64,000 bases of DNA, taken from Periplaneta americana. Lineage: Eukaryota > Arthropoda > Insecta > Blattodea > Blattidae. The stretch lies in assembly GCF_040183065.1 (NCBI RefSeq), contig NC_091119.1, forward strand, positions 200,099,543 to 200,163,542, read 5' to 3'. The position numbers were made by a program, and so were the translations under genes. How positions within the stretch are numbered: the first letter of the stretch is position 1; every line of letters starts with the position of its first letter. Below the pieces are notes generated by a model that saw nothing but the letters and a program-made list of their open reading frames with translations, was not told where the DNA came from and ran no database searches. Of the stretch, positions 1-64,000 are shown in pieces.

Positions 1-322
1 ATTCAAATAACACTGTCTCCCATTGAAAACAGATTTCTGTACCTACTGAATTCCTTTATATTTTTTGAGAAAATGGTATATAGCCTATATGAATTTTTTA
101 CTCCACCTTCTAGGTTTCAGTTAAGTGAAGTTTGGTTAAGTGGGGTTTTACTGTATTTAGCCTAACTGAATATTGTGTCGAGTGTCTCCCATTGAAAACA
201 GATTTTTGTACCTACTGAATTCCTTTATATTTTTTAAGGAAATGGTATATAGCGTATATGAATTTTTTACTCCACCTTCTAGGTTTCAGTTAAGTGAAGT
301 TTGGTTAAGTGGGGTTTTACTG
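1..322. repeat. Two direct copies of a pogo/Tigger-like element end
   Basis: Two copies of the same sequence start near positions 14 and 183, a period of 169 bp. Each ends in the motif GTTAAGTGGGGTTTTACTG followed by TA, near 152 and 322. Read from the other strand this begins CAGTAAAACCCC, which resembles the terminal repeats of pogo/Tigger-type DNA transposons, which insert at TA. No transposase is visible. The segment lies in the intron upstream of the BUD13 exon at 425. The duplication is seen directly; the family is inferred. Confidence 0.5.
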
Positions 323-424
323 TATTTAATTGAATATTCTGTTGAAATAGATGAGCATGCATTGTTATTAAGAATTGAGAAGTTTAACTGCCTCACCTAA
401 TGCCTTGTACTTTAAATATCGTAG

Positions 425-606
425 GTTGAAACAAGTCGAAGACCAGAAAGAGAATTTGCAGCATGCGCTACACGAGATGTCGAAGCCACTGGCCCGCTAT
501 GCAGATGACGAAGACTTGGAGCAACATTTGCGCAATCAAGAGCGCGAAGGGGATCCCATGCTGGAGTACATACGGAGCAAGAAGACGGAGGAAGACACCA
601 CAAAAA
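425..606 (+). CDS. BUD13: BUD13 penultimate coding exon
   Basis: BUD13 is a subunit of the nuclear RES (retention and splicing) complex, which acts on activated spliceosomes. This internal exon encodes the conserved core: LKQVEDQKENLQ, then MSKPLARYADDEDLEQHL, then the hallmark QEREGDPMLEYIR. The acceptor AG is at 423-424 and the donor GT at 607-608 (AAA|GTGAG). The first base completes a glycine codon, matching the usual G-L junction of the family. The exon ends in phase 1, which fits the terminal exon at 3686. An open frame runs on past the donor into simple repeat, but that part is intronic. Upstream exons lie outside the window. Confidence 0.9.
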
Positions 607-689
607 GTGAGATGCGTTGTGCCTCTATTTTATTAATTCTTTTATTAGGAACAACCTGTATTAAGAATACAGACACACATTCTCATAGA

Positions 690-693
690 ATTT

Positions 694-756
<63 letters not shown>
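690..756. repeat. (TTC)n then (ATT)n microsatellite
   Basis: A run of TTC units passes directly into a run of ATT units. The tract abuts the 3' end of the - strand retrotransposon fragment that follows, the arrangement seen for most copies of that family here. It is probably the element's simple-repeat tail. Confidence 0.85.
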
Positions 757-1613
757 TACTGGCTTTTAAGGAACCCAGAGGTTCATTGCCGCCCTCACAT
801 AAGCCCGCCATCGGTCCCTATCCTGTGCAAGATTAATCTAGTCTCTATCATCACACCCCACCTCCCTCAAATCCATTTTAATATTATCCTCCCATCTACG
901 TCTCGGCCTCCCTATAGGTCTTTTTCCCCTCCGGTCTCCCAACTAACACTCTATATGCATTTCTGGATTCGCCCATACGTGCTACATGCCCTGCCCATTT
1001 CAGACGTCTGGATTTTTTAAGTTCCTAATTATGTTGGGTGAAGAATACAATGCGTGCAGTTCTGTGTTGTGTAACGTTCTCCATTCTCCTGTAACTTCAT
1101 CCCGCTTAGCCCCAAATATTTTCCTAAGCACCTTATTCTCAAACACCCTTAACCTATGTTCCTCTCTGAGTGAGAGTCCAAGTTTCACAACCATACAGAA
1201 GAACCGGTAATATAACTGTTTTATAAATTCTAACTTTCAGATTTTTGGACAGCAGACTGGATGACAAAAGCTTCTCAACCGAATAATAACAGGCATTTCC
1301 CATATTTATTCTGCATTTAATTTCCTCCCGAGTGTCATTTATATTTGTTACTGTTGCTCCAAGATATTTGAATTTTTCCACCTCTTCGAAGGATAAATCT
1401 CCAATTTTTATAGTTCCATTTCATACAATGTTCTGATCACGAGACATAATCATATACTTAGTCTTTTCGGGATTTACTTCCAACCCTATCTCTTTACTTG
1501 CTTCAAGTAGAATTTCCACGTTTTCCATAATCGTTTGTGGATTTTCTCCTAACATATTCACATCATCCGCATAGACAGGAAGCTGATGTAACCCGTTAAA
1601 TTCCAAATTATTA

Positions 1614-1657
<44 letters not shown>

Positions 1658-1660
1658 GTG
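756..1660 (-). mobile_element. Non-LTR retrotransposon 3' fragment (family R, copy A)
   Basis: Read on the - strand this encodes, in broken frames, the end of a reverse transcriptase. The catalytic motif is [15 protein letters not shown] (about 1530-1570). It is followed by [18 protein letters not shown], a thumb region with MGNACYYSVEKLLSSSLL, then YGCETWTLT and LRVFENKVLRKIFGAKRDEV. The 3' end is the family signature TTAAAAGCCAGTAA. The copy is truncated at its 5' end near 1606 and followed by an (ATT)n tract. Several frameshifts make it inactive. The C-terminal layout resembles RTE-type elements, but I cannot fix the clade. Confidence 0.85.
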
Positions 1661-1686
1661 TAACTTTTATATTTCAATAATATAGA

Positions 1687-1862
1687 ATTGGAATATATCA
1701 GTCCCCTAACTGTCCATTGTGCAACTCAAACCAAGAAATGGATTCGGAACACCTCAAAATCTGTGCTTCAGTGGCTGACCATGATAATATCTTTGAAAAA
1801 TATTGGAGTGCAAGAGGCCAAATGACTTTATTGTCAAACTGCTGGCATTAGAAAACAACAAC
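1687..1862 (+). mobile_element. LINE C-terminal tail fragment
   Basis: This encodes IGIYQSPNCPLCNSNQEM, then a HLKICASVADHDN stretch, and stops just before a GAAAACAACAAC terminus. The spaced cysteines and histidine (CPLC ... H ... C) are the zinc-knuckle-like tail found after the RNase H domain of I/Jockey-like LINEs. A near-identical copy lies in the opposite orientation at 3089, so the two form inverted repeats about 1.2 kb apart in the BUD13 intron. Confidence 0.75.
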
Positions 1863-2164
1863 ATATTTCAGCAATAATGTTACTTTTATTTACAACAACC
1901 ACACACCCGTCAACAATGGGTATTCCACTCAACACTGCAACACAGTAGTCGTTATTGCTTTCCGCTGAACGACAATGACTATTCACGTTTATCGTTTATT
2001 ATTGAGAAGAACAGCAATGTACTCCTAATTTCAACTAATGTTCACAAAGCACTATTTACAAAACAAAACTGTCAATTCTCAGTTCGTTCGCCTTGGCTAG
2101 TTCTTCTAGCTCACTCACTCAAGTTCACGGTATTTCGAACCCAAGACTTCCAGATAACAGTCCA

Positions 2165-2454
2165 CTGCACTTCGAACTCAAGACTTCCAGAGTCAGTTCA
2201 CTGCACTTCGAACTCAAGACTTTCAGAGTCAGTTCACTGCACTTCGAACCCAAGACTTCCAGAGTCAGTTCACTGCACTTCGAACTTAAGACTTCCGGAC
2301 GCATTGCCCTTGCCTGAACGCTGCCACAGTACTCACTTAAGTTCATTGTACTTCGAACCCAAGACTTCCGGACGCGTTGCCCTTGCCTGGACACTGCCAC
2401 AGTAATCACTTAAGTTCACTGTACTTCGAACCCAAGACTTTCACTGGATTCGTC
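2165..2454. repeat. 36-bp / 73-bp minisatellite
   Basis: The unit CTGCACTTCGAACTCAAGAC recurs at 2165, 2201, 2237 and 2273, exactly 36 bp apart. It recurs again at 2346 and 2419, exactly 73 bp apart, where each unit carries extra sequence including TTGCCCTTGCCTG. This is a two-level tandem repeat. Open frames across it on either strand are low-complexity and probably not genes. Confidence 0.9.
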
Positions 2455-3088
2455 GCAGCTAACTAGCTTCCTCGCAGCTGACTGTCTAATTAGACTGGCT
2501 CAACTGAAGTAAATTCTGCAGCTCACTTGCCCTTTCTATTTATTAGATCACACATTCTCGAATGTACTGTGTCTCGTAGCTTCTACAACAATCGGTCTCC
2601 AGACGTTTCATTACTTCTGCCGCAGTGGTCTTCCTTCCCCCTCTCTTTCGAATACTTCTGAGATAATAAATAAGATTATACCTCATCGTGATCCTTTTGT
2701 TACTATTTTGGTATGTAATCCTTGATAGGTCCTTATCGTACAATATCTCGGTATATTAGATATACCATAGGTGGAGATATAAGGTATAAACCCAGCGCCA
2801 CCTTCCTTCCCGCGCGCCCTCCCTTCTGCCGGACGCGCGCTCGACTCCCGAGGCAGCGAGAACCTTCCAGCACTGTTGCCACAATAGTATAATGTTAAGT
2901 CCCAGCCAAATTACCATAAGAATAACTTAATTAATTCCTGCTTTTAAACAAACCCAGTTTAAGGAAAATCCCAATTTTAAGGACTACTTTTCAAGTGAAT
3001 TTTGTAATAATGAAGCCCAAAAATCGACTCGACTTTCAATAATCAATAGTACCGGCATATTCAATAGCATATCTCAATCTATAGTAAT
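2455..3088. other. Intronic spacer with a GC-rich patch, no gene seen
   Basis: This lies between the minisatellite and the second LINE tail. Around 2795-2880 it becomes strikingly GC-rich, with CCCGCGCGCCCTCCC-type runs, unlike its AT-rich surroundings. I see no open frame with recognisable motifs, and no terminal repeats that would define an element. Confidence 0.5.
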
Positions 3089-3560
3089 GTTGTTGTTGTT
3101 TTCTAATGCCAGGCGTTTGACAATAAAGTCATTTGACCTCTTGCACTCCAATATTTTTCAAAGGTATTATCATGGCTGGCCACTGAAGCACAGATTTTGA
3201 GGTGTTCCAAATCCATTTCTTGGTTTGAGTTGCACAATGGGCAGTTAGGGGACTGATATATTCCAATTCTATGCAGGTGCTTGGCCAAACAATCATGGCC
3301 TGTTACCAATCTAAATGCAGCTACAGACGATTTTCGTGGTAAATCGGGAATTAACTGTGGATTTTACCTTGAGATTGTGTTATCAAATTTTGTTTGTTGA
3401 AGTCTAAGTATGTAGATTTAATAAATCTTTTCACAGAGTAATACGTAGATTTAGTAACAGGTCTGTAAGTAGCAGTGCTGCCCTTCTTTGCTAAAGCATC
3501 CGCATTCTCGTTTCCCAGGATTCCACAATGGGATGGTATCCATTGGAATACAATTCTTTT
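3089..3560 (-). mobile_element. LINE RNase H and C-terminal tail fragment
   Basis: On the - strand the fragment starts with WIPSHCGILGNENADALA (about 3545-3490), the last motif of an RNase H domain in an I/Jockey-like LINE. It continues to GHDCLAKHLHRIGIYQSPNC and CNSNQEMDLEHLKIC, ends LLSNAWH, and is followed by the same terminal trinucleotide run as the copy at 1687. A stop codon and a frame break lie between the two parts, so it is a relic. Confidence 0.8.
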
Positions 3561-3585
3561 ATTAAGTCCAATATTGACAGAAAAA

Positions 3586-3655
3586 GTTTCATTGTATTTA
3601 AAAATTGCAAGGTTAATTTTCTCTATATTCTATCGATTTGAGCTGGAGTAGCCCG
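3586..3655. repeat. Solo end of a dispersed repeat next to the BUD13 acceptor
   Basis: This segment (AAGTTTCATTGTATTT ... GATTTGAGCTGGAGTAGCCCG) matches the right end of the element at 6952-8082. It finishes about 30 bp before the BUD13 acceptor AG. The branch point of this intron may therefore lie in or beside transposon sequence; that last point is inference. Confidence 0.65.
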
Positions 3656-3685
3656 TTGAATAATAATGTATTTCTTGGATTTCAG

Positions 3686-3858
3686 GTAAACCTAAATACA
3701 AAGGTTCCTATCTGCCAAACAGATTTGGTATCCCTCCAGGCTACAGGTGGGATGGTGTGGACCGATCGAATGGCTACGAGAAGAAGTGGTTTGAACACCA
3801 GAATTCACGTAAAGCTGTGGATGACGAGGCCTACAAATGGAGCACCGCAGATATGTAA
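3686..3858 (+). CDS. BUD13: BUD13 terminal coding exon
   Basis: The acceptor is TTTCAG|GTAAACC. The first two bases complete the codon left open by the exon ending at 606, giving a serine. Translation then reads [40 protein letters not shown] and [16 protein letters not shown], and stops at TAA 3856-3858. This is the diagnostic C-terminus of BUD13/Cwf26: NRF[18 protein letters not shown] ... KA.....AYKWS..DM. The exon has 56 full codons plus the stop and no lesion, so the host gene looks functional. The alternative frame that opens at 3638 is a shadow. Confidence 0.93.
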
Positions 3859-3979
3859 TGCTAACTGTTCACGTCAAAGAATTTCCAAAAATATCGAATT
3901 AGTGCCTTCTTCATCAAGGTGAGCTGAGCTACAGGGTTGGGCACGAATAACCGGCCTGCCTCATGTCACTTGTTCTGAG

Positions 3980-3985
3980 AATAAA
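3980..3985 (+). promoter_or_regulatory. Candidate BUD13 poly(A) signal
   Basis: An AATAAA hexamer lies 122 bases after the BUD13 stop codon. It sits inside the left end of the hAT-like element, so the host mRNA may end in transposon-derived sequence. It is not proven by the sequence alone; other downstream hexamers could be used. Confidence 0.45.
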
Positions 3986-4096
3986 TATTCTCAATTAATT
4001 GTAATGGAATGTAATGGAAGTGAAAATGAAGCTGTGGAATGGCTAAATGTAGGAAAAAGAATAGTTTAAGACCAGGAGCCCGTTTCACAATCCTTA

Positions 4097-5131
4097 GGCC
4101 CTTAACACACTTGAAGAGTTTTCGCTAGCGAGAAATGTGTTGCGAGAAAGAGGCGAAGAGCCTTCCTCCACACACTTGGCGAGTTCTCGCTATCACAGAT
4201 CACACCTCACTATGATCATCTATGCACTGCCTTCATGCAGAAAGCATTTTTCTGATTATAGTAATCGCTTGTTGGGGAAAGTAGGTTATGTATTTACGTA
4301 TATTGTCGTACTTAATTATATAACCTGTAAGTATATTATCGTACTTTATAAATTATGTACGAACGCTATGTTGAATCTGAGTATTCAAATGATGAGGAAA
4401 TGGAGTTACATGAACATATTTTGTTCATGAAAAGAAGAAGTAGGCCTAAAATTAAAGCCAAAAATATCTGAAAATCACATTGCATCTTACGAAAATAAGG
4501 GCGAGTTTTGGACACTGGTTTCGATTTGAATGATGATACATTTAGGCGTTATTTCAGGTTGAATGGACCACAGTTTTTTGCCATTCATGATATGATAAAG
4601 GATTCTTTGCTATATTCTGATTAAAATTATGTAAACTGTTAAGACATATAGATACATTATTTCAAATGTTTAATCAATACTATTAAATCTCATCAAAATA
4701 AAATATAGCCCTATTTATTTTGAGATAATCTCCAGATTTCTTCTTTAAGTTTCGTGTTTTTATAGTTTTCATCCCGTGTATCATATAAATAGGCCTACGG
4801 GTGACATCGTACAAGTTCGACAAGTTCCTGACTGCAATTATCATCCAATTTTCCTCATTTTCAAATAAAAACAATACAATTCATTGCCACCTGTGATATC
4901 TTTTTCTACATTCAATCGTCTTAAAGAGTATAAATGTCAAACATCTTTGATAAATGTGTCAAGAAAATTTGCTGAGCTACCAATTCCAGCGAGAAACTCA
5001 CGTGAGGTTTTTGCCTCGAACGAGAATCTCTTCCAATGTGTGGACGTCCATTTGAGTCCATGTTATTAGTTTTTTTATTTTCTCGCAACACATTTCTCGC
5101 TGGCGAAAACTCTGCAAGTGTGTTACGGGCC
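4097..5131. mobile_element. PIF/Harbinger-like element, 1035 bp
   Basis: The ends are GGCCCTTAACACACTTG on the left and, reversed, GGCCCGTAACACACTTG on the right. Similarity continues for about 50 bp through GAGTTTTCGC and the ATGTGTTGCGAGAAA block. TTA duplications flank it at 4094-4096 and 5132-5134, as expected for PIF/Harbinger. A short transposase remnant lies at 4504-4624. It is inserted inside the middle element. Confidence 0.85.
4504..4624 (+). pseudogene. Harbinger transposase N-terminal remnant
   Basis: One frame reads LDTGFDLNDDTFRRYFRLNG, then PQFFAIHDMIKDSLLYSD and a stop. The D-x-F-R-R-Y-F-R-L pattern is the conserved N-terminal motif ahead of the helix-turn-helix in HARBI1-like nucleases. 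None of the catalytic DDE blocks follows, so the parent element is non-autonomous. Confidence 0.6.
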
Positions 5132-6951
5132 TTACAAATTACAAATTAACAATTTAAAAATAACAAGTAAAAGTTTACAAATGCTTGTAAATTGTTTTTC
5201 ACAATGGTATCTTATTAGTTTGTAAAGTTTGACGAACTTTACAAAATCAGTTAAAGAAATTTACAAATACACATTATTGGTTACACAATATCGCCAACGA
5301 CAGTTTACAAAAAATGCTAAGGAGCAGAGCTAAAGTCGCTGAATTTTTACTACTATTGATATATATTTTTATATTTTGTACTAAAATAGATTATTCTATG
5401 CTTGCTGATTCATATTTCACCAACAGAAAATATAAAGTATTGTTAAAGAAAATTAAAAGTATTTAGATTTTTATATATTGGTGACAATGAAGTTTCATGT
5501 GATGTCATTGGTCGAGTATATCAATACGTCTATGACTTAAATGACGAAAGTTAGCACCAAATTCAGTAAAATAAGTAAATAACAGATTTGTTCCACGTAC
5601 AAATATGCAATTGATAAAATAATTACGATGTCTAACTACAAAATCAGGTTCATTTTTTGTGTTGATCCATCAGTATTTATTAATGTTGCATCCATAACCT
5701 CACAAACATTAGTGATCCCAGCAGCAGCATAAAAATTCTGTGTTATAGTAAATAACATTTTGGTGATCAAAAACCTGCCCCGAATTTAACTCTTTTAATA
5801 ACATCAACTACCCTGTGGGCACTTTTGCATACTGATATCTTAAAAATTCCGTGCTTATCTGCTAACGCATGGAACTGACAGTTAGTATGCAACCAATGCA
5901 AAACAATACAGTTCTCGCTTTGAGGTTAGGGCATCACTTTTTCCTTTTGGATGTTGGATATGATGTCCCATATCTTGTAGGAGAGATTCCAGCGAAATGG
6001 AACTCAAAACGACTTCAGAATACCGCATAAGTAGTGACGTTATTGCATTATTGAATTATTTATTTTTTGTGCAGGAAACATCTTTTTTTAAGTGCGAGTA
6101 TTTATTAAATACAGTCTTCATATATAAATACTTACACGGTATACTGAAGTATAGCATGGGACTCATTCAAAACCTTTCATTAAATTCATACAATGATACG
6201 AACGTGTTATTAATTTTTGGCCGGAGAATTTTACGTATACATCTTCGTTTGATTAGGCCTAAATTCAGTATCTTCGTCTGAGTCATTAGAACTCCTTAAT
6301 AACATCAAAACTGCGTTAGTTTAATTCTTAATATTATCCAGTTACTCAAAAATTAATTTAATAAGTATTTCTTTATTGTATTTATTCATAATTTGTTGCA
6401 ATATCAAACTTTACACATTTCAGAGGTATTGTAGAAAATGTGCTAATTTTACAAGTAAAGTTTACACGTTTGTAAAATTACTCTTCATTGTGAAACAGAA
6501 TACTTGTAAAGTGAGCAAAATTTAATTTGTAAAAATTTGATTTCCTTTGTAAAGTTCAACATTACAAACAAAGATTGTGAAACAGAAGTTTACAATTTAC
6601 AAGCAAAGTTTACAATTTAACAAAGATTGTAAACATTGTGAAACAGGCCCCGGGTGTGAGTGTCTCACAAGATGAAATGGGTCAGTTATTCGTGCCCAAC
6701 CCTGCAGTGGTGATTGAAAGAAAGCTTCAATGTTTTCTATGCAATGCCATCATATCTTCTTTTCTTCTTGGACATATTTTCAAGCATCTGCTTTGGGTTC
6801 TTTGATTTAATATTTGAGAATTTATTTTGGGATTTTATTTGCTTTTATTCCTCCAATATGCTCTTTCCAATTTTTCTTACAACTTTTTATAACCATATTA
6901 GAAGCACAGTCTGATACTCTGTGGCTTTGGATATAACACAGTGAAGAGTAT

Positions 6952-8082
6952 GGGCTATTCCATATGAAATCGATCAGTAAAAAACCTCGCATTTTTTTAT
7001 ACTCTAATTTTTTCCCTACTTATACAAGATGCTGAGGGGAGTGCATTTTCAAAAATATACTATCGAAAGTCAAACGGTTTTCGTACTATTGAGCGACAAA
7101 TTTAGCGTATTTTAGAAAAACAAGCCTCTTTCAGCACTCAGAACTCTGGAACCATTTACTGGAGAACATTGAACTGGAGCTCATTTTGAAGCTGACATTT
7201 GGTAGGTTATGTTAAGAGGTAATCCTTATTTTTATTGTATACAGAGAGACAGATAATCTGATTTTACTTGCTTTTAGGTTTTTTGGCCATTTGTAAAAAT
7301 GTAAAAAAATATTGAGAAAAAACCTTGCACTATTAAAAGGGATTCGGCATTGTTTGCTTAGTGGTACGGCAATAAGTTTCGAGGGTATTAAATAGATTAT
7401 TTTCACACGCCTAGACTTGAACGGCGCAGTACCGCACGCACTGGCCAAAAGCTGAAGATAAGCGAGCGTTGGGCGTCATTTTACTACTGTGTTTATGAAA
7501 ACTTGTGATAAAGCTAGCACAGCCATGACTGCTAGACGACACATAACGTGTTTGTCTCCTGGCCATGCTTGTCTCGGCTAAGCTCCCGTCTCACAGTCAG
7601 CTGGTTAGTTCACGCGCGTACTATTTATTTTCTTTATTTGATATTTTCAATACTTTCTTATCAACATACCATCAGTAAAAAATATGTGTTTATTTGTACT
7701 TTCAAAGCGGAATCTAACTATATATTTTTAAAATATTTTTTCCTAGCCAAAGGTGTTTTAATGAGGAAAAATCTAAATTTCTCCATTTCCATAAAAAGTA
7801 AGAAAATCTGTTTATATGTCAATATAAACTTTAATTTCTCAGCATCAAAATAAACCATAATTTTGATCATTGGGTGAAAGGGTTTCGGAGCCACAACAGT
7901 TTAAAGTTGCTAATTTTATGAAAATACGATAAATTTAAATATTTTTAATTTAAACACTATGAAGTTCTGATGCCTCAAACTTTGCACAAAGCATTGTATC
8001 ACAGTTCTCTACGTACAAAAAAAGTTTCATTGTATTTGGAAATTGTAAGGTCAATTTCGGTCGATTTGAGATGGAATAGCTC
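6952..8082. mobile_element. TIR element with GTAT duplications, 1131 bp
   Basis: The left end GGGCTATTCCATATGAAATC matches the reversed right end GAGCTATTCCATCTCAAATC. Four-base GTAT repeats flank it at 6948-6951 and 8083-8086. A solo right end of the same family is at 3586-3655. Open frames inside (7212-7448 on -, 7548-7853 on +) carry no motif I recognise and are probably not coding. The superfamily is unknown; 4-bp duplications would fit several groups, Sola or Chapaev-like among them. Confidence 0.65.
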
Positions 8083-8086
8083 GTAT

Positions 8087-8600
8087 GTCCCCTGAGAAAA
8101 ACACCATCAGTTGTGGAAAGCTGTAGAGATTAAGTAAATTACCACTAACCATATCTGAGGCCTATTCCAATCACTAGAGTTTCTGTTCCACAAAAGACTT
8201 TTCTACTCCATACTTATAAATTACCATTGAAGTTTCATGATTGTGTTCAGCAAAGGTGCTATTATTTTGTAACTTACTAGTGAATTGTCAAGTATTCTCT
8301 ACCAATGAAAGGAGGCTAATACATACATGTACTAATGCGATTTAAATATTTTTTATTTCATAATATTAACTTATATTTTGATAAATATGTGCGATAGAAT
8401 ATCTTTTCTTGCTTTTATTTCCTTCAAACGAAACAATTTCATCTCCTTTGAAACCATTTCAATAATTTTGCAGTGTTCGTAATTTCGTAACAATTAAGTT
8501 TGGGGATGAAGATCGTTGTTAGTGGCATCTATTGCTTAATATGGGAAACTATCAAGGAGCATTATGCGGGGTCACGGGCTGTGGCTGTATGTTCTTGTGC
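8087..8600. other. AT-rich DNA, nothing recognised
   Basis: No convincing open frame, terminal repeat or RNA gene is visible between the GTAT-flanked element and the fold-back repeat. Confidence 0.5.
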
Positions 8601-8606
8601 TTACTT

Positions 8607-8818
8607 ATCGATATAAAATATCGCTGTGACAAAATCACCGATAAAAGTCACAGATATTTAATTATTACAATCACTTGTTTAATTTCATCTCTACTGAGCA
8701 GCAGAACTAGAGATGAGCTTAAACGATATTTTCAAGTATCTGTGACAACTATGACTGTGACAATTAAATATCTGTGACCTTTATCGGTGATTTTGTCACA
8801 CCGATATTTTATATCGAT
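8607..8818. repeat. Fold-back (hairpin) repeat
   Basis: Arms of about 57 bp (8607-8663 and 8762-8818) are reverse complements with only a few mismatches. Each contains ATCGATATAAAATATCG and GTGACAAAATCACCGAT. The spacer is about 98 bp. The arms also contain smaller palindromes (TCGATATAAAATATCG). An open frame at 8532-8777 crosses the hairpin and is probably fortuitous. Confidence 0.85.
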
Positions 8819-8824
8819 GCACAA

Positions 8825-9418
8825 AACAGGAAATTTTGAAGAGCAATGAAATGTGAATACGATTTCTCTATACGTGCCACACATCTGTGATTTATACAGG
8901 AAAATTCAACAAATAAATACACGTACATTTAATAAATAAATACTTACCTAACTGAACAGTAACATGTCAAAAGTTAACCATATGTACCAAGAGGTTATGC
9001 AGATATTGAATCAGTTGATAATTTTTAAATGTAGTTGGGTATGGAGAAATTGAGGTTATGTGTTTATCCTAATCGTTTTAAAAATTGATCCTTTTTATTG
9101 TATATAATATAATGGATAAATTATTTTAAGTCGTGCATTAAGATTATAATATTGAGTTATAGAATAAGAATTAACGAAACATAAGTATTTGTAAAAACGT
9201 TGGAAAAATAATAAATAATAAGAAGAAAAGCGCGCAATGTGCAACATTTATCGTGTAGGGACAAGACCAACGAGTTAGAAAGAGATCTAACTCGTTGAGC
9301 GAATCACATGGTCTGCCTTATCGCCTGTATTAGATCACGATGGCAGTAACACAGTCAATTGTTCCCAAAGAGTTTGTAATAGGGATATCCTGAACTAGCA
9401 CCAGCAGATAGCTATCAA
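8825..9418. other. AT-rich DNA, nothing recognised
   Basis: No gene or element end was found between the fold-back repeat and the mariner target site. A palindromic AACGAGTTAGAAAG / CTAACTCGTT motif near 9268-9297 is the only structure noticed. Confidence 0.45.
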
Positions 9419-9420
9419 TA

Positions 9421-9461
9421 CGAGGGGGATCCAGGAAATAACGACCGTTTTGTTGTAATAA

Positions 9462-9495
<34 letters not shown>

Positions 9496-10745
9496 TTATT
9501 TGAAAAAACAAAGTCTGTTACATAACTGAAGCTTCCTTTACTTCTATACATAATCACCACCTACATTTAAACATTTGTCGTATCTGTTCACTAGCTTTAG
9601 AATTCCCGTGTTATACTCCTCTGCCGCCAGTTCATTAAGCCAGGTGTTCACTGTCTTCTTCAACTCTTCATCACTTCCAAAACGCGAACCACCCAGAAAG
9701 TCTTTTAGCTTAGTGAAAAGGTGAAAATCGCTAGGAGCAAGGTCTGGACTATAGGGCGGATGATCAAAGATTTCCCAACCGAATTGATCCAGCAATTCTC
9801 GAGTTGAAGCAGCAGTGTGGGGGTGGGCGTTGTCGTGAAGAAGCACAACTCCTCTCGAAAGCATTCCTCTCCTCTTGTTTTGGGTGACTCGCCGTAGTTT
9901 TCGTAAAGTCTCACAATAACGATTTGCATTGATCGTAGTGCCTTTTGGCATGAAATCCAGCAAAAAAACACCTTTGCGGTCCCAAAAGACAGTAGCCATG
10001 ACTTTTTGTGTTGAGAGAGTCTGTTTGAATTTTCTCGGTTTCTTGGGTGATGAGGGATGATGCCACTGACGTGATTGGCGCTTGGTCTCATCACCAGTCA
10101 CAATTTGATCAAGAAAGGCGTCTCCATCTGTGTGATATCACATCAAGAATGTCAATGCTGAGGCCATTCTCTGAATTTTGTGTTGGTCACTCAGTTGCCG
10201 TGGAACCCATCGTGCACAGATTTTGTGGTAGCCAAGATGTTGCGACACAATTTCACCAAGCAAAGAACGAGAAATGTCAGGAAAGGCAATATGCAATTCG
10301 TCGAGTGATGTGCGGCTGTCTTGCAAGATTCTGTCGTTCACTTTAGTCTTCAGGTCTTCTGTGATGAGTGATGGGCGTCCGGGTCGAGTTTCATCGTGGA
10401 CATTTGTTCGCCCATTGTTGAACATTTCGCACCATTTTCTCACATTTCTTTCATTCATTACAGTATCACCATACACTTCTTTCAATTGCCGGTAAATTTC
10501 TGCAGGTTTCAAATGTCGGGCATTCAAAAATCGAATCACACTCCTCACCTCACAGTCGGCGGGATTATCAATCACGTCGTTCATTTTGAAGTAACACAAA
10601 ATGCACAATGGCGACTTGTTGCAACCAGTACTCACAACATTATGAGAACACATGTTAAGGAAGCCAGTTGACCTTCAAACAAGGAAGGGGAGTCAGCTGC
10701 GCAGCGGGTATGCTCGAACGGTCGTTATTTCCTGGATCCCCCTCG
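9421..10745 (-). mobile_element. mariner element (DD34D), 1325 bp
   Basis: The terminal inverted repeats are CGAGGGGGATCCAGGAAATA on the left and its exact reverse complement on the right, extending through ACGACCGTT (about 30 bp). TA duplications lie at 9419-9420 and 10746-10747. A 30-base A run at 9462-9491 lies between the left repeat and the transposase stop codon. The - strand encodes a nearly full-length but broken transposase. Confidence 0.95.
9544..10584 (-). pseudogene. mariner transposase with in-frame stop
   Basis: The N-terminal half starts MNDVIDNPADCEVRSVIRFL. It contains the helix-turn-helix with RNVRKWCEMFNNGRTNVHDE and RPGRPS. After MASALTFL the frame meets TGA at 10138-10140, where relatives have an arginine codon, then continues in the same frame with YHTDGDAFLDQIVTGDET. 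The next aspartates lie in LLHDNAHPH and PDLAPSDFHLF with 34 residues between them, the DD34D pattern. Right after VTGDET the usual WVHHYTPES-like segment is absent and the frame goes directly to KRQSRQWHH. It therefore carries at least two lesions and is inactive. Confidence 0.9.
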
Positions 10746-10747
10746 TA

Positions 10748-11160
10748 TCATATATCATAGTGCTTTAAATCCCTCTTTTGTTGCTGAGAGTAGAGTGGGA
10801 AGTCAATAGACGGGAAGGGTAATAAATATCATAAAATGTCAATACTGGGAGAAAAAGTGAAAGGCGATTGCCATGTGTCATTTACAAACTCTGAGATTTT
10901 CAGCTATAATGTGATGTGAATTTGTTTGAATTTTATTTTTTCTTCTGTCTTTTTTGAAGGACCACAAGGGCAGACCTCGAGGACCATAAGTGGTCCACGG
11001 ACCATAGTTTGAGAAAGGTTGATCTAGGCTTTGGGTGGTGTTATGTTTGCATGTTGCATTTCTTTGTTTTTGAGTGCCGTTAGGAATACATGAAGGCAGG
11101 CCACCAAAGGGGAACAGAGAGGTAGAACTTAAACTGAGAAGGATTCAATCTGACATCAGA
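10748..11160. other. Spacer, nothing recognised
   Basis: A short open frame starting near 11074 (MPLGIHEGRPPKGNREVELK) runs into the SINE. It has charged, protein-like composition, but I cannot assign it or find matching splice partners. Confidence 0.35.
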
Positions 11161-11165
11161 AGTAG

Positions 11166-11330
11166 AATCTGGTGTGGCTTAGTGGATAAAGCATCAGCAC
11201 GTAGAGCTGAAAACCCGGGTTCGGGCCCCGGTGCTGGAGAGAATTTTTCTATGATCATTACTGTTTTGTGTGCCGAAGTAATGGTGATAATCGAAGCTCC
11301 ACTCTAATTACAGGAGAGATTATAGGTGGC
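11166..11330 (+). mobile_element. tRNA-derived SINE with Pol III promoter boxes
   Basis: The head has an A-box-like TGGCTTAGTGG (about 11174-11185) and a B-box-like GGTTCGGGCCC (11218-11228). An anticodon-like arm sits between them, with stem TCAGC/GCTGA around a 7-base loop. A non-tRNA body follows. The B box departs from GGTTCGANTCC and the tail is fused to other sequence, so this is a SINE or tRNA pseudogene and not a tRNA gene. Confidence 0.65.
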
Positions 11331-11335
11331 TATAT

Positions 11336-12655
11336 ATACATAGGCCTACTAGTGGCTTGTGCTGCAAATGCTGCAAACTAAGTTTATTAGACGTTCAAAT
11401 AAACATTTTTCAAATTTATTTTCAGTGAAGAATACCAGACATTCTTAAAGTTATTTGCTTCCATAATAATGAAACATACTCCCTCTGAATGGTTTTTTTT
11501 ATGCCAAATACTTTTTCTTGAACCTATCCACCTTCAGTTTTTTAGTTTGAACGCGAAAACGCAAGGACAATGTCAGGACGGTCAGTCGGTTTTTCATGTG
11601 GGAGTAAAGCAATAGCTGTTTCAAGTCATTGTGGATTGTAGGTGAGAGTTAAAAAAAAATATATATCAGGTTTGCTATGCTTTCGAACAATAGACGTAGC
11701 ATCTTGGTATAGCTGCTGCATATTTCGTGAACTACTTTGAAATATAGAGGATAGAATAATTTTATCCTGTTAAGGGATCTTGCTGAAATGATCGGGAGAC
11801 TACAAAATCTTGTAGGCTTCTTATTTTATCAGTAAGTAATACCTTTTGGTTTTTCCTTAGGAACTCTAATTTTTGCACTCTCTCGAGCCAATATTGAAGA
11901 GAATCGCGCATATAAAAATATCTACACCACATCGCCATTAATTATATGAAGAAGACCCAACCCCACTTGATTAATAACTATAGAATTATTTGATTTTTAA
12001 TAATAATATTATCTTACGTAAGTTTTATAGTTTTCAGTAACATATACTATATAGCCGCCACTCAGTAAATTATAGAAATCAAGATCTAATTTAAGATATT
12101 CTCTACATCTACTTATATAACCCCAAAACGTTTCACTTTCATATCATCAATATAGCATTAATATGTATAATTAATGAAAAATAGTCACATCATGGCATTA
12201 ACTACAATAATATTTCATTTCTAATGGTAATAATGTCATCAAACCACCTCAAGTTTTGTAGTTTTTAATATCCAATACACAGCTGTACCCAGAAAATTAC
12301 ACACCACAGAATCGAACCTGTAAATTATTTTTAGTAAGTTAAGTTTTTAATAACCAATTTAATTTGAGCTCTAAATATGTCAGCATTCTTGCAGATCATG
12401 TCCTTCGTGTAATATTGTTTACTGTAGTGTGTGTTTTGTTTTATTCTGAAATGCAATTAGCTAGTTCTCAAAACTGACGACAGATGGATTTTGGAAAATA
12501 GGAAAATTATGTTGAAAAATTGACATTTCACTGAAAACTACTATTTTTCTGAAAAACTTTGAGTTCCAAGATTAAAAATGAGGGGTCATTTATTAAAATC
12601 CGTTGAGCCGTTTTCCCGTAATTTCCATTACCAGTTCAAATTATAAATATAGATT
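11336..12655. repeat. Dispersed 1.3 kb repeat, copy 1
   Basis: Nearly the whole segment reappears inverted at 51572-52915. Shared landmarks are TGCTGCAAATGCTGCA at one end and GGGAAAACGGCT (reversed) at the other. This copy carries 391 bp absent from the other (11486-11876), flanked by 8-base near-repeats ACTCCCTC and ACTCTCTC. It lacks the 349-bp MITE of copy 2, leaving a single TTAA at 12091-12094. The AACGGCT-GACGGATTT end resembles Helitron-like repeats, but I cannot confirm that. Confidence 0.8.
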
Positions 12656-13087
12656 TTGAATTTTATTGCAGGTAATGCAGTGATCCCCAAACAAGAGGAG
12701 AGCTGTTGAAGGCAGGCCAGTGCACGAAGTCATGGACATTTAGTTCAACAGGAAGTTTCTAACAGAATGTTTCAATTTTAGCACCAGGGTATAAGTTCAT
12801 GATTATTTTTAGAAGACTGTTAGCTCAAACATTGCACACGTGTAGTTGCCTTTGAAAATGATCGCATTTTTATATGTGTCGATTTCAGTTTGTTGTAAAT
12901 ATGTACTGTAATATATTTATATTGTGTTTATAAGAGTATAAGCATAACATCTTCCAGTTTAAAGTCTATCACCAGTTTCTATGTTCCTTATATTGCACAT
13001 AAAGAGTGATCTAGTGATCTTTAAGAATAAGTGTATGACGTCCAGTTCTGTAAAATGTGTGGGGAAGATTGGAGCTTGTTCTTACAG
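12656..13087. other. Spacer with a weak terminal-exon candidate
   Basis: At 12665-12675 TTTATTGCAG resembles a splice acceptor. Short frames follow, such as DPQTRGELLKAGQCTKSW up to a stop near 12763. No upstream exons, family match or poly(A) site supports a gene. Otherwise nothing is recognised. Confidence 0.3.
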
Positions 13088-13960
13088 AGAAAGATCAATC
13101 AATCAATCAATCATTCAAGCTTCTTAATGTATCCAGCTGTTTGCTGACAACATAAAATCCACTATAGTCCACTGTAGTCTATTAAGTTTGTGTTTTTCAT
13201 GAGAAGTGAGGGATGTTTTGATCAATGTTCATTATAGATGCCTGTTGCTAGTAGCCAGAGGTGGGATGTAGTCAATATATACTGCAGGGCTGTGTCTTCT
13301 GCAACCGGTACTGATGATTTTAATTTACTTCTTTTGTGGTTTATGGATGGACAGTAATTATAGAAGAATGTGTTCCAGATCTTCATCATGATTATTACAC
13401 CACAGACAAGTAGAATTATCAGAAATGTGAAATCGTTATAGGTACAATTGAGTGACAATGTGACCTGTTCTGGCTCTTGTTAAAAATGTTTGAACATGTC
13501 TGGGCAAGTTTTTTGTACATTTCCAGGTCATTTGGTTTCTTTCGTACAGACTGTAAAATTTTTCCTTTGTCAGAAGAGAGCCAATTGTTGATCCATAGGT
13601 TTGTAAAATCAGACTTTACTGAAGCAAAAGCATTGGATAGAGATATCACTTGAAGAGGTCATGGTTGCAAATATGTTGTCTGTTTTGCAATATTATCGAC
13701 TTTCTCGTTTCCAGGTATACCACAATGACTAGGTATCCATTGAAATGTTATTTCCTTTTAGTTTACTTAGTTGTTTCTGAATTGGAATAATTCTATGTGC
13801 GTATAGGTTTGGTATATATTTAATTATATTAAATATAGCCCCGTTGGAGTCGGTAAGTATGCAAATAGATTTTTCAGAAATTTGAGTAACACACTGAAGA
13901 GCAGCATCAATAGCTAGCTCCCACAAACCGGTCCTCTGCCCGGTACAGTAAGCACGCATC
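13088..13960 (-). mobile_element. LINE RNase H region, degenerate
   Basis: On the - strand the region 13959-13735 reads GLWELAIDAALQCV, ICILTDSNGAIFNIIK and SKLKGNNIS, then FQWIPSHCGIPGNEKVDNIA: an RNase H domain with the TDSNGA and SHCGIPGNE blocks. Downstream, broken frames continue to the C-terminal tail around 13220-13460. A (TCAA)n tract at about 13090-13108 would be the 3' tail. Frame breaks make it inactive. Confidence 0.75.
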
Positions 13961-14242
13961 AGCCAAGCACTGCCCGCGCCCGTTCATACGCGAGTTGATG
14001 ATCACTGTTTTAAACAAAGGTAAGACTCTGCAATGTATTAAATGTTGGTATAACACTGCTGGTACAAACGGGTATTTTCTAACTAACAATAACAAAGTAT
14101 TTAATATTATTCTGAGGTTATTACAATCTTAATTGAGAACAGCAACCCCAATGTAATAGAAATCTTATCATAATATCACCGTTTTTGAAATTATACTTCA
14201 AAATATTTTATCTTAATTATATTTTCTGTTCCAAAAAACCTT

Positions 14243-14870
14243 TTACTTGAAGCAAGTAAAGATATAGGTTTGGAAGTAAATCCTGAAAAGACATATTATA
14301 TGATTGTCTCATAACCAGAATATAGTACGAAATGGAAATATAAAAATTGAAAATGTGAAAAAATTCAAATATATTGGAACAACAGTAACAAATATAAATG
14401 ACACTCAGGAGGAAATTAAACGCAGAATAAATGTGGGAAATGCCTATTATTATTCGGTTGAGAAGCTTTAGTCATTCAGTCTGCTCTCAAAATAACAGAA
14501 AATTACAATTTATAAAACAGTTATATTAAGGGTGTTTGAGAATAAGGTTCTTAGAAAATATTTGAGGTTAAGAGGGATGAAGTTGCAAAACGCAGAACTG
14601 CACGCATTGTATTCTTCACCTGACATAATTACGAGCATTAAATCCAGATGTTTCAGATGGGCAGGGCATGTAGCATTTATGGGCGAATCCAGAAATGCAT
14701 ATAGGGTGTTAGTCGAGAGGTCAAGACATAGATGGAAGGTTAGTATTAAAATGGATTTGAAGAAAGTGGGATATGATGGTAGGGACTGGATTAATCTTAC
14801 TCAGGATAGGGAGCGATGGCTGGCTTATATGAGGACAGCAATGAACCTCTGGGTTCGCTAAAAGCAAGTA
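14243..14870 (+). mobile_element. Family R retrotransposon 3' fragment, degenerate (copy B)
   Basis: This is the same family as the copy at 756, here on the + strand. It reads [17 protein letters not shown], then in changing frames through the MGNACYYSVEK equivalent, then HALYSSPDI and RCFRWAGHVAFMGESRNAYR. It ends near AGTAATC at 14868. It has several frameshifts and a deletion between the FEVKRDEV and LQNAELHAL blocks. It is the most diverged copy here, so probably the oldest. Confidence 0.8.
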
Positions 14871-15467
14871 ATCTGTTATATACGGTATATAGCTGTCCTT
14901 TCTTCTTTTTAGGACAGTTTTGTTAAAATATCGGTAATATATTTTTTTATTGTGAATTATCTTGCAAGTTTATATTAATAGCCTATGGCATGGTTACTGT
15001 ATTTAATGAAGGGAAGCTATCCTTTTATGGTATTTTCTCTCGGCTCTTGAGAAAACTAGTCATTTTCAATACAGTACAGTGAGTATACAAAGTTATGAAA
15101 CGCCAATGATATAACAGGTTTGTTCCAGCATGGTTAAAATCGGTTCTGAAATGTCTGCCCATGTGCATTCCAATAAGACTAGTGGCCGTGTGCACCATTC
15201 TCGATCATCTAGCCCGTTTATCAGCAATCACGGAAACATGGTCAATTCTTGACAATGATCAAGTTACAGATGCGGTGCACCGACATTTTCCCTCGATCAA
15301 CTCATTACCGTCAGCTGACGGTACGCTCGCTTGAGAAGAATCATCTGAGCGCTAGGTAACCGCGTATAAAACAGCGAACGAACGCACTCTGTCAATTATC
15401 GCTTCGTTTTTGTTTGTCGCCTTGTCGGACTGTTTCAAACATCGTCACAGGTTTCAAAACAAGTTTC

Positions 15468-15642
15468 ATGGAAGAAAAAAAGAAAAGAGCACCGAACTCC
15501 TCACAGTTCGAAGTGGGAATTCTTTTAGAACTCGTCGGCAATTCGGCATCTATATTAGAAAATAAAAGTACTGACGGAAGTTCTCTAAGAGAAAAGCAGG
15601 CTACCTGGTTGGATTTAACCTCACAATTCAACGCTGTTCCAG
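15468..15642 (+). CDS. Harbinger Myb/SANT-like DNA-binding protein, exon 1
   Basis: The ATG at 15468 opens MEEKKKRAPNSSQFEVGILL, followed by ELVGNSASILENKSTDGSSL and REKQATWLDLTSQFNAVP. The donor CAG|GTGAGT at 15643 leaves one base of a glycine codon. Together with exon 2 this forms a trihelix Myb/SANT-like domain of the NAIF1/MSANTD type (Myb_DNA-bind_5): hydrophobic LLELV, N-K-x-T-D, K..W..L...FNA, then a basic NLK..YENLKRR helix. The partner protein of Harbinger transposases has this fold and brings the transposase to the nucleus and to the element ends. The start was chosen because the longer frame upstream has no ATG. Confidence 0.82.
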
Positions 15643-17910
15643 GTGAGTTATACGTGTTTACATAATTCGGGAACATTTTAGAACATGGATTGCACGTACC
15701 AAATTATGTCTTAAAATACTAAAAAGAGCAGATTTGTCTGCGTTTGTCGAATGCGCATCATTATATTTACGAAAAGGCACTTTTCAGTGCCAATAATTTA
15801 TTTTGTGTGCACAAGGTTGGAATTTTGAACTAAGAGGGAAAGGGTGCAATCCATGTTCTGAAGTTTATCCCATCCACATAATTTATACAGTGGTTATTTC
15901 ATAATTTTGATAATAATTGGGAAAATTTTAGTATACGGATACCTCACTGACAATTATCTTGAAATAGGCTACTAAAAAGAGCAGATTTGTATGTATTTGT
16001 CGAATTCTCATCATCTTGCTTACGAAGAGACATTGCAGAGCCAATAATTTATTTGGGAAAATTTCAGTATAGGGATACCTCACTAACAATTATTAAAAAA
16101 AAAAAAAAAAAAGGCAATTCATCTGTGTATGTCGAATACGCATCATCATGCATACGAAAAGGAAGTTTTTAGTGCCAATTTATTTTGTGTGCATGAGATT
16201 GGAATTTTGGAGTAAGAGGGAAAGGAAAGTATCCTTGTTCTGAAATTTATCCATTTATTTTGTATTCACAAGGTTGGAATTTTGGAGTAAGAGGGAAAGG
16301 AAGGTATCCGTGTAATTTCTCTTAATTCAAGCGTCAATAGCCTTATTGTCCAAAACGTCATGTAGGTCCTAATAGTTTGAAACTGCAAATCTATAGCTAA
16401 TAAGTGATAATCTCGCATTCCACAAAATGGTCATTTAGTTTTACTATATTATTACCAGCATATAATAACTACTTTATTATTAAATTGGACAGTTAGGCCT
16501 AAATAATATTTTGTCCTCAAGTAAAGTCCCCAGAAACATGTATAAAATATTAGTCTATTTTTACAAAAAAAAAATATATATATTTTTATTATTCATCTGC
16601 AAACTTGCAGAGACATATCACTTTTTAGCCATCGATATATTATTAGACCTCCCTGTGAAAACTGTTGGGTAGTGTAAGGAGTGATTAAATGAAATTGAAG
16701 ATTAGACAGAAGTGAATAAAATAAATTTATTGCAATTTATATCAGTGTTCAATATCATAATCAAGTAGTATTATAATTTTAAAAAATTCCAGCGGTCTAC
16801 ATTAATACAAATGAACATGACAGTTATCTGATAAATTAAATAATTTACATCAATTGAACATAATATGTAATAGGTAAATAGCCTATTTACAGTGAGGTCA
16901 GTATTAAACTATTTTGAACTACTTTTTACTTCACAAAAACACACAAAAAAACATATTTTTTTAACAATTTTCTCTTTTTTTCTATTAATACAGGGTTGCC
17001 GAGTTAAAATTCTGAAAAAGCTGAAATTCATGTTAAAAACAACAAAAATAAGCTGACACCATTAATTATTATTTTCATAAGATAAAATAAGTAAATACAT
17101 TACCATGCATACAATAACAAACTATTCAGCATTTGAAATGTAAAACACACAACAAATACAGCCAGATTGCTATGAATTATTTTTATTATACTCTTCAGTG
17201 TGGTACATCTGACTTTATTAAAATATTTTTTGTCAAACACTTGTTCAGGGCACTTTCCAACATAGTTTAATTTGCAACATGCAATGGAAGAGAGAGTTCT
17301 GAGTTTCATTTTGTCGTTTCTATAAAAATGTGTATTGAAAACTTAAATTAACCGATTAATACAAAATAGACATTGGCACAGCAATTGTGACAAAAGCTGA
17401 CAACAGATATGAACTGACAAGCTGACAAACTTTAGAAAATGCTGGTCAGTTTTAAAACCTGACACTTGGCAAAACTGTTAATAAAATACACTAAACCTAA
17501 GTTAAGCTGAGCAAACCTAAACTAAAGTGACAAGCCAGGCTTGCTGTACAGTGAGAGTATATTTCCAAAAAAAATTTCACATTCCTTTTGTAAAACAGCA
17601 ATTAAATCGAGGTTTTGCAGAAAAAAAAGTTACGAAATCCAGTACTGACCTCGTTGTAAATAATGAATAAGTAATATAATGTGGAGTTATTGGAAGCTGT
17701 GATGAGTAAAATAAAATTACACAAGTTCCTTTCTTTCTAAAATTAAATAAGCTTATTATGCAGGATCCCCTACAAAGTTTGAAGTATATTGTACTTATGG
17801 TTGAAAATTATACATTAATAGAGACTGTGAATACATTTAACCCACATTTTCTATATAGCAGCATAATTATTAACATGGTTTTTACATATTTATGTTTCTT
17901 TATGTTTTAG
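15643..17910 (+). other. Intron of the Myb/SANT-like gene
   Basis: The intron runs from GTGAGT at 15643 to TTTTAG at 17910. Phase 1 is kept on both sides, and joining the exons gives VPG|VTKRSTQ without loss of frame. Its first part is a degenerate tandem repeat (15700-16320); the rest is AT-rich with no gene seen. Confidence 0.75.
15700..16320. repeat. Degenerate tandem repeat in the intron
   Basis: A block starting AAAGAGCAGATTTGT and containing TGTCGAATGCGCATCAT, GCCAATAATTTATTTTG and GGAATTTTGGAGTAAGAGGG recurs about three times, near 15723, 15976 and 16110, with a further partial copy near 16255. Copies differ in length and are diverged. An (A)18 run sits at 16095-16112. Confidence 0.7.
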
Positions 17911-18572
17911 GTGTAACAAAAAGGTCTACACAAAATCTAAAAGTATGCTATGAGAATTTAAAAAGACGTCTATGCAAAGACCTTGCAGATGAGAAAGTAG
18001 AGACATATAAGACTGGCGGAGGAAAAAAGAACATTAAAACCACAAACATTGACCCTAAACTACTAGAAATTATGGGCCATTCTGTAAGACCCTTACAAAA
18101 TGCCTTTGACTCTGATACTAGTTATCAGGGTGACGTTTTGTATGATGGTAGTTTGTCAGTAGTAACTACACAGTATGAGGTACCATCAACATCAACTGCT
18201 CCTGAAATGGAACCAGTTGAGCAGGCATCAACAGTATCAGCTACTGTAATACAGGACATCACACAGAGAGTAAATGTACAGACACCAGTCGATATGGTAT
18301 CGCCTAATATCTTCCAAGAAAAGGAAGTGGCACACTCCAAGACCCCAGCCAGCTCCAAGCAGTACCAATGGAATCGTCGTCGGATGCCTCAAAAACCAAA
18401 ACCTTCATGTGATGCTGTAGCTGACACCTTTAAAAAAAGAATAAGTGTACTGGAAAATCAATTACGAATGATGGAGGAAGAACATCTAAAAGAAATTAGG
18501 ATAAAAAACTTAAAAATTTCAGTGTTACGACAGAAACTAAAATACTGGAAAAAAAAAAATTCTGTTAATTGA
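17911..18572 (+). CDS. Harbinger Myb/SANT-like DNA-binding protein, exon 2
   Basis: The acceptor TATGTTTTAG lies at 17901-17910. The exon completes the glycine codon and reads VTKRSTQNLKVCYENLKRRL, closing the DNA-binding domain. A basic patch follows (TGGGKKNIKTTNIDPKLLEI), then an acidic and Ser/Thr/Pro-rich linker of about 100 residues. The C-terminal coiled coil begins DTFKKRISVLENQLRMMEEE and ends KLKYWKKKNSVN. The spliced protein is 278 residues with no lesion. Such a layout (N-terminal trihelix, linker, C-terminal coiled coil) fits Harbinger partner proteins. The ATG at 17892 is intronic. Confidence 0.85.
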
Positions 18573-18984
18573 AATGCCTACCACTGTCTCTTCCAGTTTT
18601 CAACTGGGTCATTCCGTGTCATTTCAACCAATATTCTTTCAAAATGTCACCCACCATCTCAGATCATCTTCGTATTAGGTGAACATGTTTGCTTACCTGA
18701 GATGTGAACATAACCAAAATATTTGTTTTACCTGTAGCACCATTTCTTTGTTATAGCTTCATGAAAATATAAAAATTGCATATATGTCACAAACACGGTT
18801 TATAAGGCACTCCAGAAACAAAAATTGCTGCAAAAACGGAATAACTGTACTTGATTCTTGTATTTAATTGTTTGTTTGTTATTGAAGATTTTGAAATTAC
18901 TATTGATATGAAATTATAATTGTTTGCTTTCTTTTACACACACGCACACACACATTATAACACTTTCCATGGATTTGGGCCAAA

Positions 18985-19600
18985 TGGTTAATCTGTTTCA
19001 GTATCAGTTATCAGTAGTTGTTTCAATGGTCGTTCCTAATGTCTTGTTCCCCAAGGTTGGAAATTTTTCATTATTCTTGGGAGACAATGTCGTGGCATCC
19101 ATTGGATGTGTTCAAACCAGTTATTTTTGTATTTAATCCAGCACTGATGTAACTTTCAGTTACTGGTAATTTAAAATTTGTTTATTAGCCTTGTGATATA
19201 ACAAAATAGCTATACTGCGCAGTTTTTCTCATGAACTTCATTTCAGCCGCTCTAATTCTTGATTTATCAGATGTTTCTAGAGTCCATATGTCACTGCCAT
19301 ACATTAACATTGGAAGTGCCAAATTGTTATAAATTTTACTCTAGTAGGTACTCCTTGAAAATTTTGTAGGTTAAAAAATATTATTTATGAGTCCTGTTAT
19401 TTTTAGGAACTTTGAGATGTAATTTTTTTCATTCTCATGAGACAGTAAACATCCTAAATAGTTAAATGACTTTGTTTGCTCAGTGATTTTATTATTAGTA
19501 ACTATTTCACTTCTTACTGGTTCTTGGCCTATGAATGTCATCATTTTTGTTTTTTATGGTAGAAATTGCCATTTCATAAGCTTGTATAACTTTATTCAGT
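18985..19600 (-). mobile_element. LINE reverse-transcriptase C-terminal relic
   Basis: Around 19330-19195 the - strand reads KIYNNLALPMLMYGSDIWTL, then ETSDKSRIRAAEMKFMRKTA and QYSYFV: the thumb and post-RT region of a non-LTR retrotransposon. It belongs to a family different from family R, which has YGCETWTLT at the equivalent place. Flanking parts (IAVHKLNKVIQAYEMAIST upstream) are also recognisable but full of stops. Confidence 0.75.
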
Positions 19601-19628
19601 TTATGCACTGCTATTTGTAAAAAAAATA

Positions 19629-19674
19629 TATATATATCTGTGTGTGTGTGTGTGTGTGTGTGTGCGTGCGTGCG
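19629..19674. repeat. (TA)n(TG)n microsatellite
   Basis: A short TA run is followed by a TG run with a few CG interruptions. Confidence 0.85.
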
Positions 19675-19695
19675 TATTTTAACTGTATATACTTA

Positions 19696-20018
19696 CAGCC
19701 TTAGACACAAAAAATGACATCTCCTGTAGTGTGAATTTGTCTAAGTCCATTTTGGACAGCACTTGGTTTACACGACTAGGGAAAGGATATTTATTTTGCA
19801 CTTAATTTATTATTTGAATATATCTTCCTTATAACACATATATCTTCATAACACCTATAAACAGACAAATAAAAGCAACTAACAAAACAAAGAAGAAAAA
19901 TAGCGGAGTCATGCATAAGAAATTTCTTCATGTGTTAACCTAAGCTCTCATTGAATCAATTGAAGTCTTCCGAAGGGGACTTTGTATGGCGGCCCATCAT
20001 TTTTTGTGTCTAAGGTTG
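19696..20018. mobile_element. TA-flanked MITE, 323 bp
   Basis: The ends are CAGCCTTAGACACAAAAAAT and, reversed, CAACCTTAGACACAAAAAAT, about 22 bp with one mismatch. TA dinucleotides flank both sides (19694-19695, 20019-20020), as for Tc1/mariner-type MITEs. No coding capacity. Confidence 0.75.
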
Positions 20019-20029
20019 TACATGATACA

Positions 20030-21285
20030 TCATAATAAAGTCTAAATGTGGAGCAACATAGCTTTTAGAACCACTACATATCTGATACAAACAAAAATAG
20101 ACATTTATAATTGTACCCCGGGTCCAAGTTTAGTAATATAATTTTCACACAAATGTTTGTTGACATTTTATTTCCTTAATATTCCTGTCATTTGGAATTA
20201 ATGGGTTCATTTGTTTCCTTGGTCACTTGTTATGTTCTTCCTGTTGCTGTGTGCATACTGCCTTCACACAGTGTAATGCTCAAAAGCAACCTCACAGGTA
20301 TCACTTTGAGACCTATAATATGATAATGCTGGGCCATGTGGACGCATACATTTAACAGTTATATCCCTTTCATCAGTATTTACTGCTTCTGCAAATCTTT
20401 TGCACCAGTATGAATCATATACACAAGCCACGTTGGAGTTTGCACTCCAACTGTAATTATTGCACTTCCATTGTGAGCTGATGCTGTAATGTTCATCAGC
20501 ACTAACCTTTTCGCACCAATTTCATTTATTGACAAGGGCACAAATTGATGTAGACTGTGAGTACCAGAAATTATAAAAGCTTGCTGAAATCGTTTATTCA
20601 GTTGGACACGAGTTCATGATGTCTTTTATGGTACAAAGAAAAATTTCAATTTCTTTAAGTGTTTCCCTACAGAAGTTGTAGATCAGACGTACTCATGGTG
20701 GGCACATCGCCCAGTGCAGAAGATGGGCGGGTGCTGGAAACTTCTGTACATGCAAACAGACAGTGTCGTGCACTCAGACCTATTGTAACCTAGCAGTAAG
20801 GTTGCTTGCGGTTTGTATCATGGATAGACCTATTGATACAATATTTATTTAACCTGGTAGAGAGAGATAAGGCCGTAGCCTTCTCTTTCCCTCTACCAGG
20901 GGATTACAACTACAATATCAAAAATATAATTTAATATTAAATTTACAATTACAATAAAATCAAAGTACTAAACATTACTTGTATAATAAAGACTGGACAA
21001 TTTATTATAGAAGTTAAGACCAAAGAAAGAATTAGTTACTGAAGTACAAATTAAACATAGCATAATTAAATAGGGATGAAATTACTGAAGATCGAAGTAT
21101 TTTATGCTACAGTAAGGAAGCTATTTACAAAGAGAACAGAAAAGTACCAGCACTACATTTAAAGTGACTCTTTTTGTTCAAACTGACAAACTTGCCAAAC
21201 ACTTACTATGCAGGCACTCTGTTATAGGGACAGAATATAACATTGAGCCATATTACAACATCAGGCATGCTCAAACATATGATAC
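20030..21285. other. Unassigned repeat-like DNA
   Basis: No open frame with motifs. The stretch around 20860-20895 (TAAGGCCGTAGCCTTCTCTTTCCC between CCTGGTAGAG and CTACCAGG) forms an imperfect hairpin, and similar hairpins end some LINEs. A LINE 3' end is possible but unproven. Confidence 0.35.
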
Positions 21286-21289
21286 TATG

Positions 21290-21430
21290 CAAATCATGCA
21301 AATCTGGCTTTCAGGTAGTAGCTCCCTGTAAAGCAGGTTTGAATAATTTCAAGGAAAAATTGTTCCGGGGCCGGGTATCGATCCCGGGACCCTTCGCTTA
21401 GCACGCGAACGCTCTACTGTTCGAGATGAG
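21290..21430 (-). mobile_element. SINE-B copy with a different tRNA-like head
   Basis: The body GAATAATTTCAAGGAAAAAT and TAGCTCCCTGTAAAGCAG matches the tandem SINE-B units at 42.0 and 57.4 kb. On the - strand the T-arm GGGATCGATACCCGGCC is the same. The part corresponding to the anticodon arm and D-arm differs (CTTCGCTTAGCACGCGAACGC on the + strand, shown in part: GCACGCGAACGC). It is a solo copy inside the 18.6-25.1 kb segment. Confidence 0.7.
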
Positions 21431-21434
21431 CGTA

Positions 21435-22670
21435 TGCAAGTAATAAAAAATTTAAAAAGACTGTCATCAGTGAAGTAAGTTATAGGGAAGTAAAGCATTA
21501 TTCCAGACATTTCCCTGGTTACTGAAAAAAAAAACGGAAAAAAATATAAACAAGAAAATGCTTAAAGCAAAATCATAATGATAACATTTAGTTGTGCACA
21601 TAATGTAAATATATTATAAATACAACACTCTAATTTGAAAAAAAGATATTGAAATAAAGTGATAAAATATTGTCAGTTCCACTAGGACAGTTGTTTTTAA
21701 TCTTTTTTTGGAAAAAGAGGCCCCTTTGAAAATATGGTGAAAGCTATGGACCCCCTTTCTAGAAAAATATAAAAAAAGGACTAACATTTTCAGATACGCT
21801 TCTCCTTTTTTACTGCTGCTTTTTAGTTCTGTACTGGTCAATAGGAGCTGGATATTTTTGTGTATTTTACATACACACGGAATTGTGTTCCTGGTGATCC
21901 TGCTGACACAGTGTTTTGGTCTTAATAAATTGGCAAAATGTAGAAAAACAAACTATTGTGGAAGAGGGTTTTGCTTTAAAAGTAGAGTATAGTTCTTGCA
22001 GATTGCAAAGTATAAGGCATTTCTGTTCATGTACATTTTTTTAAATGCTTTGTCTCTGATGCCTGACAATATTCTGGTAAATTCAGATTATTATAAAAGC
22101 CAGTTACCATTTTCACTGTTTCGTCTGCTAGCTTCTTTCCTCTTTTTATGTTTCGAAGATAAAGTCTCCCTTTCTCTTTCACAAGTTTTCTTCATTGCTT
22201 CACTCTCTTTCTTTTTTGACCAACTTTAAGAAACTAGTGTTAGTAACTAAATTTTTCCCTGCTAGTTACAGTTTGAATTTTTTGCATTATTAGGTCTAAA
22301 AGTATATCAAAATCTTCTGTCTTTTGCTTTATTTCAGTTCTAAGTGTTTCCTCTTCAGGTAGTGAAGCCGAATCAGGGTAAAGGATTCTCCCCCCCCCCC
22401 CCCCCCATATAAAATTTACCTAGTTTTGCTTTGAGAGAAGTTGATGCAAGTTCTATTTTATATTTGGCTACAGATGCCGTTCTGTGTTGTGGGATGCCAT
22501 GGATCTTGAGACACCCAAACTAACAAGGCTTTCATTTATACCCTCTTTAAAGAAAATTTCCATAACAGTTTGACTACAAGATCATCCAAAGGACTGGACT
22601 GTTTGCTTCCTCAGAAACTTCTATTATTTTTTTTATCATTTTTCCTGCATATGTATATATATATTGAATA
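21435..22670. other. AT-rich DNA with a long C run, no gene seen
   Basis: Open frames at 21614-21841 (-) and 21996-22229 (+) are hydrophobic or low in information and match nothing I know. A C run of about 18 bases sits at 22389-22407, an unusual homopolymer for this window and prone to sequencing error. Confidence 0.4.
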
Positions 22671-22671
22671 A

Positions 22672-22890
22672 GCAGTCGCGGACAGCCGATGAGGGATGGT
22701 CCTCAGCTTGGGGGTTGGGCGAAGAGCTAACAACCCATCACTGTAAAAAAACAGCTTGATACGATTCCTTCAAAGTGGGATATGATGATAGAGAATGGAT
22801 TAATTTTGCTCGGGATAGAGACCAATGGCGGGCTTATGTGAGGGCGGCAATGAAGCTCCGGGTTCCTTAAAAGCCAGTAAGTAAGTATCA
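22672..22890 (+). mobile_element. Family R retrotransposon, internally deleted (copy C)
   Basis: The last 110 bp encode VGYDDREWINFARDRDQWRA and AAMKLRVP, then the family terminus TTAAAAGCCAGTAAGTAAGT. Upstream, GTCGCGGACAGCCGATGAGG comes from somewhere else, so most of the reverse transcriptase is missing. Confidence 0.75.
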
Positions 22891-23239
22891 TTTTTCCTGC
22901 AATTTGGACACATCTTTATGCCAAGTGCAGCATTATGTCCTTTCCTCTGTAATTTCCTGGCATTAACAAGGTAGGCTATATCTCTTTCAAACCAGATATG
23001 TTTTTTTGTGTGTTTTAAACAAATTACACTTGCTCACTATGAGTGAAAACCTCCAGAGATAATTATTTGTTCTTATGGTAATCACAGCATGTTGCCTTTG
23101 TTACAAGACTTGATATTGCTATATCTTCTCTCCATAACAGAAATTCTCCTCTTCTTTTGTTTGTTTATTTGTCATTAACAGACCCTTGACAGGTATCAGT
23201 ATTTGAACAAAAGGCAGCATATGCATTGACTTTATGACA

Positions 23240-24435
23240 AGGTTTTACAGATAACACTCCATTACAATCACACAGAAATCAACGCAGCCTTATTTTATAT
23301 GAAAGACTGAAAAGAATACCTAACATAGACTACTGGAGAACCTTCTCAGATACTCGTACAAGCTTAGAGATCCAACAAGGTTTCATACAGAAAGTTAAAT
23401 ATCTAAAAAAAAAACCAATATAGCCTACCATTAGACAAATATAGTATGGAAAGGTTACAACTTCCATCTTATCCTGTCAATAAATTAAAAATCCAAATTA
23501 CAATATAACACTATCAACACAAGATTCCAGAAACTGAATGGGTACACATCTACACCGATGGTTCTAAAATCAGCAATAACTTTAATAATACGACTGGTGC
23601 TGGAATATATAATAAATTATTTTGCTTTTATATATTTCTAGGTCAAAATTCAACTCACTTTGATGAGAACTTGAAGCAGTCAATTCTACATAAAAATAAC
23701 TTTTCTATCACAGTAACCTCTTTAATAAAGCTGTTATATTTAGCGATTCTAAATCAGTTATACAAGCCATTAATGCAAACACCTATGCAACAAAAAGAAT
23801 TACTGAAATTCACCAAAGTATCAAACACTAAGTTATCTCTTCACAATAAATAGTTTTGCAATGGATTCCTTCACACTGTGGAATTCTTGTTAATGAGATA
23901 GCAGATTTCTTAACAAAAATTAAAAAAAGGCACAATGATCCAACAAATTAAAAATTCATGTTTATCATTTCAATTTTCCAAAGTAATAATTAAGAAAATC
24001 ATCCAACAAGAAATACACAAAAAATTAGTAGGCCTACATGAGAGTATAAATAAGCAATGGAATATTTTATTAAACAATAACAATTTAATTCCAGACTGCC
24101 CATGAATGAAAGCTGTCGTCGCACTTTTTCAATTATATATGTGATATGATTGTTTGGCTGCTTATCTATATAAAATAAATATTTTTCATACTCCTAATTA
24201 TTTATTTTGTAAAGAAGAAAATACTATAATGGATATGACACACCTCAAGAATTGTACAAATTTAACAGTACACATCTGTCATAATACTGGGAAGCAAGAA
24301 TGCAAATGGAAGAACTCCAATACACAGAGCATTAGCAACCTAACAACATTGACTTTTGAGACTTATAGTATTAAAGATTATACCTGTACAATAAAAAAAG
24401 TAATAAGCCAACAGCAAGTTTACACTATCTAAAAT
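23240..24435 (+). mobile_element. LINE RNase H and C-terminal relic
   Basis: Around 23540-23620 the + strand reads WVHIYTDGSKISNN and then GAGIYNKLFCFYIF: the first RNase H block. Near 23865-23930 broken frames give QWIPSHCGIL-x-NEIADFL, the last RNase H block. At 24150-24270 CLAAYLYKINIFHTPNYLFC and THLKNC form the cysteine/histidine tail. Multiple stops and shifts separate the parts. It resembles the LINE relics at 3089 and 13088. Confidence 0.75.
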
Positions 24436-25191
24436 ACTCGTAGGCCTATATCAATATTCCATATATAGCCTAAGTGAATTACCCAAACTTTTCAGAAATA
24501 TAATGCAAAGCAGAGTTTGAAAATTATAATTTTACATATGCTTTATGTGGCTTAATTTCTAGATTTTATCAAAGTATTTTTTTTTTCTCGAGAACCTCTC
24601 ATTTCTAAAAAAAAAAAAACAATTTTCTTCCCTAGTAAAGACTGGTGCACACTTAAAAAAAATCTACAATTCTGAATATACAGCAAATTGTTCTTTATAA
24701 TATTATACATATCTAAATTTTTGAAGTAATTTGACACTTAGGTAACTAAATTACCAGTATACTGATACCAAGAAGCCATATTGTGAAATTCTCCAATGTA
24801 TATTGAATAAAATAAAGGAAGAATCAAGGCTCTGGCGTTCATTCTTTACTTTTTATATCTACATTTGTTCCACTCTGCACTCATCAATATCAGTTACTGG
24901 GTGAGAACACATGAACTTCAACGGGCTGTAACTCACTCATGCAACAACGGAATAATCTAAATTCTGCCAGATTTCTGTACTGGTACACATAAAACTCATG
25001 ACCAAATATCATAACAATCGCTATCAGTGGGTGACATGTTTTAGTTGCACTGACACAGAATGACTCTAGCGCTTTGTCTAAAAAATAAGTGTTTCAGAAA
25101 TTGTTAAATATAAAGTTAAAATTAATGTTCATAATTAAAAGCAAAAATTAATGTTCAATGTTATTACACTGATGCTACTGACTGACTTACC

Positions 25192-26313
25192 TTATTGAAA
25201 ATGTTGGTTAATTATAGCTTGACGAAATGCTCTCCCAGGCACAGCATCATTGCGCTGCATCAACTCTCCTTGGGGAACAGGTTCATCATCATCAATGTCA
25301 GGGCCTCTTAAACCTCGTAACTCCTCTAGTAGTCGCACCATCTGTGGATCTTCAGGCGGTTCTTCATTGCTGGTGCTTCTGGCAATGTTATGCGGTACTG
25401 CAGTAGCCGTTATTACAGTCATGGCTTTCTGCAGACCACATCTCAAACCCACTGACAATATTGGAAACCTTCTTTTCCATATACCATACTGCCTTTCTAC
25501 AGTGTTCCTTGTTTTGATGTGTGCTCTATTATATCGCTGTTCGGCTGGAGTTAGTGGATTTAACAGTGGAGTTAATAAATATGGTTTGCAGGCATAACCT
25601 CCATCTCCTAATAAATACCCATGCGGTATTTCACCATTTTCAAATTGTGCTCTACGAGCACAGTTACGAAATATGGTGCTATCATGCACAGATCCTGCCC
25701 ATCTTGCCACAATATCCCTTATCAATAGATTGTGATCACTGATTGTCTGACAATTCAAAGAGAAATAACCTTTCCTGTTACGGAAGTGTTCTGCGTTGTC
25801 TCCCCCAGGAGATTGAATTCTAATATGTGTACAATCTATTGTTCCTATCACACCCGGAAATCCATCTATTTGATGAAATCCATCCATTACATTTTGTAAA
25901 TCGGCCCTTGCTGGAAAAACAATGAAGCGTGGAAAGAACGATGCAATGATTTCCGACACTTCACTGGTGATACGCTGCACTGTTGTTCGATGTATATTAG
26001 CAGTGTCCCCGATAACAATATTAAAAGCACCTGTGGCATACGATCGTAAAGTTGCCAAAACTCTGTTCATAGGAGAAACGGGATTATTTCTGTTGGTAGG
26101 GAACTCTAACCTATCGTTCATTTGGTCCACTAACCACCACACTGTTTCTTTACTCAGTCGAAATCTCTCTTCAAATTTTCTGTCTCCCAGATCTTCGAAA
26201 GGATCTCCTCTTTCTACAATAACACCAATTCTATTATTTCCGCAGTGATTTGCGTGTTCAAGATACATCATTTCATCTTCGATTCCATCAAGTACGTCAA
26301 ATCGTGCCGCCAT
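25192..26313 (-). CDS. PIF/Harbinger transposase (HARBI1-like DDE nuclease)
   Basis: Single uninterrupted frame of 373 residues, close to HARBI1 (about 350). The N-terminal motif is KFEERFRLSKETVWWLVDQM (46-65). A helix-turn-helix region follows at about 80-120 (NRVLATLRSYATGAF ... VQRITSEVSEII). The DDE_Tnp_4 fold carries D160 in VIGTIDCTHI, D211 in AGSVHDSTIF, the companion D237 in LLGDGGYACKPYL, and E273 in NTVERQYGIWKRRFPIL. All catalytic positions are present. The acidic C-terminal stretch IDDDEPVP precedes the stop. The start context ACCAAAATGG is good. It converges with the Myb/SANT-like gene and probably acts with it on the 25-bp ends. No lesion seen, so activity or recent activity is possible. 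Confidence 0.93.
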   Translation of the reverse strand: MAARFDVLDGIEDEMMYLEHANHCGNNRIGVIVERGDPFEDLGDRKFEERFRLSKETVWWLVDQMNDRLEFPTNRNNPVSPMNRVLATLRSYATGAFNIVIGDTANIHRTTVQRITSEVSEIIASFFPRFIVFPARADLQNVMDGFHQIDGFPGVIGTIDCTHIRIQSPGGDNAEHFRNRKGYFSLNCQTISDHNLLIRDIVARWAGSVHDSTIFRNCARRAQFENGEIPHGYLLGDGGYACKPYLLTPLLNPLTPAEQRYNRAHIKTRNTVERQYGIWKRRFPILSVGLRCGLQKAMTVITATAVPHNIARSTSNEEPPEDPQMVRLLEELRGLRGPDIDDDEPVPQGELMQRNDAVPGRAFRQAIINQHFQ

Positions 26314-26683
26314 TTTGGTTTTCTCGACTTGACCATGTTCAATTCAAGATAATCAGTCCCACACCCGTGATCAAATTTGATCATCATCAACTCGCTTGTT
26401 TAACTTTGATCGAGATTGATACTCCGCAAATTGGCGTTGAAGACGGTCAAGTGCCGACTTAACTTTGGTCAAATTTTGATCGAGAATGGTGCACACGGGC
26501 ATAGAACTGATTCCGAAACGATAGCTACTGAACTCCCAGTTCTCTGTTCCAGCGTGCTTTAGAACTTGTTCGGAACAAGTGAAATTGGTTCTCGACTGAT
26601 AGCAGAAACTTGCGAATTCTGAACTGCTGACGCATGCGCAGATGATGTATTATAAAGTTACGGTTAAAAAGTAGTAGTTCACT

Positions 26684-26827
26684 ATGGGTGATTTGAAAAG
26701 TCGTAGGAATATATTTTACGAAGAATTAAGTTCGGAAGATAAATATTGTTTTAATATGAGAAGAAATTCCGAAGGCCGTGAAAGAAGAGTTCAAGAAACG
26801 TTTCAACAACGTAAAATTCCGAACTAG
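26684..26827 (+). CDS. Small unrecognised ORF, 47 aa
   Basis: The ATG opens MGDLKSRRNIFYEELSSEDK, followed by YCFNMRRNSEGRERRVQETF and a TAG. It is highly charged with protein-like codon variety and an adequate start context (ACTATGG). It lies just outside the Harbinger right end. It could be a first exon or a transposon remnant; no family is recognised. Confidence 0.3.
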   Translation: MGDLKSRRNIFYEELSSEDKYCFNMRRNSEGRERRVQETFQQRKIPN

Positions 26828-28130
26828 TTCTGACACCGTACACAACCAAGCCCCTACAGTCTCGGCTGCGCGAAACGAGGAAACCGGGGCAAATTGAACG
26901 CTGCGCTTGCCGCCATATTGTTGGAGAGCAGACAAATAATAGCAGTGCGTAAATCACGCCATTTAACGCTGTGATGATCTAAAATTGACATATTATGGCC
27001 ATTTTCGACGTTTAACGTAAAATTAGGACGAAATAAACATATTCAAAGTTTCATTGATATGTGTTAGAACATTAAAGAAAAGAAAATACGTATGCAGCAA
27101 TTTGTAGAAAACATACTGATACATCCATAAATAGGCCTACACAATACACATTATAGATTGTATAATTTTACGATAATCAGCAAATTGTTAGGTTTCAGAG
27201 AATCTAAAATTATATTAACATATTAACTCTTAGATCACAAGACATAAATATATGCACCTTGATTACACAAGTTCTTGTTATAATCAAATCCCTAAGTGAA
27301 ATAAATATGCGATAATCAGTATAGACTTGTTGTTAAGTTTTGGAGAATCAAAAATAAATTATATTACCGGTACTTTTAGACCACAGGACATAGGTAATCT
27401 GGCAAAATATAATATGCGAAGGTAGCCAAATTACATTGAATTCATTCTTCAATTAATAAAGGGAATGCTATCAATTATAAAAAGTATCGGTACCTAATAC
27501 ATTGCAAACAATAGGTAACGTGAAGACCTAAAAACTAAACAATCACTTTATGCAAGATAAAAAAACCACATACTTTTTATGTGTGGATTTTTTACATATT
27601 GTATTTTTATTTTAAATAAATAAAATAGATATATTATCATTGCTTGCGGAGTGATGGTACATAATTTTTATGCACATATGCAATATCAATAAGATGCCAT
27701 TCCTTGCTTTTGTTAATAAAATATATCCGGCAAAATGTAAAAGAGTTATTTATAGGTGAACTCTGAATCATAAATTCACAAAGGAGGCTTAGCTATTATA
27801 GCTATTTATTTATTTATTTATTATCTGTATATTTATTTATCCATATATGGATCTTGAATGAAAGTTTATTATCTTGCAAATAAATTCATTTACATAATAA
27901 AAACAAAAAGTTATCTTTCCACTAATGTTTTAACATTTGATGTGTAAGTCTAAAATAATTCACTCAGTGGGATTTCTCCACAGTCTGATATACTTGTACT
28001 AACAATTAGGTATTCTTTATTGTCGTAAACTACTGATTGATTTTTAATGATATTGATATTGTAACAACATTATAATAATAATATTATATCGTGCCTTTCG
28101 CAAATAGCTTGGAAAATTAAACAGGGATGG
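26828..28130. other. AT-rich DNA, nothing recognised
   Basis: Very AT-rich with short (TATT)n and (ATTT)n patches near 27800. Open frames near 26726-26957 overlap the small ORF on the other strand. No element ends or RNA genes were found. Confidence 0.4.
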
Positions 28131-28132
28131 TG

Positions 28133-28447
28133 TTATCGCCGCGCTCTCATGGTTAACATTCGGCAGGTCTTTGAGCGGCCTCATGCGTTCGGCAGGTCTT
28201 TGAAATTTAATTGTATTATTGTTTTCAATTTCTTGTGTCGCTGCTCCAATCACTCGCCTCAATTTCAATAATGCAACCTATAAGCAGCTTCAATTATTAT
28301 TAAATGACACTTACTTGTCTAATCCACGTAGACTAAACCCGAGGTTGCAATGTCTTGTGCTGAGGACGAACATTAAGGTATGTGATTAAAAATTATTATT
28401 AAAGAGTTATTATTAAGAGTTAAGAAAGCCAACGTACTCGTATATGA

Positions 28448-28517
<70 letters not shown>

Positions 28518-28694
28518 GCCATTTAACAATATAGCAAACTAGTGCTTATTCTTATCGAGAAAGTAGACGTGACAACGTGACGCTTAGAGTGAAACCTACA
28601 GAGCAACAATCGGTCGGCAAAATTATTTTTTTAAACCACACCGCAGGTTATTATATGATGCCGACATGTTAACCATGAGTCCGCGGCGATAATA
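28133..28694. repeat. Inverted repeat pair around an (AAT)n tract
   Basis: TTATCGCCGCGCTCTCATGG-TTAAC at 28133-28168 matches, in reverse, TTATCGCCGCGGACTCATGG-TTAAC at 28661-28694, about 34 bp with a few differences. It may be the ends of a small element, but no target duplication was found. The motif TTCGGCAGGTCTTTGA is also repeated directly at about 28159 and 28189. Confidence 0.5.
28449..28516. repeat. (AAT)n microsatellite
   Basis: Perfect AAT run of more than 20 units. Confidence 0.95.
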
Positions 28695-28699
28695 TATCA

Positions 28700-30060
28700 T
28701 CTTTCAAAATTATATTGCCATTACTTTCACACTATTCACTAAAAACACCCGAGACAAAACAAAGGATTTGTCGTGTCAATATGTGTCGTGTGTCGTGTCG
28801 TATGACAATCGTGTTTACCGCTCTATTTCTACCAGTAGCATGGCGGCGTAAACATGCGCAGACTGGTTTCAATTTTGGACAGCACACCAGCGCTCTGTGT
28901 GAGTCTAGTATACTATTATAACGTCTTTGTACACAACTGGCGCACGCGTCGAAAGAAGTTACCTGATTACCGGGGGTATTAGTTTGGAACGCTTTCTGAA
29001 TCGCTTGCTGGATCAAACCTAATATTGCACGTATGGTAGGTTTTGTAAAAACATAACCTTATTCCCCCCAAAAATATTTACGTTTTTATTAAAAGTTTCG
29101 TATGATTCTCGAGTATAAATTAAGAACATTTATTAAATAAGTATTGCTCATCATAAAGGCGATTAATTAATTATTTGTACCGGTATATAATCTGTGATAA
29201 TAGTTACTCTTCGACTGTTTTCTTTTGTGTTGTATTGGGAGCGGAATGATTGATTGGAGATAGTTCCTGGAATAATGGCGTCTGTATTTGTTTTCATTAA
29301 ATCAGTCCACTTTATTGTGTTTTAATATTAAATGTAATTATTAATTTCATTTTGGAACTTCTTACAAGATATTTAGTTCAGCAGCTAACTATAAAAAAAT
29401 AAACAATATTTTCTGTCTCACGCTACCGATGCAACAGATTATGATACATAAGCCCCAGATCAAACGTTAATGATATAAACATTTTCTATAGTTCAGATTT
29501 ATGAATGCAGCCGGCATCCCCTCCTTGTGATCTCTTGCGCTGCCACATGCTGAGGTGCCATCGCCGTTGCTGGGTAGACGTAGTTAGTCATGTCTTCATC
29601 CAGCTAATCCAATGTTAAAATTATATTTATATTCCTTGTAAAAACAAAAAGCGTCTTGTTTGTTCTTTAACTTAGCGACAAATTGCGTGGTTTTAGGTAA
29701 GATAGAAATATATTATGGTAGCCTATTTATAAAGGAAATAAAACAGTTTCATTTGTAGATGTACATAATTGGTGATGGGTAATATGATACGTATATACTA
29801 TGCGATTAGACTACAGTGTAGTTTTGTTAAAGTATAATATTACTTTATCTACCTTTTTGCCTTTTATGTTAAAAAGACTCTTTTGACGTGCATACTCGGG
29901 AAAAATGTCCGCTACCATTCTTGGTAATAGTCTACATACATCTTATGATTAAGATGATTCTCATCAAGAGGTGACTTGCGATTATTTGAAATCACACAAC
30001 CACCAATCACTTACACGTTCAACGCAATTAGCGTATACGAATTCGTAGAATTCATTGCCA

Positions 30061-30066
<6 letters not shown>
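28700..30066. other. Unassigned DNA
   Basis: The part at 28770-29000 is richer in CpG (GTGTCGTGTGTCGTGTCGTA, GCGCACGCGTCGAAAG) than its surroundings and could hold a promoter, but I see no supported first exon. The rest is AT-rich. A frame on - at 28732-29016 has no recognisable motif. Confidence 0.35.
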
Positions 30067-30108
<42 letters not shown>

Positions 30109-30120
30109 CATTATTATCAT
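30067..30120. repeat. (ATT)n microsatellite
   Basis: About 17 ATT units with two CATT interruptions at the end. Confidence 0.95.
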
Positions 30121-30867
30121 TACTATATTCACATACAAGTGGTGGCTAAACTAGCGTTGAGTTAGTTCCTCGTACTTCAAGTGTATACAGCTCTCTTCTC
30201 AGTCATACCAACATAATTTTGGTGACATTAGGAAAATTTCACACTAGTGTACACTCACGCTATGCCTTGGTTACACAAATCTGTGACAGGTTAGGTTAGA
30301 CTTTTATTATACCTTGCATATACGCTGAGCAAAGACTGGTAATTTTTATTGTGATGTCAGTAATATGGGTAATGGCGGATTTTCACTTCCGAAATCACTA
30401 GAAGTAACTCAGCGCTAGTTTCATCAAAATATTTTCTCTTGATAAAAAATGGTGCTATTAATTAGTGAATAAAAACGAGCGTTTTATCAGGAAACAAAAG
30501 CACATTTTTCATATTTGAAATTCGAGGTAAATTAAAAAAAAAAATCTATTCATTCCTAATGTATCTTGGAACGATGCGTATTCATTATACAGGTAACAGT
30601 AAGCCATGTTTACTAGAGACAATAAATTGGAAACAAAATGAGCAGTGGTCTAGACGGCTCGGTTATTGTTTTGGTTAATAAGTTATATGCCCTGGACCAA
30701 ATTGATATTAAGTCTTCTTGCGTCTTCACTTCCTAGGTTATGTTTTACTTATTTGGAAACTATACCTTCATACTGTAAAGACGCAGTTTATAAGGTTAAA
30801 GATAGGTAGGTAGGCAGATAGTTACACATAGAATATAGATTGATAGACACATAGACTGATACATACA

Positions 30868-31711
<844 letters not shown>

Positions 31712-31867
31712 GCATTAATATATTTATTCATTCTGTAATATTCTTACAGTTGCTTTACAGCAAAGAAGATAGAAAATGACCTATTCCTATGTTTAAGATA
31801 TAAAAATGGAAGTATGAAATATATACATACAAAATTAATACCGGTACCGTACTTCAATAAAAATCCT

Positions 31868-32058
31868 GGTTGGGACACGTTACCTAGTTGAGGATTTTTT
31901 TCGGGGGTTTACCTTCAACCCATTAAGAGCAAATGCTGGGTAACTTTCGCCACTGGACCCTGGACTCCTTTCGCTGGTATTATCACCTTCGTTTTATTCA
32001 GACGCTATATAACGATACCAGTTGATAAGGCGTCGTAAAATAGCCAATTAAAATACCT
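31868..32058 (+). mobile_element. SINE-A, 5'-truncated copy
   Basis: It matches the body of the full copies at 32359, 49924 and 54643: the CTAGTTGAGG start, AGCAAATGCTGGGTAACTTT, ATTATCACCTTC and GGCGTCGTAAAATA. The tRNA-like head is missing. It is more diverged than the full copies. Confidence 0.85.
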
Positions 32059-32358
32059 TAATAAGAAAACATAATTATTATACAATGCAATGTGGTTATC
32101 ATTAATTAATATATTGAATACGGAACTGTTACCTATTAAATATAGGCTATATGATAACTTTCGCAGTGATCACATCGTGTTTCTGGAGTGGTATGCTACA
32201 ATTCTAAGGTTATTTTAAATTATTTGAGTGCGTAATTTTTTTTCTCTGGTTTGTGGTGTGGAATATATCGAAGTTTCACCTGAAAATGTTTTAAAAATAA
32301 TTTAACCATTATCTGCCGGCAAAGTTGAATAAATTCAGTTCACTGATCTATTAATTGT

Positions 32359-32618
32359 GTTCACACCTGTGGAGTAACGGTCAGCGCGTCTGGCCGCGAA
32401 ACCAGATGGCCCGGGTTCGAATCCCGGTCGGGGCAAGTTACCTGGTTGAGGTTTTTTCCGGGGTTTTCCCTCAACCCAATGCGAGCAAATGCTGGGTAAC
32501 TTTCGGTGCTGGACCCCGGACTCATTTCACCGGCATTATCACCTTCATTTCATTCAGACGCTAAATAACCTAGATGTTGATACAGCGTCGTAAAATAACC
32601 CAATAAAATAAAAAATAA
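32359..32618 (+). mobile_element. SINE-A, full tRNA-derived copy with 13-bp TSD
   Basis: The head contains GGAGTAACGGTCAGCGCG (A-box region) and GGTTCGAATCC (B box, 32414-32424) with a T-stem CCCGG/CCGGG. The body includes TTTTTCCGGGGTTTTCCCTC and AGCAAATGCTGGGTAACTTT, and the tail is AATAAAATAAAA. ATCTATTAATTGT is duplicated at 32346-32358 and 32619-32631, so the borders are exact and the copy is young. Head and tail are typical of a SINE mobilised by a LINE. Confidence 0.92.
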
Positions 32619-32631
32619 ATCTATTAATTGT

Positions 32632-33150
32632 AATCAATATTTATAATGTAACAAATGTACCAATGACTTCATCATTACATAGATCATTGTGTTCGAGCAA
32701 GGAATAATAGATCGTATGCAATAACATGTTATCCACAACGGCCTTCATCTCGCTTATAGAGGTTCCAATTTCACATTGAAAAGACCCTGCAACACCAAAC
32801 CAATGTGTAAGCAGCTATCATGGCTTTGAAATGCTATGCCCGTAACTGTAGTATAGCCACATTGTCAGAGCGGTACACAATACGCCCTTATATTGTCAAT
32901 ACGGTCACGGCGCTATTTATCACACACTTCCCTTGGGCTAGGTTGCTAGTTCCCAGAACGTGTAGCCCACAAACCCATCGGGGAAGCTCCTATTTCAACA
33001 ATGTTAAAATTGAAAGCATTGCATTTTCAATGGCCAGCAAAGGATGAGATGTAGCGGGGCCAAGCATAAGTCTTATCGGCGAATTACTGAACTAAACGTC
33101 TTACTCAATTCTTGACAATCGCAGAGCGCACGTAACATCGAAGTTGCCAA
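32632..33150. other. Spacer, nothing recognised
   Basis: A 75-residue frame at 32820-33047 (MALKCYARNCSIATLSERYT ...) has no motif I know and no supporting splice or promoter signal. No element ends were found. Confidence 0.35.
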
Positions 33151-33159
33151 CCTAAGAGA

Positions 33160-34400
33160 GATGAAAATCATATTGAATTTTTTAAAAATGAAAATCACAT
33201 TGAGCATCTCTTATGATATTGATGGACAAGTACTTATTTCCCGAAATATATTAATTTTAAGACTCATGTTTGTTTTGATGAGCATTGCATTTTTTTTTCA
33301 AATGAAAATCACATTGAATCTTTTTCTTTTTGTTTTTAAGTGAAAATCAAATTGAGTATCTTCTATGATATTGATGGACAAGTACTTTTTCTTGAAATAT
33401 ATTAAATTTAGGACTTATATTTATTAGATTTTTTCTTGTTTTCCAGAATATTGAATCATTTTTTTTAAATGAAAATGACATTGTCTTTTTTTTTAATGAA
33501 AATCACATTGAATCATCTTTTTTTTTTTGAAAAAAAGAAAATCACATTGAATCCTTTTTTAAAAATGAAAATCACATTGAATCCTTTTTTTAAATGAAAA
33601 TCACATTGAATCTTTTTTTTTCAAATGAAAATCACACTGAATCTTTTTTTTTTTCAAATGAAAATCAAATTGAATCGTCTTAAAAAAAAAGAAAATCACA
33701 TTAAATCTTTTTTAAACTGAAAATCACATTGAATCTTCTTTTTTTAAAATGAAAATCACATTGAATCTTTTTTTTTTCAAATGAAAATCACACTGAATCT
33801 TTTTTTTCAAATGAAAGTCACATGGAATCTTCTTTAAAAAAAAAAAAAAAAAAAAAAAAGAAAATCACATTGAATCTTTTTTAAATGAAAATCACATTGA
33901 ACCTTTTTTTTTTTGAAATGAAAATCACATTGAATCTTCTTTTTTTTTTTTAGATGGGAATCACATTGAATCTTCTTTTTTTAAAATGAAAATCACATTG
34001 AATAATTTTTTAAAAATCAAAATCACATTGAATCTTTTTTTTTTTTAAAGTGAAAATCACATTGAATCTTCTTCTTCTTTTTTTGAAATGAAAATTACAT
34101 TGAATCTTCTTTCTTTTTTAAGGTGGAAATCACATTGAATCTTCTTTGTTTAAAAATGAAAATCACATTGAATTTTTTTTAAATGAAAATCACATTGAAT
34201 CTTCTTTTTTTTTTTTAATGAAAATCATATCGAGCATCTTTCATGATACTAATGGACAAGTACTTATTTCTCGAAATATATTAGTTTTAGGACTCATGTT
34301 CATTAGTCTTTTTTCTTGTTTTTTTTTTTTTCAGAATATTGAATCTTTTTTTTTTTTTAATGAAAATCACATTGTACATCTCCTATAATGTTGATGAACT
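33160..34400. repeat. Complex satellite, GAAAATCACATTGAATC unit
   Basis: The core GAAAATCACATTGAATC followed by a T run (sometimes with A run) recurs close to thirty times, with unit length about 26-36 bp varying by homopolymer length. At both ends and at about 33355, a longer module intervenes: TGATGGACAAGTACTTATTT, then CGAAATATATTA and GACTCATGTT (33205, 33355, 34230, 34380). Open frames inside are spurious. Confidence 0.9.
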
Positions 34401-34811
34401 AGCATTCATTTATCGAAATATATTATTTTTGGACCCAAGTTCATTAGACTCTGTTTCCTTGTTTTGATAAATACCACCACCTCTCAAACTAGTGAATGCT
34501 TTTCTTTATCCTTTTCATATAGTCAGACGGTTTTCTTGAGGGTTGAATTATAATAAGCAGTATATTTAAATAATGAGAGAACTGGCATAGATGGCCAATA
34601 TAATTTTTGTAGTATTTACATTCTTTCGAGAGTAATTTCTATTTCACAATCTTAAAAACTTATAACAGTGGCGTAACAGAAACTTGGCTGTTATTAACTT
34701 CGCACGCCATGCATTTTAAAATTAGGATAAAGCCTAGAATCCGGGTAACGACGTCTTAGGCAGTTTGTTGTACTCATCTAAATTAGTTTCAGTTTTATAA
34801 CACAGCTTGAT
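34401..34811. other. Spacer after the satellite
   Basis: It begins with the last long module of the satellite and becomes unique-looking, AT-rich DNA. No gene seen. Confidence 0.4.
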
Positions 34812-35297
34812 ATTTCGTCGCTTAAGAACCAATACCGCGTAACTGACATTTTTGGTCAAAACTGTTTTTTTGCACAGATGGTACCTCCATTGTCATCTGC
34901 ATGCATTGACAAGCGCGGGAATTTGATTGCATGAATGGCCTGCGTGTGAAGGAGGGGGGTACAATACCGCGTATCTGAAGTCACGAAAAGTCTGTAGGAA
35001 ATACCGCGTATCTGACAACAGATAGGCTGTTATGTCTACTCCCTGCGCGCCGTCAGTACGGAAGCTGGTTCTCGTTACTGACTTGTGAAATTGTGTCAAC
35101 AGTGTGTGATATTCTGAGAAGATTAAAGAAGTGTTCAGATTCAATTATTTGAAAGGTAAATATAACTGAATTATTTCACTAATGTCAATTGAATGTTAGT
35201 TGAGCTGAATTCCCGCAGAATCTTATTGCAAGTTCATTCACTGGAATATAGTACATTTAATATTTTATTATATAGGCCTACAGATACAAGAAAAGAA

Positions 35298-36520
35298 ATG
35301 GATAATGAATCAGACGACGGTCAGTTTAGCGAGAACGAAATCCTATCTGTGCTATGTTCTGCATTCAAGACGGGAGAAACTTCTTTGAACATTAACAAAG
35401 GTATGGCATAAGAAGTATCACAGTTATTAAAGATTTATTTTTCTTCAGTTACGGAATCATAACAGCAAACTTAATTTAAGTAGCCTAATATAAATAATCA
35501 TGAATGGGCCGCTAAAATAATTTGCGCTACATTCAGTGGTCCTAAGCTTGGTCCCTTCCATTTCCTCCGGTAGGAGGAAGATCTAAATTGATGATAATAT
35601 TTACTACACATGTTTTTAATCAATTTATATCACATTTATGAACACTAGTAATCTCATCTTATTCGTAGGTGTACTGCCTGATAATTCAAATGCAAAAGAA
35701 AACCGTCCTTCTGAAAATGGGCTGCTGCAAATCAGGGATTGTCCGTGCAGTGTTACCGGTAAGGTTATGATCACATTATGCAGTCTGGTATGATTTAAAG
35801 CAACACTATTAAAATAATATCGCTAGAAATATGATAGGACAGAAACTGAAGACAATACCTCGTCAATGAAGGATCTACATTAAATTTCGGATGCGTCTTC
35901 AGATGTGTACGACCCCGAAGAATTTGTGAGTGCTACTTATTCTACATTTTTACATTCGTCAGAAAAAGGTAAAGAGAAGAATCTTCAAGCGTTTCATGGA
36001 AATTTGACAGAAAAGAGAAAAATAAGTTCAAAGCCACACAAGGTTAAGTGGAAGAAAATGAAAAATAGAAAACTTGGAATGGAAGAGGAAGCTTATCTTA
36101 GCTACAAGAGGTCGAAAGATGGCAAAGTGACACATGATACGGAAGGAGATGCAAGGAATTTGGGGCCAGAGTGTAGTTATAAAATGTGCCAAAATTCGAA
36201 AGTAAGAGGCTGTAATTTAATTTCACATCTTTCAGGCATTCTAGAAAACTATGACTTGGGGACAGAGGGCCGTTCACGTATCAAATCTTGTGAATTTCAC
36301 TCCTACTAAAAGACCTGGCAGTACAAATTCTGAATCTAGAAGAAAGAGAACATTTGTCTACAATCTAAAAGTTGATGAGAAAAAAATTCAGGTTTGCAAA
36401 AAGATGTTTCTGTGTACATTGGGAATTAAAGAATGAACTGTGCGATATTGGTTAGCTAATAGTACTGATGGCGTCCCCTCAATAAAAAAAAGTCATGTTC
36501 TCGTGCAAAAGCACAGAAAA
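35298..36520 (+). pseudogene. Broken transposon gene with three phase-matched exons
   Basis: Exon 1 (35298-35400) encodes MDNESDDGQFSENEILSVLC. Exon 2 (35669-35758) encodes VLPDNSNAKENRPSENGLLQ. Exon 3 starts at 35903 with DVYDPEEFVSATYSTF. All junctions are phase 1 with AG/GT sites. Exon 3 runs through a basic region, then LGPECSYKMCQNSKVRGCNL, and loses frame near 36255. In the next frame SNLVNFTPTKRPGS, SRRKRTFVYNLKVDEKKIQV and CKKMFLCTLGIKE follow, a TGA stands where a tryptophan is expected, then TVRYWLANSTDGVPS. I recall this block (RR.TF.Y.L.V...K..VCK.MFL.TLGI) from many arthropod transposon-like proteins, but I cannot name the family. No catalytic domain follows. Confidence 0.65.
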
Positions 36521-36760
36521 AAAAAGCATCAGTAGCCTGTCTAATTACCGTCACATTACTGTATGTAGAACCGATTGTGCCATAGTTTTTATGATAGTAT
36601 TCCACACTAGGGTTACTCAAGGATTACTTTTTGTGATTTCAGCATAGCCCTATAATTATTTATTGTGTTTAACGAATATTGTGCCTGAAAAGTTATCATC
36701 ATTATTATATTTTTATATCATTTTCTTTTCATTATTCGCAAGTCAGTCAAGTTCATTGTC

Positions 36761-36806
<46 letters not shown>

Positions 36807-36905
36807 ATTATTTTATTATAAAATTATACTTGTGAGCAACGTTTTAGTAACAATTCTACTTATCTATTCAAATACTTAGTGTGAAAATAAAGTACCTAGT
36901 AACAG

Positions 36906-36958
<53 letters not shown>
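36761..36958. repeat. Two AAT/ATT microsatellites
   Basis: (AAT)n at 36761-36801 and (ATT)n at 36908-36958, in opposite phase, inside the ATTT-flanked element. They could pair as an inverted repeat. Confidence 0.9.
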
Positions 36959-36959
<1 letters not shown>

Positions 36960-37474
36960 ACAATAAACATTGAACTGTGTCTTCGTTTTTCCTTTCCCAT
37001 AGTTTCAGCATTTGATTGACTAAGAATACAGCAATCATTGTCTGGAACGTAATCTAGTGCTGATTCAAGCTACAGCCTACCGACCTTGACCTCAAGTCAG
37101 ATGGTAGGACAACAATTCAGATAACACATTGACATATACAAGAGCACGAATAATATTTCCAGAAAGCAGTTTTCACGCAAAGAAAACGCTTGTCAACATG
37201 TATCTTGAAGCTGCTAAAGTTGTCTCACAATACCGCGTAACTAACAAAATGTAGTCAACGGCAGAGTTCCAATACCGCGTAAGTGACATGGCCAAATGTC
37301 TACAGCCATGATCATCCATTTTCACTTAGTTATAAATTAGTTAAGCTATTTCATAGCCATACACCACTTTTCAAGACTATTCTGTTATTTTTATGGTTTT
37401 TATTCAGTTTTTTCCTTCTCCTGTAAAATTTACATTTTGTCAGTTACGCGGTATTGGTTCTTAAGCGACGATTT

Positions 37475-37867
37475 CCTTTTGCTCTCCTATCCTGGTTGTG
37501 ACGAAATGTAAGAATATTGATGTATATTATTTCATTCCCGTTTTTTCAGTTCTCTCCACGTCAAGCGCCTGACTGATGTACGGACATCGTTGCTGGTTCG
37601 AGCCATACTAGCTCCAATGGTAAGCACATTACTAGAATCCCATAATAAGTGTGTTTGCAATATGTAATGTGAGACCAGGACTGGAAAGTTACGCGAAAAA
37701 GATTAATTTCTATACGACGCGTAAAAGGGGTAATTTATGTCATAAATGTAAAAAGAAAGTAATACATTTAAAACTTGCCGTAATACGTTGGACAAAGTGT
37801 TAAATTGTTACTCGAATTTCCAAGCTACCCGCGTGCAATACTTGCGAAAATTCATTCGAGCTTTTCA
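37475..37867. other. Spacer between two transposons
   Basis: No element ends or genes recognised. An open frame at 37805-37990 runs into the Tc1 element and is probably fortuitous. Confidence 0.4.
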
Positions 37868-37869
37868 TA

Positions 37870-39221
37870 CAGTAGCGTGCAAATTAATCCGAACAACGTA
37901 ATTACTTATGCGAAAACACTCAAACGGGATAAAAAAAAAAAAGGATCTAAGACATACCTCAGTAATCTATGTGGCCTCCCTTGTTCCTAATAACAGCTCT
38001 GAGACGATTTGGCATGGATTCCACTAATTTTCCACAAATATTCTTCATTTCTTCATCGCGAAACCATACACCAATGAGGGCAGAAATCATCTTCTCCTTT
38101 GTAGAACAATCCATTTTGTGCATTCTTCTTTTGCAAATTGACCACAAGTTCTCAATGGGGTTGATGTCGGGTGAGTTGCCTGGCCAGGGGAGTACCTTAA
38201 TATTCTTCTTGTTGAAGAATTCTGTAGTTGTTCGAGAAGTATGGCATGGTGCCAGGTCTTGTTGGAACACACCTCTGCCATCCGGAAATGATTTTTGCAG
38301 CTGGGGTACGATTCTGGTTTCCAATAAGTGAATATATTTGTCAGAATTCATCATTCCCTTGATAGGTATTAATGCTCCAGGCCCTTAATGTGTAAAACAA
38401 CCTCAAAACATTACTTTAGGGGGGTATTTGGGTGCTTGTTGGAGATGAGCTGCTGTTACTTTTTCGGATCCTTTCCGTACGTAAGAAACACGGTGGCCGT
38501 GGACCTTGAAATGAGACTCATCGGAAAAAAAGTACATTCTTCCAGTCATTCACTGTCCAGTGTTGATGTAATTTTGCCCATATTAAGCGTTTTTTGCACA
38601 TAACAGGGGTTAGCAGTTGCTTCTTAATAGGCTTACGAGCCATTCGTCCAGCTTCCAAAAGCCTACGCCGCACTGTTGTGACGTGAATATTCGCCCCAGT
38701 GGTAGCCATTAACTCGCGGGTTAAGTCGACAGCAGTTAGTCTAGGATTTAATTTACTTTTCCTGACAATTAAACGATCATCTGCAGGTGAAGTCTTCCTT
38801 TTCCGGCCACAGTTTCCTTTTTTCTGGGGTGTAATGGATCCAGTCTTCCTGTATCGTTTTATGATCGAATTAACAGTAGCCAAACCGATGTGACATTCTG
38901 CAGCAATTTGCCTCTGTGTCATAGAAGAATGCTCTGCTAATGTTATAATTTTAGACCGTTTTCGTGGAGTTGTATCCATTTGTGAAGACGACAGAATGTA
39001 CACAGGATTGCAGTATTAAGTCTTCAACACAACTGAAATGCTTATAAGTACAAAACGACAGGCAAAATGTCGCATATTATAAAAAAAAAGTAATGACAGA
39101 CCTTCAACAATGGAATTACACGTACTACAGATGTCAATTAAAGCGGTATGAGCAGCTGTGAGGCCAACAATGACAGAAAATGTAAAAATATGTCGTGTTA
39201 GGATTAATTTGCACGCTACTA
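37870..39221 (-). mobile_element. Tc1-like element (DD34E), 1352 bp
   Basis: The left end CAGTAGCGTGCAAATTAATC and the reversed right end TAGTAGCGTGCAAATTAATC match over about 21 bp. TA duplications lie at 37868-37869 and 39222-39223. The - strand carries a broken Tc1-type transposase. Confidence 0.92.
37959..38979 (-). pseudogene. Tc1 transposase relic
   Basis: It starts MDTTPRKRSKIITLAEHSSM with a paired-like helix-turn-helix (TQRQIAAECHIGLATVNSII), then a second helix block (TAVDLTREL ... TVRRRLLEAGRMARK). At NDWKNVLFF a run of seven T gives a frameshift; six T would read into SDESHF, the first catalytic block. Further on, a TGA interrupts VMF-GCF, where tryptophan is usual, and another stop follows. 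The last open part has the second and third catalytic blocks, VFQQDLAPCHTSR and PGNSPDINPIENLW, with 34 residues between D and E. Three or more lesions, so dead. Confidence 0.9.
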
Positions 39222-39224
39222 TAT

Positions 39225-39438
39225 TGTCTTCATTTCTTCTATCCTTTGAAACGACACGCCGACACTACACAGTGTGTGTTGCTTAAATATTCGCCGCACC
39301 GATACAGATCCCAGAGTTTATTAGTCATCAAAGGCTGTTGACGGTTCCCATCGGTAATTTTTATCTTTCATAATTTTTCCGAACTTCTTATACAGGGTGG
39401 AAGTGAAATAACCTTCCTGATTATAAGGGACGATATAG
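39225..39438. other. Short spacer
   Basis: No feature recognised between the Tc1 and pogo-like elements, apart from a GGGTGGAAGTGAAATAACC stretch near 39394 that resembles other TIR starts but has no partner. Confidence 0.35.
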
Positions 39439-39688
39439 TACACTGAAACCTCTCCTTACGGACACCCCCAAGACACGGACACTCCTCATACTACTAGGTT
39501 CAAAAAGTTCCCGGAATTTTACTACCATTTTTCGTATTAATATATAACAAGGGATATTATACATTTGTTTTGTTGGTAACATTCATGATGTCATTTCCTT
39601 AAAGTTTGCTGATAATGGCAATTATTGGTTTTGAGTTGTAGGCAATTGTTTATCATAGTGTTTTGTTTGTTCGTCGCATTTTGTAATT

Positions 39689-40527
39689 ATGTCCACAGAG
39701 CAAAGTACAAACATCAAGTTCTGTGTTTTGCTGGGGACATGATCAGTATGGCTGATGAAGATGGTGATTTCTTAAACAAAATGAAACTGGTGATACTTGT
39801 ACGACCCAGTCCCTAAACGACAGTCATCTGAGTGGAAATCGAAAACATCTCCTCGGAAGCAAAAATTTCCTAGGGACACTTCCAAAGGCAAAGTTATTTT
39901 AAATGTTATGTTTTATTTAACGACGCTCGCAACTGCAGAGGTTATATCAGCATCGCCGGATGTGCCGGAATTTTGTCCCGCAGGAGTTCTTTCACATGCC
40001 AGTAAATCTACTGACATGAGCCTGTCGCATTTAAGCACACTTAAAGCAAAGTTATGTTGGAAGTTTTCTTCGACTCTCAGGGTCTCATGCACCATGAGTT
40101 CATTCCAGAAGGTCGTACTGTAACGAAAGAATTGTACGTAGAAACCCTCCGTCGCCTCTGGGACGCAGTGAGAAGGAAACGTCCAGAGAAGTGGGTAGAA
40201 AACAACTGGTTCCTTATGCATGACAATGCACCTGCTCATCGCGCAATTATTGTAAAGAAATTTCTTGCCAGGCACAACATAACTGCTTTGGATCACCCAC
40301 CATACTCTCCTGATCTCTCACCACCTGATTACTTTCTGTTTCCCCGTCTGAAAAGTCATCTGAAAGGACGGAGATTCAATGCTGAAGAGGTTATCGCAAA
40401 CGCGACGAGAGCACTAAGACGGGTTTCACAAAATGGCTTCCAGGCCTGCTTCCAGGAACTCTACACGCGTTGGCAAAAGTGTGTTGTTGCGGAAGGCAAC
40501 TATTTTGAAGGAAATGCTGTAGAATAG
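39689..40527 (+). pseudogene. mariner transposase relic, split by a SINE
   Basis: The N-terminus MSTEQSTNIKFCVLLG is followed by a large deletion of the helix-turn-helix region. A remnant of the first catalytic block precedes YDPVPKRQSSEWKSKTSPRK. After a 148-bp SINE insertion the frame resumes as LEVFFDSQGLMHHEFIPEGR and is open to the stop at 40527. The last two aspartates lie in FLMHDNAPAHR and YSPDLSPPDYFLF with 34 residues between, the DD34D pattern. Confidence 0.88.
39898..40045. mobile_element. SINE-C fragment in the mariner transposase
   Basis: GCAAAGTTAT is duplicated at 39888-39897 and 40046-40055 around this insert. Removing one copy restores the transposase reading. The insert starts near TTATTTAACGACGCTCGCAA and contains GCCGGATGTGCCGGAATTTT and TACTGACATGAGCCTGTCGC. 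From memory this resembles the body of a SINE frequent in cockroach DNA; the tRNA-like head is absent. Confidence 0.75.
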
Positions 40528-41314
40528 TGTTTAAGGTACGTTGTTTCTATGATGCTAGCAAATTCCGGGAACTTTTTGAACCTAGTATGTATACGGACAG
40601 ATTTTTATGTCCCAACTGAAATAATGATAAATTTAACTCTCGTTTACGGACACTTTCAGACACGGACACGGACAGCTGTTTCACAGTCCTAAAGCTTGCT
40701 TTACCACCTGACTGCGGACAGAACTTGGGTTTCAAGACCTGATGTGTTACAAAAATGGAAAATTTAGTTTTGAGAACTGTACAGAAATTCCTTAACATGA
40801 AACATTACATAAGGCTCTCGTAGGCTACCACTAGCCCTACCCCTTGTTAGCTGGAAGCGGGTGGATAAACAAAGTCATAAAATTTAACCTGTCTGGTAGG
40901 TCCAAGGTTTCCGCGATCGTGAAATTGTATTCGCCACATGATAGGGTTAGTAGGATTATTCTCTTCACTTCAATCAGTTGTTCTGTTTCAAGAGACATGG
41001 CACCTGAACGTAAAGGTTAAGTTGAAAACTGTAAATTACAGTATTGCATAACTGTAGACATAGAATAAAATTGCATGGCACAGTACTGTATTTTCCTTTT
41101 TCGATTTTATCTACTGTAGTTCAAAGTTGCAAACAATACTGTATGTAGAATTAAACTACAATAATAAATTTCACTTAAAGCGTGAAGGGATACATAGTGC
41201 ATATTATAAATTTACTGTTAGATTGGAGAGCCTCCCTCCCAATAAAGGACACCTCCCAAATGCGGACAGATTGTCACGTCCCTTCGATGTCCGTAAATGA
41301 GAGGTTTCACTGTA

Positions 41315-41610
41315 CACGTAAATGAATAGAAATCCTATATTACGTTTTGTGATTAAATGCACGGTTAATTAGAAAATAAAGTTTGAAGTTTCTGTAGTCC
41401 GGCAACATCGCCGCTAACACTCTCTTCTCGTGATACAGATGTAAGAGGTCAACAGACTCTGTGTGTCTCGCTAGGTCAGCTGTTCTCTGGCGCGACGTTG
41501 CAGCCTGCTCGCATCGTGCAGTGGCTTGAAGTGTAAGATTTTAAAAATTGAATTTACAGGAAAACCGCTCACGTTATTGAAATACAACAGAGGGATAAAT
41601 TATTTATTCT
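41315..41610. other. Spacer, nothing recognised
   Basis: Ordinary AT-rich DNA with a somewhat GC-richer patch at about 41455-41530 (GCGCGACGTTGCAGCCTGC). No frame or element end recognised. Confidence 0.35.
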
Positions 41611-41614
41611 TTAT

Positions 41615-41935
41615 CCGTCTTACTAATAAAAACTCTATATACAGACGTTTAACTGTCTTATACTTACACAATGAGTAGCTCGTTTATACGTCGTGTGTAA
41701 ATTCCTTACTAATAATCACTACATACGTCGTGTATAACAGTATAACTGTTACACAGCTACGTCATAGTTTCGTCATTACTTCGTTACGAAAGGTAATAGA
41801 ATATCTGAGTTTCTCTATTGCATCCGGTAGAGCGCTCTAGTGTGCCGTGTTAAGTATCGATAGTACAACTGGCTCTGATCGATTACCACACTATATTTTG
41901 GTCAAAGAGTACAAGCTGAAGCAATATAGCCAAAC
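41615..41935. repeat. Dispersed 310-bp repeat, copy 1
   Basis: It matches 59205-59519 in inverted orientation nearly end to end: ACTAATAAAAACTCTATATA and AGTATAACTGTTACA at one side, CTCTAGTGTGCCGTGTTA and TTTGGTCAAAGAGTACAAGC at the other. In both places it lies next to SINE-B. Non-coding. Confidence 0.85.
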
Positions 41936-42046
41936 TCTAATTATACTGACTTAGCACCTTATTCTCAAACACCCTTAACCTATGTTCCTGTCTCAAAGTG
42001 GGAGTCCAAGTTTCACAACCATACAGAACAACCGGCAATATAACTG

Positions 42047-42628
42047 AATAATTTCAAGGGAAAAATTGTTCCGGGGCCGGGTATCGATCCCGGGACCTCT
42101 GGTTGAACGTACCAGCGCTCTACCACTGAGCTACCCGGGAACTCCACCCGACACCGTCCCAACTTCTCCCTTTATATCCACACAACTCGCGTGGGCTGAC
42201 GAAACGCCAGAGACCCACATCGAGTGCACACAATCTCTGTGTGACTTGGAATTGTGGTTTTCTGTTAACGTACACAGTAACGTATATATTATGCAAATCT
42301 AGTCTTTCAGGTGAAGCTCCCTGTAAAGCAGATTTGAATAATTTCAAGGCAAAAATTGTTCCGGGGCCGGGTTGAACGTACCAGCGCTCTACCACAGGAA
42401 ACCACAATTCCAAGTCACACAGAGATTGTGTGCACTCGTTGTGGGTCTCTGGAGTTTCGTCAGCCCACGAGAGTTGTGTGGATATAAAGGGAGAAGTTGG
42501 GACGGTGGAGTTCCCGGGTAGCTCAGTGGTAGAGCGCTGGTAAGTTCAACCCGGCCCCGGAACAATTTTTCCCTTGAAATTATTCAAATCTGCTTTACAG
42601 GGAGCTTCACCTGAAAGACTAGATTTGC
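42047..42628. mobile_element. SINE-B inverted dimer with 13-bp TSD
   Basis: GGCAATATAACTG (42034-42046) and GGTAATATAACTG (42629-42641) flank the insert. It starts as one full - strand SINE-B unit plus part of a second (period 290 bp). Near 42395 it switches to a + strand unit that runs back to the same terminal AGTCTTTCAGGTGAAG sequence. The tRNA-like head on + is at about 42510-42560 (GGTAGCTCAGTGGTAGAGCG). The result is a large hairpin inserted as one piece. Confidence 0.85.
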
Positions 42629-42746
42629 GGTAATATAACTGTTTTATAAATTCTAACTTTCAGATTTTTTGACAGCAGACTGGATGATAAAAGCTTCTCA
42701 ACCGAATAATAACAGGCATTTCCCATATTTATTCTGTGTTTAATTT

Positions 42747-43133
42747 TTTTTTTTACCTTGGGGATTAATTGAAGTGAATTTTTATGGCGGGCAGAGTAAC
42801 TATCTCATGCCCCCATGTTTTAAATTGCTTCCAGTGCACTTCATTAGAACCAGGTACCCAGCTTCGAAGCCGTTAGCCCTGTGAACTTACAGTATAATTA
42901 TTTTCCCCTATTATCATAATACAGGTTTGTCATCTAAGAAATTAGCAAGTTCTTTGTGATAGTAGAAGAGAAAGAGTGGGGGAAGGGAAGTGGTGCGTGG
43001 CCCATTTCTTTTAGGGCTCATACCGACATTTGTCTTATTACTCAAGGGAAACCACGGAAAAACCTTGAGCAGGATGAGGTGTCGTGCTGACGACAAGCCA
43101 ATTGGTTACAATGGGGTCATGAATATGTTGTGG
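42747..43133 (-). mobile_element. Retroposed sequence with poly(A) tail and TSD
   Basis: TCTGTGTTTAATTT is duplicated at 42733-42746 and 43134-43147. The insert begins on the + strand with a T run, which is a poly(A) tail on the - strand. The body (on -, GGTTTTTCCGTGGTTTCCCT and GAAGTGCACTGGAAGC) is not one of the other SINEs here. It could be a further SINE family or a retrocopy of a non-coding transcript. A frame at 42990-43220 crosses its border and is not real. Confidence 0.75.
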
Positions 43134-43271
43134 TCTGTGTTTAATTTCCTCCCGAGTATCATTTATATTTGTTACTGTTGCTCCCAGGTATTTGAATCTT
43201 TCCACTTCTTCAAAGGATAAATTTCCAATTTTTATATTTCCATTTCGTACAATATTCTCGTCTGAAAGGAT

Positions 43272-43891
43272 CCTTACTTACTTACTGGCTTTTAAGGAAC
43301 CCGTAGGTTCATTGCCGCCCTCACATAAGCCCGCCATTGGTCCCTATCCTGAGCAAGATTAATCCAGTCTCTACCATCATACCCCACCTCCCTCAAATCC
43401 ATTTTAATATTATCTTCCCATCTACGTCTCGGCCTCCCCAAAGGTCTTTTTCCCTCCGGCCTCCCAACTAACACTCTATATGCATTTCTGGATTCGCCCA
43501 TACGTGCTACATGTCCTGCCCATCTCAAACGTCTGGATTTTATGTTCCTAATCATGTCAGGTGAAGTATACAATGCGTGCAGCTCTGCGTTGTGTAACTT
43601 TCTCCATTCTCCTGTAACTTCATCCCTCTTAGCCCCAAATATTTTCCTAAGAACCTTATTCTCAAACACCCTTAATCTCTGTTCCTCTCTCAAAGTAAGA
43701 CTCCAAGTTTCACAACCATACAGAACAACCGGTAATATAACTGTTTTATAAATTCTAACTTTCAGACTTTTTGACAGAAGACTAGATGACAAATGCTTCT
43801 CAACCGAATAATAACAGGCATTTCCCATATTTATTCTGCGTTTAATTTCCTCCCGAGTGTCATAATAGTAATAATAATAATAATAATAATA

Positions 43892-43951
<60 letters not shown>
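43272..43951 (-). mobile_element. Family R fragment plus (AAT)n (copy E)
   Basis: The open - strand frame runs from MGNACYYSVEKHLSSSLLSK to AAMNLRVP without interruption (178 residues). It includes RLRWAGHVARMGESRNAYRV and GRPRRRWEDNIKMDLREVGY. The copy is truncated at its 5' side at CCTCCCGAGTGTCAT|AATAGTAATAAT, followed by an (AAT)n tract to 43951. The same junction is found in copies F and G. No start or upstream RT core, so not functional. Confidence 0.9.
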
Positions 43952-44514
43952 TACTTACTTACAAATGGCTTTTAAGGAACCCGAAGGTTCATTGCCGCCC
44001 TCACATAAGCTCGCCAGCGGTCCCTATCCTGTGCAAGATTAATCCAGTCTCTATCATCATACCCCACCTCCCTCAAAACCATTTTAATATTATCTTCCCA
44101 TCTACGTCTCGGCCTCCCCAAAGGTCTTTTTCCCTCCGGCCTCCCAACTAACACTCTGTATGCATTTCTGGATTCGCCCATACGTGCTGCATGTCCTGCC
44201 CATCTCAAACGTCTGGATTTTATGTTCCTAATTATGTCAGGTGAAGTATACAATGCGTGCAACTCTGCGTTGTGTAACTTTCTCCATTCTCCTGTAACTT
44301 CATCCCTCTTAGCCCCAAATATTTTCCTAAGAACCTTATTCTCAAACACCCTTAGGCTAGTATTCATAGTCGACACTTTCGAGTAAAGTGTCCTTTGGAA
44401 GACGCAAAGTATCACTTTTCCGTTGCACAGTCGACACTTTGGTGCAAAGGAACACTTTGGATGAAAGTGTAGTTCCGACCACACTTTGAGCCGAAAGTGA
44501 CACTTTGTAGAAAA

Positions 44515-44800
44515 ATGGCGGACGTCTTGGAAGTTGTCGATTATTAGAATGTGCGGAAGAGATGCACAATGTACAAAAGCGCTACATTAGAGATAGGCCT
44601 AAAGACAATCCCGCGGAATTTTATAATGATATAGAATTAAAAAAACCGGTTCCAATCTGATAAAGAAACTTATTGAGATTGCTAATCTTTTCCATGACTG
44701 GTTGACAAAAACGAATAATAGACGTTTGCCAGTGCCTCCAATAATACAGTTATTGACTGCATTAAAATTCTATGCTACAGATATGTACCATACATTAATA
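44515..44800 (+). pseudogene. Harbinger transposase N-terminal remnant
   Basis: Broken frames read MADVLEVVDY, then NPAEFYNDIE and, after shifts, LTKTNNRRLPVPPIIQLLTA followed by LKFYATDM. The NNR.LPV....QLL.ALKFYATG pattern is the conserved helix-turn-helix region of PIF/Harbinger transposases. The sequence differs clearly from the 25.2 kb transposase, so it is another family. No catalytic part remains. Confidence 0.7.
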
Positions 44801-45292
44801 TATATAATATTATAGTTCAGATATTTCTGTAGTAACATTCGTATATTTATAACCTCAATTCGATGAAGTGATATGTAGGTAGATATGTCCACATAACCTA
44901 CTTTTTATTATTGAAACGAATTTTTTAACTTAAATAATATTAAACTAACTTCAATCTAATGTAGGCATAACTATCTTAAATTGGCATTGAGAGACCTCAC
45001 GTGCCTGCCTTCTAAGCAGATTCCATAATTATATTGGGTTTAAAATGATTTTGATTTTTGTTGACTACCTGTATTTTGAAATAACATTTATCTTGATGTT
45101 GATATAATCATTACTGTTTTGATACCGGTAATATATATTTTCACGCCGGTAAGCAATACATCTACTGTCTCTAGTTCATGTGCAGTCATAACCTCACCAT
45201 GAAAAGAAATCTCATACTATTAGGCCTATTTTGTTATGCATTGTAGAAACATTTGGCATTCAAAATATCCCTGAAGAGCAGGCAATAATGGA

Positions 45293-45294
<2 letters not shown>

Positions 45295-45347
<53 letters not shown>

Positions 45348-45350
45348 AAG
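45295..45350. repeat. (GA)n microsatellite
   Basis: About 24 GA units followed by an A-rich stretch. The open frame across it is spurious. Confidence 0.95.
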
Positions 45351-46335
45351 AGAAAAAAAATAATAATAATGGCAGTAGTAATGTGGTTATTTCATTCTTT
45401 TTTTACTTCTATTCACTATTCACGAAAAAGACAAAAATGAAAATAAAGGAACTAACACGATATATCAATGAAGGAGAAACGTATAAAACCTAACTTAATG
45501 ATATAAATTTAATTATATATATATGCACAAAACTTAACCTACTCAATCCAACTTAACCTAACTATATAAACTAATAGAAGATATGTACAAAATCAAACCG
45601 AACTATATAAATCAGTGGAACGGTTACATACAAAATTAAACTTGGCGGCATATATCAATGAAAAAGATATGTACAGAACCTAATCTAACTATATAAATTA
45701 ATGGATCAGTTATGTACTGTACAAAACCTAACCTAATTTCACCAGCAGTATCACTAACTATTTAATAAAATGTTATATATCTGAACTGTCTGAAATAATC
45801 TAAACTATCGGCAACAAAAGCTAGAAACTGAAATAAAACAACTTTAAATATATATTTTCTTCCTCACGCAATCAATTAGGTTCCCAATTCAAATCACAAG
45901 CATTATAATTTGTAGGTTATACGTCATTAATTTGTTATTGTTTGTTCACTTGTTTTGAAAGGCATTGTGGGACTTCTATTACCAACCAAATTGTAACTCT
46001 ACACTTTGCTAGCGCAAAGTGATACTTTGTAAAGTGTACTTCTTCAATCGTCTATGAATACCACTAATATGAAAGAGCCACTTTCATCAAAAGCGTCACT
46101 TTGCAAAGTGGTGATATAAAGTGTCGACTATGAATACCACCCTTTACCTCTGTTCCTCTCTCAAAGTAAGACTCCAAGTTTCACAACCATACAGAACAAC
46201 CGGTAATATAACTGTTTTATAAATTCTAACTTTCAGAATTTTTGAAAGAAGACTAGATGACAAAAGCTTCTCAACCGAATAATAACAGGCATTTCCCATA
46301 TTTATTCTGCGTTTAATTTCCTCCCGAGTGTCATA

Positions 46336-46391
<56 letters not shown>

Positions 46392-46967
46392 TACTTACTT
46401 ACAAATGGCTTTTAAGGAACCCGAAGGTTCATTGCCGCCCTCACATAAGCCCTGTGCAAGATTAATCCAGTCTCTATCATCATACCCCAGCTCCCTCAAA
46501 TCCATTTTAATATTATCTTCCCATCTACGTCTCGGCCTCCCCAAAGGTCTTTTTCCCTCCGGCCTCCCAACTAACACTCTATATACATTTCTCCAATCGC
46601 CCATACGTGCTACATGTCCTGCCCATCTCAAACGTCTGGATTTTATGTTCCTAATTATGTCAGGTGAAGAATACAATGCGTGCAGCTCTGCGTTGTGTAA
46701 CTTTCTCCATTCTCCTGTAACTTCATCCCTCTTAGCCCCAAATATTTTCCTAAAAACCTTATTCTCAAACACCCTTAATCTCTGTTCCTCTCTCAAAGTG
46801 AGAGTCCAAGTTTCACAACCATACAGAACAACCGGTAATATGACTGTTTTATAAATTCTAACTTTCAGATTTTTTGACAGCAGACTGGATGATAAGAGCT
46901 TCTCAACCGAATAATAACAGGCATTTCCCATAATTATTCTGCGTTTATTTTCCTCCCGAGTGTCATA

Positions 46968-47034
<67 letters not shown>
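46392..47034 (-). mobile_element. Family R fragment plus (AAT)n (copy G)
   Basis: Open frame from MGNACYYSVEKLLSSSLLSK to WINLAQ, where a deletion removes the usual DRDRWRAYVR and shifts into GLCEGGNEPSGS. It has the shared 5' junction GAGTGTCAT|AATAGTAATAAT and an (AAT)n tract to 47034. Confidence 0.9.
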
Positions 47035-47035
<1 letters not shown>

Positions 47036-47609
47036 TTCTGCAGATAAGAAGTTACTAAGAAAATAAGTCAGAAGTGAATAGACTCGAATAACCCCGAAGT
47101 GGTTATAACCCTAGAGTTGGGCCAGACATTGTGACTCGCCGGTGGGACAGCCTTGATTTGCGGTTGCTTGCATCCCGTTGACAGACGTTATCAAGATTAA
47201 AACCCCTGACTCGCATCACTAATGGGCATGGTGCAGTATTTACGGCCTGCGTCAGAGCGTGTGCCGTCTGTAAATAAATGCATATGGGTTCGGGTTTTAA
47301 CTCTCCTCCAGATTTGGGTTTAAATGTGCACCACGGCCTCCTGCCGGCGCCGTCGGGCGTCTGGCGCATGGGGCGTCCCGACGCGTGGTCATGGGCGGCA
47401 CTTATCGAGCAGACAGGAGAGAGAGGGGCGAAGACCCACCGCGCCTGTGCCCTCTTGTACTACCCGTCCCGAGAACATGGGGTTCATGAAACTCACAGAC
47501 CAGCTTCCGTCGATAGAAAACTGTATGACAATTTTTACGGAAGGAAAGTTGCCTACATGGGTTCGATCTTCTAGGTCCGTTGCACTCATTTAGGAATAAT
47601 AATACTTAC
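47035..47609. other. GC-rich island between retrotransposon copies
   Basis: This stretch has much higher GC than the window (for example GCCGGCGCCGTCGGGCGTCT near 47343). Frames are open in several registers, one reading MGFMKLTDQLPSIENCMTIF and TEGKLPTWVRSS at its end. I recognise no family, no terminal repeats and no clean target duplication. It could be a captured host sequence or part of a larger element. Confidence 0.4.
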
Positions 47610-48086
47610 TTATTTATGGCTTTTAAGGAACCCGGAGGTTCATTGTCGCCCTCATATAAGCCCGCCATTGGTCCCTATCTTGAGCAACATTAATTTAGTC
47701 TCTATCATCATATCCCACCTCCCTCAAATCCATTTTAATATTATCTTCGTATCTACGTCTCGGCCTCCCTAAAGGTGTTTTTTCCCTCCGGCCTCCCAAC
47801 TAACACTCTATATGCATTTCTGGATTCGCCCATACGTGCTACATGCCCTGCCCATCTCAAACGTCTGGATTTAATGTTCCTAATTATGTCAGGTGAAGAA
47901 TACAATGCGTGCAGCTCTGTGTTGTGTAACTTTCTCCATTCTCCTGTAACTTCATCCCTCTTAGCCCCAAATATTTTCCTAAGAACCTTATTCTCAAAAT
48001 AATATAATATAATATAATATAATATAATATAATATAATATAATATAATATAATATAATATAATATAATATAATATAATATAATATA
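47610..48086 (-). mobile_element. Family R fragment with (AATAT)n tract (copy H)
   Basis: It begins with the family terminus (CTTACTTATTTATGGCTTTT on +) and continues to the RVFENKVLRK equivalent at 47996. There it is cut and replaced by an (AATAT)n pentanucleotide run of about 17 units (47998-48084). Several substitutions and frame breaks. Confidence 0.88.
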
Positions 48087-48290
48087 CTTACTTAATTACT
48101 GGCTTTTAAGGAACCCGGAGGTTCATTGCCGCCCTCACATAAGCCCGCCATCGGTCCCTATCCTGAGCAAGATTAATCCAGTCTCTACCATCATATCCCA
48201 CCTCCCTCAAATTAATTTTATTATCCTCCCAACTACGTCTCGACCTCCCCAAAGCTCTTTTTCTTTTCGGCCTCCCAACTAACACACTAT
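48087..48290 (-). mobile_element. Family R fragment (copy I)
   Basis: A short 3' piece, from the CTTACTTAATTACTGGCTTT terminus on + to the GRPEGKR equivalent, where it joins a LINE of another family. It follows directly after the AATAT run. Confidence 0.85.
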
Positions 48291-48299
48291 TGATTTTAA

Positions 48300-48890
48300 T
48301 TTCATAAACCTATTGATTTTCCATCTCAAAATTTGTTTTTAGACTTTAATGTACTTAACCTAAGACAAATTTATTATATTGTATTAATAAGATTCATAGA
48401 TGAAAATCGAAATAATTTTGAATTGTATTCTCATAGTTATGAAACAAAAAGGTATGAATTCTTGAAGATTGTTTGAACCAAAATGCAACACCGTTACAGT
48501 ATTTGATCATAGTAGTAATTTAGGCCCAAGAATATATAACAAATTTATATTTAAATATCCTAATCTTGTCAATTCTAATAGTTGTAGTATTAAATTTAAA
48601 AAGTTATGTATGGATTTTATAAGTAATGAAAAGTTGTAAATTTAAATTTATATACTATAATTGCACATAAGACACATTGTATTGCATAATTATTAATTTC
48701 AATTAAGGAATCCGTCCCTGAGCACGAGTTCTACTCTTTCAGGGGCGAGCTAAAGTTTTTCTGCATATATTATATTTTGTTACAATTATTAGCAAAATAA
48801 TAAATAAATAAATAAATAAATGAATGAATGAATGAATGAATGAATGGATGGATGAATGGATGGATGAATGAATGAATGAATAAATAAATA
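48300..48890 (+). mobile_element. LINE 3' end with (AAAT)n tail
   Basis: Around 48500-48640 the + strand reads VFDHSSNLGPRIYNKFIFKY, then PNLVNSNSCSIKFKKLCMDF and ISNEKL-stop: the extreme C-terminus of a non-LTR reverse transcriptase. A 3' UTR with a TCCCTGAGCACGAG / CTCTTTCAGGGGCG hairpin and an (AAAT)n/(AATG)n tail follows. It separates copies I and J of family R. Confidence 0.7.
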
Positions 48891-48899
48891 TGTATTTCT

Positions 48900-49533
48900 A
48901 GATTCCCCCATACGTGCTACATGCCCTGCCCATAACGTCTGGATTTAATGTTCCTAATTATGTCAGGTGAAGAATACAATGCGTGCAGTTCTGTGTTGTG
49001 TAACTTTCTCCATTCTCCTGTAACTTCAGCCCTCTTAGCCCCAAATATTTTCCTAAGAATCTTATTCACAAACACCCTTAACCTCTGTTCCTCTCTCAAA
49101 GTGAGAGTCCAAGTTTCACAACCATACAGAAAAACCGGTAATATAACTGTTTTATAAATTTCAACTTTCAGCTTTTTTTGAGAGCAGACTGGATGACAAA
49201 AGCTTCTCAACCGAATAATAACAGGCATTTCTCATATTTATTTTGCGTTTAATTTCCACCCGAGTGTCATTTATATTTCTTACTGTTGCTGCAAGATAGT
49301 TGATCTTTTCCACCTTTTCAAAGTATAAATTTCCAATTTTTATAATTATGTTTCGTACTGTGTTCTGGTTATTAGACATAATCATATACTTTGTCTGTTC
49401 GGGATTTACTTCCAGACCTATCTCTTTACTTGCTTTCAGTAAAATTCCCTTGTTTCCCCTAATAGTTTGTGGATTTTCTCCTAACATATTCACGTCATCC
49501 GCATAGACAAGGACGTGATGTAATACGTTCAAT
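48900..49533 (-). mobile_element. Family R fragment reaching the YADD motif (copy J)
   Basis: On the - strand it contains [16 protein letters not shown], the catalytic motif, then GLEVNPEQTKYMIMSNN and the downstream thumb blocks to RVFVNKILRKIFGAKRAEV. It ends near 48900 beside the LINE tail. A frameshift lies near 49160. Upstream RT domains are missing. Confidence 0.88.
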
Positions 49534-49539
49534 CATTTT

Positions 49540-49909
49540 CAACACCTGAAACATATTTTAATACTGAAGGAATTTTAAATTCTATTGGCAGTTGAAATGG
49601 GATTAGTTCAACGCAGAGGTTGAAGGTTGAACGATGACCTAATAATTAAGACAGGTCTTAGAGAACATGGGAAATATTATGACTACGAAGTTTCCACATT
49701 ATTTCTAAATAAAATTGCCACAATTACAGAACAGTTCCACCTAATTGGATGGAGATGACATTATCCTGAATGGAGAGGATGATTATGTAATCTTATTTAA
49801 AAATCTAGCCGTTTTGGTGATAAATTTGTCGTTAAGTCATATTTAGTAACAACTAGCAGATTTTTTTTTGGAGTTGACAATACTGTTGATAGGTAAGTGA
49901 CATTTCTTT
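49540..49909. other. Spacer, nothing recognised
   Basis: No motif-bearing frame or element end was found. Confidence 0.4.
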
Positions 49910-49923
49910 CTCTTGTGTTTAAT

Positions 49924-50189
49924 TGTTTTATTTATTAATTTTTTATTGGGTCATTTTACGACGCTCTATCAACATCGAGGTTATTTAGCGTCTGGATGAA
50001 ATGAAGGTGATAATGTCGGTGAAATGAGTCCGGGGTTCAGCACCGAAAGTTACCCAGCATTTGCTCGTATTGGGTTGAGGGAAAACCCCGGAAAAAACCT
50101 CAACCAGGTAACTTGCCCCGACCGGGATTCGAACCCGGGCCACCTGGTTTCGCGGCCAGACGCGCTGACCGTTGCTCCACAGGTGTGGA
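49924..50189 (-). mobile_element. SINE-A copy with 14-bp TSD
   Basis: Same family as 32359, opposite strand. The B box reads GGTTCGAATCC on the - strand and the A-box region GGAGCAACGGTCAGCGCG. CTCTTGTGTTTAAT (49910-49923) and CTCTTGCGTTTAAT (50190-50203) flank it. Confidence 0.92.
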
Positions 50190-50203
50190 CTCTTGCGTTT
50201 AAT

Positions 50204-50798
50204 ACTGGGAAAAATAAATAGCTTTTGTTCACTTACACTGTGAGTTTAAAATATGCCGCACCCTGAATATTCTTACCAGATGAATGGAATACTTCATAGG
50301 GAATTCCATCTCTAATAGGAAATTCCATCTTCAGACTTGATGTAACTCTGCACAGATTGAATAGTCCTAACGAGAGACTTATCATGGAATTTCCCGGTCT
50401 GCAAATCAACCTGCATCTTACATCTTGACAATATGAAGATGAAGAATGCTGTAGTGGACCCAAGAATTATAAAGGCCTCAGCGAGGCTTTCTTAACCCTA
50501 GAATACTAGCAGAGTTTATTCATAACCCCATTGAAATTAGAAATGTGCGCCATTTATTTTTGTTATTGATTTGGCAGCTTTGACATTTGATGTATTCGGG
50601 ATCCGGATCATTCGTCATAAGTGATTCGTCACACATTACATTTTAGTCACCGGAAGGTTTTTCACAGATTACACTTTTGTCACCGGACGATGTCACATGC
50701 TAATTTTTTGTTAGTTTCTAGTCCAGTTGACTTTGTTGTTTAAATAGGGTAAAAATAACTAACGTTTCCATGGTTACTTGCTGAAAATGTTAGAATGT
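50204..50798. other. Spacer, nothing firmly recognised
   Basis: Near 50610-50700 the motif CGTCA-CACATTACATTTTAGTCACCGGA is repeated in varied form (TTTTGTCACCGGACGATGTC), suggesting an element end or short tandem repeat, but I cannot define it. No gene. Confidence 0.35.
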
Positions 50799-51033
50799 AA
50801 GAACTTTCTTGTGTTAAATTTTAACGTACCTTGTTAACATGTTTCGACCTATTTTGGGTCATCTTCAGAAATGGTCGTTGTTGGTCTTGGCGCCTCTTGG
50901 TTCCTGTGAGGATGCGTTCGTAGTGTAGAGTCAAAGAGTGTATGTGTTTTGAAATTGAGTTGTGTGTTGAGAATATCGTTGGAGTCGAAACATGTTAACA
51001 AGGTAGGTTAAAATTTAACACAAGAAAGTTCTT
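50799..51033. repeat. Fold-back MITE-like repeat
   Basis: Arms of about 50 bp (50799-50848 and 50983-51033) are almost perfect reverse complements, containing AGAACTTTCTTGTGTTAAAT and TTGTTAACATGTTTCGAC. The spacer is about 134 bp. Non-coding. A palindromic GTTAAC lies in each arm. Confidence 0.85.
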
Positions 51034-51164
51034 ATCATACATATTCCGAAGTGATACATTGTTAAAAGTTGTGTAATCAAGATGTATAAAAATTTTAGTA
51101 ATATGTATTTGGCAATGAAGAGTGAAATTATATGAACTGTACAATGTTTTAATATTACTTAGCA

Positions 51165-51392
51165 ATGGAGGGTAAAATTAGATTCACTTCAACCAAAATT
51201 GCGGGTATGAAGTTCATATACAGAAGTTTAATGTATTATACGAAACATAGGATGCCAAAAAAGGTCATCGAATGGCATTGTGACGAACGTGCGGAATGTA
51301 AATCAACGCTGGTATCTACTCTCGATAGGAAGTCCATTGTTAAACAGCCTATTGAACATTCCCTCTTCCGTCACATTGAGCACAACCTATGA
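51165..51392 (+). CDS. Possible FLYWCH-type zinc-finger exon
   Basis: The frame reads MEGKIRFTSTKIAGMKFIYR, SLMYYTKHRMPKKVIEWHCD and ERAECKSTLVSTLDRKSIVK, then QPIEHS. The order aromatic Y/F-x-Y, K-x-R, W-x-C, C-K-x-x-L and a late H resembles FLYWCH zinc fingers, which often accompany MULE-type transposases. A possible acceptor TTACTTAG lies just before the ATG. The final H-x-H is not exact, and nothing else of a gene is visible, so this may be a relic. Confidence 0.4.
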   Translation: MEGKIRFTSTKIAGMKFIYRSLMYYTKHRMPKKVIEWHCDERAECKSTLVSTLDRKSIVKQPIEHSLFRHIEHNL

Positions 51393-51508
51393 ACAAGTGT
51401 TCAGATCTCAGAAAGTATGTGTTGTAGGCCCCAAGTTTATTAGATTTTTTTTCTTGTGTTGATGCATACTAGCACTTCCTAAAATACTAGATACTTTCTT
51501 AACATCCA

Positions 51509-51560
<52 letters not shown>
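51509..51560. repeat. (TA)n microsatellite
   Basis: Perfect TA run of about 22 units followed by interrupted TA-rich sequence. It lies at the end of the dispersed repeat that follows. Confidence 0.95.
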
Positions 51561-51564
<4 letters not shown>

Positions 51565-51571
51565 AATATAT

Positions 51572-52915
51572 TGTATATATAATTTGAACTGGTAATGGAA
51601 ATTACGGGAAAACGGCTGGACGGATTTTAATACATGACCTCTCATTTTGAAGATTGGAACTCAAAGATTTTCAGAAAAATAGTAGTTATCAGTGAAATGT
51701 CAATTTTTAAACATAATTTTCCTATTTTCCAAAATCCATCTGTCGTCAGTTTTGAGAACTAGCTAATAGCATTCACGGCCGACTTGATATTCCCTTCGCT
51801 TTTTTCTAAAGGAGAAGCGAAGCGAGCATCAAGTCCTCCGTGTTACACTTCAGAATAAAACAAAACACATACTACAGTAAACAATATTACACGAAGGCCA
51901 TGATCTGGAAGAATGCTGACATATTTAGAGCTCAAATTAAATTAGTTATTAAAAGCTTAACTTACTAAAAAATAATTTACAGGCTCGATTCTGTGGTGTG
52001 TAATTTTCTGGATACAGCTGTGTATTGGATATTAAAAACTACAAAACTTGAGGTGGTTTGATGACATTATTACCATTATAAATGAAATATTATTATAGTT
52101 AATGCCATGATGTGACTATTTTTCATTAATTATACCTATTAATGCTATAACGATGATATGAAAGTGAAACGTTTTGGGGTTATTTAAGTAGATGTAGAGA
52201 ATAACTTAAGGGGACACTCAACTATATTTTGGAACTTTTTTCCTATTTGACCAATTTTTTTCAAATTTGGAGAAAAAATTTAATATACACATGGAAAGTA
52301 ACGAGCAAAATCTCAGCTCATTAGATCCAATACTTTTCAAAATAAAAAAAATATTTCAATTTTTAATCAATCATTAATTGAAATATCACTTTTAACTATC
52401 ATTTTTTATTTTTTGGCTTTGTGCATTTGACTGTGACTTCTCAATGAATAGGGGAAGAATTCTGCATATTGATTTAGTTCTGTCACGTAAATTAGTGTAG
52501 AAATTTAATTTTTCATTTCTATGACACTTTTTCTGCAATTTTTAAGTTGAGTGTCCCCTTAAATTAGATTTTGATTTCTATATTTTACTGAGTGGCGGCT
52601 ATATGATATATATAGTATATGTTACTGAAAGCTATAAAACTTACGTAAGATAATATTATTAAAAATCAATTATTTTTATAGTTAATCAAGTGGGGTTGGG
52701 TCTTTTTCATATACTTAATGGCGGTGTGGTGTAGATATTTATATGCGTGGTTCTCTTCAGTATTGGCTCGAGAGAGAGTATCTTTCATTATTATGGAAGC
52801 AAATAACTTTCAGAATGTCTGGTATTCTTCATTGAAAATAAATCTGAAAAATGTTTATTTGAACGTCTAATGAACTTAATTTGCTGCATTTGCTGCACAA
52901 GCCACTGGTATATAT
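51572..52915. repeat. Dispersed 1.3 kb repeat, copy 2 (inverted)
   Basis: Inverted relative of 11336-12655, aligned from GGGAAAACGGCTGGACGG to TGCTGCATTTGCTGCACAAG. This copy holds the TTAA-flanked MITE at 52210-52558 and about 60 bp near 51765-51845 (GGAGAAGCGAAGCGAGCATC) absent from copy 1. It lacks the 391 bp found in copy 1. Confidence 0.85.
52210..52558. mobile_element. TTAA-flanked MITE (piggyBac-like), 349 bp
   Basis: The ends GGGGACACTCAACT and its exact reverse complement AGTTGAGTGTCCCC are flanked by TTAA at 52206-52209 and 52559-52562. The related repeat at 12091-12094 has a single TTAA at the same position and no insert, so the target duplication is confirmed by an empty site. 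TTAA duplication is the mark of piggyBac (and Kolobok) elements. No coding capacity. Confidence 0.9.
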
Positions 52916-53800
52916 ATATATATTTTTTTCTTCACAAAATTAAAGCCAATGATGTGTTTTTGCAGTAATAGGGGACTTTTCGTGTTAGTATACACACGAA
53001 TTTAAAGTTAAGAGAATGCTTTCTGAATATTAAGTGTATCATACATTTCAAAATATATAGATGACATGAGCAAAACATATTTGCAGGAACTAATAATTAC
53101 CAATAAATTGCAAATTATTGTTAATGCGGTAATAAGAAATAAGAATATATGTTTTAATCACAGTAAAATTGACGTCAAATGGTGATACTGTGATTTAAAT
53201 TTTAAATCCCGGTTACAGATGTCAGAGAAGTATTTAAATTTCTGCGCCTAAAGGTTAAAAGTCACTGGCAGGAAAGATCATATAGCATTTATACAGACAA
53301 CACAACAAAAATGAACAGAAAGTCACGGTTTGACTACAAAACAAACAAATAATAAAATTAGATTTTCACAGCTGTCGATTAGACCACGTCTACACAAATA
53401 TTGGAATAGTGCAGAAAGGGCTTCAGTCCATTAGACCTAATTTTGAGAAAAAAAAAAAAAAATCTGTACACTGAATTCTTTTCTGCATAGAACTGACGCT
53501 TCAGTTTCTATCTTTCCAAGCATTGAACTGAATACCTTTCTGCACAGGTCGATGGAGCCACCCATAAAGATATGATTTCCATCGATATCTCGTTTTTTCA
53601 AAACTTGTGACTGAAGCTCTTTCTGCATGGGGCGATTCAGTTACTTATGGTATTAGTTCGTAAAGATTCTCTTTTTGGTAGTCTACGAGTGTCATGTTTG
53701 TGAAACGAGGCGAAGTCGAGTTTTCACAAACACACGAAGGCCGAAAAGATAACTTTACGAATGTGTATCATACAATGTCTTTCTATGGTAGCACAAATTC
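52916..53800. other. Unassigned DNA with an imperfect hairpin
   Basis: Near 53658-53762 CGTAAAGATTCTCTTTTTGG and TGTTTGTGAAAC are mirrored as GTTTTCACAAACA and AAAGATAACTTTACG, an imperfect hairpin of about 45-bp arms. A 63-residue - strand frame (53437-53628, MQKELQSQVLKKRDIDGNHI) is not recognised. Weak RT-like wording near 53050-53320 could not be confirmed. Confidence 0.4.
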
Positions 53801-53804
53801 TCCT

Positions 53805-54180
53805 ACATTGTAGAAATACGTCGCCTCTGGAATTCGTTATCTAAAGACGTCAGGGACTGTCGGACTTATCACAATTCAAAATTCAGTTCTAAAATTTTGT
53901 CTTATTTCATGGTGTTTAGGCACTGCTAGAAGTGTTGTTTTGTGTTTTTTATTATACTCATAGATTAAAATTGCAAGTTTCTTCTTTATGTTCATTAATT
54001 AATTAGGATATAATTTATTATGACACTTCATAACTCATATTAGGTTCACGTGACTGTAACCTTTGTATATTTTTGTGTGGCTTTCTATTATTTTATTTCT
54101 ATTATTGTATTTGTATTTCTGGTGATGTGGAAGAGAAGGCCTGATGGTCTTAACTACACCAGAATAAATAAATATTGCTA
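53805..54180 (+). mobile_element. LINE 3' end with GGCCT hairpin
   Basis: It starts with a frame like LWNSLSKDVRDCRTYHNSKF and SSKILSYFMVF, the usual C-terminal WNSLP..VR......FK..L block of a non-LTR reverse transcriptase. The 3' UTR ends with GGAAGAGAAGGCCTGATGGT and CAGAATAAATAAATA. A related terminus is at 60418. Confidence 0.7.
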
Positions 54181-54399
54181 AAAATTACATTAAATATTTC
54201 AAGTTGAAGAGGTTACGAGATCACGATGTCATGGCTGTTTAAACTCAGAACCATTAAGAAGTAAGTATCCATGTAATTACAGCTTGTTTTATTCATGATC
54301 ACGATTTCATGGCTGTCTAAACAGGCCATAATCAACAAAGTTGTTAGAAAAAGTTGAATACTACATCTTACTACAATGAGTACTACAGATGTAACTGCA

Positions 54400-54400
<1 letters not shown>

Positions 54401-54460
<60 letters not shown>
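54401..54460. repeat. (AAT)n microsatellite
   Basis: Perfect AAT run of about 20 units. Confidence 0.95.
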
Positions 54461-54461
<1 letters not shown>

Positions 54462-54642
54462 TTTATTATTTCAAGAAAAAATTACATACATTAACAAAGA
54501 TTTTACAATACTATTGTAATACTCCTATATGAATATGCTTCAAAATTCAAAATTGCATATCAATCTCGTATTGAAATACATATTACAAATTGTTGTATAA
54601 ATAAAATTGTTTAGTAGGAATTGATTTTAAATTATTCATATA

Positions 54643-54921
54643 TATATATATATAGTCCACACCTGTGGAGTAACGGTCAGCACGTCTGGCTGCGAAATCA
54701 GGTGGCCCGGGTTCGAATCCCGGTCGGGGCAAGTTACCTGGTTGATGTTTTTTCCGGGGTTTTCCCTCAACCCGATACGAGCAAATGCTGGGTAACTTTC
54801 GGTGCTGGACCCCGGACTCATTTCACCGGCATTATCACCTTCATATCATTCAGACGCTAAATAACCTAGATGTTGATACAGCGTCGTAAAATAACCTAAT
54901 AAAATAAATAAATAAAATACA
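54643..54921 (+). mobile_element. SINE-A copy with 14-bp TSD
   Basis: Full copy with GGAGTAACGGTCAGCACG, GGTTCGAATCC and the AATAAATAAATAAA tail. AAATTATTCATATA lies at 54629-54642 and 54922-54935. A short TA run has expanded between the left duplication and the head. Confidence 0.92.
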
Positions 54922-54935
54922 AAATTATTCATATA

Positions 54936-56429
54936 CTTTTCTTTTACAACATTAATAAGAATACTACACGAAAACAGTGAAACTGCAGTTTATATGGTAT
55001 TCCACAGCCTTCCTTATTATCCATGGATGCTGTCATTGTTACATTCGATATATACGGCCAGTTACGTTTCATATTGTGTTAACAAAAATGTTTCAATTTT
55101 ATTATAAATAGAAATATAAAATTTTATTGTAAATACAGCTACAGAACTGAAAATTGAATCTAATTGAAACATTTAAATACACATTTCTCCTTTGCATGAA
55201 ATAAAAACTCTTTAGAAAATTCAGGCCAGTTCTGAATTTATAATGCAATGCCTTCTGGGTATCTCCATTTATATTGTTTCCTAATCGAACACGATAATAT
55301 TTCAAATCGATAGCGACTTCGACTCGGCATTTCATTTGCAGCTTAGTGTACTACACGGAGAAATGCTTGGACAAAACCAATTCTAGCAAATAAAAGCCCT
55401 AGGTGGCTTCATAAACCCACGGACAATAATCTTAACAGTCAGATTTTTGGTCAGAAATCAACTTGAAACAATACTGTAATACAGGAATGTCAATTGATGC
55501 CCACAGGAGCAAGCGCGCGCTTTAGAGCTCAGGAGAGCCTGAGCGCTTTACAGCGGAAAGGAAAGAGACAGACGAAAGAGGTGGTATATGCCGCTTGGTC
55601 GAGCTATATTCAGGGATGTCCAGCACTGATTCAATAGACAAAGGGAAGAGAACTTATTAAAACTGTATCCATGTTAATTTTTAGATTTGCCTGAGAAGTA
55701 TAAGTGCATTATAGGAATGTAAGCTTTAATTTTAATGCTCATTTTTCACAAGTTTGATTTTTGTATTCAAAAGAAATATTTTCTCAACTTTTCGTATAGA
55801 AAAGTGAAAGACTTTTAGTAGTCTTACAGAATGTTTTCGTAAATCTAATATACCGTATATACGTATTACTGAAGATAGTGTATTGAAAATTTTGAAAATA
55901 TTCGCATGGAAATTGTTTGTAAGGAAATGAATTAACAAAGCAACTACTGTTACATCATAAGCAAAATATACGTGCCCATGTATTGTAAAAATGTCAGCTC
56001 TACAGCTTCAGCAGATTTCGAGAAAATAATTTAATATTCTGATGATAGGAAGTTGCTCACAAATATCACGTTAAATGCATAATGCGATAAGAGTTTTGTT
56101 ATGTAATATTAGTTACACTTAAAACAGATACAGTACCTAGGTAACTTTGCTTTGTACTGTAATATTGTTTTGATTAGTTTATTTATTACTTTTGTAAGAC
56201 TAAAGATACCATCAATATAAATTCAAACTCATCATGTCATACTCAATCTCTTTCTTTGGAATATCACTTTCTTTATGAATGATGTGTTTCATCCACTTAA
56301 TACAGTATAATATTATACTACTATGGAATTTAAGTGAATATTCCTTCTTAACTCTCTATTATGTTATTAAGATTTAAAACACAAGTGCAATATTAAGAAA
56401 TCAGTGTTAGTACTTTTGTTTTACAGACA

Positions 56430-56430
<1 letters not shown>
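54936..56430. other. AT-rich DNA, no gene seen
   Basis: Frames at 55102-55335 (-) and 55732-55938 (-) have no motif. At 55495-55555 a GC-richer patch forms the hairpin GAGCTCAGG-AGAG-CCTGAGCG beside CAGGAATGTCAATTGATGCC, which resembles a hAT end, but no partner end was found. Confidence 0.4.

Positions 56431-56431
<1 letters not shown>

Positions 56432-56495
<64 letters not shown>
56432..56495. repeat. (AAT)n microsatellite
   Basis: Perfect AAT run of about 21 units. Confidence 0.95.
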
Positions 56496-56498
<3 letters not shown>

Positions 56499-56531
56499 TT
56501 TATTTTAGCTGGCAGAGTTATATAGATAATA

Positions 56532-56819
56532 TTAAACAGAAAGAAGCCATATAAAAATAACGACATAAAATTTCACGTTCCGTTTGAAGTTTGTGCACCA
56601 CTGTTTTCTTAATCCAACAGGCTGCTTATTCATATACACAACCCTTCCTCTTTCCATACTTAGCGCTTGATGCCCGCTCACGACGTCAAGGTCAGAAAAA
56701 TGCACTTGTTTTGACATCACCGACATATTGAGTTTTCTTTTCTCCTCTTCTTCGAGTTCCCGTTGATATTCTCGTAAATATTTTACATTCAACTCCAATA
56801 GCTTGTTCCACCTGCACAC
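56532..56819 (-). CDS. Unrecognised ORF with coiled-coil segment, 95 aa
   Basis: It reads MCRWNKLLELNVKYLREYQR, then ELEEEEKRKLNMSVMSKQVH, FSDLDVVSGHQALSMERGRV and VYMNKQPVGLRKQWCTNFKR. The second block predicts a charged helix. A hydrophobic end (FYVVIFIWLLSV) precedes the stop. The composition is protein-like, and it lies next to an (AAT)n tract. It may be the 3' part of a transposon gene or a terminal exon. No family recognised. Confidence 0.35.
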   Translation of the reverse strand: MCRWNKLLELNVKYLREYQRELEEEEKRKLNMSVMSKQVHFSDLDVVSGHQALSMERGRVVYMNKQPVGLRKQWCTNFKRNVKFYVVIFIWLLSV

Positions 56820-57425
56820 GCATTGCTTTCTCGCTATGCACTACAAAGGAGAGAATTAACCCCTAGACACTCTCCTGCGACCTGCAGGATATACAATGTG
56901 AGGAAGACGGGCTTTATAAAGCCTTCACGTCTCCTCTACAAGCATCCGAGGCATAATGTTTGTTCCCGAAGCACAATATTACCTTAACATCCACGAGTTT
57001 ACGATTCAACTACTTGAAAGTTTCTTAGGCGGTTGACGCAAAGTTTCGAGGCGCCCCCCCCACCCCCCAAGTTGTACCGCAGTAACCGCCACGGTGCTCT
57101 GGTCAAGGAACTGGCTGCATCCAAGTTAAATGGGCTCTAATCTGTCTGCTAATAGGCAGCAAGCCAAATTTGAGAACAAGCAAGAAAGTTATGTCACACA
57201 AATCTTCAAGGAGGAAGGTGAATTTCTCAAAGTCCTAGATGTAAAGGAAAATCTGGTTTCTCGTTTATCTCTAGCAATTTGTGTATCCCGCGTCCTTGAA
57301 TTCCCACTGTCGCAATAACGCAAATCTAGCTGGAAAAAAAAATTCATAATTTCTCGCATTCCAAGGATTGTTATGAAACTTTGTACAGACCTTATAGATA
57401 GTACATATTCTTTCGGTTTTACTAA
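56820..57425. other. Spacer with C run and an unrecognised ORF
   Basis: A C-rich run (GCGCCCCCCCCCACCCCCC) is at 57051-57069. The frame at 57130-57318 (MGSNLSANRQQAKFENKQES ...) is open for 62 residues and charged, but it matches nothing known to me. Confidence 0.3.
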
Positions 57426-58935
57426 TAAACCGTGTATATGCAAATCTAGTCTTTCAGGTGAAGCTCCCTGTAAAGCAGATTTGAATAATTTCAAGGGAAA
57501 AATTGTTCCGGGTATCGATCCCGGGGCCTCTGGTTGAACGTACTAGCGCTCTACCACTGAGCTACCCGGGGACACCGTCTCAACTTTTCCCTTTATACCC
57601 ACACAACTCGCGTGGGCTGACGAAAGGCCAGAGACCCACAACGAGTGCACACAATCTCTGTGTGACTTGGAATTGTGGTTTTTTGTTAACGTACACAGTG
57701 ACGTATATATTATGCAAATCTAGTCTTTCAGGTGAAGCTCCCTGTAAAGCAGATTTGAATAATTTCAAGGGAAAAATTGTTCCGGGTATCGATCCCGGGG
57801 CCTCTGGTTGAACGTACCAGCGCTCTACCACTGAGCTATCCGGGAACTCCACCCGACACCGTCTCAACTTTTCCCTTTATATCCACACAACTCGCGTGGG
57901 CTGACGAAACGCCAGAAACCCACAACGAGTGCACACAATCTCTGTGTGACTTTGAATTGTGGTTTTCTGTTAACGTACACAGTGACGTATATATTATGCA
58001 AACCTAGTCTTTCAGGTGAAGCTCCCTGTAAAGCAGATTTGAATAATTTCAAGGGAAAAATTGTTCCGGGGCCGGGTATCGATCCCGGGGCCTCTGGTTG
58101 AACGTACCAGCGCTCTACCACTGAGCTACCCGGGGACACCGTCTCAACTTTTCCCTTTATACCCACACAACTCGCGTGGGCTGACGAAAGGCCAGAGACC
58201 CACAACGAGTGCACACAATCTCTGTGTGACTTGGAATTGTGGTTTTTTGTTAACGTACACAGTGACGTATATATTATGCAAATCTAGTCTTTCAGGTGAA
58301 GCTCCCTGTAAAGCAGATTTGAATAATTTCAAGGGAAAAATTGTTCCGGGTATCGATCCCGGGGCCTCTGGTTGAACGTACCAGCCCTCTACCACTGAGC
58401 TACCCGGGAACTCCACCCGACACCGTCTCAACTTTTCCCTTTATATCCACACAACTCGCGTGGGCTGACGAAACGCCAGAGACCCACATCGAGTGCACAC
58501 AATCTCTGTGTGACTTTGAATTGTGGTTTTCTGTTAACGTACACAGTGACGTATATATTATGCAAATCTAGTCTTTCAGGTGAAGCTCCCTGTAAAGCAG
58601 ATTTGAATAATTCCAAGGGAAAAATTGTTCCTGGGCCGGGTATCGATCCCGGGGCCTCTGGTTGAACGTACCAGCGCTCTACCACTGAGCTACCCGGGAA
58701 CTCCACCCGACACCGTCTCAACTTTTCCCTTTATATCCACACAACTCGCGTGGGCTGACGAAACGCCAGAGACCCACTTCGAGTGCACACAATCTCTGTG
58801 TGACTTGGAATTGTGGTTTTCTGTTAACGTACACAGTGACGTATATATTATGCAAATCTAGTCTTTCAGGTGAAGCTCCCTGTAAAGCAGATTTGAATAA
58901 TTCCAAGGGAAAAATTGTTACGGGGCCGGGTATTG
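57426..58935 (-). repeat. SINE-B higher-order tandem array of tRNA-like units
   Basis: A landmark, GGTATCGATCCCGG on +, recurs at 57511, 57785, 58075, 58349 and 58640, with a sixth diverged copy at about 58929. The spacings are 274, 290, 274, 291 and 289 bp. Two unit types alternate: one with TTCCGGGTATCG and one with TTCCGGGGCCGGGTATCG. On the - strand each unit has GGTAGCTCAGTGGTAGAGCG (A box), a CTGGT/ACCAG anticodon-like stem, the T-arm CCGGG-ATCGATA-CCCGG and, in long units, a near-complete acceptor stem. The body AGTCTTTCAGGTGAAGCTCC separates heads. Open frames on both strands are artefacts of the repeat. Confidence 0.9.
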
Positions 58936-59204
58936 AAACCGTGAATAGTTTTTATAAGAGACTTCTGCAGAGTTGAGACAGAAAACGTTACTAATAAACC
59001 ATGCATAAGCGATGGATTTATAAACAGGCTGTAACTATACATGGGAATTGCTTTGCAGTAGTTATATACACGAAATCCCTTGTTTAAGCGTTGTATATAG
59101 AGAAAAATGGCTGCTCATCTAACAGCTGTTCGTATCGACTGTCATTTTATGATGATCGTTGCCTAGTAACCACAGAAGAACAAAACAAAGAGCATAGAAT
59201 AATT

Positions 59205-59519
59205 AGAATAATATTGCTGTAGCTTGTACTCTTTGACCAAAATATAGTATGTAATCGATCAGAGCCAGTTGCACTATCGACATATAACACGGCACACTAG
59301 AGTGCTCTACCGGATGCAATAGAGAACCTCAGATATTCTATTACCTTTCGTAATGAAGTAATGACGAAACTATGACGTAGCGTGTAACAGTTATACTGTT
59401 ATACACGACGTATGTAATGATTATTAGTAAGGAATTTACACACGACTTATAAACGAGCTACTCATTGTATAAGTATAAGACAGTTAAACGTCTGTATATA
59501 GAGTTTTTATTAGTAAGAC
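59205..59519. repeat. Dispersed 310-bp repeat, copy 2 (inverted)
   Basis: Inverted copy of 41615-41935, from TTGTACTCTTTGACCAAAAT to ATATAGAGTTTTTATTAGTA. It follows the SINE-B array as copy 1 precedes the SINE-B dimer, so the two loci form mirrored blocks. Confidence 0.85.
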
Positions 59520-60330
59520 CGTTTGTGTACAAACTCTGACTACGATTGTGTAAAAGGAACTACCCATTTATACGGGGTGATTTAAGACAAAAATAGTAAC
59601 TTCTCTCCTATCTAACAGATTTTTATGAAAAATTGTACGGAAGTTACACGTAGGATATATTTTTTGTATACAAACTGTATTTACGGTTCCAAAAGAGGAA
59701 GTATCCCTTTACAGGGGGTCCATTTACACAAGATTAACTTCTCTCCTACATAACAGATTTTATGAACGTTCTACAGGAGTTACAGGTAGCATATAAGTTA
59801 CCGTACTTTTTGTGTACAAATTCTGGTTACATCTGTATGCTACCTTTAGACCTAGTAGTTGTACAAAGTTGCATAAAATTATATTATATAGGAGAGAAGT
59901 TGTTAATTTTGTCTAAATGCACCCACTATAAAGGGGTAGTTCCTCTTATAAAACATAATCAGACTTTGTAGATGAAAAATATATACTTCTGTATAAAGTT
60001 TCATAAAATATGTTAGATAGGACAGAATTTATTAATTTTGTTTAAATGCATCCCTAAAAGTAGTTCCACTTATGAACCGTAAGTACAGTTTGTGCACAAA
60101 AAAAGATATGCTACCTGTAACTTCCGTACATTGTTTCATAACAATGCGTTAGACTGCAGAGAAGTTATTAATTCTGTCTAAATGCACTCGCTATAAAGGG
60201 GTAGCTTTTCTTGTGCAAACGTAATCAGAGTTTGTACACAAATCATATGTGCCAGCTGTATGGCATATATTAAGTTTCATAACAATGCGTTAGACTGCAG
60301 AGAAGTTATTAATTTTGTCCAGCTAATGAT
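59520..60330. repeat. Tail-to-tail degenerate tandem repeat
   Basis: Between 59525 and 59830 a unit of about 150 bp appears twice in one orientation: TTGTGTACAAACT ... GGAACTACCC ... ACTTCTCTCCTAT-CTAACAGATTTT ... GAGTTACAGGTAGCATA. From about 59840 the reverse complement is used: GTCTAAATGCACCC, ATAAAGGGGTAG, TTTCATAA and GTTAGA-CTGCAGAGAAGTTATT, with about three units. The switch point is near 59835. Confidence 0.75.
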
Positions 60331-60359
60331 TTTCTTTGACCCTGTTGACCCTCTACAGG

Positions 60360-60480
60360 GCTTTAATTTATTTTGTGTTTGTCAGTGTTTGTATTTCTTT
60401 TATATTTATGTGTGCTATCTGGGAGGATGGAAGAGAAGGCCTTATGGCCTTAATCGTGCCAGATTAAATAAATAAATAAA
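60360..60480 (+). mobile_element. LINE 3' terminus with GGCCTTATGGCC hairpin
   Basis: GGATGGAAGAGAAGGCCTTA-TGGCCTTAAT and CCAGATTAAATAAATAAATA form the 3' end. The hairpin AAGGCC/GGCCTT and the tetranucleotide tail match the LINE end at 54120-54177. Confidence 0.65.
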
Positions 60481-60629
60481 CTAACTAAATAAAAAACTTC
60501 TGAATCATACCATTAAGGTATTCATGATCCTTTTGAGTAGACATCTTCAATTATTGAGAAATGTTTTTTCAAACTTTTGCTGATTCATTGATGAACCAAT
60601 ACTAAGTGTTCTATGGAGAAAAAATTAAA

Positions 60630-60684
<55 letters not shown>

Positions 60685-61317
60685 AGAAGCAGCACAAAAA
60701 TTATTTTACGATATAAATTTACATTTTTTATAATTCTAACTTATTAATGAATTATTTTAAATTGATTTTCTTTGATTCAGAACATTCCTAAATATGTGTT
60801 GAATGTTTGGAACCTCAAAAAGTTGTGCAGTATACATTTTGAATGTGAATTTTTCATTTTTCTTTTTCTTTTTCTTTTTCTTTTAGCGAGGGTGATTTTT
60901 TTTAAATATTTTTTTATTTATTTCACAAAATTTTTGGTTATGCAATTTTTCTAAATTTTATTCGATTCAGAACACAGGGTATTTAATTTCCTTTAATTTG
61001 ATATATGGCACAGTCATTTAAGATCCTATTTTATGGGCGTTATTATTTTTGGAAATAAACAAATCAATAAAAGAGAAAACGAGAAACAAACTTTGAATAG
61101 ATAAAGAACATTGCCATCTAGTGGAAAAAATAGTAACTTTATAATATGAGAAAAATTTCTTCCAAACTAATATCGCCAAATTTAACTTATTTGTCACAGA
61201 AAAAAACCTGAAAATGACAGTCGTACACTTGCAGACAGCAACTTCTGGTTGAAGGAATGACTGCTTCCGGTTAGAAAAATGCTAACAATCGACAATTGAA
61301 GCAAGATATATGTAAAC
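60481..61317. other. AT-rich DNA with (TA)n, no gene seen
   Basis: A (TA)n run lies at 60631-60681 and a (TTTTTC)n patch at 60855-60880. A short frame at 60772-60954 is phenylalanine-rich and spurious. Confidence 0.45.
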
Positions 61318-61321
61318 TATA

Positions 61322-62044
61322 CAGGGTGTTTCCGGGCTACTGTTACAAACTTTCAGGGATGATGGGGAAGGGCACATGTATCAATTTGAGATAAGGAACC
61401 CTGGTCCGGAAATGACTGAGTCGAAAGTTATAAGCAAAAATAGTTGTGTGGGAATGGAATTGTAATTTTCCACCACGTGCCCTCCTTCCCTGATCCTTTG
61501 GAACAGTCGTGAAAAGATGGTATGGGTCGGATGTCTCCTACGTGGGTACTTGTTCCGATACAATCTGTGAGCCTGTCTACTGTTCCCATTGGCTCAACCG
61601 TATTCGAAAATCAGGTCTGCTTTTTCCGCTCTCGTGTACTCCTCCATTTCACTAGGACTGATCGACTGGACACTGCAACTTGTATACATACACTGCTGTC
61701 TACAGACGTGCATATCAGGACCGACCATGTCCGTTACACATTTCGCTATCTGCATTGCTTTAGTGTAGTTTCCTGTCCCCATCCCTCAGACAGCGCACTG
61801 AATGGAATACTGTAAGTAGACAACGTAAACAACGTCAGATGAATACAGTATGTGTAAGATGTACAGATAAATATACATAAATAAGGTTTACAGAGGAATA
61901 AAATTATTTCATTTCCACATAACTATTTTTGCTTGTAATTTTCAACTCGGTCATTTTCGAACCAGGGTTCCTTGTCCCAAATTGATACATGTGCCCTTCC
62001 CCATCATCCCTGAAAGTTTGTAACACTAGTCCGGAAACACCCTG
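61322..62044 (-). mobile_element. Long-TIR element with DUF4817-like remnant, 723 bp
   Basis: The ends CAGGGTGTTTCCGGGCTACT / reversed CAGGGTGTTTCCGGACTAGT continue in imperfect inverted repeat for about 130 bp (61322-61450 against 61917-62044), sharing GATGGGGAAGGGCACATGTA. TA lies beside each end, though the right side reads CATA. Between the arms is a - strand helix-turn-helix remnant. Confidence 0.75.
61445..61637 (-). pseudogene. DUF4817-like helix-turn-helix remnant
   Basis: The ATG at 61635-61637 opens MEEYTRAEKADLIFEYG, meets TGA, and continues in frame ANGNSRQAHRLYRNKYPRRR and HPTHTIFSRLFQRIREGGHV. The pattern D-x-I/L-x-x-Y-G-x-A-x-G-N-...-A-x-x-L-Y-x-x-x-(F/Y)-P-x-R-x-P is what I recall as DUF4817, a DNA-binding domain of arthropod transposons. 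The catalytic domain is missing. Confidence 0.6.
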
Positions 62045-62045
62045 C

Positions 62046-62345
62046 ATATATTTGTAAAGTAGAAATAGCAAGGAATCAGAAAATATCAGAATTGAGGAAC
62101 TCAAAATTTTGACCAAAACAGTCATTTAAAGGGTCATGAATACCTTAAGTATATCGATTTAAATAAATTTAAAGCAATTAAATATTATAATTTTTTCTGT
62201 TGCGGGCTGAAGATCTATATCCCCTCTTGTGTTTGTATATAATTTTCATAATTATCATAGAATATTACATTAAAATTACCTTCTTACCTGGAGAATAAAG
62301 ATAGTAAGAGCTAGGTACATCAAATAAATAAAAATGAATTTATAA
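62046..62345. other. Spacer, nothing recognised
   Basis: Ordinary AT-rich sequence that includes the target of the next insertion. No gene. Confidence 0.4.
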
Positions 62346-62362
62346 TTGTACATTGAAAGAAG

Positions 62363-63002
62363 AATTGGAAATTTATCTTTTGAAGAGGTGGAGAAGTTCA
62401 AATATCTGAGAGCAACAGTAACAAATATAAATGATACTCGGGAAGAAATTAAACACAGAATAAATATGGGAAATGCCTGTTATTATTCGGTTGTGAAACT
62501 TTTATCATCCAGTCTGCTGTCAAAAAATGTGAAAGTTAGAATTTATAAAACAGTTATATTACCGGTTGTTCTGTATGGTTGTGAAACTTGGACTCTCACT
62601 TTGAGAGAGGAACAGGGATTAAGGGTGTTTGTGAATAAGGTTCTTAGGAAAATATTTAGGAATAAGAGGGATAAAGTTACAGGAGAATGGAGAAAGTTAC
62701 ACAACACAGAACTGCACGCATTGTATTCTTCACCTGACATAATTAGGAACATTAAATCCAGACGTTTGAGATGGGCAGGGCATGTAGCACGTATTGGCGA
62801 ATCCAGAAATGCGTATAGAGTGTTAGTTGGGAGGCCGGAGGGAAAAAGACCTTTAGGGAGGCGAAGACGTAGATGGGAAGATAATATTAAAATGGATTTG
62901 AGGGAGGTGGGATATGATGATAGAGAATGGATTAATCTTGCTCAGGATAAGGACCTATGGCGGGCTTATGTGAGGGCGGCAATGAACCTCCGGGTTCCTT
63001 AA
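62363..63002 (+). pseudogene. Reverse-transcriptase C-terminal fragment, open frame
   Basis: The frame is open for the whole insert: IGNLSFEEVEKFKYLRATVT, MGNACYYSVVKLLSSSLLSK, VVLYGCETWTLTLREEQGLR, RLRWAGHVARIGESRNAYRV, RRWEDNIKMDLREVGY and AAMNLRVP. The first few residues of the longest frame (MYIERR) come from the target duplication. The palm domain with YADD is absent, so it has no catalytic activity. The R-x-G-R-R/P-R-R-R-W-E-D stretch is basic and probably binds nucleic acid. Confidence 0.85.
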
Positions 63003-63016
63003 AAGCCAGTAAGTAA
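62363..63016 (+). mobile_element. Family R retrotransposon, precise 5'-truncated insertion (copy K)
   Basis: GTACATTGAAAGAAG is duplicated at 62348-62362 and 63017-63031, so the insert is bounded exactly. It begins within the thumb region and ends with the family terminus CCTTAAAAGCCAGTAAGTAA. The long duplication and the open frame suggest a young insertion by target-primed reverse transcription. Confidence 0.93.
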
Positions 63017-63031
63017 GTACATTGAAAGAAG

Positions 63032-63525
63032 GCTATTGCTCTAACTACACATAATTAAATGTTGAAATTAATTAACATGTATTAGGTTGTTAATAGGCCT
63101 AATTATAGGTTCGCATTGAATTCTGTGAAAAAAAATCTAGACAACCTAAACTTCGTGAAGTTTGACTTCACATTCTTTCAGCCCAAAGAACATATTATGC
63201 GTCTATTTTAATGAAGTAAAACTGACAGCGATGAATGTGTGAATATTCAAAACAAAATTTAATATACTGCCCGTCGCGTGTTAATTAATCTGTTCAGTTG
63301 TACAGCATTCTTCAGTTGCGGCTGGAATGTAGACAATGAAATAGCTCATAATATCGTGTGGAGATTTCGTCCCAGGATTTTTTCCATCTGCATTCATAAA
63401 CGACATAAACTGAAAGAATAAACGTGTGGGATCAGTGTTCAGCATGCGAGAAAATCTTATTCATCTTCCCGTCACTGAAACACGCGTTCTCTTTGTACTT
63501 GCGTTATTAGGTATATATTATATTA
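63032..63525. other. Spacer, nothing recognised
   Basis: No frame with motifs; AT-rich. Confidence 0.4.
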
Positions 63526-63533
63526 TACAGGGT

Positions 63534-64000
63534 GTATCAGAAATACGGCTATACGTTTGATTGCGTAGCATCGTTAAATAACCGAATTAAAACAGAAATA
63601 ACAGACAGGTCTACACGATGGTGAGCCACCAAAGCAAACAGACATGCTGTCTTAAAAACAATATCATGTTTGAAACAAAATTTTATGTCTATAACCCAGG
63701 TCACTTACAACAATACTAACAAAGTCACTTTATTGCCTCAACTGTTCGCCATTCTCATCCAAGCATAATCGGCAACGTTTTTGGGAAGTCATTCATTGAT
63801 TTACGTTACACGTCTATTGCAATAACATGAATTTCTTCCTCAATTGCTATTTTCAGCGTGTCGTCTTCTGGTATCCGGTTTCGACTATCTGTCGAATACA
63901 AAAAAAATATGACTATTAGACGACATAATGCAGACTTACAATTCAAGGTGAAATCATATCTGCAACTACAGATATGAATGGTTATTAGAGGAGAAAAATT
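63534..64000 (-). mobile_element. Left part of a further ACAGGGTG-ended element, cut by the window
   Basis: At 63528-63560 TATACAGGGTGTATCAGAAATACGG has the form of a TIR (ACAGGGTGT), like the element at 61322. Around 63740-63890 the - strand has broken frames with NVADYAWMRMANS and RQSKPDTRRRH, which I recall loosely from the C-terminus of DUF4817-type transposases. The right end is outside the window, so this is tentative. Confidence 0.4.

Follow-up and report, generated by a model that had tools for sequence, protein, structure and literature searches.

The element at positions 15183-26501 of the window, the 64-kb stretch of Periplaneta americana contig NC_091119.1 analysed here, is very probably one copy of a young, ~11.3-kb two-gene cut-and-paste transposon family of the PIF/Harbinger type (PHIS), and this reading explains the data best as a whole. 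The window copy is real, but it is probably not the active one of its family. The initial annotation had called an intact two-gene PIF/Harbinger element at these coordinates, and its boundaries, ends and both genes were borne out. The left (15183-15207, + strand) and right (26477-26501, - strand) 25-bp terminal inverted repeats (TIRs) are identical at 24 of 25 positions and begin with T, and a TAG target-site duplication lies on either side (15180-15182 and 26502-26504), as seen in the sequence and in paralogous empty sites. Because the 25-mer end occurs 542+543 times in the genome with up to two mismatches and its reversed control 0+0 times, a chance origin of the ends is excluded. Inside, a transposase gene of 373 aa on the - strand and a spliced Myb/SANT gene of 278 aa on the + strand form a convergent pair, and their DDE_Tnp_4 and Myb/SANT domain matches, together with the TIRs and 3-bp duplications, support the two-gene PIF/Harbinger assignment.

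The Myb/SANT gene was modeled with exon 1 at 15468-15642, a predicted GT...AG intron at 15643-17910 and exon 2, including the stop, at 17911-18572 (all + strand). Its spliced product matches PF13873 (Myb_DNA-bind_5) with 61.2 bits against a cut-off of 21.7. The in-phase splicing first read from the window gained support from a sister family that lacks the intron, since in 3/3 examined copies (L130-L132, three near-identical copies of this one family) an uninterrupted frame aligns across the 15642/17911 junction with no gap. The exons recur with other copies of the transposon and travel as part of it, which speaks against a host gene as their origin. Selection on exon 1 in short copies was also considered and was dropped, the underlying sample consisting of best matches only and being biased. 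GATCA motifs, candidate binding sites for the Myb protein, gather near both ends (15203-15300 on the left and 26368-26483 on the right): the left 285 nt contain 4, the right 188 nt contain 6, and the 10,846 nt of the interior contain 7. By analogy with the superfamily, the Myb/SANT protein would bind the subterminal region and recruit the DDE transposase, which would cut the element out and insert it elsewhere by way of a 3-bp stagger.

Between the genes lies an interior common to full copies (18573-25191), which appears to carry old repeat fragments as passengers, judging from a test of one 701-bp piece and, for the other repeat-like stretches, from reading of the sequence. Four interior and flanking open reading frames gave no Pfam match above the curated cut-off. 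Nested insertions that arrived later in the window copy only were ruled out by the length of the full copies and by the shared 701-bp interior piece; 11.3 kb is the normal length for the family, and the window copy is not locally inflated.

The initial annotation had looked to other copies with the same 25-bp ends for support, and such copies were found: about 20 near-full ones, each ~11 kb, are present in the genome, and in 20/20 of them the left 480 nt are identical at 478-480 positions. Private substitutions amount to 5.6e-4 per site (~0.06%), and so low a value indicates that the family moved very recently; shared substitutions in the transposase comprise 6 synonymous and 2 nonsynonymous changes. 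The joined flanks of the window insertion are uninterrupted in 38/38 other scored matches, which represent paralogous empty sites, and all seven empty sites that were fetched are continuous across the insertion point. The window copy was placed by the family's own transposition machinery. Segmental duplication could also multiply an element, and it did so in places, as C15 and C22 hold the same old copy and two short copies have common flanks. As the source of the family's copies in general it is very improbable, because the flanks differ among the near-full copies examined, the 3-bp duplications are mostly their own, and the window insertion has empty paralogous sites. The presence of near-identical copies at numerous independent sites, flanked by matching 3-bp duplications, argues that the family has jumped very recently.

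Across copies, the element boundaries coincide with the TIRs and with identical 3-bp duplications in 16 of the 19 near-full copies for which both ends were located (17/20 including L027, with the window copy counted), and the duplications are mismatched in the other 3/19. Matching duplications also flank the short copies with both ends found, namely 9/9 young copies and 13/13 distinct ones. As for their composition, TAG is the most frequent triplet among the full copies (6/17), TWA occurs in 5/17 near-full and 6/13 short copies, TNA in 7/17 and 7/13 (14/30 together), and CWG in 0/30 matched duplications.

The transposase gene (25192-26313, - strand, 373 aa plus stop) is open from 26313 to 25195 and matches PF13359 (DDE_Tnp_4) with 108.3 bits against a cut-off of 24.8. 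Residues D160, D211 and E273 are kept. The GDxGY motif likewise retains its D237, and, going by the RNase H order, we take this residue to be the likelier second catalytic Asp. The claim that this gene bears no lesion stood as regards the open frame and D160, D211 and E273, but it was too strong because codon 307 (25393-25395, - strand) reads Pro (CCG) in the window copy only. Residue 307 belongs to an LHN motif and is Leu in 18/18 scored copies (L010-L027), 12 of which encode mutually identical transposases; in the 9 other rows of alignment A1, which include families at 21-22% identity, it is Leu in 8 and Met in 1. On the basis of this conservation, P307 is probably harmful to the protein. 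It is unlikely that the change is neutral and the window copy fully functional: the open frame with all four acidic residues retained would fit a neutral P307, as would the nearness of sister copy L019 (2 differences in 2632 compared right-end sites), whereas the Leu in every scored copy and the Leu or Met in even the distant families of A1 speak against it. The window copy, once inserted, probably lost its working transposase through L307P. This weakens the earlier proposal that it is the best candidate for activity. A search of the PDB sequences returned no relative (best E value, 0.39), and the structure predicted for the window transposase from the single sequence without an alignment had a mean pLDDT of 32.9, too low for use.

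Short non-autonomous relatives, which the initial annotation had also looked to, do exist, with the same ends and matching 3-bp duplications. They are internally deleted derivatives, ~1.5 kb long, that retain Myb exon 1, and some are young. In addition, a sub-lineage with a frameshift in the Myb gene kept transposing and occupies at least 7 sites with matching duplications. The frameshifted product has 112 aa and keeps residues 7-80, the whole Myb domain, and copies with an intact Myb gene coexist in the genome. The spread of this lineage would have depended either on intact copies acting as helpers or on its own shortened Myb protein. That the 112-aa protein suffices and no helper is needed is a possibility we hold tentatively, at somewhat below even chance: the retained domain and the number of sites with matching duplications are in line with it, while the coexisting intact copies could act in trans and, in the part of PMC9710019 available to us, the rice and zebrafish elements are indicated to require both proteins.

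One copy, the C14 copy (C14 below), departs from this pattern. It is full-length but circularly permuted, its two ends being joined through 1-3 bp in the assembly sequence within C14:94248980-94249009, and it sits in a target without a 3-bp duplication; the CTG seen there is part of the joint between the ends and does not flank the copy as a duplication. Set against the empty site, the copy has lost ~24 bp of the element (9179-9202). The most fitting reading of C14 is an excision circle that was recaptured, and its structure suggests, with about even odds in our judgment, that germ-line excision of PIF/Harbinger elements in this insect can give closed circles joined by 1-3 nt, which are broken elsewhere and recaptured by end-joining, C14 being a fossil of such an event. 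The same arrangement might arise from a tandem insertion that later suffered losses, from a template switch during repair or from an assembly fault, and C14 may be a freak, because it holds the only exact end-to-end junction found in the genome. Nevertheless, we regard such origins as rather unlikely, given that the outer breaks fall within ~24 bp of each other in an 11.3-kb element (~0.4% by chance if independent, by our estimate), that no element sequence is duplicated, and that the repeat serving as target shows a single interruption and no visible loss of target sequence. If the recaptured-circle reading is true, C14 is natural evidence for a circular excision product in the PIF/Harbinger superfamily, and recapture is one of the fates that await an element whose length hinders efficient reinsertion. 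Among open-access literature, covered in part and at the level of titles and abstract openings, we found no description of a circular PIF/Harbinger form or of the present cockroach family. The closest likeness is to the hobo/Hermes episomes of the hAT superfamily, whose ends, according to the accessible part of PMC2803484, are joined via a few intercalary bases and which can reintegrate; that is another superfamily, however, and the Hermes episomes studied there reintegrated through their own ends, whereas C14 is permuted and lacks a 3-bp duplication.

The youth of the family makes live transposition testable, and the genome contains natural copies set apart from one another by single features: P307 or L307, a catalytic D160N, a full or frameshifted Myb gene, and an 11.3-kb or 1.5-kb body. 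These copies bear on the need for an own Myb gene in an autonomous element, on size limits in the PIF/Harbinger superfamily and on what happens to elements that are excised but do not reinsert.

Judged by sequence characters and set against the published descriptions of the known groups, the family is placed in the PIF/Harbinger (PHIS) superfamily as a new member. According to the portion of PMC4482050 at hand, PHIS comprises PIF/Harbinger, ISL2EU, Spy, Pangu, NuwaI and NuwaII, with TIRs mostly <60 bp and a mean length of ~4.1 kb for candidate autonomous elements. The broad characters of PHIS are all present here: a DDE_Tnp_4 transposase, a Myb/SANT second gene, short (25-bp) TIRs and 3-bp duplications. 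The differences lie in length (11.3 kb versus group means of ~4.1-4.8 kb in that text), in duplications that are mostly non-TWA and in a first TIR base of T versus the usual A or G; the last two are characters in which the family departs from PIF/Harbinger as narrowly defined. The mismatched duplications of 3/19 near-full copies count against the overall reading. The length is another point against it, being far over that ~4.1-kb mean and over the 7.1 kb of an element tested for mobility, as given in the accessible part of PMC10288884. The CWG target of NuwaI is absent. NuwaII, as far as the same description of PHIS goes (PMC4482050), likewise has a transposase and a Myb/SANT gene, and TNA makes up 14/30 duplications here, a count that covers TNA only; its C|TNA|G target is no rule in the cockroach family, in which TAG leads among full copies. 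Ping/mPing of rice, in the part of PMC10288884 available, is similar in having an autonomous element with two proteins and numerous short derivatives, while the ~1.5-kb derivatives here retain Myb exon 1 and the autonomous element is about twice as long. In Harbinger3_DR of zebrafish, the transposase is accompanied by a Myb-like protein with binding to subterminal DNA (PMC9710019, in the section seen); the corresponding binding in the cockroach family is suggested by its GATCA-rich ends. Finally, the cockroach genes BPLG1 and BPLG2, domesticated PIF transposases described in the same portion of PMC9710019, belong to the same transposase superfamily and come from the same insect order, but they are single domesticated genes without TIRs, whereas the family described here is mobile and multi-copy.

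The 3.23-Gb genome (91 contigs) was searched, with the window lying on contig C3 at 200099543-200163542. The transposon occupies window positions 15183-26501, with 25-bp ends matching at 24 positions and TAG on either side; its left-hand Myb gene (exons 15468-15642 and 17911-18572, plus strand) encodes 278 aa with a Myb_DNA-bind_5 domain, and its right-hand transposase gene (26313 to 25192, minus strand) encodes 373 aa of the DDE_Tnp_4 type. Allowing at most two mismatches, the terminal 25-mer gave 542+543 genome occurrences and its reversed control none. When both flanks were fused over one TAG and used as the genome query, 40 matches were listed (40 of 811 candidates scored), of which two were the window's own flanks and the other 38 crossed the join uninterrupted at 77-84% identity. 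All seven paralogous empty sites fetched were also uninterrupted, with TAG at the site in six and CAG in one, which confirms the TAG-flanked boundary drawn in the initial annotation; the element is inserted into a copy of a different dispersed repeat. The terminal 473 nt contain 10 GATCA motifs and the 10,846-nt interior contains 7; the end count excluding the terminal inverted repeats (TIRs), 8, was matched by 0 of 10,000 mononucleotide shuffles, a descriptive result for a motif picked after inspection of the sequence.

The transposase search returned 111 matches, 20 of which beyond the window (loci L010-L029) cover residues 1-373 at a level of at least 97%. Further copies with the same ends do exist; 20 of 20 match the window at 478-480 of the first 480 nt on the left. 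Identical 3-bp duplications flank 16 of the 19 copies with both ends located, the window among them, and the mismatched ones are L023 (CAA/TAA), L025 (TGA/TAA) and L029 (ATG/GTG); a combined reading of two comparisons gives ATA/ATA for L027, bringing the total to 17 of 20, and L034 has a single end located. The 17 comprise TAG in six, TAA in three, TTA in two, and ATA, GTA, CCA, TCA, TGA and GAA in one each. Across the right-hand region (19 copies, 2759 columns, excluding L016, L028, L033 and L034), pairs differ at 1-28 sites, and private changes average 5.6e-4 per site excluding L027, which has 11. Insect substitution rates are near 3e-9 per site per year, at which these private changes would represent about 0.2 million years, with a wide margin. 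The copy at C9:10488355-10499287 (L014, L063) is a self-insertion, lying at a TAG within a second family member's left end. One old copy with identical stops is present on both a chromosome (C15:175515649-175526497) and a small contig (C22:692132-702987), representing either a segmental duplication or a leftover haplotig.

Twelve copies (L010-L021) encode one identical transposase protein. The first catalytic residue is missing from L022 (D160N), a single change is present in each of L023 and L024 and two in each of L025 and L026, L027 is altered further, and L028 contains two stops; frames in L029-L034 are shifted or partial, making ungapped comparison uninformative for residues there. The window copy had been put forward as the best candidate for activity; however, its codon 307 is CCG (Pro), versus Leu in 18 of 18 copies from L010 to L027, and the nine other rows of a ten-row transposase alignment show Leu in eight and Met in one. 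Its nearest sister, L019 on C7, which differs at 2 of 2632 right-end sites, encodes Leu307 by CTG. The window copy would thus not be the pick of the family. The claim that it keeps D160, D211 and E273 stands, and these residues are invariant in all ten rows; D237, also present in the window protein, is conserved in nine, with Gly in L038. Judged by the typical RNase H order, D237 is the more plausible second catalytic Asp. In the 18 transposase genes compared (window, L010-L026), substitutions common to at least two genes are 6 synonymous and 2 nonsynonymous, against a neutral expectation of 22% synonymous (p 0.002, relatedness uncorrected), and private ones are 6 and 4, respectively. A related transposase match (49%) at C3:4578407-4579321 (minus strand) lies inside an open frame of 2030 codons, which may represent a domesticated gene, a fusion or part of some larger element.

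The clean, in-phase Myb splice proposed from the window is probably correct in place and phase, because the unbroken Myb frames of one sister family (three copies, L130-L132) align without gaps across the junction, and several more distant relatives match residues 2/5 to 132/147 in a single stretch. The sister family (transposase 53-54% identical; C2:30612244-30617217, C6:155230940-155235379 and C16:90781612-90791536) has an intronless Myb homologue, with the transposase on the other strand; the 2.27-kb intron could be a novelty of the window's family. The window and the L019 Myb gene (L050) both have C80, with R80 in all eight other translated copies (L051-L058), and a variable A-run near the stop gives 278 or 311 aa. 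L010-L015, L023 and L024 (8 of 8 aligned) all lack a net 175 bp of exon 2, and a ninth such copy, judged by match pattern, adjoins L034. Five of the eight aligned genes, translated behind the window's exon 1, gave 112 aa in four and 105 aa in one, and the Myb domain (residues 7-80) is intact in the 112-aa form. Matching duplications flank L010-L015 and L024, each at its own site (seven in all), so this lineage continued transposing once its frame had shifted, either with borrowed full-length Myb protein or with the short form alone. The copy at C12:10080429-10091303 (L023, L071, L086), with its mismatched CAA/TAA duplications, looks like a recombinant: its Myb deletion is that of the frameshifted lineage, and its interior and transposase SNPs are those of the intact-Myb one.

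Short non-autonomous relatives with the same ends, also anticipated, were found among ten TIR sites excised from the genome: five have both ends in the locus, spaced 1500-1522 bp, between duplications that agree on the two sides (TTA, TAA, TTA, TTA, GTA), and join the left 1.4 kb (with a gap at about 450-694) to the right 293 bp, at 86-96% identity in the main blocks. Two further loci have both blocks with the second end not found, and three show no right block inside the locus. A 401-bp probe from one short copy matched nine others at 98-99% (40 of 2149 candidates scored); both ends were located in nine of ten copies probed, duplications match in 9 of 9, and two share flanks. Some short elements therefore moved recently, alongside a more diverged set. 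Many short copies (including L041-L048) lack exon 2 and retain Myb exon 1, which stays open over about 67-70 codons.

The transposase type, Myb partner, TIRs and 3-bp duplication support the PIF/Harbinger identity in the broad (PHIS) sense, and the narrow group is where the assignment fails. The group rules in the relevant part of PMC4482050 are TWA for narrow PIF/Harbinger, C|TNA|G for NuwaII and CWG for NuwaI; because the window family follows none of them (TWA duplicates flank 6 of 13 distinct short copies), we assign no group within PHIS. The element behaves as a PIF/Harbinger member that is unusual in size, in relaxed target choice and in one permuted copy. Its length is inherited, with old repeat fragments as passengers: five other copies with pairable ends among the matches listed measure 10.9-11.3 kb, and a search with a 701-bp interior piece (40 of 89 candidates scored) matched the full copies at 95-100% and older, dispersed relatives at 72-84%. 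By comparison, candidate autonomous PIF/Harbinger elements average near 4.1 kb in the portion of PMC4482050 concerned, and mobility declines with size, tested to 7.1 kb, in that of PMC10288884.

The permuted copy (C14:94239831-94251107; L092, L053, L016, L093) is full length: it descends from element position 9178 to 1 (94239831-94248993), passes through CTG and descends again from 11318 to about 9203 (94251105). Its ends are thus joined in head-to-tail orientation across 1-3 bp, the right end's first base being lost or altered, and the molecule is opened near position 9190 with about 24 bp absent. Its fused flanks form a repeat present elsewhere (40 of 40 scored matches, from 340 candidates, cross the join), and three fetched empty copies share one sequence. 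Aligned to one of these, the element interrupts the repeat after CCCAG and before TGTAAC, and the target shows neither loss nor a 3-bp duplication, a 2-bp AG repeat being possible. C14 was the only hit when the genome was searched exactly for the two ends joined across gaps of 0-12, and diverged joints escape such a search. This arrangement might have arisen by tandem insertion and matching losses or by template switching, or might reflect a fault in the assembly; the simplest reading is that excision produced a closed circle with its ends joined through 1-3 bp, which would then have broken at another point and been captured in the chromosome by end-joining. Circular forms in eukaryotes are evidenced for Helitrons only, according to the relevant section of PMC10288884, and hobo and Hermes produce circles with joined ends, according to that of PMC2803484; the circle read from the C14 sequence would resemble those of hobo and Hermes in its joined ends.
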